IMG/VR virus record: IMGVR_UViG_3300036841_000118
Span: 1-37,287 of that record
DNA from: a virus
Strand: one strand, 5' to 3'
DNA length: 37,287 nt
Below the pieces are notes generated by a model. It worked only from the letters and a program-made list of their open reading frames with translations, made no database searches and was not told the DNA's origin. Positions within the stretch are counted from its first letter, which is position 1, and each line of letters starts with the position of its first letter. The translations under genes and the position numbers were made by a program. Below are positions 1 to 37,287 of the stretch, piece after piece.

Positions 1-246
1 AACATCCCCACGCTGACGCTGACGTCCGGAGTCACCCCGACAGCAGCAGCGATCCTCTCCAGTAGCGCCCGATCGTCCACGACCGCCTACCAGATTACGG
101 GCTCACCCCGAGGGCGCGGAAGGGATGGACGTGGGTGACGATCTGTTCAGCGAAACCCGTACAGCATCGCAGTGACGAAACCGTGCCCATGCTTCGCGGC
201 CCCCTGCCGTTTCAGCGGTGCGGTTTGCTCGCGTCGGACTTCTGAC
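1..246. repeat. Left copy of 246-bp terminal direct repeat
   Basis: The first 246 bases recur at 37042-37287. The copies differ only at 126 (T versus C at 37167), 158 (C versus T at 37199) and 171 (A versus G at 37212); all three are transitions inside a 46-base stretch and the other 243 positions are identical. Joining the copies gives a circle of 37,041 bp in which position 80 here equals the integrase start codon at 37121. The simplest reading is an assembly overlap of a circular or permuted genome drawn from a mixed population; a real terminal redundancy is the alternative. Confidence 0.9.
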
Positions 247-263
247 GCGCGATCGTTTCGGTA
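81..263. other. Intergenic region upstream of integrase; candidate attP/int control region
   Basis: On the circular map this 183-base gap separates the end of the last early gene (264) from the integrase start (position 80, equal to 37121). It holds no convincing gene. It contains direct GTGACGA repeats (about 135 and 172), two TTCAGCG repeats (about 147 and 210) that could be integrase arm sites, and, at its right edge (248-264, minus strand), the half-operator GTACCGAA. A position beside int is typical for attP, but no core sequence can be fixed without the host site. Confidence 0.35.
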
Positions 264-473
264 CTACTTTTTGCCCGTGCCCACCCGTGCCCCTGCGGCG
301 CGTTTTGCCGGCGCCGGAACCTCGCCCCACTCTCCGGCCGGCATGTCGCTGAAGCGCTCGAAGATGCGGCCGTCGCGCGTGACCACGACCAGGTGCGAGA
401 CGGCCGGGCCGATGCGCTTGCCGCGGACGGATCGGCGACCGTCGTACGCGATCGACGCGCTGATGGCCTTCAC
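264..473 (-). CDS. Hypothetical protein, 69 aa
   Basis: Small basic protein, the last gene of the leftward early block. The GTG start at 473 overlaps the TGA of the preceding zinc-ribbon gene (GTGA), the coupling used throughout this genome; an upstream ATG at 509 would need a longer overlap. The N-terminal half contains a predicted beta segment (SHLVVVTRDGRIFERF) and the tail is rich in Ala, Gly and Lys. I recognise no family. Position suggests an accessory early function. Confidence 0.6.
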   Translation of the reverse strand: MKAISASIAYDGRRSVRGKRIGPAVSHLVVVTRDGRIFERFSDMPAGEWGEVPAPAKRAAGARVGTGKK

Positions 474-682
474 GTCCGCTCCTTGCGGTGCTTCTTCGCG
501 TTCGGGCACGTGGCGAAGTGCGCGACGAATCGCATCGCGCCTGGCATCACGCGCGGGTACACGACGTCGCAGTAGAACCAGAGGTTGCCGTCAGGACGCG
601 GGTCGTAGTCGATCGGGATGCTCTTCCCCTTCTCCGTCTTCGCCCAGAAGATCCGGGCGCCGCACGAGCTGCAGGCGGCCAT
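470..682 (-). CDS. Small zinc-ribbon protein, 70 aa
   Basis: Starts with MAACSSCGARIFWAKTEKGK, giving a CxxC near residues 4-7; a later Cys at about 59 with nearby His could complete a zinc site. The pattern CxxCGAxIxWAxTxxGKxxPID is familiar from many small phage zinc-finger proteins of unknown function. The ATG at 682 overlaps by one base the TGA of the upstream DGQHR gene (TGATG), implying translational coupling. Probable nucleic-acid binding or protein adaptor role; no enzymatic activity is suggested. Confidence 0.75.
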   Translation of the reverse strand: MAACSSCGARIFWAKTEKGKSIPIDYDPRPDGNLWFYCDVVYPRVMPGAMRFVAHFATCPNAKKHRKERT

Positions 683-1662
683 CAGCGCCCCGCCCAGTCC
701 GGTTGCGGCAAGATCGGCCGACCGAGTCCCATCCCGCCGATGCGCCCGGAGAAGATCGTCTTGACGTGGAGGTATGCGGGCGACCTGTCGCGGTCCTTCA
801 GGTTACGACCCAGGAGCCATTCGACGTACCGCTGGTTCGCGCTGAGCGCCAGCAGGCACAAGCGGAACTGGTCAGGCGTCAGCGTCGCGATTTGGACGCC
901 GCCACGCTTCTTCTCCACTCCTTCGCGCAGTACGAGCCTGCGCCACAGCCAGAACACCATGGCGAGATTCAGCTTGCCCCATAGGCGGTGGTTCTCTTCG
1001 CCGTTGCCCCACGACTCGTAGCAGAGACCCATGACATGTGCGATCCGGCGCGCCTCATCCTCGGTCAGCAGCTTCGCGCAATCGAAGCTGCTCGGACCGT
1101 TGGTGGGTGTGTCGGCGTTCGTGCCGAACCAGACGCGCAGCGCCGCCGACATCGCGACGGTGACCTTGCTGCGACCCTTGCGAACGATGCTGTAGCCGAT
1201 GAACGGACATCGCCTACGAAGCGCGCCCAGGTGTTCGTTCGTCGCTTCCAGGCCGCGAAGGATGTCGTCGTTAGTCATGCGCACGAGCGCGCTGTTCAGC
1301 GTGACGAACTCGTCGGACATCTCGGCGAGCGTTTCGAAGTGACAGATCCGGACGTCGGCCAGCCCTTCGTCTAGGCCGCTCTGTCGGAACGCCTCTATCC
1401 TGTGCTGGCCGTCCACCAAGAACGTGACGCCGTCGAGCTTGCCGAGCGTGATAATTCCCGGCACCACGCCTCCGTCGGCCTTGAGCGTATCAATCAGCGC
1501 CTTGACCTTTGGCGTGATGCGCTTCTCCCGCTGGAACGGTGGCGTCTTCCATCGGTCGATCCCGTCGGGCGTGAGCACCAGCGTGTCCATGACCGAGCGG
1601 ACAGACCGCGGCGCGCTCTTCGGCAGTTCTTTGATTCCCGGCATCCGTACGACGTTGTTCAT
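682..1662 (-). CDS. ParB/sulfiredoxin-like (DGQHR domain) protein, 326 aa
   Basis: The motif FLVDGQHRIEAF (residues about 81-92) is the DGQHR/ParB-N signature, preceded by a PPFQRE segment (41-46), the usual substrate-loop entry of this fold. Members bind nucleotides (CTP in ParB) or DNA, and in phages sit with recombination or modification genes; the role here is unknown. The remainder (about 120-326) is a helical region with a Trp-rich stretch (FWLWRRLVL). The ATG at 1662 is preceded by a good ribosome site (AAAGGA). It lies 11 bases downstream of the exonuclease gene, so it belongs to the recombination operon. A second ParB-type protein is at 34064-35215. Confidence 0.75.
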   Translation of the reverse strand: MNNVVRMPGIKELPKSAPRSVRSVMDTLVLTPDGIDRWKTPPFQREKRITPKVKALIDTLKADGGVVPGIITLGKLDGVTFLVDGQHRIEAFRQSGLDEGLADVRICHFETLAEMSDEFVTLNSALVRMTNDDILRGLEATNEHLGALRRRCPFIGYSIVRKGRSKVTVAMSAALRVWFGTNADTPTNGPSSFDCAKLLTEDEARRIAHVMGLCYESWGNGEENHRLWGKLNLAMVFWLWRRLVLREGVEKKRGGVQIATLTPDQFRLCLLALSANQRYVEWLLGRNLKDRDRSPAYLHVKTIFSGRIGGMGLGRPILPQPDWAGR

Positions 1663-1673
1663 CACGTGTCCTT

Positions 1674-2420
1674 TCAGGCCGCAGCCTCTTCGAAGATCAG
1701 CCCCGTCTCGTCGGCCAGCGTCAGCTCCACGACAGATTCGCAGTAGCCGGGCCACGCGCCGGCCGCCTCGCACACCTTGAGCTGCTCAAGCCACAGCGCG
1801 ATCAGCTTCCGGCCCGTCTCGAGCGCGGCGGGGCGCACCCGGAACACCGTCGACACGTACGGCGCGGACGCCTCGACGGCGACGATGTAGTGCGCATCGG
1901 GGCGAGGCTTGCCGGCGCGCTCGGCGCCGTCGGCGTACCACGCGAGCTGGCCGTGATAGCAGAAGTCGCGCAGCTTCCACTGGAACTTCCGCGGGTCCGC
2001 CGTCTCGCCCGTCTTCAGCTCGGAGTGGAACCGCTGCGCGTCGTTCCGCACGTCGGGCGTGCCGCGGCACCAGCGGCCTTCGCGCTGCCACAGCATCGTC
2101 TGTTCATGCTCGCCGTCCAGCACGCGCATCGCGAGCGCGTTCCGGCGGACCGCATCGGCCATCGCTCGCGACTGCTGGAAGTCCGACGCGGTCAAGATCA
2201 GCGCGTCCGGGTGGTCGGCCTGGAACGCGTCGAAGTCCTTCCCGCGACGCGGGCGGCCCTCTTCCCAGCCGAGCACCTCGACGTTGCCGAACAGCATCGC
2301 GTGCACCGCGGAGCCGCGCTCCATGTCGTACGACGGATCGTCGACGTACCCGTGGTAGTGCGCGGCGGACCGGCCCATCAGGCGCAGGCGAGAGAAACGA
2401 AGCGCGTCGGCGGGGTTCAC
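1674..2420 (-). CDS. RecE-like PD-(D/E)XK exonuclease, 248 aa
   Basis: Predicted 5'-3' dsDNA exonuclease of the exonuclease VIII/PDDEXK family, which makes ssDNA for annealing-type recombination. Visible signatures are GSAVHAMLFG (about 36-45), the catalytic Asp in GTPDVRND (D123), the ExK pair in FHSELKTGE (E134, K136), and the downstream YHGQLAWYADG (about 152-162), matching the QxxxYY/QxAWY motif of this superfamily. The GTG at 2420 overlaps the upstream TGA (GTGA). Its partner is the ssDNA-binding-like gene immediately upstream, giving an exonuclease/annealing module typical of phages that recombine or circularise their DNA. Confidence 0.82.
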   Translation of the reverse strand: MNPADALRFSRLRLMGRSAAHYHGYVDDPSYDMERGSAVHAMLFGNVEVLGWEEGRPRRGKDFDAFQADHPDALILTASDFQQSRAMADAVRRNALAMRVLDGEHEQTMLWQREGRWCRGTPDVRNDAQRFHSELKTGETADPRKFQWKLRDFCYHGQLAWYADGAERAGKPRPDAHYIVAVEASAPYVSTVFRVRPAALETGRKLIALWLEQLKVCEAAGAWPGYCESVVELTLADETGLIFEEAAA

Positions 2421-2833
2421 GCCGCAGCTCCTTCCTCGCCATCGTCGGCGCCCGGCACGCGCTCGTCCGCCGGCGGCGGATCGGGCGGCGCGTCCTTTTG
2501 CTTGTCGCCGGGGATGCGCGGGCGGACCCGGATGCACTCGACGGTGTTCGGCCCGAACTGGCACGTCGTCGGGTAGATCGTGATGCGCTTGCCGATCCAC
2601 TCCTTCGCCTCGAAGCCGTAGAGCGCGCCGATCGTCCGCACGTTCGTGATGTTCAGAACCAGGCCCTTCTGCTTGCCCTGGAAGTAGAGCACCGGCTTCT
2701 TGTTCTTCCGGCCGCCGTCGCCCATGACCTCTCCCGGGATGGCCTTCGCGATCGTCAGCGTGATGTCCCGGCCCTGCAAGTCGTACGCGTAGATCCACTT
2801 CTTGTCGTCGAACCACGTCCTGACGTCAGGCAT
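2417..2833 (-). CDS. Putative ssDNA-binding/recombination-associated protein, 138 aa
   Basis: Compact N-terminal beta-rich domain (about 1-105) with segments LQGRDITLTI, KKPVLYFQG, GLVLNITNVRTI, WIGKRITIYP and CIRVRP, followed by a flexible Pro/Asp/Glu-rich tail (about 110-138). Acidic disordered tails are characteristic of single-stranded DNA-binding proteins, and this sequence type is often found beside RecE/lambda-exo-like nucleases in phages, as here. I infer an SSB or annealing-partner role from context and fold appearance; no catalytic motif is seen. The ATG at 2833 overlaps the end of the upstream gene by 8 bases. Confidence 0.65.
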   Translation of the reverse strand: MPDVRTWFDDKKWIYAYDLQGRDITLTIAKAIPGEVMGDGGRKNKKPVLYFQGKQKGLVLNITNVRTIGALYGFEAKEWIGKRITIYPTTCQFGPNTVECIRVRPRIPGDKQKDAPPDPPPADERVPGADDGEEGAAA

Positions 2834-3134
2834 CGCTCACCTCCAGTTGTTGCCTCATCACGCAGGCCGCATGGGCCCGCCCATCGCCGAACGGGAGCGC
2901 GTCGCCGGACGGCAACGGCTCGGGGCAGATCGCGCAGATCGCACCCGTGGTCAGTTCGCCGCGCACCACGCGCCCGCGCGCCAGGTCCACCTCGACGGCC
3001 AGCGTAGAGTGGCACCCGCGGCAGTTGCCAATTAGGACTTCCTCGCCGTCGGGCATCTCCTGGAACGCGTGCCGGTACGTCGCGGCCAGGAACACGCGCA
3101 GCGACGACTTCGTGGCATCGTGATCGCAGGTCAT
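2826..3134 (-). CDS. Cys-rich small protein, probably zinc-binding, 102 aa
   Basis: Contains two Cys pairs, CRGC (about 38-41) and CAIC (about 67-70), plus a Cys at 91 and several His residues, suggesting one zinc site. Between them is a beta stretch (LAVEVDLARGRVVRGEL). The ATG at 3134 overlaps the preceding TGA (ATGA). No family is recognised. It belongs to the early operon driven from the promoter at 3551-3579, between small zinc proteins and the recombination genes. Confidence 0.65.
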   Translation of the reverse strand: MTCDHDATKSSLRVFLAATYRHAFQEMPDGEEVLIGNCRGCHSTLAVEVDLARGRVVRGELTTGAICAICPEPLPSGDALPFGDGRAHAACVMRQQLEVSDA

Positions 3135-3328
3135 CCGACGGCCCTCGCTTCGATCTCCAGGCGTGCCGCGCGGCAGGCCGTCTCGAGCGCGTACAGGTGG
3201 TTCGTGTCGATCGAGATCGACAGCACCGTGTCGTCGGCTTCGACCGTCAGGCGCGCCAGCATGACGGCCGGGAGCGCGGACGGCTCGACGGTGATCGCTT
3301 CGTCCGTACCGGTCCCGCGGATCGTCAC
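3131..3328 (-). CDS. Hypothetical protein, 65 aa
   Basis: Short mixed alpha/beta protein beginning MTIRGTGTDEAITVEP from a GTG at 3328 that overlaps the TGA of the upstream zinc-ribbon gene (GTGA). A central stretch (ARLTVEADDTVLSISID) looks like two beta strands, followed by a helix (ALETACRAARLEIE). No motif is recognised. Tight coupling on both sides argues that it is translated. Confidence 0.55.
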   Translation of the reverse strand: MTIRGTGTDEAITVEPSALPAVMLARLTVEADDTVLSISIDTNHLYALETACRAARLEIEARAVG

Positions 3329-3540
3329 GACGCCCTCCCGTACCCATCGGTGGACAGCGGCAGCGCGCGCGCCTGCTCGGCCGCCACCTCGCGCACCAGG
3401 CGCGCCCAGGCCGCGTCGGTGCGCTGCCGATGCTCGTGCGCGCATTCGCCGCACAGGTACCGTCCGAGAACGTTGACCAGGCGTGCCGCGAGGTGGACTT
3501 CGCGGCACGCGTCGCAGGGCAGTTCGTCGTCGTCATCCAT
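3325..3540 (-). CDS. Zinc-ribbon protein, first gene of operator-controlled early operon, 71 aa
   Basis: Starts MDDDDELPCDACREVHLAAR: a Cys pair at residues 9 and 12 and a second at 30 and 33 (CGEC) form a classic four-Cys zinc ribbon. The C-terminal half is helical. The ATG at 3540 lies only 10 bases downstream of a consensus -10 (TAATAT at 3551-3556), so its mRNA would have a leader of only a few bases and no Shine-Dalgarno. It heads the operon leading into the recombination genes, and its promoter carries the 17-bp palindrome shared with three other promoters. Likely an early regulator or adaptor. Confidence 0.75.
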   Translation of the reverse strand: MDDDDELPCDACREVHLAARLVNVLGRYLCGECAHEHRQRTDAAWARLVREVAAEQARALPLSTDGYGRAS

Positions 3541-3579
3541 CGTGGTACCGATATTAGGTACGTTCGGGACGCGTGTCAA
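3541..3579 (-). promoter_or_regulatory. Early promoter with palindromic operator (site A)
   Basis: Minus strand: -35 TTGACA (3574-3579), 17-base spacer, -10 TAATAT (3551-3556). The -10 lies inside the 17-bp palindrome GTACCTAATATCGGTAC (3545-3561), so a bound repressor would block polymerase directly. The ATG of the downstream gene is at 3540. The element matches sites at 4311, 17533 and 31018. Confidence 0.8.
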
Positions 3580-3612
3580 GCACTGATTTTCACCGACGGG
3601 CGAAGGACCCTA

Positions 3613-4026
3613 TCAGACCGTCCAGCGCCGGCCAGCCAGGGCGTCCAGGATGTCGTCGGCCGGGTACTCGACGGTGCCGTCCGGCCACGCGATGCTGATC
3701 GTGTCGGTCGGCCGCACGATCGCCACGACCGTTCCGTGCCGCCCGCGCTCGTCCGTGAATACGGTGCCGAGCTTGAACAGGTCGGACCAGTCGACGCCTA
3801 CGTGCGGAAGCGCCGTCGCCGCTGCATGGCGCATCGCCATCTCCGCGGCGTGACGCGCGGCGCGCTCGATCAGGTCTGTCGCCTGGCCCTCCGTCGCGCC
3901 AGCCAGGTCGGCCTCGCGAAGACGCGCAACAGCGAACGTGACCAGGCGCGCGCGCACCTGCACGCCGCCCTCGGGTAGATGCTGGACGGAGACGTCCACC
4001 CCCGGGAAGCCGTCGATCGCCGTCAT
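3613..4026 (-). CDS. Hypothetical early protein, 137 aa
   Basis: Starts MTAIDGFPGVDVSVQHLP from an ATG at 4026 overlapping the TGA of the upstream HTH regulator (ATGA). The first half is mixed beta/helix with an Ala-rich helix (about 60-80); the C-terminal half has strands ending in ISIAWPDGTVEYPADDIL, resembling a small SH3-like or Tudor-like barrel that senses sequence-variable partners. No family is firmly recognised. It shares the transcript of the HTH gene and ends before the next promoter (site A), so it probably belongs to the immediate-early regulatory unit. Confidence 0.65.
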   Translation of the reverse strand: MTAIDGFPGVDVSVQHLPEGGVQVRARLVTFAVARLREADLAGATEGQATDLIERAARHAAEMAMRHAAATALPHVGVDWSDLFKLGTVFTDERGRHGTVVAIVRPTDTISIAWPDGTVEYPADDILDALAGRRWTV

Positions 4027-4526
4027 TCGCGGATCCCGTTCTTCCAGGCCCGCGCGTTCGCCTTCACGGCGCCGTCCGACTCGCGCGCGATCATGTCCGC
4101 CGCGTGCCGTGGGATCGGCCTCGCGCCCGCGCCCTCTGCGATCCAAGCCTTGACGCGCTCGCGCGTGTACGGCTTGCCGGTGCCAGGATTCGTGTGGTTC
4201 CGCGCCCAATCCGCGACGGTCATGTGCTGCGCGCGCAGCCATCGCGCGAACGGGTGATTCGACTCGAGCGGCCGGCCCGCGACCGTCTTGACCATTTCGG
4301 TTGACTCCATGTACCGATATTGGGCATCATTCGGTGCAGATGTCAACGGCAAGAAGTCATCGGGACGCACGAGCGGGTAAAACGCGTCGACGAGAGACGC
4401 CCGCACCGTCGGCGGCGGAACCTTCCGTCGGTCCAGGTACGCCCACAGCTCGTGCGCTTCAAGGCTCGTCTGCTGGGCGTACCGCTCTACCAGCGCAACG
4501 ATCAGGGGATGCTCAGGCCGCTTCAT
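4023..4526 (-). CDS. HTH (XRE/Cro-like) regulator, long form 167 aa; probable leaderless short form 95 aa from 4310
   Basis: The C-terminal part (from MESTEMVKTVAG at 4310) contains a helix-turn-helix: HPFARWLRAQHMTVADWA, a turn, YTRERVKAWIAEG, then RPIPRHAADMIARE, the layout of Cro/CI-type DNA-binding domains. The reading frame stays open upstream to an ATG at 4526, adding 72 residues (MKRPEHPLIVALVERYAQQT onward) with believable protein composition. A perfect TTGACA promoter with operator lies inside this extension and places the transcription start at the internal ATG 4310. Thus two products are possible: a long form from 4526 and a leaderless Cro-like short form. Which is physiological cannot be settled here; the HTH itself is clear. 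Confidence 0.7.
   Translation of the reverse strand: MKRPEHPLIVALVERYAQQTSLEAHELWAYLDRRKVPPPTVRASLVDAFYPLVRPDDFLPLTSAPNDAQYRYMESTEMVKTVAGRPLESNHPFARWLRAQHMTVADWARNHTNPGTGKPYTRERVKAWIAEGAGARPIPRHAADMIARESDGAVKANARAWKNGIRE
4311..4346 (-). promoter_or_regulatory. Promoter with palindromic operator (site B), internal to HTH reading frame
   Basis: Minus strand: -35 TTGACA (4341-4346), 18-base spacer, -10 CAATAT (4317-4322), then 6 bases to the ATG at 4310, so the transcript should begin at or next to the start codon. The 17-bp site ATGCCCAATATCGGTAC (4311-4327) covers the -10 and abuts the ATG. The codons here (AAT, GAT, CAA, TAT) are AT-rich compared with the rest of the frame, consistent with a promoter role. 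Confidence 0.75.
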
Positions 4527-4534
4527 CGGCGCCG

Positions 4535-4563
4535 GTTATACATCGGTTCGCGATCTTCGGTAC
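4535..4563 (-). promoter_or_regulatory. Candidate weak promoter with operator half-site (PRM-like)
   Basis: Minus strand: -10 TATAAC (4535-4540) lies 8 bases upstream of the ATG at 4526. There is no TTGACA; instead the half-operator GTACCGAA (4556-4563) sits at the -35 position. This resembles repressor-maintenance promoters where the bound repressor activates transcription. The same AT-rich patch could serve rightward transcription (TATACA). Confidence 0.35.
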
Positions 4564-4573
4564 GCCACAGGTC

Positions 4574-4708
4574 GTGTGCGGCGCGCCATTGCGTCCCTGG
4601 ACCAAGGTGACCAACCGACACCGGAGCGTCACATGCGAGAAGTGCCGCGCCATCAAGGCGGCGCACCGAAAGAGCGCGCGGGCGCGAGCCGCGATGGCGG
4701 GCCTGTGA
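4574..4708 (+). CDS. Small zinc-finger-like protein, 44 aa
   Basis: From GTG 4574 the product reads MCGAPLRPWTKVTNRHRSVT then CEKCRAIKAAHRK and a basic tail. CxxC (residues 21-24), the Cys at position 2 and nearby His residues suggest a single zinc site. No ATG is available; the frame is open further upstream without a good start, so the 5' end is uncertain. It is the first gene of the rightward cluster, divergent from the HTH regulator. Confidence 0.5.
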   Translation: MCGAPLRPWTKVTNRHRSVTCEKCRAIKAAHRKSARARAAMAGL

Positions 4709-4716
4709 GGCGTGTC

Positions 4717-4770
4717 GTGACGGCCATCGTGTACGTCGGCTGGGCGCTGATCGTCTGGGTGCATGCATGA
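4717..4770 (+). CDS. Putative 17-residue membrane microprotein
   Basis: GTG at 4717 follows a GAGG ribosome site (4707-4710) and encodes MTAIVYVGWALIVWVHA, almost wholly hydrophobic and aromatic. Its TGA overlaps the ATG of the next gene (ATGA at 4767-4770), the coupling used by real genes here. It could be a true membrane peptide or a leader that couples translation. Too short for composition statistics. Confidence 0.35.
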   Translation: MTAIVYVGWALIVWVHA

Positions 4771-4982
4771 CCGTCGTCGAAGCGCTCGTCAAGGACATCC
4801 ATCGCGCCCATATCGCGACGAACGACGCGCCCGAAGAGATCTGGCTCGCGCGCGACCTGTTCGCGCTCGCGGTGGGCGAGTGCGGCGGCATCGGCTGGAC
4901 GGCGTTCGACATGCCGATCTACTCGCACCGTCGGCGCGCGATCGTCCTGGTGACGGTGCGTCCGATGGGAGCGGCGGCGTGA
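4767..4982 (+). CDS. Hypothetical protein, 71 aa
   Basis: Rightward gene starting MTVVEALVKDIHRAHIATND at an ATG coupled to the preceding microprotein. Helical N-terminus, a central segment (ARDLFALAVGECGGIGWTAF), then strand-like MPIYSHRRRAIVLVTVRP. No family recognised. Its TGA overlaps the GTG of the next gene (4979). Confidence 0.6.
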   Translation: MTVVEALVKDIHRAHIATNDAPEEIWLARDLFALAVGECGGIGWTAFDMPIYSHRRRAIVLVTVRPMGAAA

Positions 4983-5167
4983 CGGCGTCGCTGTGGGTGC
5001 CCGGCCCGCTGCCCGGGATGTATGAGGTCGAGGACAGCGACGGGGATCCGAGCGTCGGCGACGTCGTTCGCGTGCGGTCTGACGGCGATCCGCGCGCGTC
5101 GAGGTGGACCGAGGTCTTGGTGAACGAGATCAAGTTCGGGAACTTCTTTTACATGGAGATGCGCTGA
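4979..5167 (+). CDS. Hypothetical protein, 62 aa
   Basis: GTG start at 4979 in a GTGA overlap. The product (MTASLWVPGPLPGMYEVEDS onward) looks like a small beta-barrel, with strands around VGDVVRVRSDG, WTEVLVNEIKFG and NFFYMEM. It may be an SH3-like fold; function unknown. The TGA overlaps the next ATG by one base (TGATG). Confidence 0.6.
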   Translation: MTASLWVPGPLPGMYEVEDSDGDPSVGDVVRVRSDGDPRASRWTEVLVNEIKFGNFFYMEMR

Positions 5168-5481
5168 TGCCCCGTAAGCGCGGCCCCGGACATCCCGTCA
5201 CCACCCGCTCCGCCAGCACCCCGCCCATCTTCTACCGCGTGAGCCGGGAGCAGTACGACGAGCTGACGAAGGAAGGCCGCGCCCGGAAGCCGCGCCTATC
5301 GCCGAATCAGGTGGCCAAGGAACGCGCGTCCGAGCGCAACCACCGGGGGATGGATGGGTGTGAAGTCTGCGGCGGCGCCAGAGGTGGCGTGCCCGGCAAT
5401 GAGAACATCGTCAACGACAAGGTGATGTGCGACGACTGCCACGCCCTCGCCAGCCCCACTCCCAGGAGGGACCCGAGATGA
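5167..5481 (+). CDS. Cys-rich protein, probable zinc-binding, 104 aa
   Basis: Basic N-terminus (MPRKRGPGHPVTTRSASTPP), a helix (VSREQYDELTKEGR), then a four-Cys site: CEVC (about 66-69) and CDDC (about 88-91). This resembles HNH-associated or treble-clef zinc knuckles, but no catalytic His-Asn-His is obvious. ATG at 5167 overlaps the upstream TGA. The gene's end overlaps the start of the next one (5478). Confidence 0.65.
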   Translation: MPRKRGPGHPVTTRSASTPPIFYRVSREQYDELTKEGRARKPRLSPNQVAKERASERNHRGMDGCEVCGGARGGVPGNENIVNDKVMCDDCHALASPTPRRDPR

Positions 5482-6365
5482 GCGACATGCGAGATGTTCT
5501 GCGCGAAGCGGCTACGATCGTTCGCGACTCCGGCTGGAACGCGGCCAATCCCGAGTACGGGGCACGCACGCGCCGGGTATCGGATTCGCTGCGAGAACTC
5601 GCGTCTAGAATAGACGAAGCCATCGACCATGAACGCGCCGATGCTGGCGTTAACGAGTACCACGCTGGCGCGTCTGACATGCTCGCGGCGCTGATTCGCC
5701 TCGCCGCCTCCCCTCCCACCCCAACCACGACAGGGGCGGCTGACGAATCACCAATGGCGGCCATCGCCCGCGCCCTACGCGACGGCAACTTCGTCGGCGT
5801 TCGCCCCGGATTCTCGTTAAATGAACGAGAATCGGCCACCCCAACCACGACAGGGAGCGCGCCGCCCGATCCGTGCCCGCACGGCCACCGTTACGAAGAC
5901 TGCTGCTGGGCAGGGAGCGCTCCGACGAGGATGAAGCCGGGCCAGCGGTGCACGCTTGCCGTTTCCGCGTCGCACGCCACGGGGCACGTGTTCCGACCTG
6001 AGTTCGCTCTCGCATGGGAGCGCAACAGATTCCTCGCGTGGGAAACGCGCTGCCCCCACATCGAACCAACCCCGCCCCCGACGGCCAGGTGTCCTGTTTG
6101 GTGCGGAGTCGTTACCGCGGAGCTTCATCGCGACCAACCGCCCGGCGGCTACTGGCAGCGCGGCGTAGACAACGTGCTACGCGGCTTCTGCTCGAAGCCC
6201 TGCCACGACGCTGGCAGACCGCTGAACCCCGAGCCGTGCCCGACGTGCGGGGGAAGCAGGAAGCGGACTGTGACCATTCCCTGGCAACTCGGCGGTAGCG
6301 CGTCGGAGCGCTGCCCCGACTGCACCGCAAGCCTCAGGAGAGCGGCAAGTGACGCTCTGCCCTAG
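5478..6365 (+). CDS. Multidomain Cys-rich hypothetical protein, 295 aa
   Basis: ATG at 5478 follows an excellent AGGAGGG ribosome site. Residues 1-80 are helical; two Pro/Thr linkers (PTPTTTG, about 81-87 and 121-127) flank a helix containing AIARALRDGN. The C-terminal half is Cys-rich: CPHGHRYEDCCW, CPHI...CPVWCG, FCSKPC, and a final zinc ribbon PCPTCGGS...CPDC. The DNA around the linkers contains a 20-bp direct repeat and a perfect 10-bp hairpin. Function unknown; a nucleic-acid-binding or accessory lysogenic protein is possible. Its TAG overlaps, as CTAG, the stop of the convergent minus-strand gene. Confidence 0.65.
   Translation: MSDMRDVLREAATIVRDSGWNAANPEYGARTRRVSDSLRELASRIDEAIDHERADAGVNEYHAGASDMLAALIRLAASPPTPTTTGAADESPMAAIARALRDGNFVGVRPGFSLNERESATPTTTGSAPPDPCPHGHRYEDCCWAGSAPTRMKPGQRCTLAVSASHATGHVFRPEFALAWERNRFLAWETRCPHIEPTPPPTARCPVWCGVVTAELHRDQPPGGYWQRGVDNVLRGFCSKPCHDAGRPLNPEPCPTCGGSRKRTVTIPWQLGGSASERCPDCTASLRRAASDALP
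5809..5833. repeat. Perfect 10-bp inverted repeat within CDS, flanked by 20-bp direct repeats
   Basis: GATTCTCGTT (5809-5818), 5-base loop, AACGAGAATC (5824-5833). It lies between two identical 20-base copies at 5716-5735 and 5836-5855 (120-base period), both encoding the PTPTTTG linker. It is markedly more AT-rich than its surroundings. Confidence 0.75.
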
Positions 6366-6613
6366 CGACGAGCGATCAGAAACACGACCTTGCCATGGGT
6401 TGCGCTGAAGTTCGCGCACCATGTCCAATGGCCGTCACGGGCTCGCAGGCAGCGGTCTTGCGGGAAGCTGGCGAGGCTGAAGGCGTCGAAGTCGTCGAAG
6501 AAGACCACGGCCCCGCACTCGGCACATCGAGGAATGGTGACGGGGGTATCATGATCGGACAGGACGCGGCCGTCGACGACCGTCGGATCGTCGTCGCCGA
6601 AGTCACCGGCCAT
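6362..6613 (-). CDS. Hypothetical protein with CxxC, 83 aa
   Basis: Starts MAGDFGDDDPTVVDGRVLSD; acidic N-terminus, then PRCAECGAVVFFDDF with CxxC at residues 31-34 and two later Cys, followed by HWTWCANFSATHGKVVFLIA. A single zinc site is likely. It is the last gene of the leftward late operon and shares a CTAG (6362-6365) with the convergent rightward gene. ATG at 6613 lies inside the end of the upstream gene. Function unknown. Confidence 0.6.
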   Translation of the reverse strand: MAGDFGDDDPTVVDGRVLSDHDTPVTIPRCAECGAVVFFDDFDAFSLASFPQDRCLRARDGHWTWCANFSATHGKVVFLIARR

Positions 6614-6827
6614 GGCGTTCTACGCTGCTTGGGAATCCGACTGCGGCGATGAGGAGAGCGGTACGCCGCGCGAGTCCTCGAAGCTGGACGAGCTCGCCGG
6701 GAGAAAGTCCGCCAGGTCGCTCTGCAGCTCGGCGAAACGCTCCTGCGAGAGCCTCAGACGCAGCAGCGCACTCTCGGAACACGGCGCGCTCGACGTCGAG
6801 ATCGGAGGCGGGCTCATCGATCGCCAT
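6603..6827 (-). CDS. Hypothetical helical protein, 74 aa
   Basis: Short all-helical protein (MAIDEPASDLDVERAVFREC onward) with a hydrophobic C-terminal helix (RTALLIAAVGF). It overlaps the holin/lipoprotein gene by 14 bases and the following gene by 11. Position right after the holin candidate suggests a lysis-cassette accessory, but no family is recognised and the start is not certain. Confidence 0.5.
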   Translation of the reverse strand: MAIDEPASDLDVERAVFRECAAASEALAGAFRRAAERPGGLSPGELVQLRGLARRTALLIAAVGFPSSVERHGR

Positions 6828-7335
6828 CGCTCGGCAGCAGGTAGCAGACGTGATCGTGCGGCATCAGCAGCACGTCGTAGGACATGCGCGGCGGCACGTG
6901 GATCGTCAGTCGCGAGCCGGGCCAGCGCCGCGCGTGGTGCGTGTCCGGGTCGCAGTCCAGCACGCCGTCGAGCGGTTCGGCGTTTCGGTTCGTCACCGTC
7001 AACACCGTCTCGCGGCGCAGGCGCCCGTAGATGTCTGGCCACATGCGCTCGACGCCATCGACGACGGGCGGACCCGGCGGACCGACGTACGGCGACGTGT
7101 TCGCGCAGCCGACGAACAGCAGCGCGCCAGCGACCAAGATCAGCGGGAGCACGCTCGGCGTCGATGCGGCCTTCGTCGACGCCGCCGCCCGCTGTGGAAG
7201 CGTTACGCCGATGATCCCGCCGCCCAGAAATAGGACGATCTCCTTGACGTCACGCCCCTCGATCGATCCTTTGCCGAGCGCGAACGCCACGAGCGCCAGC
7301 AGCATCCCGAGCGCAACGAGGTTCCGCGTGTCCAT
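6814..7335 (-). CDS. Holin-like protein fused to or nested with a lipoprotein (possible spanin), 173 aa
   Basis: Residues 5-21 (LVALGMLLALVAFALG) and about 31-47 (EIVLFLGGGIIGVTLP) are two hydrophobic segments split by a charged turn, like a two-helix holin. Residues 62-77 (LPLILVAGALLFVGC) form a third segment ending in a lipobox (FVGC, Cys77), followed by a soluble domain of about 95 residues with several Cys. An internal GTG at 7152 would start a protein at exactly that lipoprotein signal, so one frame could encode both a holin and an outer-membrane lipoprotein spanin. The start is ATG 7335, six bases after the upstream stop. The lysis role is inferred from topology and position at the end of the late operon. 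Confidence 0.55.
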   Translation of the reverse strand: MDTRNLVALGMLLALVAFALGKGSIEGRDVKEIVLFLGGGIIGVTLPQRAAASTKAASTPSVLPLILVAGALLFVGCANTSPYVGPPGPPVVDGVERMWPDIYGRLRRETVLTVTNRNAEPLDGVLDCDPDTHHARRWPGSRLTIHVPPRMSYDVLLMPHDHVCYLLPSDGDR

Positions 7336-7341
7336 CGGGCA

Positions 7342-7839
7342 CTACGTGAGCTGCATGTAGTAGATCGAGTTGGCCGCCCAGGCGCCCGCGTTGAAGAAGA
7401 GCTGGTAAAGCTTCAGGGCGCCGCCAGGACTGCCCGTGCTGCTGTAGAGCGTCGTCGGCGTCGAGTTGCGGATGATCAGGTCGTTTGCGCTCTGATCGAG
7501 CCGCAAGACCTGTACGATCTGGCCCGTGGCCTGCCCCGCGTTCGTGAACGTCAGCGTTCGAGGCGCTGTCAACGTCCCCGCCGGCATGATGTAGAGGCTG
7601 CACATATCTGCCGCCGCGCCGATCGTGGCGTCGGCGTCGCCCAACAGCGGGACCTTCGTTGCCAGCCGGTTGAAGTTCGGAATGCCGGCCGTGCGCAAAA
7701 CGCCCGCCACGTCGACGGTCTTCAGCACGCCGTCGGTGTCGATGATCATCGAGCCTTCACCGGCGTTGACGTTGCCCGCGCCCGCGCCGACCGGGAGAAC
7801 GACGCCGCCACCCTGGAACCGTGCATTCGTCTGGCTCAT
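7342..7839 (-). CDS. Probable beta-rich structural protein, 165 aa
   Basis: Starts MSQTNARFQGGGVVLPVGAG at an ATG overlapping the upstream TGA (ATGA, 7839). Composition is rich in Gly, Thr, Ala and Asn with short strands (SMIIDTDGVLKTVDVAG, TLTAPRTLTF, NDLIIRNSTPTTLY), typical of tail-fibre or capsid-decoration domains. No catalytic motif. It is cotranscribed with the 148-aa protein before it and lies between the ejection proteins and the lysis candidate, so a late virion appendage is likely. Confidence 0.6.
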   Translation of the reverse strand: MSQTNARFQGGGVVLPVGAGAGNVNAGEGSMIIDTDGVLKTVDVAGVLRTAGIPNFNRLATKVPLLGDADATIGAAADMCSLYIMPAGTLTAPRTLTFTNAGQATGQIVQVLRLDQSANDLIIRNSTPTTLYSSTGSPGGALKLYQLFFNAGAWAANSIYYMQLT

Positions 7840-8282
7840 CGGCCGACCGCCTTCCCGCTCACGAACATGTCGAGCGCGCCGGAGCCGCCGGACTGCGTGA
7901 ATACGACCTTCACGAACGAGTGCGTCACCAGCGGTTCGGCCGCCGCTGCGATGCTGATAATGCAGTCGCCGCCCGCCCCCGCCGGGTTGGTGATGCCGGT
8001 GACGCGAGTCGTGATCGCCACGAACGTGCCAGCCCGTTGCGGCGCCGCGCCGGCCGGGGCGCCGAACTGCGCATCCGCCGGGCCCGGGATGTAGCTGTTC
8101 GACGCGAGCACCGTGATCGTCGCTGCGAGATTGCCACCTGACGTGACCTGGACGCTGACCGAGTCGCAATCGGTGCAATCGATGATCAGCTCGCGCGGTG
8201 TCGCGTTCGCGACCGTGCCGAAGCTGAAATGGCCGCGCTCTTTCGCGGCGAGTACGGGCGTCCAGCCGATCTTCTGCGACAT
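7836..8282 (-). CDS. Probable beta-rich virion protein, 148 aa
   Basis: Beta-sandwich-like sequence (FSFGTVANATPRELIIDCTD, SVSVQVTSGGNLAATITVLA, CIISIAAAAEPLVTHSFVKV) with small Gly/Ser/Ala loops. It resembles the 108-aa protein at 17569-17895 in style (short beta domain preceded by the same junction element), though I cannot claim homology. The ATG at 8282 follows the 22-bp junction element at 8284-8305 and lacks a Shine-Dalgarno. Likely a decoration or receptor-contact protein. Confidence 0.6.
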   Translation of the reverse strand: MSQKIGWTPVLAAKERGHFSFGTVANATPRELIIDCTDCDSVSVQVTSGGNLAATITVLASNSYIPGPADAQFGAPAGAAPQRAGTFVAITTRVTGITNPAGAGGDCIISIAAAAEPLVTHSFVKVVFTQSGGSGALDMFVSGKAVGR

Positions 8283-8283
8283 C

Positions 8284-8305
8284 CTACAGACCCGCGAGCG
8301 GTACC
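8284..8305 (-). promoter_or_regulatory. Junction element copy 1 (GGTACCGC...GCGGGTCTGTAG)
   Basis: 22-base element filling most of the gap before ATG 8282; one of six related copies. Flanking CCCGCG/CGCGGG arms (8291-8296 and 8308-8313) can form a hairpin around the GGTACC core. No Shine-Dalgarno is present. Confidence 0.75.
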
Positions 8306-8313
8306 GGCGCGGG

Positions 8314-9108
8314 CTATTCGTCCAGTTCCAGGCGGTCGCTCTTCGTGGCGATGAGGTGCGCGCGGCGCGATTTCGTCGCGGCCATGCGCTGCTGGTCGGG
8401 CGGCGCCGCGGGCGGCGGCGCGGCCGCGAGCTGGGCGCGCAGGTTCGGATCGATTCCCGGCACGCCGAGCAGGACCGACAGGCCGCGCCCGAATTCCGGT
8501 TCCCAGCTCGGGTGGTCGGCCTTCTCCTGCATGCAGGCGCTGACCACGTCGACGGCGATCTCTTTGTAGAGGGTCGGATAGACCCCTTGCATCGCGGCGG
8601 CCTGCTTCGTCGTCAGGCGCCCCGACTCGATCATGCCGAATACCGACAGAGGCCGATCGATGATCTCGAGCTGATCTTCGAAGCGACCCATTGCGAAGTC
8701 GCCCGGCTCGAGCTGGTTCACGCCGAACACCGTCCGCTCGACACAGATCGGGTACTCGCCGCGCAGGTAGTTGTACGCGCGCGCCGCCGCCGCGAGGAAC
8801 GGCAGGTCGGCGCCGGCCGGCACGTCCCGGAGCATCGCTTCGATCTGGGCCGGCGCGGGCGGCGCGCTGAACGCCTTCAGCGCCGAGTCGTAGTCCACCG
8901 CCGGGTACGCCTTGGCGCGGTCCAGGTTGCCGCGCACGAGCCCGACCGCTTGCTGATGGACCGTCCGGCCAAGCTGGGAGATCTCGCGCCACATCGGCGC
9001 GGTAATGCGCTCTACCGCATCGGTCAAAAGCGGGCGGATCCCGACCACGGCGAGGATCGCTTCGCCCGGCGCAATGCTGTCAGGAAAGACGACGTTCGCG
9101 GGTTCCAT
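8314..9108 (-). CDS. Late protein, probable internal virion protein, 264 aa
   Basis: Starts MEPANVVFPDSIAPGEAILA from ATG 9108, five bases after the upstream stop; in-frame upstream starts would overlap the previous gene heavily. Predominantly helical with a long hydrophilic centre and a Pro/Ala linker (PPPAAPPDQQ, about 232-241) before a basic tail. No enzymatic motif. Position after two other large helical proteins behind the nozzle gene suggests an ejection protein or chaperone for one; this is inference from gene order only. Confidence 0.6.
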   Translation of the reverse strand: MEPANVVFPDSIAPGEAILAVVGIRPLLTDAVERITAPMWREISQLGRTVHQQAVGLVRGNLDRAKAYPAVDYDSALKAFSAPPAPAQIEAMLRDVPAGADLPFLAAAARAYNYLRGEYPICVERTVFGVNQLEPGDFAMGRFEDQLEIIDRPLSVFGMIESGRLTTKQAAAMQGVYPTLYKEIAVDVVSACMQEKADHPSWEPEFGRGLSVLLGVPGIDPNLRAQLAAAPPPAAPPDQQRMAATKSRRAHLIATKSDRLELDE

Positions 9109-9112
9109 GGCG

Positions 9113-10726
9113 TCACATCGCGGGCGCGCCGTAGAGGTCGGCGATCGAGCCGCGCCGATCCACCTGGCCCACCGCCGCACCGGTGACGGCCGGAGGCAGG
9201 ACCGGCGCCGGGCGGACTGCGGGCGCTGCGGCGGTCGCTCCGGAGCGTGCCGCCTGAGCCGCCTCGACGCGTCGGAGCTGGGCTTCGGCCATCCGGTAGT
9301 CGAAGCCGCGGGCGACGCGCGCGCCGAGCTTGGCCGCGCCGACGGCGGCCGGCACCGCGACGGCAGCCGCGGGCGAATGCGCTGCAGTCCCCGCGACGAT
9401 GCCGCCGAGCGCGGCCAGCTTGTGGGCACTTTCCTTGGCGCGTTCGAAGAACGTCTTCTTGCCCTGCGCGATCTTGTCGACGCGTTCGGCGAGGGCTTCG
9501 CGCACCGGGATCAGCGTCGCCACGTCTTCGTTCGCGGCCATGAACGCCGCCGAGTCGAGCCCCGGCGTGTTTTTCGCCAACGTCTCGAGCTGCTTCGAAA
9601 GAGGCGCGTAGAGATCGCGCGCGACCTGCGCCTTGACGCCCGTGGATGCCGCGGTGCCCATGGGGAACGCCGCGCGGCCGATGCTGCGCTTGAGGCTGCG
9701 GAGCTCGTTCGGCGTGATCGTGCCGTCAGCGCCGAACTCGTTCACGATCGCCTCGCGCGCGCGGCGGATCGCCTGCGTCTTGTCCAGGTCGCCCTTATTG
9801 CGCCCCAGCGCCTGTTCGATGTCATCCAGGATCTGCGGCACCGACGCTTGCGCGCTCGCCGGCTTGTCGGCGTAGTGCGCCTCCATCTGCTCGTAGGCGT
9901 TGTCCAGCGTCGCGTTACGCTGCGCCAGCGTCTCATCCACGGATCCGAGCGCGGCCGCGGGCCGATCCTTCGCCTGCACCGCCAACGCGCGACGCAGCTC
10001 TGGATTGCGCGCGACCACGGTTTCGAGGCGCGATCCTTCCTCGCCGGCCGCCCGTGCCACCTTGTCGGCCGTCGGCTTGCGCGCCTCTTCGGTCAGGTTG
10101 CGCACCGTGCGCGCCTTGACGCGCTCGACTGCCCCGGCGCTGATCGCTTCCTTGCCGGCCGCCGCGGCCTGCTTCGCCGCGTGCACCAGCGGCACGGCCG
10201 CGCCGATCGCGGCGCCGGTCGTGAAATCGCCACCCGCCGCCTTGTTCGCAACGCCACCTTCCACCGCCGGCGCCGCAACGGCTGCAACGGGCGCCGGGAG
10301 CGCTGCCAGCGGCGCGGCGGCGGCGCGGCCCATCGCGGCGGCCGTGCCCATCTGCACGAGCGGATCGGCCATCTCGTTCGGGTTGCCGGTGGACGCTCGG
10401 ATCTGTTCGCCGCCGCCCGGAGTCGGCTGTCGCGTGACGTAGTCGGAGCTCGGCGCACCGGCAGGCTCCGCGGCCTGGGACACGGTGTACGGCCCTGACT
10501 CGAACGGCTTGAACGTACTGGTGCGCTGCATGCCGGCCGACGTGCCGGCCTCTTCGGACGTCAGATCACGCGGCCCGGACGGCGATCCGGCGAGCGCGCG
10601 GCGAGCGGCGGGGCCCATGTCCACGCGGGGCGGCGAGGATGCATTGTCGAACAGACCGCCGTAATCGCCGCGGTCCTTCTTCGCCGCGGGCGCGGGCTCG
10701 TCGAAGAGCGCGTCGTACTCGCCCAT
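9113..10726 (-). CDS. Probable ejection (internal virion) protein, 537 aa
   Basis: Ala-rich, mostly helical protein. Residues about 135-200 form an Ala/Val/Gly-rich low-charge region able to insert in membranes (ALPAPVAAVAAPAVEGG, GAAIGAAVPLVHAAKQAAAA), and 435-475 is another (ALGGIVAGTAAHSPAAAVAV). Long charged helices between them look like coiled coil. This composition is usual for proteins expelled from podovirus capsids to form a periplasm-spanning conduit (P22 gp7/gp16/gp20 or T7 gp14-16 functional class). No lytic transglycosylase motif is visible. It follows the 479-aa gene with its ATG (10726) on that gene's final base. Confidence 0.65.
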   Translation of the reverse strand: MGEYDALFDEPAPAAKKDRGDYGGLFDNASSPPRVDMGPAARRALAGSPSGPRDLTSEEAGTSAGMQRTSTFKPFESGPYTVSQAAEPAGAPSSDYVTRQPTPGGGEQIRASTGNPNEMADPLVQMGTAAAMGRAAAAPLAALPAPVAAVAAPAVEGGVANKAAGGDFTTGAAIGAAVPLVHAAKQAAAAGKEAISAGAVERVKARTVRNLTEEARKPTADKVARAAGEEGSRLETVVARNPELRRALAVQAKDRPAAALGSVDETLAQRNATLDNAYEQMEAHYADKPASAQASVPQILDDIEQALGRNKGDLDKTQAIRRAREAIVNEFGADGTITPNELRSLKRSIGRAAFPMGTAASTGVKAQVARDLYAPLSKQLETLAKNTPGLDSAAFMAANEDVATLIPVREALAERVDKIAQGKKTFFERAKESAHKLAALGGIVAGTAAHSPAAAVAVPAAVGAAKLGARVARGFDYRMAEAQLRRVEAAQAARSGATAAAPAVRPAPVLPPAVTGAAVGQVDRRGSIADLYGAPAM

Positions 10727-12165
10727 CAGCGCACACCAGCCCGGCGCGCTTCGTCGAAGATCTGGGCGGCGCGGCGCTTCACTTCGATCGGGGCCGCCGG
10801 ATCGCTCAGAGCCTTCCGCGCCAACGCGAGGCGCGCCGGGCTGGGACCAGCGGCGCGCGCGGGCGCGGCGCCTTCCCCTTCGTCGGCTCCGGCGGTCGGC
10901 GATCGGCTCGCACCCTGGCCCGGCATCGGCGCCAGCGTCGAACGCAAACGCTGCTCGGTCTGCTTGCGCGCCTGATCGGCAAGGCCGCGAAGCACCTTCG
11001 GATCGGCCGAACGGTTGAAGCCGGTGCCGGTGCCGCCGATGATCAGATGCTCCAGCTTCTGCCCGGCGTCGGTCGCCTGGATACCCTTGATCTGACGGCC
11101 CATCGACTGCACGTCGGCAGCGAGGTTTTCCCGGATCTTGTACTCCTGCGACATCGGGTTCAGGAGGTGACCATGCTGCTCGATGTGGTCGGCGAGCTTG
11201 TTCACCGCCTCCTGATACGTGTCGAGCCTCGACATCGTGTCGCCGAGCTTGCCGGCGATCTCCCCGGTGGGCGCCATCCCGAGCGGCTCGCCGGTGTTCG
11301 GATCGCGCACGACCAGCTTCTGCTGCTGAAGTGCCAGGCGCTGCTGCGCGATGCTGCCTGCGCCGCTGGCCCCGGTGACTTCCTTCTTCGTGGTCGCGGC
11401 CTGGTACGTCCGGTCGTAGTGCTGTAGCGCCTCGCGCCGCTTCTCCTCCGCACGCGCCAGCAGGCCCTGGACCGTGACGTTGTTCTTCGCCTGGTCGAGT
11501 GGGATCCCAGCTTCGGCCAGGCGCTGGACCATCTCCGCTGCGGTCGCCTCGTTCGCCTTCGCGAACTTGATCGCGAGCGCGCCGTTTTCGTGGCCGTTCT
11601 GGATCTCGAGGTCGCTGACGTCCTGCCGCCGCATGTTCGCGACGTCGCGCCGGCGGTTGAGATCGGCCGTCTGCTTCGCGAAGTCGCGATCCATTGCGCG
11701 GAAGAGAGCGACCTGCATGGGGTTGTCTCCACCGACCAGACCCGCGCCAGTCCCGCCCGCGAACAGGCCGAACGCCGTGGCCAGACGTTTCCCCACGCCC
11801 TTGTCGGACCAGTAGTCGTGATACGTGTGGTTCGCGAACGCTTCTTCCGCGGCGGCGGCGGCCTCGCGCGCGGCGTTCACGCGATCCACTTGGGCCTGAT
11901 GCTCGGCGGCCTGATCGGCGGCCTGCTGGCGCGCGAGATCAGCCGCGTTCGCCTGCTGGTCGGCCCTGACCGTGTCCTGCAGCGCTTGCGCCTCGCCGAC
12001 CTTCTTCTGCGCGTCCGCAACAGCGATGTTTGCCGCGTGCTCGGCGTCAATCGCCGCCTTGCTGGCCGGCGACATGACCCGTCCACCCGACGTCGAGGTG
12101 CGCGTCGTGGTGTCCTGCTCGGCCGGAACGAGCAGCGGATCCGCCGTGATGTCCAGTTCGGGCAT
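10726..12165 (-). CDS. Probable ejection (internal virion) protein, 479 aa, coiled coil
   Basis: Residues about 35-112 are an unbroken Ala/Gln/Glu/Asp-rich helix (DAEHAANIAVADAQKKVGEA and onward), then a short hydrophobic Gly-rich segment (LATAFGLFAGGTGAGLVGG, about 127-145), then more helix with heptad character to about 300 and a Pro/Ala-rich tail. This matches podovirus ejection proteins in design rather than identifiable sequence. ATG 12165 shares one base with the upstream TAA (TAATG). It sits between the 290-aa and 537-aa proteins, forming a set of three behind the nozzle. Confidence 0.65.
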   Translation of the reverse strand: MPELDITADPLLVPAEQDTTTRTSTSGGRVMSPASKAAIDAEHAANIAVADAQKKVGEAQALQDTVRADQQANAADLARQQAADQAAEHQAQVDRVNAAREAAAAAEEAFANHTYHDYWSDKGVGKRLATAFGLFAGGTGAGLVGGDNPMQVALFRAMDRDFAKQTADLNRRRDVANMRRQDVSDLEIQNGHENGALAIKFAKANEATAAEMVQRLAEAGIPLDQAKNNVTVQGLLARAEEKRREALQHYDRTYQAATTKKEVTGASGAGSIAQQRLALQQQKLVVRDPNTGEPLGMAPTGEIAGKLGDTMSRLDTYQEAVNKLADHIEQHGHLLNPMSQEYKIRENLAADVQSMGRQIKGIQATDAGQKLEHLIIGGTGTGFNRSADPKVLRGLADQARKQTEQRLRSTLAPMPGQGASRSPTAGADEGEGAAPARAAGPSPARLALARKALSDPAAPIEVKRRAAQIFDEARRAGVR

Positions 12166-13037
12166 TAGAGGAACGCCGACAGGAACGCCCCGCCGCCTTT
12201 CAGGAGTGAGCCCTTCGAGTCGTTGTCGGCCTTCTTCGCCTCGATATTCGCGTTGACCGCAGCCTGGTTCGCGGCGAGCCGATCCGCCTCGGACCGCTCG
12301 CCCAGCCCGCCGTATCCGAGCGCCGCGCCGGTCGCCGTCGCGTTCGCCGCCTGGTCCGCTGACGCTTCCGAGCCGTACAGGCTCGCGAGCCCCGAACGCG
12401 CAGCGGCCGTCTCCGCGGCGCGGGTGAGCGCGAGCTGGCCGGACAGGTCGCCTTGCGCGCGCGCGGTCGCCTGCGCGGCGGCGCGCCTAGCTGCGAAGGC
12501 GTTCTGACCGTTCGCGCCCGCGGCGATGCTCGCCTGGTCCTGCGCGATCCGGCCCATGCCGGTCTGAAGCTGCGTGCCGGCTACGGACGGGCCCGAGCCG
12601 TAGATCGCGGCGAGGTAGTTGTTCGCGAGGCCCGTCTGCCCGGCGCGCGTCGCCGCCATGCGACTGAGAACGTCCTGCTGCTGCCCCAGGAAGTTGTTCT
12701 GGTTGATCGCGGCGCCGCTTCCCTGCTGCGCGAGGTTCGGCGCGGCGGCGACCGTCTGCGCGCCAGTGAACACCGGCTGCCCCGTGGCAGGGTCGATCGT
12801 CGACGACTGGTAGTATTGCCCGCTCACCGGGTCGTACGAGTAGTTCGTTCCCCGGATCGGCTGCAGGTACGGCGTATCGTTCGGCCGCGCTGCGCCGACG
12901 TCACCGCCGGGGTTGGTCGGGCCGCCCGGCACGCCCAGGCCGAGGTAGTTCTGCGTGCCCGTCAGCGGATCTTCGCCGTGATAGAGCTGGTACGAAGACG
13001 GCTCGAGCTTTTGCCAGTAGCTGCTGAAATCGGCCAT
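12165..13037 (-). CDS. Probable internal virion/ejection protein, 290 aa
   Basis: Begins MADFSSYWQKLEPSSYQLYH (ATG 13037, two bases after the nozzle TGA; a GTG at 13043 is an alternative in a GTGA overlap). The first 110 residues are Gly/Pro/Asn-rich and Tyr-rich (DPVSGQYYQSSTIDPATGQP); from about 110 it is an Ala/Gln-rich helix containing repeated AAxAxAxA patterns; the C-terminus is Gly-rich (KGSLLKGGGAFLSAFL). Architecture is like short ejection proteins that thread through the portal. Confidence 0.65.
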   Translation of the reverse strand: MADFSSYWQKLEPSSYQLYHGEDPLTGTQNYLGLGVPGGPTNPGGDVGAARPNDTPYLQPIRGTNYSYDPVSGQYYQSSTIDPATGQPVFTGAQTVAAAPNLAQQGSGAAINQNNFLGQQQDVLSRMAATRAGQTGLANNYLAAIYGSGPSVAGTQLQTGMGRIAQDQASIAAGANGQNAFAARRAAAQATARAQGDLSGQLALTRAAETAAARSGLASLYGSEASADQAANATATGAALGYGGLGERSEADRLAANQAAVNANIEAKKADNDSKGSLLKGGGAFLSAFL

Positions 13038-13039
13038 GG

Positions 13040-16000
13040 TCACCCAACCGGCGCGATGCGCCGCTCCTGGTACTTCGCCCCGCGCTCGATCCCAACGTAG
13101 AGCCCGAGCGCTTCGAGCGTGAACCCCTGCGACGGAACGTCGCCCGGGAACGTGTCGTAGATGCTGATGCCCGTCGCCGAGCACTCGACCGTGCGTGGCT
13201 GCCAGTCGAACCGGAACGGCTTCAGTTCCGTCGAGAACGTCTCCGAGAACGTCTCGTCGATCACGTCCGAGCCGTCGTACGTCACGTCCACGTTGAACGT
13301 GTGCGCGCCCTTCCACTCGCCGAGCGCGGACGTCTCCCACAGCACTTGGAATCCGTTCACGTCGGCCAGGGCGATGTCTTGCAGGTCAACCCGCGTCTGC
13401 ACGGGCGCGCCGTTGTCGTCCCAGGCGCCCGGCGTCTGCTCGTACACGTTCGGCGTCGCCTCGTTGTCGGCGACCACGAAGGCCCCGCGCCACACGGTCA
13501 TCGCCACGCCCGACTTGGGCACCGTCCAGGGCGACCATACCTTCGCGACGTCATCGTAGACCAGCATCTGCGCGCCGGTCAGCACGCCAAGGCGTTGGTT
13601 CGCGTCGATCGCGATGTCCAGCGCGTCGACGCCTTCCGTCTCATCGCGGACCGGGAGGCCGATGAACAGGTTTTCCAGGCCGCGGGTCAGTAGCCACAGG
13701 CCGCCTTCGCTCGACGCGTACACCACGCCGGCGTCGATCGCGAAAGCACGGCCGGTGCAGCCGTTCGTGAACTTCAGCTCGATAGGCGTCGGGTTGGCCC
13801 CGCTCGTCCCGTCGGCGGACAGGAAGTTGCCGCCGTCGACGAACCAGATCGACCGCTCGCAGAAGATGAACAGCCGGTTGTCGAGCGGCACGAGCGCCGT
13901 CACCCGTTGCGACGTCGGCACCGTGAAGAAGAACTCGTCCTGGTTGAACGCCGTCGCTTGCCCGGGGACCTTGCTGAACGAGTAGTACACGCGGTTGTCG
14001 TACCCGCCCACGAACACGCGGTCACCAAACACGCAGCCGGTCGAGTGCGGCGGGCACGCGAAGTAGTCGAGCGTCCCGTCGTCGGTGTAGATGGGCGCGC
14101 CGATCGCGGCCGCCTCGTTCGTGACGGTGTCCGTCCAGATGATCAGGTCCGTCGTCGGGTCGTTGTAGATCGGGACGCGCGTGTCGCCCGGCGTGGCCTC
14201 GTCCACCGTGATCTTGCGGAGCTGGTTCGATGCGACCAGCGTCGCCGAGTCCCACACGTCCCGGTACACCTCGATCAGCACCGTGTCGTGCGACGTCATG
14301 CGCAGCGTCGGGATCTGAAGCTGCAGGGCGTTACCGCCCGGCGCGACCTGGGCGGCATTGGTCGTGATGCTGGCGATCGAGCGCATGCGATTGCTGCGCG
14401 TGTCGACCACGCTGAACACGATCCCGTAACGGTGCTGCTCGCCGACGTCCATCGTCCCGGACCCATCGTTCACGGACGTCACCGTGGGCGCTTCCGGCGC
14501 CAGCTCGATCCCCGCCGCCCGGAACTGGTCGCGGTAGAACGCCATCGCGCGCGGGCCGGGGAGCAGCAGCGAGTCGCCGAACTCGATCGGGATCCCGCGC
14601 CCGCCGAGCTGGATGTCGAGGATCCCCACCATCGGCGCCGTGTGGTTGAAAGCGTCGCCATCGACGACCTGGACCGTCTCGAGGTCCGCCGCGTATCCGC
14701 ACGTCAGGTGAACGATGCCGTCGGCGTCGTCGAAGGACGAAGGCAGCATGAAGAAGCTGGCGCCGTACGCGCCCGTCGGGTCCCAGCCGACGAACGGCCA
14801 ATCGAACGACGCCGTGCCGTACTCGAGCTCGCCCACGATGAGTTGGCGCGCGACGTCGATCAGGAAGTACGTAGGTTGCGCGACTGGGATGGCCTGGGCA
14901 TGCTGGACCGCCTCCTGCGACACGGAGGCGTAGTAGCAGGGCAGCACGTAGCGCGTGCCGAGCTTGAACACCCGGCCGGCCAGCGCCACCGAGCGCTGCA
15001 CGCCGTAGAGCACCGCCACGCCCGGCTCCGCATCTCCGCGATACGTGGTGACCGTGCTGTCCATCGCGCGCTTGGGCAGGCCGGCCGCCGCGGGGTACGT
15101 CGTCCACGACACGAACACGCCGCCACCCACGAAGTCGACATACCCCGTCAGGTTGCCGATCTGCTTGGCCTCGTCGCCGGTCATGCCGTTCTTGATCACG
15201 TACATCGCCGTGTGCGCGCCGGCCAGGTCCAACTGCGCGGCGTAGACGCCCGGCGTACGCACCGGGTCGCCGCCGCCGGGGGCGTAGCTGAACTGCGCCG
15301 TCGTGGCGAGGTACAGGTGGTTTGCGTCGACGTCGCTCCGCAGCCAGCACACGCCGTACGTCGCCGGCAGGTGCGTGTCGAACGCGGGCACTGTCACCAC
15401 GATCGAACCGCCGCTGAACGTCGCGAACACGAGCCGCGTGTAGTCGACGCCCACCGCTGCGTTGTGGGCGATGACCATGCCGTTCCCGGTGCCGGGCTTC
15501 GCCGTGATGTCCCAGGGCGCCGCGGGCAGCGGCGGCAGGCCAGATGCCGGGAGCGTCGTGAGCGTGTTGGACGCCTGCACCGCGCCGTCCGCCCCGTATG
15601 CGGACACGGACACCGTCGTGCCGCCCGCGTCCGACACGATCCAGAAGCGCACGCCGTCCGCCACGACCTTGATCCGCCCCGCGGCGGCGATCTGGACCGG
15701 CGCGCGCACGGGCGTGTCCGTCGTCAAGTCGACGAACTCCGCGTAGCACTTGCCGCCCTCGGACCATACGTAACAGGCCGTCGAGCCGACGCGCGCGCCG
15801 TCCATGATGCTGATCGACTTCGTGCTGGCGCGGACGACGTGCCGGTGGGCCGTCTCGGTCATGATGATCTCGTCGAACTTTTCGAACCGCGGCCCCGCCG
15901 GTGAGTACACGTACGGCACCGAGTTGCCGATCTGGACAAGCTCGTCGCCCAGCGTGCCGAGCAGCGTCGTGCCGGGGATGCCGGTCGGCGCGGGCGCGGG

Positions 16001-16192
16001 GCCGGACACCGGGGACGTCGTGCGGGACAGCGCGTGGAAGCCGTTCCGCTTTTCGACCTTGATCGAGCCGTCGTCCCGGAACTTCTTGACCGTACCGTTC
16101 AGTAGGCGCCGCAAGCGACCAACCGGGCCGCCTGAGCGGGGCTTCGACTGGTCGGGGCGAAGCAGCGGAACGGCGACGGTGGCTTCTTGCAC
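13040..16192 (-). CDS. Tail nozzle / tail-tube beta-propeller protein, 1050 aa
   Basis: The largest gene. Many short beta blades with recurring GDRVFVGGYDNRVYYS, ALVPLDNRLFIFCERSIWFV and GVVYASSEGGLWLLT patterns mark a propeller core at about 720-870, as in podovirus nozzle proteins (P22 gp10, T7 gp12 functional class) that close the tail and open on contact. N-terminal residues 1-50 are basic and Pro/Gly-rich (VPLLRPDQSKPRSGGPVGRL). The start is GTG 16192: it lies in the 3' arm of a 9-bp hairpin (16189-16197 with 16204-16212), next to junction element copy 2, so initiation may be structure-controlled. The TGA is two bases before the next gene. Confidence 0.75.
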   Translation of the reverse strand: MQEATVAVPLLRPDQSKPRSGGPVGRLRRLLNGTVKKFRDDGSIKVEKRNGFHALSRTTSPVSGPAPAPTGIPGTTLLGTLGDELVQIGNSVPYVYSPAGPRFEKFDEIIMTETAHRHVVRASTKSISIMDGARVGSTACYVWSEGGKCYAEFVDLTTDTPVRAPVQIAAAGRIKVVADGVRFWIVSDAGGTTVSVSAYGADGAVQASNTLTTLPASGLPPLPAAPWDITAKPGTGNGMVIAHNAAVGVDYTRLVFATFSGGSIVVTVPAFDTHLPATYGVCWLRSDVDANHLYLATTAQFSYAPGGGDPVRTPGVYAAQLDLAGAHTAMYVIKNGMTGDEAKQIGNLTGYVDFVGGGVFVSWTTYPAAAGLPKRAMDSTVTTYRGDAEPGVAVLYGVQRSVALAGRVFKLGTRYVLPCYYASVSQEAVQHAQAIPVAQPTYFLIDVARQLIVGELEYGTASFDWPFVGWDPTGAYGASFFMLPSSFDDADGIVHLTCGYAADLETVQVVDGDAFNHTAPMVGILDIQLGGRGIPIEFGDSLLLPGPRAMAFYRDQFRAAGIELAPEAPTVTSVNDGSGTMDVGEQHRYGIVFSVVDTRSNRMRSIASITTNAAQVAPGGNALQLQIPTLRMTSHDTVLIEVYRDVWDSATLVASNQLRKITVDEATPGDTRVPIYNDPTTDLIIWTDTVTNEAAAIGAPIYTDDGTLDYFACPPHSTGCVFGDRVFVGGYDNRVYYSFSKVPGQATAFNQDEFFFTVPTSQRVTALVPLDNRLFIFCERSIWFVDGGNFLSADGTSGANPTPIELKFTNGCTGRAFAIDAGVVYASSEGGLWLLTRGLENLFIGLPVRDETEGVDALDIAIDANQRLGVLTGAQMLVYDDVAKVWSPWTVPKSGVAMTVWRGAFVVADNEATPNVYEQTPGAWDDNGAPVQTRVDLQDIALADVNGFQVLWETSALGEWKGAHTFNVDVTYDGSDVIDETFSETFSTELKPFRFDWQPRTVECSATGISIYDTFPGDVPSQGFTLEALGLYVGIERGAKYQERRIAPVG

Positions 16193-16198
16193 GGGTCC

Positions 16199-16220
16199 CT
16201 ACAGACCCGTGCGCGGTACC
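16199..16220 (-). promoter_or_regulatory. Junction element copy 2 (GGTACCGC...ACGGGTCTGTAG)
   Basis: 22-base element ending six bases before the GTG (16192) of the nozzle gene. Together with the start it forms the stem GCACGGGTC/GACCCGTGC (16189-16197, 16204-16212; six-base loop), which would hide the start codon. Confidence 0.75.
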
Positions 16221-16236
16221 AGCTACCGTCTCGAGG

Positions 16237-16518
16237 CTACTCGTCTTCGTCGACGCGCCCGCCGCACTCGATCATCATGCCGCCCCTACCGAAGTGCGAC
16301 GCTCCCACGGCGTACCCATCGCCGCCGGTCATCACGATCGTTTCGTCGGAGCGCGCATGCACGACACGATACCCACGTGGGCAGACCAGGGACGCTCGAG
16401 AGAAGCACCTGGCCTCGTCACCGCGGCACTTCACATAGAATCCGGGGCGCCCGCTCGGGAGCGTGATCGGCCGGGCGGACGAGCATGCCAGCAGCAGCGC
16501 CAGCGGCAACCACTTCAC
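16237..16518 (-). CDS. Small lipoprotein, 93 aa
   Basis: The GTG start at 16518 overlaps the upstream TGA (GTGA) and opens a lipoprotein signal: MKWLPLALLLACSSARPITL, lipobox LLAC with Cys12. The mature part has four Cys (VKCRGDEARCF, LVCPRGYRVV, IECGG) and ends in acidic DEDE. The pattern xYVKCxGxxxxCxxxAxxxCPxGYxVV is familiar from bacterial cell-envelope lipoproteins of unknown function. A cargo gene expressed in lysogens, or a lysis or superinfection-exclusion factor, would fit; this is not proven. Confidence 0.7.
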   Translation of the reverse strand: MKWLPLALLLACSSARPITLPSGRPGFYVKCRGDEARCFSRASLVCPRGYRVVHARSDETIVMTGGDGYAVGASHFGRGGMMIECGGRVDEDE

Positions 16519-16982
16519 GGAACGACCAGCACGTAGTCTCGTGAGATCGCGCAGTAGTTCGGCGGCTGCATCGATTCGTTCCACGGCGGCGATATCACCC
16601 GAAGCGTGTACGCGCATCCCTGATCAGTCGCGATTGCCGCCTCGAGCGCGGCGGCGAGCTTGCCGACCTGTCCGCTCGCTACAGTCACCGAAGCCGCGCT
16701 CGAGGCGTCGAACTGGCGGACATAGTCAGCGCAGGTCTGATTCGCGACCACGACGCTCGGTGCACCAGGATCCGCCGCGCGCGCGCTGCCCTGGACGTAC
16801 GTCGCGCGCCCGCTGAGCGTCTCCACCGCCGCTTCGCAGGCCCGCCCAGCATCGGATACAGCGTCGCCGATCGTGTCTGCCGATCCGTCGTGCGCCGGGC
16901 CCAGCGGCGGCGCCATCGCACGGGCGTTTTCCGCTTCCGCACAGCCCAGGAACGCCACGAACGCCAGCACGAGGTATCGCAT
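16515..16982 (-). CDS. Secreted lipoprotein candidate, 155 aa
   Basis: From ATG 16982 (GGGGG about six bases upstream) the product begins MRYLVLAFVAFLGCAEAENA: a signal peptide with lipobox AFLGC (Cys14). The mature protein is small-residue-rich with Cys pairs at about 50 and 105-123, suggesting a disulphide-bonded periplasmic or outer-membrane domain. In-frame ATGs at 16994 and 17078 are possible but would spoil the signal. Coupled to the 93-aa lipoprotein gene that follows. Possibly lysogenic conversion or superinfection exclusion. Confidence 0.65.
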   Translation of the reverse strand: MRYLVLAFVAFLGCAEAENARAMAPPLGPAHDGSADTIGDAVSDAGRACEAAVETLSGRATYVQGSARAADPGAPSVVVANQTCADYVRQFDASSAASVTVASGQVGKLAAALEAAIATDQGCAYTLRVISPPWNESMQPPNYCAISRDYVLVVP

Positions 16983-17005
16983 GACCCCCAGCATGAGGCA
17001 GGCCC

Positions 17006-17034
17006 GTACCGAACGCAAGAGGGCCGTACCTAAC
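17006..17034 (+). promoter_or_regulatory. Tandem operator half-sites upstream of lipoprotein gene
   Basis: GTACCGAAC (17006-17014) and GTACCTAAC (17026-17034) are direct repeats 20 bases apart, each matching one half of the 17-bp phage operator. They lie 24-52 bases upstream of the lipoprotein start. No clear -10/-35 is seen. Confidence 0.4.
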
Positions 17035-17041
17035 CCGGCAA

Positions 17042-17065
17042 GGTGGTACAAATGTCCCCACTTAG
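17042..17065. repeat. 24-bp palindromic repeat, copy 1 (GGTGGTACA...CCCACTTAG)
   Basis: Matches 34827-34850 at 20 of 24 positions in the same orientation; the core GGTACAAATGTCCC is a near-palindrome. Copy 1 is noncoding; copy 2 lies inside the ParB-like gene. Possibly a binding site for that protein. Confidence 0.55.
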
Positions 17066-17083
17066 GGCGGTGCGTCATGCATC

Positions 17084-17172
17084 GGCTACACCCCGATCCA
17101 GACAGGCCATGACGACTCGTCTGGATCGGGGTAATCGGGTGTCGTAGCCCTGGACCGATGGATCAGTCCAGG
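17084..17172. terminator. Strong stem-loops (13-bp stem plus a second hairpin)
   Basis: CCCCGATCCAGAC (17091-17103) pairs perfectly with 17119-17131 around a 15-base loop. GGCTAC (17084-17089) pairs with GTAGCC (17144-17149) to enclose it. Next to it CCTGGAC/GTCCAGG (17149-17155, 17166-17172) forms a 7-bp hairpin. No U-run follows, so this may be a factor-dependent terminator or a structured RNA rather than a classical intrinsic terminator. Confidence 0.6.
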
Positions 17173-17208
17173 CGAGACTGCTGCGAGCTTGACTTCGAAC
17201 CCACCGGG

Positions 17209-17523
17209 CTAACCGACTTCGTGACCTGGGCGCCGTTCCGTCGTCCCCCGCCGCGCACGGCGAGCTGCTGTGTTGGCGCTGTCCTGGTCTGCTACGGGCC
17301 ACCGGTACGTTCTTCGCTGCTTCCGCAACTGCGTCTCCCCTATGTGCGTGCCACCGGCAACCGTGGCCGAACGCAGTTGACGTTCGGTCGGGTACACGCG
17401 CAACCTCGGTACGGGGTGGACCTTGCCGGCCAGGCATTCGGTCGCGCGTCGTCGGGGTGAACGCGATGTTTCGTCGCGGCGCTGCCCACGCAATGAGTCC
17501 AGCGCGATCCTGGTGACCTTCAC
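17209..17523 (-). CDS. Basic protein in self-contained transcription unit (moron candidate), 104 aa
   Basis: GTG 17523 sits exactly six bases after a -10, the same spacing as the leaderless HTH start at 4310, so the mRNA should start at or beside the initiation codon. The product (MKVTRIALDSLRGQRRDETS onward) is strongly basic (many Arg), with no recognised fold. A promoter with operator precedes it and strong hairpins (17084-17172) follow it: a promoter-gene-terminator unit inside the tail operon, the definition of a moron. Codon choice is not as GC3-biased as in neighbours. Alternatively the unit encodes a noncoding RNA. Confidence 0.5.
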   Translation of the reverse strand: MKVTRIALDSLRGQRRDETSRSPRRRATECLAGKVHPVPRLRVYPTERQLRSATVAGGTHIGETQLRKQRRTYRWPVADQDSANTAARRARRGTTERRPGHEVG

Positions 17524-17529
17524 GCGCCG

Positions 17530-17559
17530 AACGTACCGTTATTCGGCGCGCAATGTCAA
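17530..17559 (-). promoter_or_regulatory. Promoter with palindromic operator (site C)
   Basis: Minus strand: -35 TTGACA (17554-17559), 18-base spacer, weak -10 TACGTT (17530-17535), six bases to GTG 17523. The spacer carries GCGCCGAATAACGGTAC (17533-17549), matching the operator consensus. Spacing is identical to site B. Confidence 0.7.
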
Positions 17560-17568
17560 GATCGACTA

Positions 17569-17895
17569 TCAGCCCGCGCTCAGCTCGTCGCCGAAGCCGG
17601 TCAGCGTGATGACATTGTTCGTGCCAGCGAACGCCTGGACGACCTCGGCAGCCGCGATCACGGCGTAGCCGTACCAGTCGTACGTGGTCGCCGCGGGGAT
17701 GGTGAACGCGTCGAACAGGCGCGTGCCGGCGGCGTCGGCGCCGATGGACATGGTGAACGTCACGGGCGATCCGGTGGGGTTCGAGACGTGCACGTGGCGC
17801 AGGACGGTCGTGGTCGCGGCCGGCGCGGTGTACTTCGTCGCCGCGGCGTTCGACACCTGCGCCGGCCCAAACAGTCGCTTGGCGGTCTTGGCCAT
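17569..17895 (-). CDS. Small beta-sandwich virion protein, 108 aa
   Basis: Begins MAKTAKRLFGPAQVSNAAAT and is made of alternating strands (TTVLRHVHVSNPTGSPVTFT, TYDWYGYAVIAA, NNVITLTGFG): an immunoglobulin-like/jelly-roll look common in phage head fibres and tail appendages. ATG 17895 directly follows junction element copy 3 (no Shine-Dalgarno). It is the last structural gene before the operator-controlled moron unit. Confidence 0.65.
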   Translation of the reverse strand: MAKTAKRLFGPAQVSNAAATKYTAPAATTTVLRHVHVSNPTGSPVTFTMSIGADAAGTRLFDAFTIPAATTYDWYGYAVIAAAEVVQAFAGTNNVITLTGFGDELSAG

Positions 17896-17917
17896 CTACC
17901 AGCCCGCGCGCGGTACC
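17896..17917 (-). promoter_or_regulatory. Junction element copy 3 (GGTACCGC...GCGGGCTGGTAG)
   Basis: 22-base element directly abutting ATG 17895. Arms CAGCCCG/CGGGCTG (17900-17906, 17923-17929) allow a 7-bp stem with the GGTACC in the loop. Confidence 0.75.
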
Positions 17918-17932
17918 GGCGCCGGGCTGCAG

Positions 17933-18316
17933 TTATTCGGCGACGGTCTTGAGCGTCCGCAGCTCCGGCGGGAGCTCGTACACCTTGTCCCGCAACCTCT
18001 CGAGGCGTTCGCGCACGCGCGTCAGCGTGTCGGACCAGACGCCGGCGAGCGGCCCACTGAGCGCCGCGATCAGATGGACCATGATGTCCTCCGACACGTC
18101 GATGAGGTGCGGCGTCTTCCTGTCGCGCCAGTCGGCGAGGTTGATGTCCGCTCCCACGCCGGTCGCGCCGCAGGCCAGCGCGTCGGCCAGGTCCGCGACG
18201 CCGAGCTCGTCCCACGCTCGTAGGCGTTTCCGCGCGTACTCCGGGTTCGGCGATGGCAGGCCCACCAGGTGGGACGTCAGCGCGAACTGCTCGTACTTCG
18301 TGACGGCGAACTTCAT
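17933..18316 (-). CDS. Hypothetical late protein, 127 aa
   Basis: Starts MKFAVTKYEQFALTSHLVGL from ATG 18316, two bases after the upstream stop. All-helical with a charged C-terminal helix (TLTRVRERLERLRDKVYELP) of coiled-coil character. No family recognised. Lying between fibre-associated genes, it may be a fibre chaperone or baseplate-like accessory; the assignment is positional only. Confidence 0.6.
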   Translation of the reverse strand: MKFAVTKYEQFALTSHLVGLPSPNPEYARKRLRAWDELGVADLADALACGATGVGADINLADWRDRKTPHLIDVSEDIMVHLIAALSGPLAGVWSDTLTRVRERLERLRDKVYELPPELRTLKTVAE

Positions 18317-18318
18317 GG

Positions 18319-18708
18319 TCAGGTCCCCATCAGCGCGGACGACACCCAGCCGTCGGTCATCGCCTGCCCCTCGACCGCGCGGAGCCCAGCGTTGTGGTTG
18401 GCGGCGCCTCGATATGCGTTCTGCGCGTTCGTGAGGCTGTTCGCCTCCCCGACACCGCCGCCGCCCGGCCCCGGGCCGACGGACATAACCTTGTCGTTCC
18501 AGGCCGTGGGCGCGGGGTTGATCGCGGCTCCGCGCGAGCCGCCCGCGACGTCGGAGAGCTGGCACTCGATGTCGACCCACGGCGGCGTCGGCAACGTGTT
18601 GGCCGGCGCCCAGAAGCGCAGCGTAACGCGGCCATCAGCGACGTCGAAGGCCAGCACCTGCCAGCGGTTGATGTTCGGGAACGTGATGTTCGTGGTCAGG
18701 TTGATCAT
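18319..18708 (-). CDS. Hypothetical structural protein, 129 aa
   Basis: Starts MINLTTNITFPNINRWQVLA from ATG 18708 with a good AAAGGA ribosome site. N-terminal 60 residues are beta-rich (VTLRFWAPAN, WVDIECQLSD); the C-terminal half is Gly/Asn/Ala-rich. Directly follows the collagen-like fibre gene, so it is probably a fibre-associated or capping protein. No catalytic motif. Confidence 0.6.
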   Translation of the reverse strand: MINLTTNITFPNINRWQVLAFDVADGRVTLRFWAPANTLPTPPWVDIECQLSDVAGGSRGAAINPAPTAWNDKVMSVGPGPGGGGVGEANSLTNAQNAYRGAANHNAGLRAVEGQAMTDGWVSSALMGT

Positions 18709-18718
18709 CGTGGTCCTT

Positions 18719-20614
18719 TCAGCTGTCGAAGTAGCGCAGGTACTTGGTGACGCCGCCGATCTTGACGGGGACGCGTCCCGTCGCTGCGGTGACGTTCCCG
18801 GTCGCATCGGCGGGCAGTTGGAACACGTGCGTGCCGTTCCCGTCGAAGCGGGACAGCGACGCCTGGACCCACAGGCCGTAGGAGTTCGTGAGCGTTCCTG
18901 CGCCCGAGATGGCGGGGGGGCCGTAGATCGCCAGCGTCGCGCCCAGGTCGATCGTCGCCCCGGTCGTGTACGTGGGCGCCTGAAGCGCGACGAGGTTCAC
19001 GCCGGTCGCCGTCGTTACGTGCGTCGCGCCGCTGAAGATCGCCGTGCTGCTCTTGAACAGGAACGCGTCGTAGGTCATGCCAGCGGACGTCGCTGACGTG
19101 ATGTCGCCCTTGAACGTGACCTGCGCGGCCGAACCGTTGATCGTCGGCGTCACGGCGGGGTTGTTGCCGAAGTTCACCTGTCCCGTGGCGCCCGTGGCGA
19201 CGAGATAGAGTGCAGACGTGTCCGCGTCGAGCACCATCGGCCGCAGCGTCCCGGTCCCCTTCTTCTGCGACTTGACGATCCAGCTCGTCGTCGCGGCGAA
19301 CGTCCCCCAAAAGACGCTGACGCGTTCCCAATTCGCGTTCGCGTCGGCGGAGCCTAGGTTATAGAAGGCCAGCGAGTCCCCGCCGCTGATCGTCATCGTG
19401 TCGATGCCGCCATCCCAGGTAACCCCAGGGTCGCCGATCGGCGCGTTGTTGGCGCCGTTCATGAATACGAACTCGTTTGCGCCTGGCCAGGAGATCGCCG
19501 GCTGGTAGTCCGTCCCCGAGACGGCGATCGCTAGCTGCCCCGTCCCGGCCGCCGCCTTGACGAGTCCGCCGCCCGACAGCGCCCGCACCTGGACGTTGCC
19601 CGGCGTGCCGCCGGAGCCCACGAACACGAACGCCCCAGCGCTTTGCACGATCGAGAACACCATGTTCGCGGTGCCGCCGGTTACCGTCCCTCCGTAGAGC
19701 TCCAGGAGCCCCACGTTTGGACCGTACGCGCCCGAGACGGTGTAGCCCGAACCGAGCATGTACATACCGAGGATGGGCGTGTTGGTCGGCGTGGTGCCGT
19801 TCTGACCGACGAACATCGCTGCGTTCGCTCCGCCGCCCGCATTGGAATTCGTGATCGCGAACGACGTGCCGGCGTTCTGGTTCCTCGTGCCGACAAAGAT
19901 GTAGCCGGCCGGCGGGCTGGCGTTGCCGAGGGACAGGACGCCCGTGGCCTCATTGTAGAGCATCCCCGACGTCGTGCCGAAGATGTGGCTGCCCTTCGTA
20001 GGGTTCGTCGTCGACGAGTAGATCAGAGACTCACTGGCGCCCGTGCCGCCGATCGCGCTCTGGCCTCCCGCGATGCCCGTCGAAAGGTTCGCGGTCAGGT
20101 TCGGCGTCGCGAACGTCAGTCCCGTGCTGACGGTAACGAGGGCGGGCGTGGCGACGCCGCCCGCGACAGTCTGACGGAGTATACCCGAGCCGAGCGCGGA
20201 CATGTCCACGGCGTACGGAAGCGCAGGGTTGGCGGCGGACACCCAGAAGCGGGCCTGGGGCGTGCTGATGCCACTCGGGATCGGCCCGGCGTCGCTGTCG
20301 CCCGAGTCGCCGTCGAGACCGGGCGGGCCCATGCGCCCCGTCGCGCCACGCGGCCCAGGAGGCCCGGGGACGAATGAATCATAGCCGTCCGACCCGTCGA
20401 GGCCAGGAACGCCTTGCGGCCCCCGGGGGCCCGCCTGTTGCGCGACGTTCGTAACGGAGACGTTGAGCTCGTTGAGCACGTCATTGATCGTGCGGATGAA
20501 CGTTCCGGCTTGGCCGCGGATCAGGTCCTGCAACCGGGACGCTTCCTCGACGGTGAGCAGGCCGCCACGGCCCGTGAACCTGACCGGGTTGAACGGGTTG
20601 CGGATGTCCGCCAC
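18719..20614 (-). CDS. Tail fibre with collagen-like stalk, 631 aa
   Basis: Start GTG 20614, three bases after the adaptor's TGA: MADIRNPFNPVRFTGRGGLL. Residues about 15-60 are helical (LQDLIRGQAGTFIRTINDVL), probably a trimeric coiled coil for attachment. About 62-103 holds Gly-X-Y runs (GPRGPQGVPGLDG, GPPGPRGATGRMGPPGLDG): a collagen-like triple-helix stalk. The remaining 520 residues are long beta-rich, Gly/Thr/Ser/Asn-rich repeats typical of receptor-binding fibres. It is likely the host-recognition protein. No endosialidase-type catalytic or intramolecular chaperone domain is identified. Confidence 0.75.
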   Translation of the reverse strand: MADIRNPFNPVRFTGRGGLLTVEEASRLQDLIRGQAGTFIRTINDVLNELNVSVTNVAQQAGPRGPQGVPGLDGSDGYDSFVPGPPGPRGATGRMGPPGLDGDSGDSDAGPIPSGISTPQARFWVSAANPALPYAVDMSALGSGILRQTVAGGVATPALVTVSTGLTFATPNLTANLSTGIAGGQSAIGGTGASESLIYSSTTNPTKGSHIFGTTSGMLYNEATGVLSLGNASPPAGYIFVGTRNQNAGTSFAITNSNAGGGANAAMFVGQNGTTPTNTPILGMYMLGSGYTVSGAYGPNVGLLELYGGTVTGGTANMVFSIVQSAGAFVFVGSGGTPGNVQVRALSGGGLVKAAAGTGQLAIAVSGTDYQPAISWPGANEFVFMNGANNAPIGDPGVTWDGGIDTMTISGGDSLAFYNLGSADANANWERVSVFWGTFAATTSWIVKSQKKGTGTLRPMVLDADTSALYLVATGATGQVNFGNNPAVTPTINGSAAQVTFKGDITSATSAGMTYDAFLFKSSTAIFSGATHVTTATGVNLVALQAPTYTTGATIDLGATLAIYGPPAISGAGTLTNSYGLWVQASLSRFDGNGTHVFQLPADATGNVTAATGRVPVKIGGVTKYLRYFDS

Positions 20615-20616
20615 CG

Positions 20617-21804
20617 TCAGACCTCCCAGTCGTCGTAGTTCGTCGAGCGGCGCCCCCACAGCACGGGCGCCTGCTGCGGCTCGGACTGGCGCATGCGGGA
20701 CAGGGCGGAGATCCGCTCTTCGATTGCGGCCCGCTCGGCGCCGAGCTGGGCAACCAGCGTGTCCTGCCGCTTCTTTCGTGCGATCACCATCGCCGCGCGC
20801 ACGCTGAAATACTCACTGAAATTGTCCTCGGTCAAATCGAGCGCGCTTTCGGTGCCGCCGGGCTGGCGGCTGATGGTCGCGGTGCCGGCGAGCGGCGCAA
20901 TGGTGCCGGCCACCGCGGGGCTGACGCGGATGGAGGTTGGTCCGTTCACGGCCAAGATCTGATACGTACCGGAGAGGCTGGCGAAGGGCGTATCGATGAC
21001 CACCGAGAGGTACGCGCCCACGTCAGAATCTCCGAAGTCACCGTTCTGCAGAGCCCAGAATCCCGACGCCTGGCTGTCGAAACCGGGAACAAGAGCAAAG
21101 GTTCTCGTGGCGTCATCCGCCCCGGTCAGCGTCACGACCGCATCGCCAAACGTCTGAGAGGGCGTCAGCGCAGGAATCGTCGTGAGACGCGTCGGATCGT
21201 CGACGGTCAACACGCTGTACGTACCATCGCACGGCGTTCCGCTGGCCGAGATCACCAGCGTTCCGCCGACGTCGCCTGCGCGGAAGTTACCGTTGTCCAT
21301 CCCCAACTGGGAACCGGCCGTTGTGCCATCGCCGCCGGCATGCTCGATCGTCCGGCTCACGCCCGGCGCTAGCGCGGCCAGCGGCAGGGGCTTGGGCGTG
21401 AAGTAGATCCGGTATGGGTTGGCCTGCTCGGGCATCAGACCGCACACGACGATGCTGTTTCCAGTGCCGCCGAAGTAGTAGCCGACGCCCGGGTCGAACC
21501 GGTTGCGGAACTCGCGCGCGAAGACTTCCTTCTGGCGCAGGCTGTCCCCGGCGAACGCGTCGAGGCCGCGCAACTTCCAGAACGTCGACGGCAACGCCTG
21601 CACGTTCAGCGGCGCCGCGCCGATGCTGAAGTCCAGCGTGTCCTGGTAGTAGCTGTCATCGGCCGCGACCACGAGCTCGCGGAACTGCTTCCGCGCCTCG
21701 TTGAGGTAGCCGATGATCTCGGCGTCGGTCGCGAAGTTCGATCGGGTGACGTTGGCCTTGAGGCGCGTCTGCTCGATCAGTTGGTCGAGGGTCGTGGTCG
21801 CCAC
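20617..21804 (-). CDS. Head-tail adaptor with two inserted beta domains, 395 aa
   Basis: Residues 1-140 (LDQLIEQTRLKANVTRSNFA, IIGYLNEARKQFRELV, LPSTFWKLRGLDAF) resemble the helical adaptors that bind the portal of podoviruses (P22 gp4 or T7 gp11 functional class). Residues about 150-230 and 231-316 are two copies of one beta domain (GNFRAGDVGGTLVISASG versus GDFGDSDVGAYLSVVIDT; both followed by GTY and a LxVxxPT turn), inserted before a C-terminal helix (FSEYFSVRAAMVIARKK) that completes the adaptor. GTG 21804 follows GAGGG. The inserted pair could decorate the neck or hold fibres. Confidence 0.65.
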   Translation of the reverse strand: MATTTLDQLIEQTRLKANVTRSNFATDAEIIGYLNEARKQFRELVVAADDSYYQDTLDFSIGAAPLNVQALPSTFWKLRGLDAFAGDSLRQKEVFAREFRNRFDPGVGYYFGGTGNSIVVCGLMPEQANPYRIYFTPKPLPLAALAPGVSRTIEHAGGDGTTAGSQLGMDNGNFRAGDVGGTLVISASGTPCDGTYSVLTVDDPTRLTTIPALTPSQTFGDAVVTLTGADDATRTFALVPGFDSQASGFWALQNGDFGDSDVGAYLSVVIDTPFASLSGTYQILAVNGPTSIRVSPAVAGTIAPLAGTATISRQPGGTESALDLTEDNFSEYFSVRAAMVIARKKRQDTLVAQLGAERAAIEERISALSRMRQSEPQQAPVLWGRRSTNYDDWEV

Positions 21805-21811
21805 GTGGCCC

Positions 21812-22051
21812 TCATTTCTTCGCGGTCCCGTAGTTCGCGATGCACGACTTGATCGCGCTCAGCATGTTCGCGACGAACCCGTCTTCGTCCTGGCCCTGCG
21901 CCGACGCGAACGCCGCGCGCAAGTCGGCCGTCTCGGCATCGCCGGTGTCGTCCGCGTCCGGCTCGCCGGTCATCTCGCGGAACTTGGGCGACTTCTTCGC
22001 GCCCGCGCTGATCGCGGCGAAGTCGCGGTCGCTGGGCGCGTCGTACGGCAT
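21812..22051 (-). CDS. Hypothetical head protein, 79 aa
   Basis: Acidic, helical protein (MPYDAPSDRDFAAISAGAKK onward). ATG 22051 shares one base with the TGA of the preceding gene (TGATG). Short proteins between coat and adaptor genes in podoviruses are often neck or assembly factors; no family is recognised. Confidence 0.55.
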   Translation of the reverse strand: MPYDAPSDRDFAAISAGAKKSPKFREMTGEPDADDTGDAETADLRAAFASAQGQDEDGFVANMLSAIKSCIANYGTAKK

Positions 22052-22437
22052 CAGCTCTTCGACTGCAGGACGAGCCGCAGCTTGATCACGTCGTTCTGGG
22101 CGACCTCCGCGGCCGCGCCGGTATCGCCGCGCGTGAACTGGAAGCGCACCAGCGGCGCCGACGTGCTGGTGACGCTGTCGGCGATGATCTCGGCGTACTT
22201 GCCCGCCGTAGTCGAGTGCGGGCCCACGGTGTCGCAGTGGGCCTCGAGCAGGCGGATCCACGGCTGCAGGAGGGGGAACGAGTAGTCGCCCGCGCCGTTG
22301 CGCACGGGCGTGCCCAGCTCGGCGCCGCCCGCGACGGTGCCGACAGCGCCAACGGCGCCCACCGTGAACTCGAGCGAGACTTCGACGATGCCGTTGACCG
22401 GCGTCATCACGGGGAACGGTGCGAACGGTGCCGCCAT
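22051..22437 (-). CDS. Putative head decoration or completion protein, 128 aa
   Basis: Beta-rich (VEVSLEFTVGAVGAVGTVAG, LVRFQFTRGD, NDVIKLRLVLQ), Gly/Ala-rich loops, one conserved-looking helix (WIRLLEAHCDTVG). ATG 22437 lies nine bases after the coat-protein stop with a GGAGC ribosome site. Immediate position behind the major coat gene suggests a decoration or head-completion protein; sequence alone gives no family. Confidence 0.6.
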   Translation of the reverse strand: MAAPFAPFPVMTPVNGIVEVSLEFTVGAVGAVGTVAGGAELGTPVRNGAGDYSFPLLQPWIRLLEAHCDTVGPHSTTAGKYAEIIADSVTSTSAPLVRFQFTRGDTGAAAEVAQNDVIKLRLVLQSKS

Positions 22438-22446
22438 GGTCGCTCC

Positions 22447-23712
22447 TTACGCGGTCTGGATGACGCCGTTCGCGCCCGGGTACGAGCACGTCAGGGCGTA
22501 GATGGACTTCTTGCGGAACTGCACCGCGCTCGCCGTCGGCGAGTCGATGAGGCCGTTCTTGCCGGCGCGCGCGTCGGTGTAGATCAGCTGCGACTTCGGG
22601 TGGTGCAGCTTCCACGTGCTGCGCGTGAGCACGTAGACGCGATCCTCGCGGATCGCCCAGCAGGGGAACACCTTGACCTTGCCGGTCGGCCCCTGGAATG
22701 AGATCGTCTCGAAGCCGTACTCGAACTCGCCGCCGTTCGGCTCCTTCGTCAGGGCGTTCGGCGGCGCGCTGTTCTGCAGGTCCACCCAGCCTGAGACGCT
22801 GTTGACCGCCACCCGGTCCGGCATCGCCTGACCGTTGATGCTGAGCTTGCCGAGCATCAGCATGATCTGCTGGTACAGGTTCTTCCCGCGGCCGTCGGCG
22901 CGCGCCCCGGCGAAGCTCTGCGTGTCGGTCCGGCGGTCCATGCCGCAGATCGACGTCTCGTCGCTGGACGGCGCGGAAAGCGGGATCCAGAAGTCCATCC
23001 CGAGACCGCAGATCGGCTTGGTCAGCGACCCGGCCTTCTTGTCGAACTTCGAGAAGACGAAGTGGTTGTCGTTCGCGGTGCCGTCCCAGGCGTCCGCCGT
23101 CGTGACGGTCACCTTGCCGAGATCGCGATCGATGGCGCTGATCGTCGCGGTGCCCGTGTCCAGCGCGGCGCCGTTGACGGTCGAGCAGCTCACCAGCTTC
23201 TGCCCGACGTAGCAGGCGGCCAGGTCGGTCGGACGGCTCACCGTCAGCACGAACGGCGAGGCGCCGCCGGTATGCGAGGCGATCTTGAAGAGCGTCCCGA
23301 AGCCGTCGCCGGCCAGGTGCCGCTCGATACGCGTCCCGAGCGCCCGCATCTTCTTCGACGTCGAGTCGAATAGCGCGTCGACGACGCTGTTCTCGTCGTC
23401 GCCCATCAGGTCGATGTCCGTGTTGCGGACCTGCCCGACGGCGATCCCTTCGGCCCACGGCGTCTTGAACGCGCCTCGGGACACGTCGTCGGCGTTCGCG
23501 ATGACCGTGTCCGTGTCGGCGCCGGTCGCGTCGCCCTCGGACACGCCGATCGCCGTCTGGATGTCCAGGCCGCCGTGCGTGTCGTCCTCGAACATCGCCT
23601 GCAACGGGTTGTTGCGCTGGACGATGTCGAAGTAGTCCTCGTCCAGATGGTCGTTCAGGGCGTCGACCGCCTGGGTGCTGAGAACGTTGTTGATGGACGT
23701 GTTGATGGCCAT
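22447..23712 (-). CDS. Major capsid protein, 421 aa
   Basis: Gene order (portal, scaffold, then this) and length identify the coat protein. N-terminal arm MAINTSINNVLSTQAVDALN, a helix, then EDTHGGLDIQTAIGVSEG; a long spine-like helix at about 110-135 (VVDALFDSTSKKMRALGTRI); later beta sheets (GKVTVTTADAW) and EFEYGFETISFQGPTGKVKV. These are consistent with an HK97-fold P22-like coat, though no motif is absolute. ATG 23712 has an AAAGGG ribosome site. Expected in hundreds of copies per virion. Confidence 0.8.
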   Translation of the reverse strand: MAINTSINNVLSTQAVDALNDHLDEDYFDIVQRNNPLQAMFEDDTHGGLDIQTAIGVSEGDATGADTDTVIANADDVSRGAFKTPWAEGIAVGQVRNTDIDLMGDDENSVVDALFDSTSKKMRALGTRIERHLAGDGFGTLFKIASHTGGASPFVLTVSRPTDLAACYVGQKLVSCSTVNGAALDTGTATISAIDRDLGKVTVTTADAWDGTANDNHFVFSKFDKKAGSLTKPICGLGMDFWIPLSAPSSDETSICGMDRRTDTQSFAGARADGRGKNLYQQIMLMLGKLSINGQAMPDRVAVNSVSGWVDLQNSAPPNALTKEPNGGEFEYGFETISFQGPTGKVKVFPCWAIREDRVYVLTRSTWKLHHPKSQLIYTDARAGKNGLIDSPTASAVQFRKKSIYALTCSYPGANGVIQTA

Positions 23713-23726
23713 GGGTCAGGTCCCTT

Positions 23727-24851
23727 TCAGTTCGGCGCCGCCTGTCGGTTCGCGTCGCGCAGGCGCTGACGAATCAGCGCGTGGCGCTCCTTCTTCGAGA
23801 GCTTCGTGACGTCGACGCCCGCGGGCGCGCGGCTGCCCAGCGCGGAGCCGATCGTCGTCGGCGTGGGTCGGCGCTCCGGCGCGGGCGGCGTTGCGGCCGG
23901 CGCGGGCGCGGCGCTCGGGAGCGACCAGTTCTTCGCTCGCTTGGCGAAATGCTCCTCGGCCTGCTCGGCGCTGATCGCGATGAACTTCGCGATCTCGGCG
24001 TCGGACGGGTTGCGCTTCTGCGCCTTCTGGAACTCGACGACGAGATCGCGGACCGTCGCGCTGATGCCGGCGTGCACGTCGACTTCGCCGACCTTCGTGA
24101 GGTGGTTCACCCACGGGTACTTCGCGGCGTCGACGATCGTTTCGCCGATCTCGTCCTTGAAGCCCTCGGTCAGAACCTTCGCGGTGTGCTCGCGCCGCGA
24201 GCGGGCCCGATCCTGCTCGTCGCGCTCGGCGTTCTTGCGGCGCTCTTCGTCGCGCTCCTTTTCGAGCGTGGCGATCCGCGCGTCGCGCTCACGCTCGGCG
24301 GCGCTCGCCGGGTCCAGGCGCGCCAGAACCGCGTCGTTCAGCTTCGTGAGGCGCGCGTTCTCGTCGGCGTCCAGGTCTTCTCCGAACACGTCGAAGATGA
24401 CCGCGGGGTCATTCTTGACCCGCTCGCGCAGCGACGCGATGGACTCGCCCTTGCTGGCCGCTTCGAGCTTGCCGCGGACATCCTCGAGCTCGCGGGCGAG
24501 CTTCGTGTTCTCCGCGGTGAGGCGCATGACCGCACCGACCGCCGGCTTGGCTTTTTCCGGTTCCGTCGATGCAGCAGGCGCCGAATCGGTCTTGCCCGGC
24601 TCCGTCTTCGCGGCGGGGGTCGCCGCGCTGTCGGCCGGCCTGTCACCGGTCTGCGCCGGCGCGGCCGCCTTTGAGGCGGTGAGCTTCGCGCGAATCTCTG
24701 CGTGCCGCGCCTTGCCCGTCTTCTTCGGCTCGGGCTTCGCGGGCGTCTGCGCGGCACCTGGCGCCGAAACGGGCGCGCCCTGCGTCGGCTCCGCGCTGGT
24801 CGCGGCTGGCGTTGCGGAAGGTGCCGGGGCGGGTGCTTGGGCTTCGGGCAT
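23727..24851 (-). CDS. Scaffolding protein, 374 aa
   Basis: Disordered Pro/Ala-rich N-terminus (1-100), then a long charged coiled coil (about 105-225: LTAENTKLARELEDVRGKLE, EKERDEERRKNAERDEQDRA), a compact mid region, another Pro-rich linker (290-315) and a basic helix-turn-helix-like C-terminus (KLSKKERHALIRQRLRDANR). That C-terminus is the usual coat-binding element of phage scaffolds. ATG 24851 directly follows junction element copy 4. Lies between portal and coat, as expected. Confidence 0.78.
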   Translation of the reverse strand: MPEAQAPAPAPSATPAATSAEPTQGAPVSAPGAAQTPAKPEPKKTGKARHAEIRAKLTASKAAAPAQTGDRPADSAATPAAKTEPGKTDSAPAASTEPEKAKPAVGAVMRLTAENTKLARELEDVRGKLEAASKGESIASLRERVKNDPAVIFDVFGEDLDADENARLTKLNDAVLARLDPASAAERERDARIATLEKERDEERRKNAERDEQDRARSRREHTAKVLTEGFKDEIGETIVDAAKYPWVNHLTKVGEVDVHAGISATVRDLVVEFQKAQKRNPSDAEIAKFIAISAEQAEEHFAKRAKNWSLPSAAPAPAATPPAPERRPTPTTIGSALGSRAPAGVDVTKLSKKERHALIRQRLRDANRQAAPN

Positions 24852-24873
24852 CTACCAGCCCGCGGCTGGTACC
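24852..24873 (-). promoter_or_regulatory. Junction element copy 4 (GGTACCAGCC...GGGCTGGTAG)
   Basis: 22-base element abutting ATG 24851 of the scaffold gene. It is itself a hairpin: TACCAGCC pairs perfectly with GGCTGGTA around a three-base loop. It is the only copy whose own bases form a full stem. Confidence 0.75.
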
Positions 24874-24882
24874 CGAGCGCCG

Positions 24883-26799
24883 CTACTGCACGGGCGGCGG
24901 CGCCATGGGCGGCGCGACCTGGACCGGCGGTGGCGCGGGGATCGGCGTCTCCGGATTCGCGGGCGTTCCGATCGGCGGCAGGGCAGGCGGCGCGCCCGGT
25001 GCCGGCATCGGTTGCAGCGCGGGCGCGGCGGGGCTGGGCGTGATCGCCGGCGGCAGGAACTGGCCGTCAGGGTGCGCGATGTAATCGGCCGCTACGGACA
25101 TGTACTGCTGGATCGCCCGCAACGTCTTCCGCGGCGCCTTGAAGCGCTTCTCCAGCTTCCATCGCGCGCTCGCCATGGTCAGCACCGTCGGCATGTTCTG
25201 TAGCGGGTCGGGTGCGATGAACTTCTGCGTGCGGCAGATCTCGTCCAGCGTCGACTCGATCAGGTCCTCTTCGGCCGTAGCGTAGTTGTCGTCGGCCCGC
25301 AGGTCGCCCCACGCCAGCAGCCGACGGTACGTGCGCTTGTCAATGAGGCCGTTCGCGTACCGGTCATCGATCTCGTTCGCCTTGCCCGCCGGCTCGGACG
25401 GCAGGGACGAGATCGGGAACACCGACACGTTCGCCGCGCCATCGCCCACGCCCAGCTCGGACCACTTGATCGTCCGGGACTCGATGCCTGACGTCGTGAC
25501 GGACAGGTTGATTTCCTCGGCCGTCTCGATCATCAACTCGGCGATCTGCTTCGCCTCCTGCTCCATTTCGACGAGGTACGACTTGTGCCGGCTGTCTTCG
25601 ATCTGTACCGCGATGCGAAGCCCGCGCCCGCTCGTCACGCCCGCCGGCTTCTCGCCGCTCGACTGGCCCGGCGTGATGCCGAAGCCATGGCGCAACGCCT
25701 GCTCGACCCACCAGCGCAGATCGTCGTACAGCTCCGGCTGAACGGCCTGGGGCGTGTAGAAGTCCGCCGGCCGGCCGCCGGTTTGCTCCACCACGGCCCG
25801 CGGCCGCGCGCCCAGGTTCTTCGCCTGCAGCTTCGTGCCGGTGTCGACGCGCCAGTAGCCGTGAGCCGCCTGCTGGCCCTCGTCGATGCGGTTGACCAGT
25901 TCGTTCACCTTGCGCTGGTACGGCACCGCGTCGAACGCAGGCCCGTTCACGTAGAAGCCGGCGGTCTGCGGCTTGGCCTTGCCGATCGCGAACGGGAAGC
26001 GGCTCTTCTTCCACGACTCGTCCACCAGGTCGCAGCCCGGGAGACACAGCACGTGTCGCCCCCTGTCGCCCGGCCCTTGCAGGTGCCAACCTTCGAGCAG
26101 GACGCGCTCATCGCTGATGAGGCCACTCGGCGACTGCACCCACGCCCGCGGCGCATTCCGGATCGCGGCGTCCGTGTGCTCGTCGCGCCCGCCGAACGCG
26201 TCCATCAGCTCGTCTTCCGACGCGAAGCAGACCTGGATCAGCTCCGTCACGCGGCCGCGCTTCGTATTGTCGACAAGGATGTCCGTCGGCATGATCCGGT
26301 GCGGGTCCAGCGCCTTCCGGTCCATCGTCGGTACGACCTTCACGACCGACAGCCCAAACGTCGAGCGGTCGCGGAACGTCAACCGCTGCGTGCCGTACAC
26401 GTCGTGCTGGTCGAACAGCGCGTCCAGAGTTGACGTCGCCTCGCGGCATGCCTCACGGACGCTGAACTCCGTGTCGTTCGGCGACACTTCGACGATGCTG
26501 TGAGTCGTCCCGATGCGATTCTCGAGGAACGAGACTCCCTCACTGACGACGTTGATGTACGGCCGGTTGTACATCGTGTCGATCGACCCGATGGCCCGCG
26601 CCGCGCGCCGAGTGAGCCAGTAGCCGAACGTGACAGGCGGATCCTCGCCATTGACGAGCTTGTAGAGCGTCTGGCAACGCTGCTTCCAGTACGCGGTGTT
26701 GACCTCGATCCGCTCGGCCTGCGCGTAGAGCTCGCCCGCGACACGGCCATCTTCGGCCTTCCACCAGGCCCGGAACGGGATGACCGGCGCCGCCCTCAC
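24883..26799 (-). CDS. Portal protein, 638 aa
   Basis: Length and order (after large terminase, before scaffold) and sequence features (MRAAPVIPFRAWWKAEDGRV; EVNTAYWKQRCQTLYKLVNG; INVVSEGVSFLENRIG; YQRKVNELVNRIDEGQQAAH; helical GRGLRIAVQIEDSRHKSYLV) match podovirus portal proteins that form the dodecameric DNA entry ring. The C-terminal 90 residues are Pro/Ala-rich and probably disordered. GTG 26799 overlaps the upstream TGA (GTGA). Confidence 0.82.
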   Translation of the reverse strand: MRAAPVIPFRAWWKAEDGRVAGELYAQAERIEVNTAYWKQRCQTLYKLVNGEDPPVTFGYWLTRRAARAIGSIDTMYNRPYINVVSEGVSFLENRIGTTHSIVEVSPNDTEFSVREACREATSTLDALFDQHDVYGTQRLTFRDRSTFGLSVVKVVPTMDRKALDPHRIMPTDILVDNTKRGRVTELIQVCFASEDELMDAFGGRDEHTDAAIRNAPRAWVQSPSGLISDERVLLEGWHLQGPGDRGRHVLCLPGCDLVDESWKKSRFPFAIGKAKPQTAGFYVNGPAFDAVPYQRKVNELVNRIDEGQQAAHGYWRVDTGTKLQAKNLGARPRAVVEQTGGRPADFYTPQAVQPELYDDLRWWVEQALRHGFGITPGQSSGEKPAGVTSGRGLRIAVQIEDSRHKSYLVEMEQEAKQIAELMIETAEEINLSVTTSGIESRTIKWSELGVGDGAANVSVFPISSLPSEPAGKANEIDDRYANGLIDKRTYRRLLAWGDLRADDNYATAEEDLIESTLDEICRTQKFIAPDPLQNMPTVLTMASARWKLEKRFKAPRKTLRAIQQYMSVAADYIAHPDGQFLPPAITPSPAAPALQPMPAPGAPPALPPIGTPANPETPIPAPPPVQVAPPMAPPPVQ

Positions 26800-27089
26800 G
26801 ACACGCCGTTCTCAGGCACCGGGCCTTCGCGGCCCTGCGCGACCAGGTCCAGCTCGTCGATCGCCCCGGGGTGCTCGCGTTCGACCAGGTCCGGATCACT
26901 CAGATCGGACGCGGCACGCGCGGTTACATTGACCGGCGGCGCGCTCGGCATCGGACCGAACTCGAATTCCAGCCCTTCGCCGACGCCTTCGAGCTTGCCG
27001 GCTTTGAACACCATGACGCCGTGGCGACGCAGCGTGTCCAGGTAGGCGTCCAGGCGGCGGGAGGGGCGTTCGTTCGGCGCGCGCGGCAT
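26796..27089 (-). CDS. Hypothetical protein between terminase and portal, 97 aa
   Basis: MPRAPNERPSRRLDAYLDTL: short helical start, then LRRHGVMVFKAGKLEGVGEG, and an acidic C-terminal half. ATG 27089 follows junction element copy 5. Neighbour context implies a packaging or head-assembly accessory; no family recognised. Confidence 0.55.
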   Translation of the reverse strand: MPRAPNERPSRRLDAYLDTLRRHGVMVFKAGKLEGVGEGLEFEFGPMPSAPPVNVTARAASDLSDPDLVEREHPGAIDELDLVAQGREGPVPENGVS

Positions 27090-27111
27090 CTATCAGCCCG
27101 CGTGCGGTACC
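27090..27111 (-). promoter_or_regulatory. Junction element copy 5 (GGTACCGC...GCGGGCTGATAG)
   Basis: 22-base element filling the gap between the terminase TAG (27114) and ATG 27089. Only a CCGC/GCGG mini-stem is possible, so sequence rather than structure is what all six copies share. Confidence 0.75.
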
Positions 27112-27113
27112 AA

Positions 27114-28673
27114 CTACATGAGCGCGTCCAGGTCCGGATCGACGTATCCCTGGTCAGCCGGCGGCATCAGGTCAGCTTCGAACTCCGCGCGCAGCTCTGC
27201 CGCCTGCCTCTGCGCGGGCGTGCGCGTGTCGGGCGGAACGTATCCGTCGAAGTATGGGCGCAAGCTGTATCGCGACGCTTCCGACGCGTCGGGGTGTTGC
27301 GGTCCCTTCGGCCACCGGTGCTCACCGCGCGCCAGCGCGTTCGGATCCCAGCGTGCCTTGCGCAAGTCGGCCGCGACCTGGCCGTTGCGGATCGCCTTGT
27401 ACCTTCCGCTGGTCAGCAGGGCGTTGTAGAGCCGCACCTGACCGTCAAGGTCCGCCTTCTTCGCGGCCTGCACGACCGGCACGCCGTAGAGCCGCTGGAA
27501 CGTGTCGAGCTCGTTGTTGCTGTTCGAGTCGTAGAACCACAGGCCCGTCTGGTAGTGGCGCGCGATGACCGCGCACACGAGCCCCAGATCGTTCCACGAC
27601 AGCTTCGCGTTGCGCGGGCTCGCCCAGTCGAAAAGCTGCTGAACGTCGTGGTGCGACCCCCACCCGTTCACGATCGCCGACATCCGATCGTCGCCGCCGA
27701 TGTCGAGGCCGACGCCGAACACGTCGATCCCCGCCCACGGCTCCGCGGCGAGCGCGCATCCATCGCGCAGCAGCTTTGAGACCCGCGCGTCGTCGTCGCT
27801 CTGCGGCCCGCGCGCATCGAGCAGGTCCGTCAGCCACCGCGGCTGCGCGTGCACGTAGCTGTTCAGCGCTTCGATGTACCGATACGCCGTCGCCGTCGGG
27901 TCGAACCTGAACTCGCCGTACCACTCGCGCTGGACCTCTGGCGAATCGACCGTCAGGCCCGGGTTCGCGGCGAGGTACGCGGCCAGCGCGGCCTCCTGGT
28001 TCTTGAGGTGAGGATTCTCGAACCGGTTCCAGCCGTGGCGCGACCAGGTGCCCTCCTTCCAGACCTCCATGAAGCGGCCAGCGTCCACTTCCGGGATCGT
28101 CCCCGACATGATCAGCTTGCCGGGGTTGTCCATGTCGTCGAGTAGCGCGTTCGGCAGGATCGTCTTCGTGAGCGGAACGAGCACGCTGTCGCTCTGCGAT
28201 TGCGCCTCGTCGACGATCGCAAGGTTCAGCCGGTTACCGAGGAAACTCTGGATGTGACGTACGTCGTCGGTGCCGCTGACGTACATGACGCTCCCGTTCG
28301 GGAACGTCGTCGTCATCTCGTCGTCGATCCGCTTGTGCGGGATCTTCAGGCTGTCGAGCAGCGGGCACCACACTTCGTTCCAGAGGAACTTCCGCGCGTG
28401 CGGCTTCGAGAGGCCGACGTACAGGATGTTCTGGCGCGGCCGCGCGAGCGCCGTCAGCAGCGCGAGGCATGCGAGGCCGTAAGTCTTCCCGGCGCGCCGG
28501 CTGCACAGGACGATGATGTAGAGCGCCGTGTCGCGCACGAGCGCAAGTTGCTTCTCATGCCCGTTGCAGAGCCGTTCGGCGGTGATCGACGCTGCCAGCG
28601 TCGCCTGCAGGGCGTACATCCGGCGCCGCTTCTCAGCCGCCGCCGCTTTCGCGAGGCGCGCCGCCGTGATCAA
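27114..28673 (-). CDS. terL: Terminase large subunit, 519 aa
   Basis: DNA-packaging ATPase/nuclease. Walker A SRRAGKT (about 58-64), Walker B LAIVDEA (151-157), coupling motif SGT (190-192). The RNase H-like nuclease shows Asp in GVGLDIGGDD (D324), WFYDSN (D382) and HPDASEASRY (D462), the three metal ligands. A TTG at 28673 overlapping the small-subunit TGA (TTGA) gives 519 aa; ATG 28619 (501 aa) is the alternative start. Headful or site-specific cutting cannot be told from the sequence. Confidence 0.9.
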   Translation of the reverse strand: MITAARLAKAAAAEKRRRMYALQATLAASITAERLCNGHEKQLALVRDTALYIIVLCSRRAGKTYGLACLALLTALARPRQNILYVGLSKPHARKFLWNEVWCPLLDSLKIPHKRIDDEMTTTFPNGSVMYVSGTDDVRHIQSFLGNRLNLAIVDEAQSQSDSVLVPLTKTILPNALLDDMDNPGKLIMSGTIPEVDAGRFMEVWKEGTWSRHGWNRFENPHLKNQEAALAAYLAANPGLTVDSPEVQREWYGEFRFDPTATAYRYIEALNSYVHAQPRWLTDLLDARGPQSDDDARVSKLLRDGCALAAEPWAGIDVFGVGLDIGGDDRMSAIVNGWGSHHDVQQLFDWASPRNAKLSWNDLGLVCAVIARHYQTGLWFYDSNSNNELDTFQRLYGVPVVQAAKKADLDGQVRLYNALLTSGRYKAIRNGQVAADLRKARWDPNALARGEHRWPKGPQHPDASEASRYSLRPYFDGYVPPDTRTPAQRQAAELRAEFEADLMPPADQGYVDPDLDALM

Positions 28674-29011
28674 TTCCGGCTCTTCAGCTTTTCGTAGAAG
28701 TCGAGCGCTTCGGGCGGCGCGTCGCGCATAAGCTCGGCCAAATCGTCGTCCGGCTTTCCGAGCGGCAGACCGACAGCTTCGAAGTAGACGCGCGCGCACG
28801 CGGCCGCGCCCTTGTCGTCTTCGCCGCTGATCGCCCGGACCCGCATCGACTCGACCACCGCACAGACGTGCTCGGGCGTCTCCTGGTTCTGGATCGCCTT
28901 CCGATACGCCTGCACCTGCCTCGGACGTCCGCCCGGGTTGGCCGACACGCCCGGCCGAAACGGCTTCAGCCCCGCGAGCTGTCGAGCCTTCGCGTCACCT
29001 TCGGCGGGCAT
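28670..29011 (-). CDS. Putative terminase small subunit, 113 aa
   Basis: Contains LKPFRPGVSANPGGRPRQVQ (about 15-34), the PGxSxNPGGRP motif seen in DUF5681-type proteins that often precede large terminases, then a helical body and an acidic C-terminus. Directly upstream of, and coupled to, the large subunit. Recognition of the packaging site is the expected role. ATG 29011 is preceded by junction element copy 6 and no Shine-Dalgarno. Confidence 0.6.
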   Translation of the reverse strand: MPAEGDAKARQLAGLKPFRPGVSANPGGRPRQVQAYRKAIQNQETPEHVCAVVESMRVRAISGEDDKGAAACARVYFEAVGLPLGKPDDDLAELMRDAPPEALDFYEKLKSRN

Positions 29012-29034
29012 CTCATAAGCCCGCAGTCGGTACC
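29012..29034 (-). promoter_or_regulatory. Junction element copy 6 (GGTACCGACT...GCGGGCTTATGAG)
   Basis: Most divergent copy (one extra base) of the six, abutting ATG 29011 of the small terminase gene. Confidence 0.65.
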
Positions 29035-29045
29035 AGTACAGGACG

Positions 29046-29489
29046 CTATCGGCTGCGCGCGCACGCGAACACTTCAGCGACGCGGCGTTCGCGGTCCGCG
29101 CGTTGTTCGCGCCAGACCTGCACGGTGCGGCTTACGCGCGAAACACGGCGCTTGCTGCAATGGAGCGTGCGCGCGATCCGGTGCCAGGCGACACGGCGAG
29201 ACAGCATCTCGCAGATCTGCGCGTCCAGCACGTCGAACCGGTACTCGCGCAGCGCTTCCATCAACGCGTCCACCGTCGCGCCCAGCTCCCACACCGATCC
29301 AGCAGCGCGCGCTTCCACCGCCGGCGTCAACGACACGATATCCTTCCGCCCCACGGTTTCGATCGGCGCCAAGTTATCGGCGGCCAGCTTCGCTTCCCAT
29401 TCGGCTGTGAGACGTTCCAGATCGTCCCACGCGCGACGCATACCGTCTGTACTGGCTTTCTCGCGTCGCGTGGCGGCCGTGTTGCCCAC
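29046..29489 (-). CDS. HTH protein, candidate late regulator or packaging factor, 147 aa
   Basis: Helical protein whose C-terminal part reads DAQICEMLSRRVAWHRIART, then HCSKRRVSRVSRTVQVW: a sigma-region-4/Trp-repressor-like helix-turn-helix (ARTLHCSKRRVSRV). It is the first gene of the structural operon. It could be a late transcription activator or a DNA-binding terminase component. GTG 29489 is used; an internal ATG (MRRAWDD) is possible. A weak promoter precedes it. Confidence 0.6.
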   Translation of the reverse strand: MGNTAATRREKASTDGMRRAWDDLERLTAEWEAKLAADNLAPIETVGRKDIVSLTPAVEARAAGSVWELGATVDALMEALREYRFDVLDAQICEMLSRRVAWHRIARTLHCSKRRVSRVSRTVQVWREQRADRERRVAEVFACARSR

Positions 29490-29500
29490 CTTGCCTTCGC

Positions 29501-29530
29501 GTCTTAATCCTGCGCGCGCGCCGACGTCAA
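29501..29530 (-). promoter_or_regulatory. Candidate late promoter
   Basis: Minus strand: TTGACG (29525-29530), 18-base spacer, TAAGAC (29501-29506), 11 bases to GTG 29489. No operator palindrome. The -10 is poor; offered because it is the only promoter-like site ahead of the head genes. Confidence 0.3.
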
Positions 29531-29550
29531 GATCTTCCGCCTGGCGCGCA

Positions 29551-29757
29551 TCACGACCGCACCGCCTGTTCGACGCGGTCCCTGACGCGGGCCCAGACGC
29601 GGTCCCCGACGCGGGCCCTGACGCGGGCCCTGACGCGGGCCCAGACGCGGTCCCAGACGCGGGCCCAGACGCGGGCCCAGACGCGGTCCCCGACGCGGTC
29701 CCCGACGCGGGCCCCGACGCGGGCCCCGACGCGGGCCCCGACGCTATCGAGCCGCAT
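29551..29757 (-). CDS. Tetrapeptide-repeat protein ([AD]RV[GWR]), 68 aa
   Basis: After MRLDSV the protein is almost entirely repeats of Ala/Asp-Arg-Val-Gly/Trp/Arg (for example ARVGDRVGDRVWARVW), then ends EQAVRS. The ATG at 29757 lies five bases after the DUF6745-like stop (a GTG at 29760 is equally possible). The same style of repeat ([AD][QS]V[WG]) is, from family knowledge, normally embedded in cellular DUF6745 proteins; here it is a separate downstream gene. The plus-strand frame is also open (PDAG/PDAV repeats), so coding on the minus strand rests on position and family resemblance. Confidence 0.55.
   Translation of the reverse strand: MRLDSVGARVGARVGARVGDRVGDRVWARVWARVWDRVWARVRARVRARVGDRVWARVRDRVEQAVRS
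29572..29739. repeat. Tandem array of 14 twelve-base units
   Basis: Unit GACGCGGKCCCN: fourteen consecutive exact-length copies. Variation is confined to base 8 (G in nine copies, T in five) and base 12 (A, C or T). A fifteenth unit decays at 29740. The array encodes the tetrapeptide repeat above. Confidence 0.9.
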
Positions 29758-29762
29758 CACGA

Positions 29763-30653
29763 CTACGCCTCGACGCCATAGGTCAGCGACGGATCGCTCT
29801 CGCACTGCGCGGGCGCGAGCGTCGTTGCCTGCCACTTACGCGCGGCTTGCGCCGTCTTAAGATCCTCGTGTACCGGCTCGAAGTACACCGGCTGCTTGCC
29901 TCCCTTGAGCTTCGGCGACTGCTTGCGGAGCAGCTTCGATCCGTCACTGCACGCGAGCAGTTCATAGTCGAGCTTCGTCTCCGGGTCGGTCCACGCGTCG
30001 ATCGGCGTCGCGCCGAGCAGGTCAGCGACCCAGCCCCACCCGGCGATCTCTCCGAGCGCGCGCCGGTGCTCCGTGTTCGTGATCGCGAGGTATTCGTCGC
30101 GCGTGAACGACTTTGGCTCGCGGATGATCCGCTCCGGCACCCACGTGCCGTGGTAAGCGAAGTCCTTCTCACCGTCGGACCATTCGATGCACGGCCCGTC
30201 GGTCGCGTGCAGGTTCCCCGAATCGTCTACCCTCAGCAGCGTCGGGCGGCGAATGACGATCGCGCACTCGTCGAGCAGAACGGTGTCCCACGCGACGCGC
30301 CCGAACTCCTTGAGCTTCAGCACATCTTCGATCTCTTCGTCCGTCGCCTGGCCGATGCGGTGAAACAGGTCGTAGAACGAGACCCACCCGCCCTCCCCGA
30401 TGCCGCACCAGTCGAGGTACGTCTGCTGCTTGCCGGTCAGCTCTGACGCGAGCTTCAGCGCTGCGACCGGCGAGGCCGAGACCTCGACCCGATCGGGGCG
30501 TTTCCGGTCGTACAGCTTATACACGACGTCCAGCCACGCGTTGATCGCCTTCATGTCCGGCGCGCGGGCGACGGTAAGGTCGCGGATGTATTCGTCCGCG
30601 ACCTTGTCCAGCAGCTTTTCCTGTGCAGGGGTCAAAGTGTCGAGCATCGCCAT
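29763..30653 (-). CDS. DUF6745-like protein, 296 aa
   Basis: Features in order: helical start LTPAQEKLLDKVADEY; VSFYDLFHRIGQ (about 91-102), like the SFYDFF motif; AIVIRRPTLLRVDDSGNLHA then GPCIEWSDGEKDFAYHGTWV, the ERPTxxxxDxxGRLHxxDGPAxxxxDGxxxYxxHGxxVP core of DUF6745; YLAITNTEHRRALGEIAGWG (NxExRR). Members are of unknown function, widespread in bacteria and phages. The usual [DA]xV[WG] repeat array is missing from its N-terminal half. It has a strong AGGAGG ribosome site and is preceded by the HxH protein and an operator-controlled promoter. Confidence 0.72.
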   Translation of the reverse strand: MAMLDTLTPAQEKLLDKVADEYIRDLTVARAPDMKAINAWLDVVYKLYDRKRPDRVEVSASPVAALKLASELTGKQQTYLDWCGIGEGGWVSFYDLFHRIGQATDEEIEDVLKLKEFGRVAWDTVLLDECAIVIRRPTLLRVDDSGNLHATDGPCIEWSDGEKDFAYHGTWVPERIIREPKSFTRDEYLAITNTEHRRALGEIAGWGWVADLLGATPIDAWTDPETKLDYELLACSDGSKLLRKQSPKLKGGKQPVYFEPVHEDLKTAQAARKWQATTLAPAQCESDPSLTYGVEA

Positions 30654-30683
30654 CGTGTCCTCCTTTTTTCGGATCCGTTTCGT

Positions 30684-30989
30684 TTAGTCCTCGACCGCGC
30701 GGTCCGCTCCGTCGCCCCTCTCGCGGAGCGGCCGCACCTCGTAGTCGCCCTTCTTGAGCGTGATCGTCTTGTGCCCGTCCGACTTCGCGTGCACCAGTTC
30801 CGTCGCCTTCGCGATGCGGACGAACGTGCGCCGCCCGTCCCGCCTGTGCAGCGCCGCGCCCTTGAGCGTGTGCGTGTGCCCGCTCGAGTCGCCGGCGAAG
30901 ACGAGGTTGCGAACCTTCGTCAATTCGCCCGTGATGGGCGCCGCAAGCCTCTCGATCACCAGATCACCGTGCCGTGCTGCCATTTCCAT
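30684..30989 (-). CDS. HxH small protein preceding DUF6745 gene, 101 aa
   Basis: Beta-rich: MEMAARHGDLVIERLAAPIT, GDSSGHTHTLKGAALHRRDG (HTH cluster), then ATELVHAKSDGHKTITLKKG and DYEVRPLRERG. The pattern of His residues on adjacent strands (H-H ... H ... H) looks like a cupin-type metal-binding barrel. From memory of phage genomes, such proteins (GHSHxL ... LTHxEH ... GxYEVxxQRE) recur beside DUF6745 genes. ATG 30989 with AAAGGA, first gene after promoter D. Confidence 0.62.
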   Translation of the reverse strand: MEMAARHGDLVIERLAAPITGELTKVRNLVFAGDSSGHTHTLKGAALHRRDGRRTFVRIAKATELVHAKSDGHKTITLKKGDYEVRPLRERGDGADRAVED

Positions 30990-31014
30990 GGGTCACCGTT
31001 TCCTTTCTGTTCCT

Positions 31015-31042
31015 ATCGTACCGAATAACGGTACATGGTCAA
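31015..31042 (-). promoter_or_regulatory. Promoter with perfect palindromic operator (site D)
   Basis: Minus strand: -35 TTGACC (31037-31042), 16-base spacer, -10 TACGAT (31015-31020). The spacer is the operator GTACCGTTATTCGGTAC (31018-31034), with perfect six-base arms. Unlike sites A-C the downstream gene has a 25-base leader and a normal Shine-Dalgarno. Confidence 0.78.
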
Positions 31043-31051
31043 CAAGAATCG

Positions 31052-31297
31052 TCAGGCCGCGCGTTCGAACGTCACCGCCGGCATGCTTTTCCACGCGGCT
31101 CGGGCCTTTTCGGCGCACTTCCCGTCGCTGGCGCACTGGCTTCCGCCCTCGAACTTCATACCCGCCTCTTTCTCGACTTGGGCGAGCGCGTACCGAAGCG
31201 CGCAAAGCCAGCAACAGCCGTGCCCGCGCAGCCAGAAGCGTAGCTCGTGCAGCCGCGACAGCCGGTGGACTTCGATTTGATCGGGTCGCGCGCTCAT
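31052..31297 (-). CDS. Cys-rich hypothetical protein, 81 aa
   Basis: MSARPDQIEVHRLSRLHELR, then RGHGCCWLCALRYALAQ with CxxC pattern (28, 29, 32) and two later Cys (about 55, 61) suggest a zinc site. ATG 31297 overlaps the stop of the DnaA-like gene (ATGA). Its stop precedes promoter D, so it ends the replication operon. No family recognised. Confidence 0.6.
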   Translation of the reverse strand: MSARPDQIEVHRLSRLHELRFWLRGHGCCWLCALRYALAQVEKEAGMKFEGGSQCASDGKCAEKARAAWKSMPAVTFERAA

Positions 31298-31644
31298 GCC
31301 GCGTTGTCCTTGCAGACGTGATCGCCGCCGGGGCAGTACGCGCGACGGGCTACGCGTTCCGGGCCGCGCCGGATCAGGCCGAGCAGGTTCATCACGGTCG
31401 TGTGGTCTCGGCCTCCCAGCGCGTTCCCGATCTCCGGCAGCGACAGCCGCCACGGCTCGGCGCGCAGCTCCGCGGCGATCCGCGCCCGGGCGTCGACGTA
31501 GACCCGGTGCCGCTTCGGACCGTATACGTCGGCCGGTGCGAAGCCGAGCTCTCGCGATCGCTTCGCCACGTACGCCCGCGCGCTTGCCGCTGATGCTGCG
31601 CGCTGCTGGACGTCGGGTCGCACGGCTGGCCACATCGCGAACAT
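31294..31644 (-). CDS. DnaA domain IV-like DNA-binding protein, 116 aa
   Basis: Residues about 45-90 match the DnaA C-terminal domain: helix VYVDARARIAAELRAEPWRL, LSLPEIGNALGGRDHTTVMN. The block GGRDHTTV (77-84) is the DnaA signature that reads DnaA boxes. No AAA+ ATPase domain is present (DnaA is about 450 aa), so this is a free-standing DNA-binding domain with an extra N-terminal helix and a Cys/His tail (YCPGGDHVC). Coupled to the helicase (TGATG). Probable replication initiator or host DnaA competitor/regulator. Confidence 0.85.
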   Translation of the reverse strand: MFAMWPAVRPDVQQRAASAASARAYVAKRSRELGFAPADVYGPKRHRVYVDARARIAAELRAEPWRLSLPEIGNALGGRDHTTVMNLLGLIRRGPERVARRAYCPGGDHVCKDNAA

Positions 31645-33344
31645 CAGTAGATCCCGATCTCGTCGCCCGGCTCGCGGCGCGACAGCTCTGCGATCCGCTC
31701 GGGCGGCAACGGCTTGCGGCCGTTCAGGATGATCTCGCGCTGGATCCGCTTCGCGATTTCGCCCGACATGTTCCACGCGTCGACGCCGAACCACTGCAGC
31801 CAGTGCACGCCTCCCAGCTGGCAAAGGCCGCGTCGCTCGCGGTCGCGGTTCTTGCCGAGCAGTCGCTTGAACTGCGCGCCGGTGCAGTTCTGCGGTATCG
31901 GAATGCCGAGCTTCTTCAGCAGCCCGATCTGCTTCGGCGTCGCCATGTCCTCCGGCCGGACCATCTTGTACGGCCCGTTCATGTGCGCCACGCCCGCCAG
32001 CTCGAAGATGCTGCGCACGCGGCCTTTGCGGCTCTTCGCGCGCCGGGCGACGAATCCGGCGCGCATCGCTCGTTCGCGTTCCTCGAGCTGCGCTTGCGCC
32101 TTCGAGATCGCCGCATCAACGCCGCCGCCCTCTTCCTCCAAGATCTTCTTCGCGGCCTTCCGAACCTCGTCGGGCAGCTTGCCGGCGAGCACGTCCAGCG
32201 GACCGATCACGCTGTGCCGCTCGCCGTTGCACACCAGGTCGTACCAGAGCGCCTTCGGCTTCGGGCTGGCCGCGATCGCCGCCACGCGCGCCTCGACTGT
32301 CTCCAGCGTGTCGATGCCCTCCGGCCAGAGGCGTGTCGCGCGTCCCAGGCGCTGCATCACGCGCAGGCGCGAACAGGACGGCGCCGTATCAACGATGCCG
32401 TCGAGGGTCGGATCGTCGTGCCCCTCCGTGTAGATGTTGCAGTTGACGAGCTTCGAGATCTCGCCGGCTCGATGCTGCTGCTCGACGCGGCGCTTGTACT
32501 CGTCGTCCATCGTGCCGTCGACGGACGCCGCGTGCCCGGGCACCAGATCATTCATCGCGGCGGACAGCGCGTGCGCCGTCTTCACGCCCGGGGTGAACAC
32601 GATGAGTCGCTTGTCGCGCGCGTGGTCGATGATCGCGCGCGCGAGCCGTCCCGCCTCGGTCGCCACCGCGTCGTCGAGCTGCGAAGGGTCCAGGTCGCCG
32701 CCGCGCTTGTCGATGCTGTCCAGGTTCACCTCGGACTCGAGCGGGATATACTCGACCGGGGTCAGCCACGCGTCCTGAGTCGCCGGGATCAGCTCGTAGC
32801 GGTGGGCGACGGAATCGTAGACCGACCCCATCGCCACTTCGTCCGACCGGTCCGGCGTCGCCGTCACGCCCAGCAGCTTTGCGTGCGGGAACGCCTCGTA
32901 GATCTTCCGGTAGCTCGCCGCGGGCGACCGGTGCGCTTCGTCCGTGATGATGAAGTTGATGACGTCGCGGAACCGGTCGGCGAACTTCTTGAGCCGTTCG
33001 CCCTTCAGCGTCTGGACGCTGCCGACGACGTACGGCGAGCCGAACGCGGTCCGCTCCGCTTTCTCGATCGCGACGGACATGCCGGTCGCCAGCGACAGCT
33101 TTTCGCATGCCTGCCGCGCCAGCGTGTCCCGGTGCACGAGCACCAGGCCGTTGCCGCGCTTCTTCGCCTGCATGCAGAACAGGACCGTCTTGCCGAGCCC
33201 CGTCGCCTGCACGACCAGCGTGGACCGGTGCGCAGCAAGCTCGCGGTCGATCGCCGCGTCCGCTTCGACCTGATACGAGCGCGGCATGAACGCGCCGGCC
33301 CGAACCGGTTTGTCGAAAAAGCCGAGCTGGGACGCGACGGTCAT
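31644..33344 (-). CDS. SF2 DNA/RNA helicase, 566 aa
   Basis: Superfamily 2 helicase core: Q-like SYQVEAD, motif I ATGLGKT (47-53), motif II DEAH (135-138), motif III TATP (161-164), motif VI QRLGRATR (331-338). After the core, a charged coiled stretch (about 395-440) and a C-terminal 120 residues containing PKQIGLLKKLGIP and QFKRLLGKNRDRERRGLCQL. Most similar to phage replication helicases of the UvsW/RecG-like SF2 type. It overlaps the Mom-like gene (ATGA). Expected to work with the DnaA-like protein in replication. Confidence 0.85.
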   Translation of the reverse strand: MTVASQLGFFDKPVRAGAFMPRSYQVEADAAIDRELAAHRSTLVVQATGLGKTVLFCMQAKKRGNGLVLVHRDTLARQACEKLSLATGMSVAIEKAERTAFGSPYVVGSVQTLKGERLKKFADRFRDVINFIITDEAHRSPAASYRKIYEAFPHAKLLGVTATPDRSDEVAMGSVYDSVAHRYELIPATQDAWLTPVEYIPLESEVNLDSIDKRGGDLDPSQLDDAVATEAGRLARAIIDHARDKRLIVFTPGVKTAHALSAAMNDLVPGHAASVDGTMDDEYKRRVEQQHRAGEISKLVNCNIYTEGHDDPTLDGIVDTAPSCSRLRVMQRLGRATRLWPEGIDTLETVEARVAAIAASPKPKALWYDLVCNGERHSVIGPLDVLAGKLPDEVRKAAKKILEEEGGGVDAAISKAQAQLEERERAMRAGFVARRAKSRKGRVRSIFELAGVAHMNGPYKMVRPEDMATPKQIGLLKKLGIPIPQNCTGAQFKRLLGKNRDRERRGLCQLGGVHWLQWFGVDAWNMSGEIAKRIQREIILNGRKPLPPERIAELSRREPGDEIGIY

Positions 33345-33775
33345 GGCGCCTCGAACACCAGCAGGTCGCCCTTCGCACTAGGTCCGACGCACCGCCAGCC
33401 GGCACGCAGGAAGCAACGGCCCGGATCGCGCTTGCGCCGAACCGCCGCCGGATCGACTTCGGTCCGCAGAGCGCAACGCGTTCCGTGGCGGGTGCGCCAG
33501 TACGCGCGCGTGAGCCGCGTTGCTCGCCGGATCAGCAGAGACGACAGGCGCGCGCCGGTGTTGCGGAAGATCGAGACGCGCCAGTACGTCCGGCCATTGA
33601 AGACGTTCTCCACGGCGCCCCACACCGCGCGCGAGTCGGACGACAGCAGCACGAACGTCTTCCCCGGCGGCATGAACTCACGCGCTCCCGGCGTCTGCCG
33701 GGAGTAGTGCGGGTCGGCGAGCAACCGCGCGCGGCGGTCGCATCGCTTGACCTGCTGCCAGGGGGGGGCCTTCAC
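33341..33775 (-). CDS. Mom-like DNA adenine-modification acyltransferase, 144 aa
   Basis: From GTG 33775 the product begins MKAPPWQQVKRCDRRARLLA. The block DPHYSRQTPGAREFMPPGKT (21-40), then FVLLSSDSRAVWG, WRVSIFRNTGARLSSLLI, TEVDP (106-109) and RRKRDPGRCFLRAGWR (113-128) is the pattern I know from Mom-type GNAT-fold proteins. Mu Mom modifies adenines to resist restriction; its key His-Tyr pair corresponds to H23-Y24 here. No com-like regulator is seen. Length is shorter than Mu Mom (about 230 aa). Confidence in the family is moderate. Confidence 0.65.
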   Translation of the reverse strand: MKAPPWQQVKRCDRRARLLADPHYSRQTPGAREFMPPGKTFVLLSSDSRAVWGAVENVFNGRTYWRVSIFRNTGARLSSLLIRRATRLTRAYWRTRHGTRCALRTEVDPAAVRRKRDPGRCFLRAGWRCVGPSAKGDLLVFEAP

Positions 33776-33776
33776 G

Positions 33777-34067
33777 TCAGTCCCGCAGTTCGAGTCGACC
33801 GATCGACGCTGCGATCTCCCGCTGCAACCCTTCGCGGTGTTCCGGCCCGCCATCAAGCTCGTAGCGAATGGCATCGATCGCGACGTGTGCGGCGATCAGC
33901 TTGGCGCGCCGCTCTGCCTTCGACGGGCGACTCATCGGCTCGATCGCTTGCTTGCAGGCGTTGATCGCCGCGTCCGACATCGGCACCGGCGGGGGCGCTA
34001 GCACCTGACCGACCTGCGCCATGGGCACTTCTGCCGCCTCGTTCTTCAGTCGCTTCGCTCGCTTCAT
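33777..34067 (-). CDS. Hypothetical protein, 96 aa
   Basis: MKRAKRLKNEAAEVPMAQVG: basic N-terminus, a Pro-rich linker (VLAPPPVP), and a long helix pair (SKAERRAKLIAAHVAIDAIR; HREGLQREIAASIGRLELRD). Coupled by ATGA to the ParB-like gene (34067). No family. Confidence 0.6.
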   Translation of the reverse strand: MKRAKRLKNEAAEVPMAQVGQVLAPPPVPMSDAAINACKQAIEPMSRPSKAERRAKLIAAHVAIDAIRYELDGGPEHREGLQREIAASIGRLELRD

Positions 34068-35215
34068 GGGTCGCTCCTCTCCTCTTCGGCCATCTCTTCC
34101 AGCTCGTCCGCCAGCTCGCGCTCCTCTTCGGCCATCGCGGCGCCGAGCAGATCGTTCCCGTCCGAGTCAACGACGCGGATCGATTTCCCCGCGCCGCCGT
34201 TCTTCGGCAGCTTCCCTGCAAGTGCGTCCGCGTACGGCATCGGCTTGCCGTGGTACGCGACGATCGGCGGGTCCGCCTCCAGCAGCTTCGCGTCTGCGCG
34301 CGCGGCGACCTCGGCCGATACGTAGAACTGCCCGTTGCAGCCGCCGCAAATCCCGAACGTCGCTTTCGGCAGGCCCTTGCACCATGGGCAGATGAACTCG
34401 GGCCGCTTCGACCTGACCAGCGACCCGACGCGTTCCACCTGCGCGCGCAGCTCCTGGCCCAGCGCGGACTGCTCGATCTTCTTCAGCGCGCCGAGCGCGA
34501 GGCGCAGGTGCTTGTCCGCTTCGTCTATCGCCTCCTGGTACGGCTTCGCGAACTTGCAGACGGCGCGCGTCGAGTCGTCATCGCAGCCGAGCAGGTTCAG
34601 GTTCGGTTCGAAAAACGCCGGCTCCACCGCGACAGCGGCCGTCACGCTGGGAGTAGGGCATGCACTACCCTCCGCGGCAGATTCTTTCGCGGCGGCGCGG
34701 GCGCGTTTTTCGGCCTGCTTGATGGCCGTCGGCGTCGTGCCGTGATCGCGCGCGACGAGCTTGCGAGCTTCCGCCTTGATCGTCTGTTTCGACGGCGCCG
34801 TCGTCGCCGGCATGACGCGGTGGGAGGGTGGTACATTTGTACCCACTTTGGCCCTCGCGCTGAGCAGCGCTTCCTTCGCCCGGACGGCGCGTGCGATGAC
34901 TTCGTCGCGGTCGTCCAGCCGTCGGTGAATGTTCTCGGACGCTTCGAGATCGGCCGCCTCTTCGTCGCTGCACTCCGCAAGGCGCACCCACAGCCGCTTC
35001 GCCTTCAGTACGAGCAGCGCGGCCATCCGATCGCGTCCGCAGAGCAGCCGGTAGCCGGGCATGCGCACCGTCGGCGCGTGGATCGGCTCGTCGCCGTGCT
35101 CGCGGATGTTCGCGGCCAGGTCCGCGACGTGGGCGGCCTTGGACCGCGCGCGGACGTCCGCGACGTCCATGCTGACCGATGTGAATGCGATCTGCTTGTA
35201 CCCGAGCCACTTCAT
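34064..35215 (-). CDS. ParB-like protein with zinc ribbon, 383 aa
   Basis: Residues about 20-95 form the ParB/sulfiredoxin fold: VRMPGYRLLCGRDRMAALLV (GxRxxxGxxRxxA) and ADLEASENIHRR (ENxHRR). A helical DNA-binding-like middle contains repeated Ala/Lys helices. A CxxC-x-CxxC zinc ribbon (ICPWCKGLPKATFGICGGCN) lies at about 275-294, and the tail is very acidic (EEERELADELEEMAEEERSD). ATG 35215 has a GAGAGG site. ParB proteins use CTP to spread from parS; phage versions can act in partition, regulation or nicking. A palindrome inside the gene (34827-34850) recurs at 17042. Confidence 0.75.
   Translation of the reverse strand: MKWLGYKQIAFTSVSMDVADVRARSKAAHVADLAANIREHGDEPIHAPTVRMPGYRLLCGRDRMAALLVLKAKRLWVRLAECSDEEAADLEASENIHRRLDDRDEVIARAVRAKEALLSARAKVGTNVPPSHRVMPATTAPSKQTIKAEARKLVARDHGTTPTAIKQAEKRARAAAKESAAEGSACPTPSVTAAVAVEPAFFEPNLNLLGCDDDSTRAVCKFAKPYQEAIDEADKHLRLALGALKKIEQSALGQELRAQVERVGSLVRSKRPEFICPWCKGLPKATFGICGGCNGQFYVSAEVAARADAKLLEADPPIVAYHGKPMPYADALAGKLPKNGGAGKSIRVVDSDGNDLLGAAMAEEERELADELEEMAEEERSDP
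34827..34850. repeat. 24-bp palindromic repeat, copy 2, inside ParB-like gene
   Basis: GGTGGTACATTT...CCCACTTTG with symmetric arms GGTACA/TGTACC. Encodes KVGTNVPP in the ParB-like frame; 20 of 24 bases agree with 17042-17065. Confidence 0.55.
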
Positions 35216-35275
35216 GCGACACCTCTCGCTTTCGCTTCCGCGCGGATGAACGCGCGGCACTTCTCGCACGCAGGT

Positions 35276-35407
35276 TCACAGCCCGTACCCCGACGCCACG
35301 CCCGCGATGACCAGCGCCACGGTCCCGATCAGCACGACGTACGCCAGCGCCGCGCCGATGAAGCGCAGCGCCGCCAGCGCCGCGCCGATGAAGCGCAGCG
35401 CCGTCAC
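35276..35407 (-). CDS. Small membrane protein with internal duplication, 43 aa
   Basis: GTG 35407 overlaps the HNH gene's TGA. Product MTALRFIGAALAALRFIGAA continues into LAYVVLIGTVALVIAGVASG: one or two membrane segments. ALRFIGAALA occurs twice because a 30-bp unit is perfectly duplicated (35342-35371, 35372-35401). Function unknown. Confidence 0.55.
   Translation of the reverse strand: MTALRFIGAALAALRFIGAALAYVVLIGTVALVIAGVASGYGL
35342..35401. repeat. Perfect tandem duplication of 30 bp
   Basis: Two identical 30-base units (CGCCAGCGCCGCGCCGATGA plus 10 bases) in tandem within the 43-aa membrane protein gene. Confidence 0.95.
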
Positions 35408-35958
35408 GCCGCCGCCTTTGCCAGTGCCGTGCGCACCGGCACGGCGAACATCTGCATCACGCGCTGAAGCGCCTGACGGCCGGTCAGCCCCGACGGCAGG
35501 CGCGGTGCGCGGCGGCGCTCGAGATAGCGCCGGTGGTTCTCGATGCGCGTGACGTACTCGAGGTTCGTGACCGCGTTGTTCCGCTTGTCTTCATCCAGAT
35601 GATCGACGGTCTGGCCAGCCGGGCGCGGGCCGATGAACGCCGCCGCGACCAGCAGGTGGACGCGGTGGAACCGACGACGGCCGCCCGCGCCGTAGAGCTG
35701 CGCGCGCAAGTAGCCGCGCCAGTGGCGATCGAGCTTGAGGCAGCGCCGGCGGCCCGCGCGGCGGACACGGCCGCGATTGCTCACCTCGTAGAGCCCCTCA
35801 TAGCCAGCGATCGGCCGCCACTCTTCTGACGACTGTGCCGTTTCGAGCACGCCCGTCGCGGCGAGGTGCCCGACGACGCTGATCAGCTTCCGATCTTGCC
35901 CCGCGTCCGGCGCGGGGCTCGCGCCGGTTTTCGCTGATTTCGGAAAGAAATCACGCAT
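35404..35958 (-). CDS. NUMOD4/HNH endonuclease, 184 aa
   Basis: NUMOD4 motif EEWRPIAGYEGLYEVSNRGR (about 45-64), then an HNH nuclease: FHRVHLLVAAAFIGPRPAGQ, TVDHLDEDKRNNAVTNLEYV (His, Asn, His/Asn ligands) at about 98-137. These are site-specific homing-type or genome-processing nucleases. ATG 35958 has a strong GGAGGAC site. First gene after the integrase on this strand. No interrupted gene is visible, so it is free-standing. Confidence 0.85.
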   Translation of the reverse strand: MRDFFPKSAKTGASPAPDAGQDRKLISVVGHLAATGVLETAQSSEEWRPIAGYEGLYEVSNRGRVRRAGRRRCLKLDRHWRGYLRAQLYGAGGRRRFHRVHLLVAAAFIGPRPAGQTVDHLDEDKRNNAVTNLEYVTRIENHRRYLERRRAPRLPSGLTGRQALQRVMQMFAVPVRTALAKAAA

Positions 35959-36080
35959 AACGTCCTCCGGTCAATACGTCGAGCTGCCTGGCCCCTGCGC
36001 GAGCGCTGATCGCTTCTGAGACGTGACCCTCGGTTGCGGGCGTTCACGCGCAGGCCGGGAAGTTCGACGATCCATGAGGG
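35959..36080. other. Gap between integrase end and HNH gene
   Basis: 122 bases without a credible gene. Holds the left arm of a 10-bp inverted repeat CGTGACCCTC/GAGGGTCACG (36022-36031, 36076-36085) whose right arm overlaps the integrase stop. Confidence 0.5.
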
Positions 36081-37121
36081 TCACGAGATCGTTTGTACGC
36101 GCCTCGCGGTCGCGCTTGCAATTTCTTTTTTCGTGGGTAGCGAATTATGCCACGCAGCGCGGCGCGGACCGCGGCGCCCCGACATGATCGCCGCCATCCG
36201 CAGCGCGGCGTCCTGCTCCGTTCGGTGCAGGTACTTCATCGTCGTCGACAGGTGAGCGTGTCCGAGCATCGCCTGAATCCACTGCGCGGGCGCGCCGCGC
36301 TCGTCGGCGATCGAGGCGGCCGAGTGGCGAAGGTTGTGCGGCACGAGCGCCAGATCGCCGTCCACCTTGACGCCCTCGAGCCCCGCGGCGGCGACCGCGG
36401 CGCGGAACCACGCGCGCACCGTCGACGCGTTGAACACGCGCCCCGTGTGGTAGTTCACGAACACGTGCGGGTTCGCGTGCCTCTCCATCTCGGCGAGTGC
36501 GCCCAGCGTCCGCGGCGTGAAGGCGACGACGCGCGTCTTGTGGCCCTTGCCGATCACGCTGGTCGTCCCGCGCAACGTGATGCGGTCCCAGCGCAGGCCG
36601 AGCGCTTCGGAGATGCGTAGGCCGGTGTCGCCCATCGCGGCGGCGAGCGCCCGGAACGCGCGCTGCTGGTGATCCCAGCGCAGCGAATCGGCGGCGGCGA
36701 TCAGCGCGTTCACCTGCTCAGCTGTGAACCACGACTCGCGGCGCTCGCGCGTCTTGACTGGCTTGCAATCGATGAGCGGCCGCTCGTCGATCAGCTTCTT
36801 GCCGACCGCCCACCGGAACATGCGCTTCGTGCGCGCGAGCTCGAGGTTGATCGTCAGGTCGCACGGCGGGCGCCCGGTCCGCGTCGTCGCGCGCCCGCGC
36901 TTCGCCCGGTGGTCCTCCCAGTCGCGCGGCCTGATCGACTTCGCGGGTCGGCGCCAGAAGCGCACCACGAACGGCCGCAACAGGTTTCGCTCGAGCTGCC
37001 ACACGCGCCCGCGCGGGCGCGTCTCCCGATACCTCATGTACAACATCCCCACGCTGACGCTGACGTCCGGAGTCACCCCGACAGCAGCAGCGATCCTCTC
37101 CAGTAGCGCCCGATCGTCCAC
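36081..37121 (-). CDS. int: Tyrosine-type integrase, 346 aa
   Basis: Catalytic set complete: Arg in MGDTGLRISEALGLRWDRI (R169), Lys in IGKGHKTRVV (about 192-195), HNLRH (H262, R265), LGHAHLSTTMKYLH (H288, nucleophile Y297). N-terminal residues 27-120 form the SAM-like core-binding domain (ALLERIAAAVGV arm; RMFRWAVGKK). Site-specific integration and excision are expected, so the phage is temperate. The start ATG 37121 lies in the terminal repeat, so the left copy keeps only the first 26 codons. Its 3' end overlaps an inverted repeat. Confidence 0.93.
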   Translation of the reverse strand: MDDRALLERIAAAVGVTPDVSVSVGMLYMRYRETRPRGRVWQLERNLLRPFVVRFWRRPAKSIRPRDWEDHRAKRGRATTRTGRPPCDLTINLELARTKRMFRWAVGKKLIDERPLIDCKPVKTRERRESWFTAEQVNALIAAADSLRWDHQQRAFRALAAAMGDTGLRISEALGLRWDRITLRGTTSVIGKGHKTRVVAFTPRTLGALAEMERHANPHVFVNYHTGRVFNASTVRAWFRAAVAAAGLEGVKVDGDLALVPHNLRHSAASIADERGAPAQWIQAMLGHAHLSTTMKYLHRTEQDAALRMAAIMSGRRGPRRAAWHNSLPTKKEIASATARRVQTIS

Positions 37122-37287
37122 GACCGCCTACCAGATTACGGGCTCACCCCGAGGGCGCGGAAGGGACGGACGTGGGTGACGATCTGTTCAGCGAAACCTG
37201 TACAGCATCGCGGTGACGAAACCGTGCCCATGCTTCGCGGCCCCCTGCCGTTTCAGCGGTGCGGTTTGCTCGCGTCGGACTTCTGAC
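37042..37287. repeat. Right copy of 246-bp terminal direct repeat
   Basis: Same as 1-246 apart from transitions at 37167, 37199 and 37212. It includes the integrase N-terminus and part of the intergenic candidate att region. Confidence 0.9.

Follow-up and report, generated by a model that had tools for sequence, protein, structure and literature searches.

Organization of the locus

The window, by which we mean the whole stretch of 37,287 bases that was analysed, is an IMG/VR virus record. It carries an integrase gene at 36081-37121, and for this reason the phage is probably temperate. The gene of interest belongs to an operon on the minus strand with the following members.

34064..35269, minus strand: ParB-like protein, 401 aa (PHROG ParB-like, E 2.3e-5)
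33777..34067, minus strand: ORF96, without family match
33341..33775, minus strand: compact Mom/DruA-like protein with a predicted GNAT fold, 144 aa, GTG start at 33775, stop TGA at 33343-33341
31644..33344, minus strand: SF2 helicase (ResIII/RadD-like), 566 aa (Pfam ResIII, E 4.6e-23; PHROG DNA helicase, E 1.2e-60)

The 144-residue ORF that the initial annotation had reported at 33341-33775 was recovered at exactly these coordinates, but its coding strand is the minus strand, and the plus-strand translation of the same interval is an unrelated reading. The gene had also been placed between a ParB-like operon and the helicase. This order holds, with ORF96 (96 aa, unknown) intervening. The ParB-like assignment was additionally recovered with NCBIfam Noc/ParB (E 8e-4), while Pfam ParB_N gave only E 0.17. 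The operon runs ParB-like–ORF96–GNAT–helicase with overlapping stop and start codons: the ParB-like stop and the ORF96 start overlap in ATGA, the ORF96 stop lies one base ahead of the GTG of the GNAT gene, and the TGA of the GNAT gene overlaps the helicase ATG, again as ATGA. Because stop and start codons overlap in this way, the arrangement suggests that the GNAT gene is translationally coupled, which would be the most likely route to its synthesis within this operon. Its third-position GC (0.855) is similar to that of its neighbours. A longer reading from an ATG at 33874 (177 aa) was considered and rejected, as the starts of most relatives lie a few residues at most from the conserved W6, the extension runs into ORF96, and the codon-position GC pattern of the extension is mismatched.

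Several further features were observed around the operon. Directly after the helicase, at 31294-31824, lies a gene whose product contains the helix-turn-helix domain of the DnaA C-terminus (Pfam E 5e-10), and at 29763-30653 a phage protein with DUF6745 (Pfam E 3.5e-10). The ORF at 29551-29835 is a low-complexity tandem repeat whose short units are of the VGARVGARVWARV type, which reads GPDAGPDAVPDA on the opposite strand. Upstream of the ParB-like gene, at 35290-35420, a GGCGCTGCGCTTCATCGGCGCGGCGCTGGCG-type unit occurs in tandem copies.

The protein belongs to an unnamed phage family

The direct family of the 144-residue protein is phrog_24928, listed as of unknown function, which it matched with an E-value of 4.5e-31 over residues 5-141, nearly its full length. 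Pfam, NCBIfam and PADLOC models gave no match to the protein, and phmmer and hmmsearch comparisons with the PDB returned nothing. A scan of viral contigs with the window protein as single query found no relative, but an alignment-based scan did. By this profile-guided approach 317 relatives were confirmed in viral contigs, 80 of which were kept, and a further 28 were found in the genomes of bacteria, among them Elusimicrobia, Polyangia, Alphaproteobacteria and Paenibacillus. The family also occurs in cultured phages, namely Salinibacter phages M8CR30-2 and -4, Paenibacillus phage Lily and Micromonospora phage pMLP1; annotations of the gene, if given, read "hypothetical". Several hundred phage contigs thus carry this family without a name. 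Aligned members measure 141-194 aa with a median of 164, so that the 144 residues of the window protein are at the short end but normal, and members of the 74-sequence alignment are 36-60% identical to it.

Predicted fold

AlphaFold modelling from the 74-sequence alignment gave a GNAT fold with a pLDDT of 92.9 and a pTM of 0.88. Nearly all of the first 50 PDB matches found by Foldseek were GNATs, and VIA-align Z-scores against GNATs (N-terminal acetyltransferases) reached 12.8, with an rmsd of 3.1 over 133 residues. On this model, the GNAT fold of the window protein is near certain. Comparison of the predicted structure with Mu Mom had been proposed as a check, and Mom was indeed among the top matches: entry 8bv8 ranked second in the PDB (E 3.4e-3, probability 1.00). 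Its Foldseek score was, however, level with that of an aminoglycoside 6'-acetyltransferase, and since ordinary GNATs score equally, the fold alone is not specific to Mom.

The top structural matches also included N-terminal protein acetyltransferases and AtaT/TacT-type toxins. Such an enzyme might acylate a host protein or RNA during takeover, with RNA polymerase, nucleoid proteins and tRNA as conceivable targets, and leave DNA untouched; a precedent is Rac of phiKMV-like phages, a GNAT that acts on host RNA polymerase (PMC7824862). We consider a host target unlikely, because the nearest sequence family of the window protein is DruA/DUF4338 and then Mom, not the protein or tRNA acetyltransferases, and its relatives are found among replication and DNA methylase genes, one of them joined to a DNA polymerase.

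Relation to Mom and to DruA/DUF4338

The gene had been taken for a compact member of the Mom family. Membership in the Mom family proper was not borne out: the Mom HMM PF25680 had no match in the whole record even at an E-value of 10, BLASTP of Mu Mom against the window protein produced no alignment, and direct profile-profile comparison of the phrog_24928 family with Mom reached only E 0.05-0.07, a score that 2 of 200 column shuffles of the family also attained. What survives of the Mom-like description is the GNAT fold and a remote kinship with Mom via DruA/DUF4338, from which the protein stands apart as a separate compact branch.

The DUF4338 HMM (PF14236) likewise had no match to the window protein at E-values up to 1. 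At the level of family profiles, hhalign aligned phrog_24928 with the DUF4338/DruA domain over the C-terminal 54 columns (probability 94.4, E 8.9e-8), and DUF4338 with Mom over 167 columns (probability 96.9, E 1.5e-10), the DUF4338 alignment consisting of seven sequences. With gappy columns removed, the DUF4338 score was 57.0; of 200 column shuffles of the family none came up to this value, the highest scoring 21.9. A generic GNAT profile of 30 proteins matched the family with E 5.7e-4, weaker than DUF4338. The alignments place Mom S124, DUF4338 NLAS and S79 of the window protein in register, as they do Mom SFAD, DUF4338 ETFVD and the family's T-F-V-D, and Mom GxxYQAxNF, DUF4338 GTCYRAANW and the family's GxCYxxAGF. 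In the reverse direction, a PF25680 search of bacterial genomes arrived at DUF4338/DruA-type proteins below threshold (L195, and the G075 site, which was also matched by PF14236). The Mom alignment, with its 14 sequences, diverged too widely to serve in a scan of the collection.

The family is thus distantly homologous to DruA/DUF4338 and thereby to Mom, with the position of Ser124 conserved. Judged by these profiles, phrog_24928 appears to be a distant relative of Mu Mom and closer to DruA, a bacterial anti-phage defence protein, and the window protein is very probably a member of the Mom/DruA lineage. With Mu Mom (PF25680, phrog_1384, PDB 8bv8) it shares the GNAT fold, a phage-borne gene and an HYS near the N-terminus and, through DUF4338, the Ser124 position and the [ST]FxD and GxxY, then G, elements. 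It differs in ending at the GNAT core, so that the approximately 75 C-terminal residues of Mu Mom with the invariant Tyr217 are missing. DruA/DUF4338 (PF14236) gives the best profile match, with LxS, TFVD, GxCYxxAGW/ANW and GxTxG in common; the DruA/DUF4338 proteins encountered in this analysis come from bacteria and exceed the window protein in size, and some carry fused transposase-like parts. That DUF4338 is a GNAT has been published, as has the fusion of its GNAT domain to DndF (PMC10853773). No paper linking DUF4338 with Mom was found in the literature searched.

Given that the DruA/DUF4338 GNAT domain is the closest detectable sequence relative, that this domain is fused to DndF, and that DruA-like proteins occur in other phages (PMC12774648), the gene might encode a factor of anti-phage defence or counter-defence, for instance one hindering Druantia-like systems or attacking competing phages, and modify no phage DNA. 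We regard this as very unlikely: PADLOC models matched 0 of 74 family members, and the neighbouring genes are DNA metabolism genes with no defence island.

Conserved residues and deviations of the window copy

The positions relevant to the comparison with Mom are as follows.

33701..33709, minus strand: HYS motif, residues 23-25, then R26; corresponds to Mu Mom H58-Y59-S60, HYL in DUF4338
33557..33559, minus strand: Thr73 (FRNT; FRNE in relatives), Glu in 93 of 93 other aligned members
33539..33541, minus strand: Ser79, aligned with Mu Mom Ser124 both directly and via DUF4338
33410..33463, minus strand: T-E-V-D ... D-P-G-R-C-F block, residues 105 to 122, from the hhalign alignment and conservation; counterpart of Mom SFAD...GxxY and DUF4338 ETFVD...GTCY

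The initial annotation had read HYS, PPGK, RNxGxxLSS and RRKRDPGRCFxRAGW as blocks of the Mom family. All are present and conserved in relatives far beyond chance, but they are not Mu Mom blocks. Common to Mu Mom and phrog_24928 are only HY[S], the aligned serine, [ST]-F/Y-x-D, and GxxY, then G, while Mu Mom lacks the family's own PPG, FRNE and KRDPGRC. RNxG..LSS aligns with the acyl-CoA loop region (R/QxxGxG/A) of ordinary GNATs, but the stretch does not conserve the GxG. S79, F70, R71, G119 and G126 are invariant in all 94 sequences. H23, Y24 and R26 are invariant as well, partly as a selection effect, the HYS motif being in the retrieval patterns. Asp108, which aligns with D149 of the Mom SFAD, is present in the window protein and is D in 73 of 94 members; D149 is invariant in Mom. 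The S124A variant of Mu Mom, deposited as PDB entry 8bv8, is labelled inactive.

Two residues set the window copy apart from its family: P22, a position held by R in all 93 other aligned members, and T73, held by E in the same 93. The retrieval pattern inflates the R22 count, and E73 lies outside the retrieval patterns. Because of P22 and T73 the activity of this copy is doubtful, and from its sequence it may be altered or inactive. A reading in which the family works as a modification enzyme but the window copy is in decay or altered in its catalysis seems to us rather improbable, however, for its frame is intact, its third-position GC resembles that of adjacent genes, and its stop codon still overlaps the helicase start.

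Genomic neighbours and com

To survey the neighbours of about 90 relatives, Pfam was run on the closest plus-strand ORF to either side. DNA methylases were the commonest identifiable immediate neighbours, upstream in 10 of 91 cases (5 C5, 4 N6/N4, 1 D12) and downstream in 6 of 88 (3 N6/N4, 2 Dam, 1 D12), compared with 4 of 90 among control genes approximately 4.2 kb away. The combined count, 16 of 179 at the most, is not significantly enriched over the 4 of 90 (Fisher one-sided p 0.14). In Paenibacillus phage Lily, Dam and Dcm genes lie immediately downstream of the family gene, and one relative has a Lar restriction-alleviation protein as a neighbour. In another (L017:5998-8373) the reading frame continues into a DNA polymerase of family A, for a product of 791 aa; this is either a true fusion or the result of a stop codon lost in assembly. 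Among the ten window proteins scanned with Pfam there was no methylase.

As a unit, the operon of the window is not conserved, since tblastn found no counterparts of the ParB-like, ORF96 or DnaA C-terminal domain proteins near 103 relatives, and counterparts of the window helicase near only four. A ParB-like gene directly beside the family gene was rare, with 1 of 88 downstream and none listed among 91 upstream. A true Mom homologue comes immediately after a ParB-like gene in two other phages, Microbacterium phage MenE and Arthrobacter phage Sicarius2 (L123:1-921, L125:1-864), an order that recalls the ParB-like gene upstream of the window GNAT gene.

The remark that the gene has no com partner was correct, as Com (PF10122) was found nowhere in the window record. 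Its reading as a departure from the usual control was not upheld. In Mu, mom is found with com at the genome's right end, whereas the window gene is part of a replication-type operon and adjoins a helicase. Among 14 phages with genuine Mom homologues, PF10122 was restricted to Mu and a Mu-like Pseudomonas phage; the other 12 gave no match. The lack of com is therefore normal, and 0 of 13 tested carriers of the phrog_24928 family had it. In place of com, the coupling suggested by the overlapping codons may govern translation of the window gene.

Proposed function

Mom converts adenine to N6-(1-acetamido)adenine. By analogy, the window gene product would be a single-domain GNAT-fold acyltransferase of a compact phage branch of the Mom/DruA (DUF4338) lineage, which would use acetyl-CoA or a related donor to acylate a base in phage DNA, possibly adenine N6 as with Mom. 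DNA modified in this manner would block restriction endonucleases. That the phage modifies its own DNA, as originally proposed, is our best guess, and we hold it by a slight preference. The GNAT fold, the DruA/DUF4338 profile match, the invariant S79, the methylase neighbours and the polymerase-joined relative argue for it. Counting against it are the lack of a direct HMM or BLAST match to Mom, the missing Mom C-terminal region, the p-value of the methylase comparison, the tie between Mom and aminoglycoside acetyltransferases in Foldseek, the incomplete conservation of D108, and the missing R22 and E73 in the window copy.

More tentatively, phrog_24928 could possibly be a third branch within a clade of Mom/DruA acyltransferases and hypermodify phage DNA by a chemistry of its own, which would connect the hypermodification of phage DNA with the GNAT domain found in Druantia. 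Such modification might be coupled to replication, in view of the helicase operon and the DNA polymerase fusion. Placement in the Mom/DruA lineage yields a testable prediction for all carriers, namely a new modified base that depends on one serine, and suggests that Mom-like chemistry may extend to DUF4338 in Druantia, Dnd and transposase-type proteins.

Among the bacterial proteins encountered, the DUF4338/DruA GNAT domains of L176, L182 and L195 run into long ORFs with transposase-like C-terminal parts, and L195 was matched by the Mom HMM at E 5e-4. L194 and L196, compact proteins of approximately 150-200 aa from the bacterial phylum searched, matched the Mom HMM below the cut-off and look like another compact branch.
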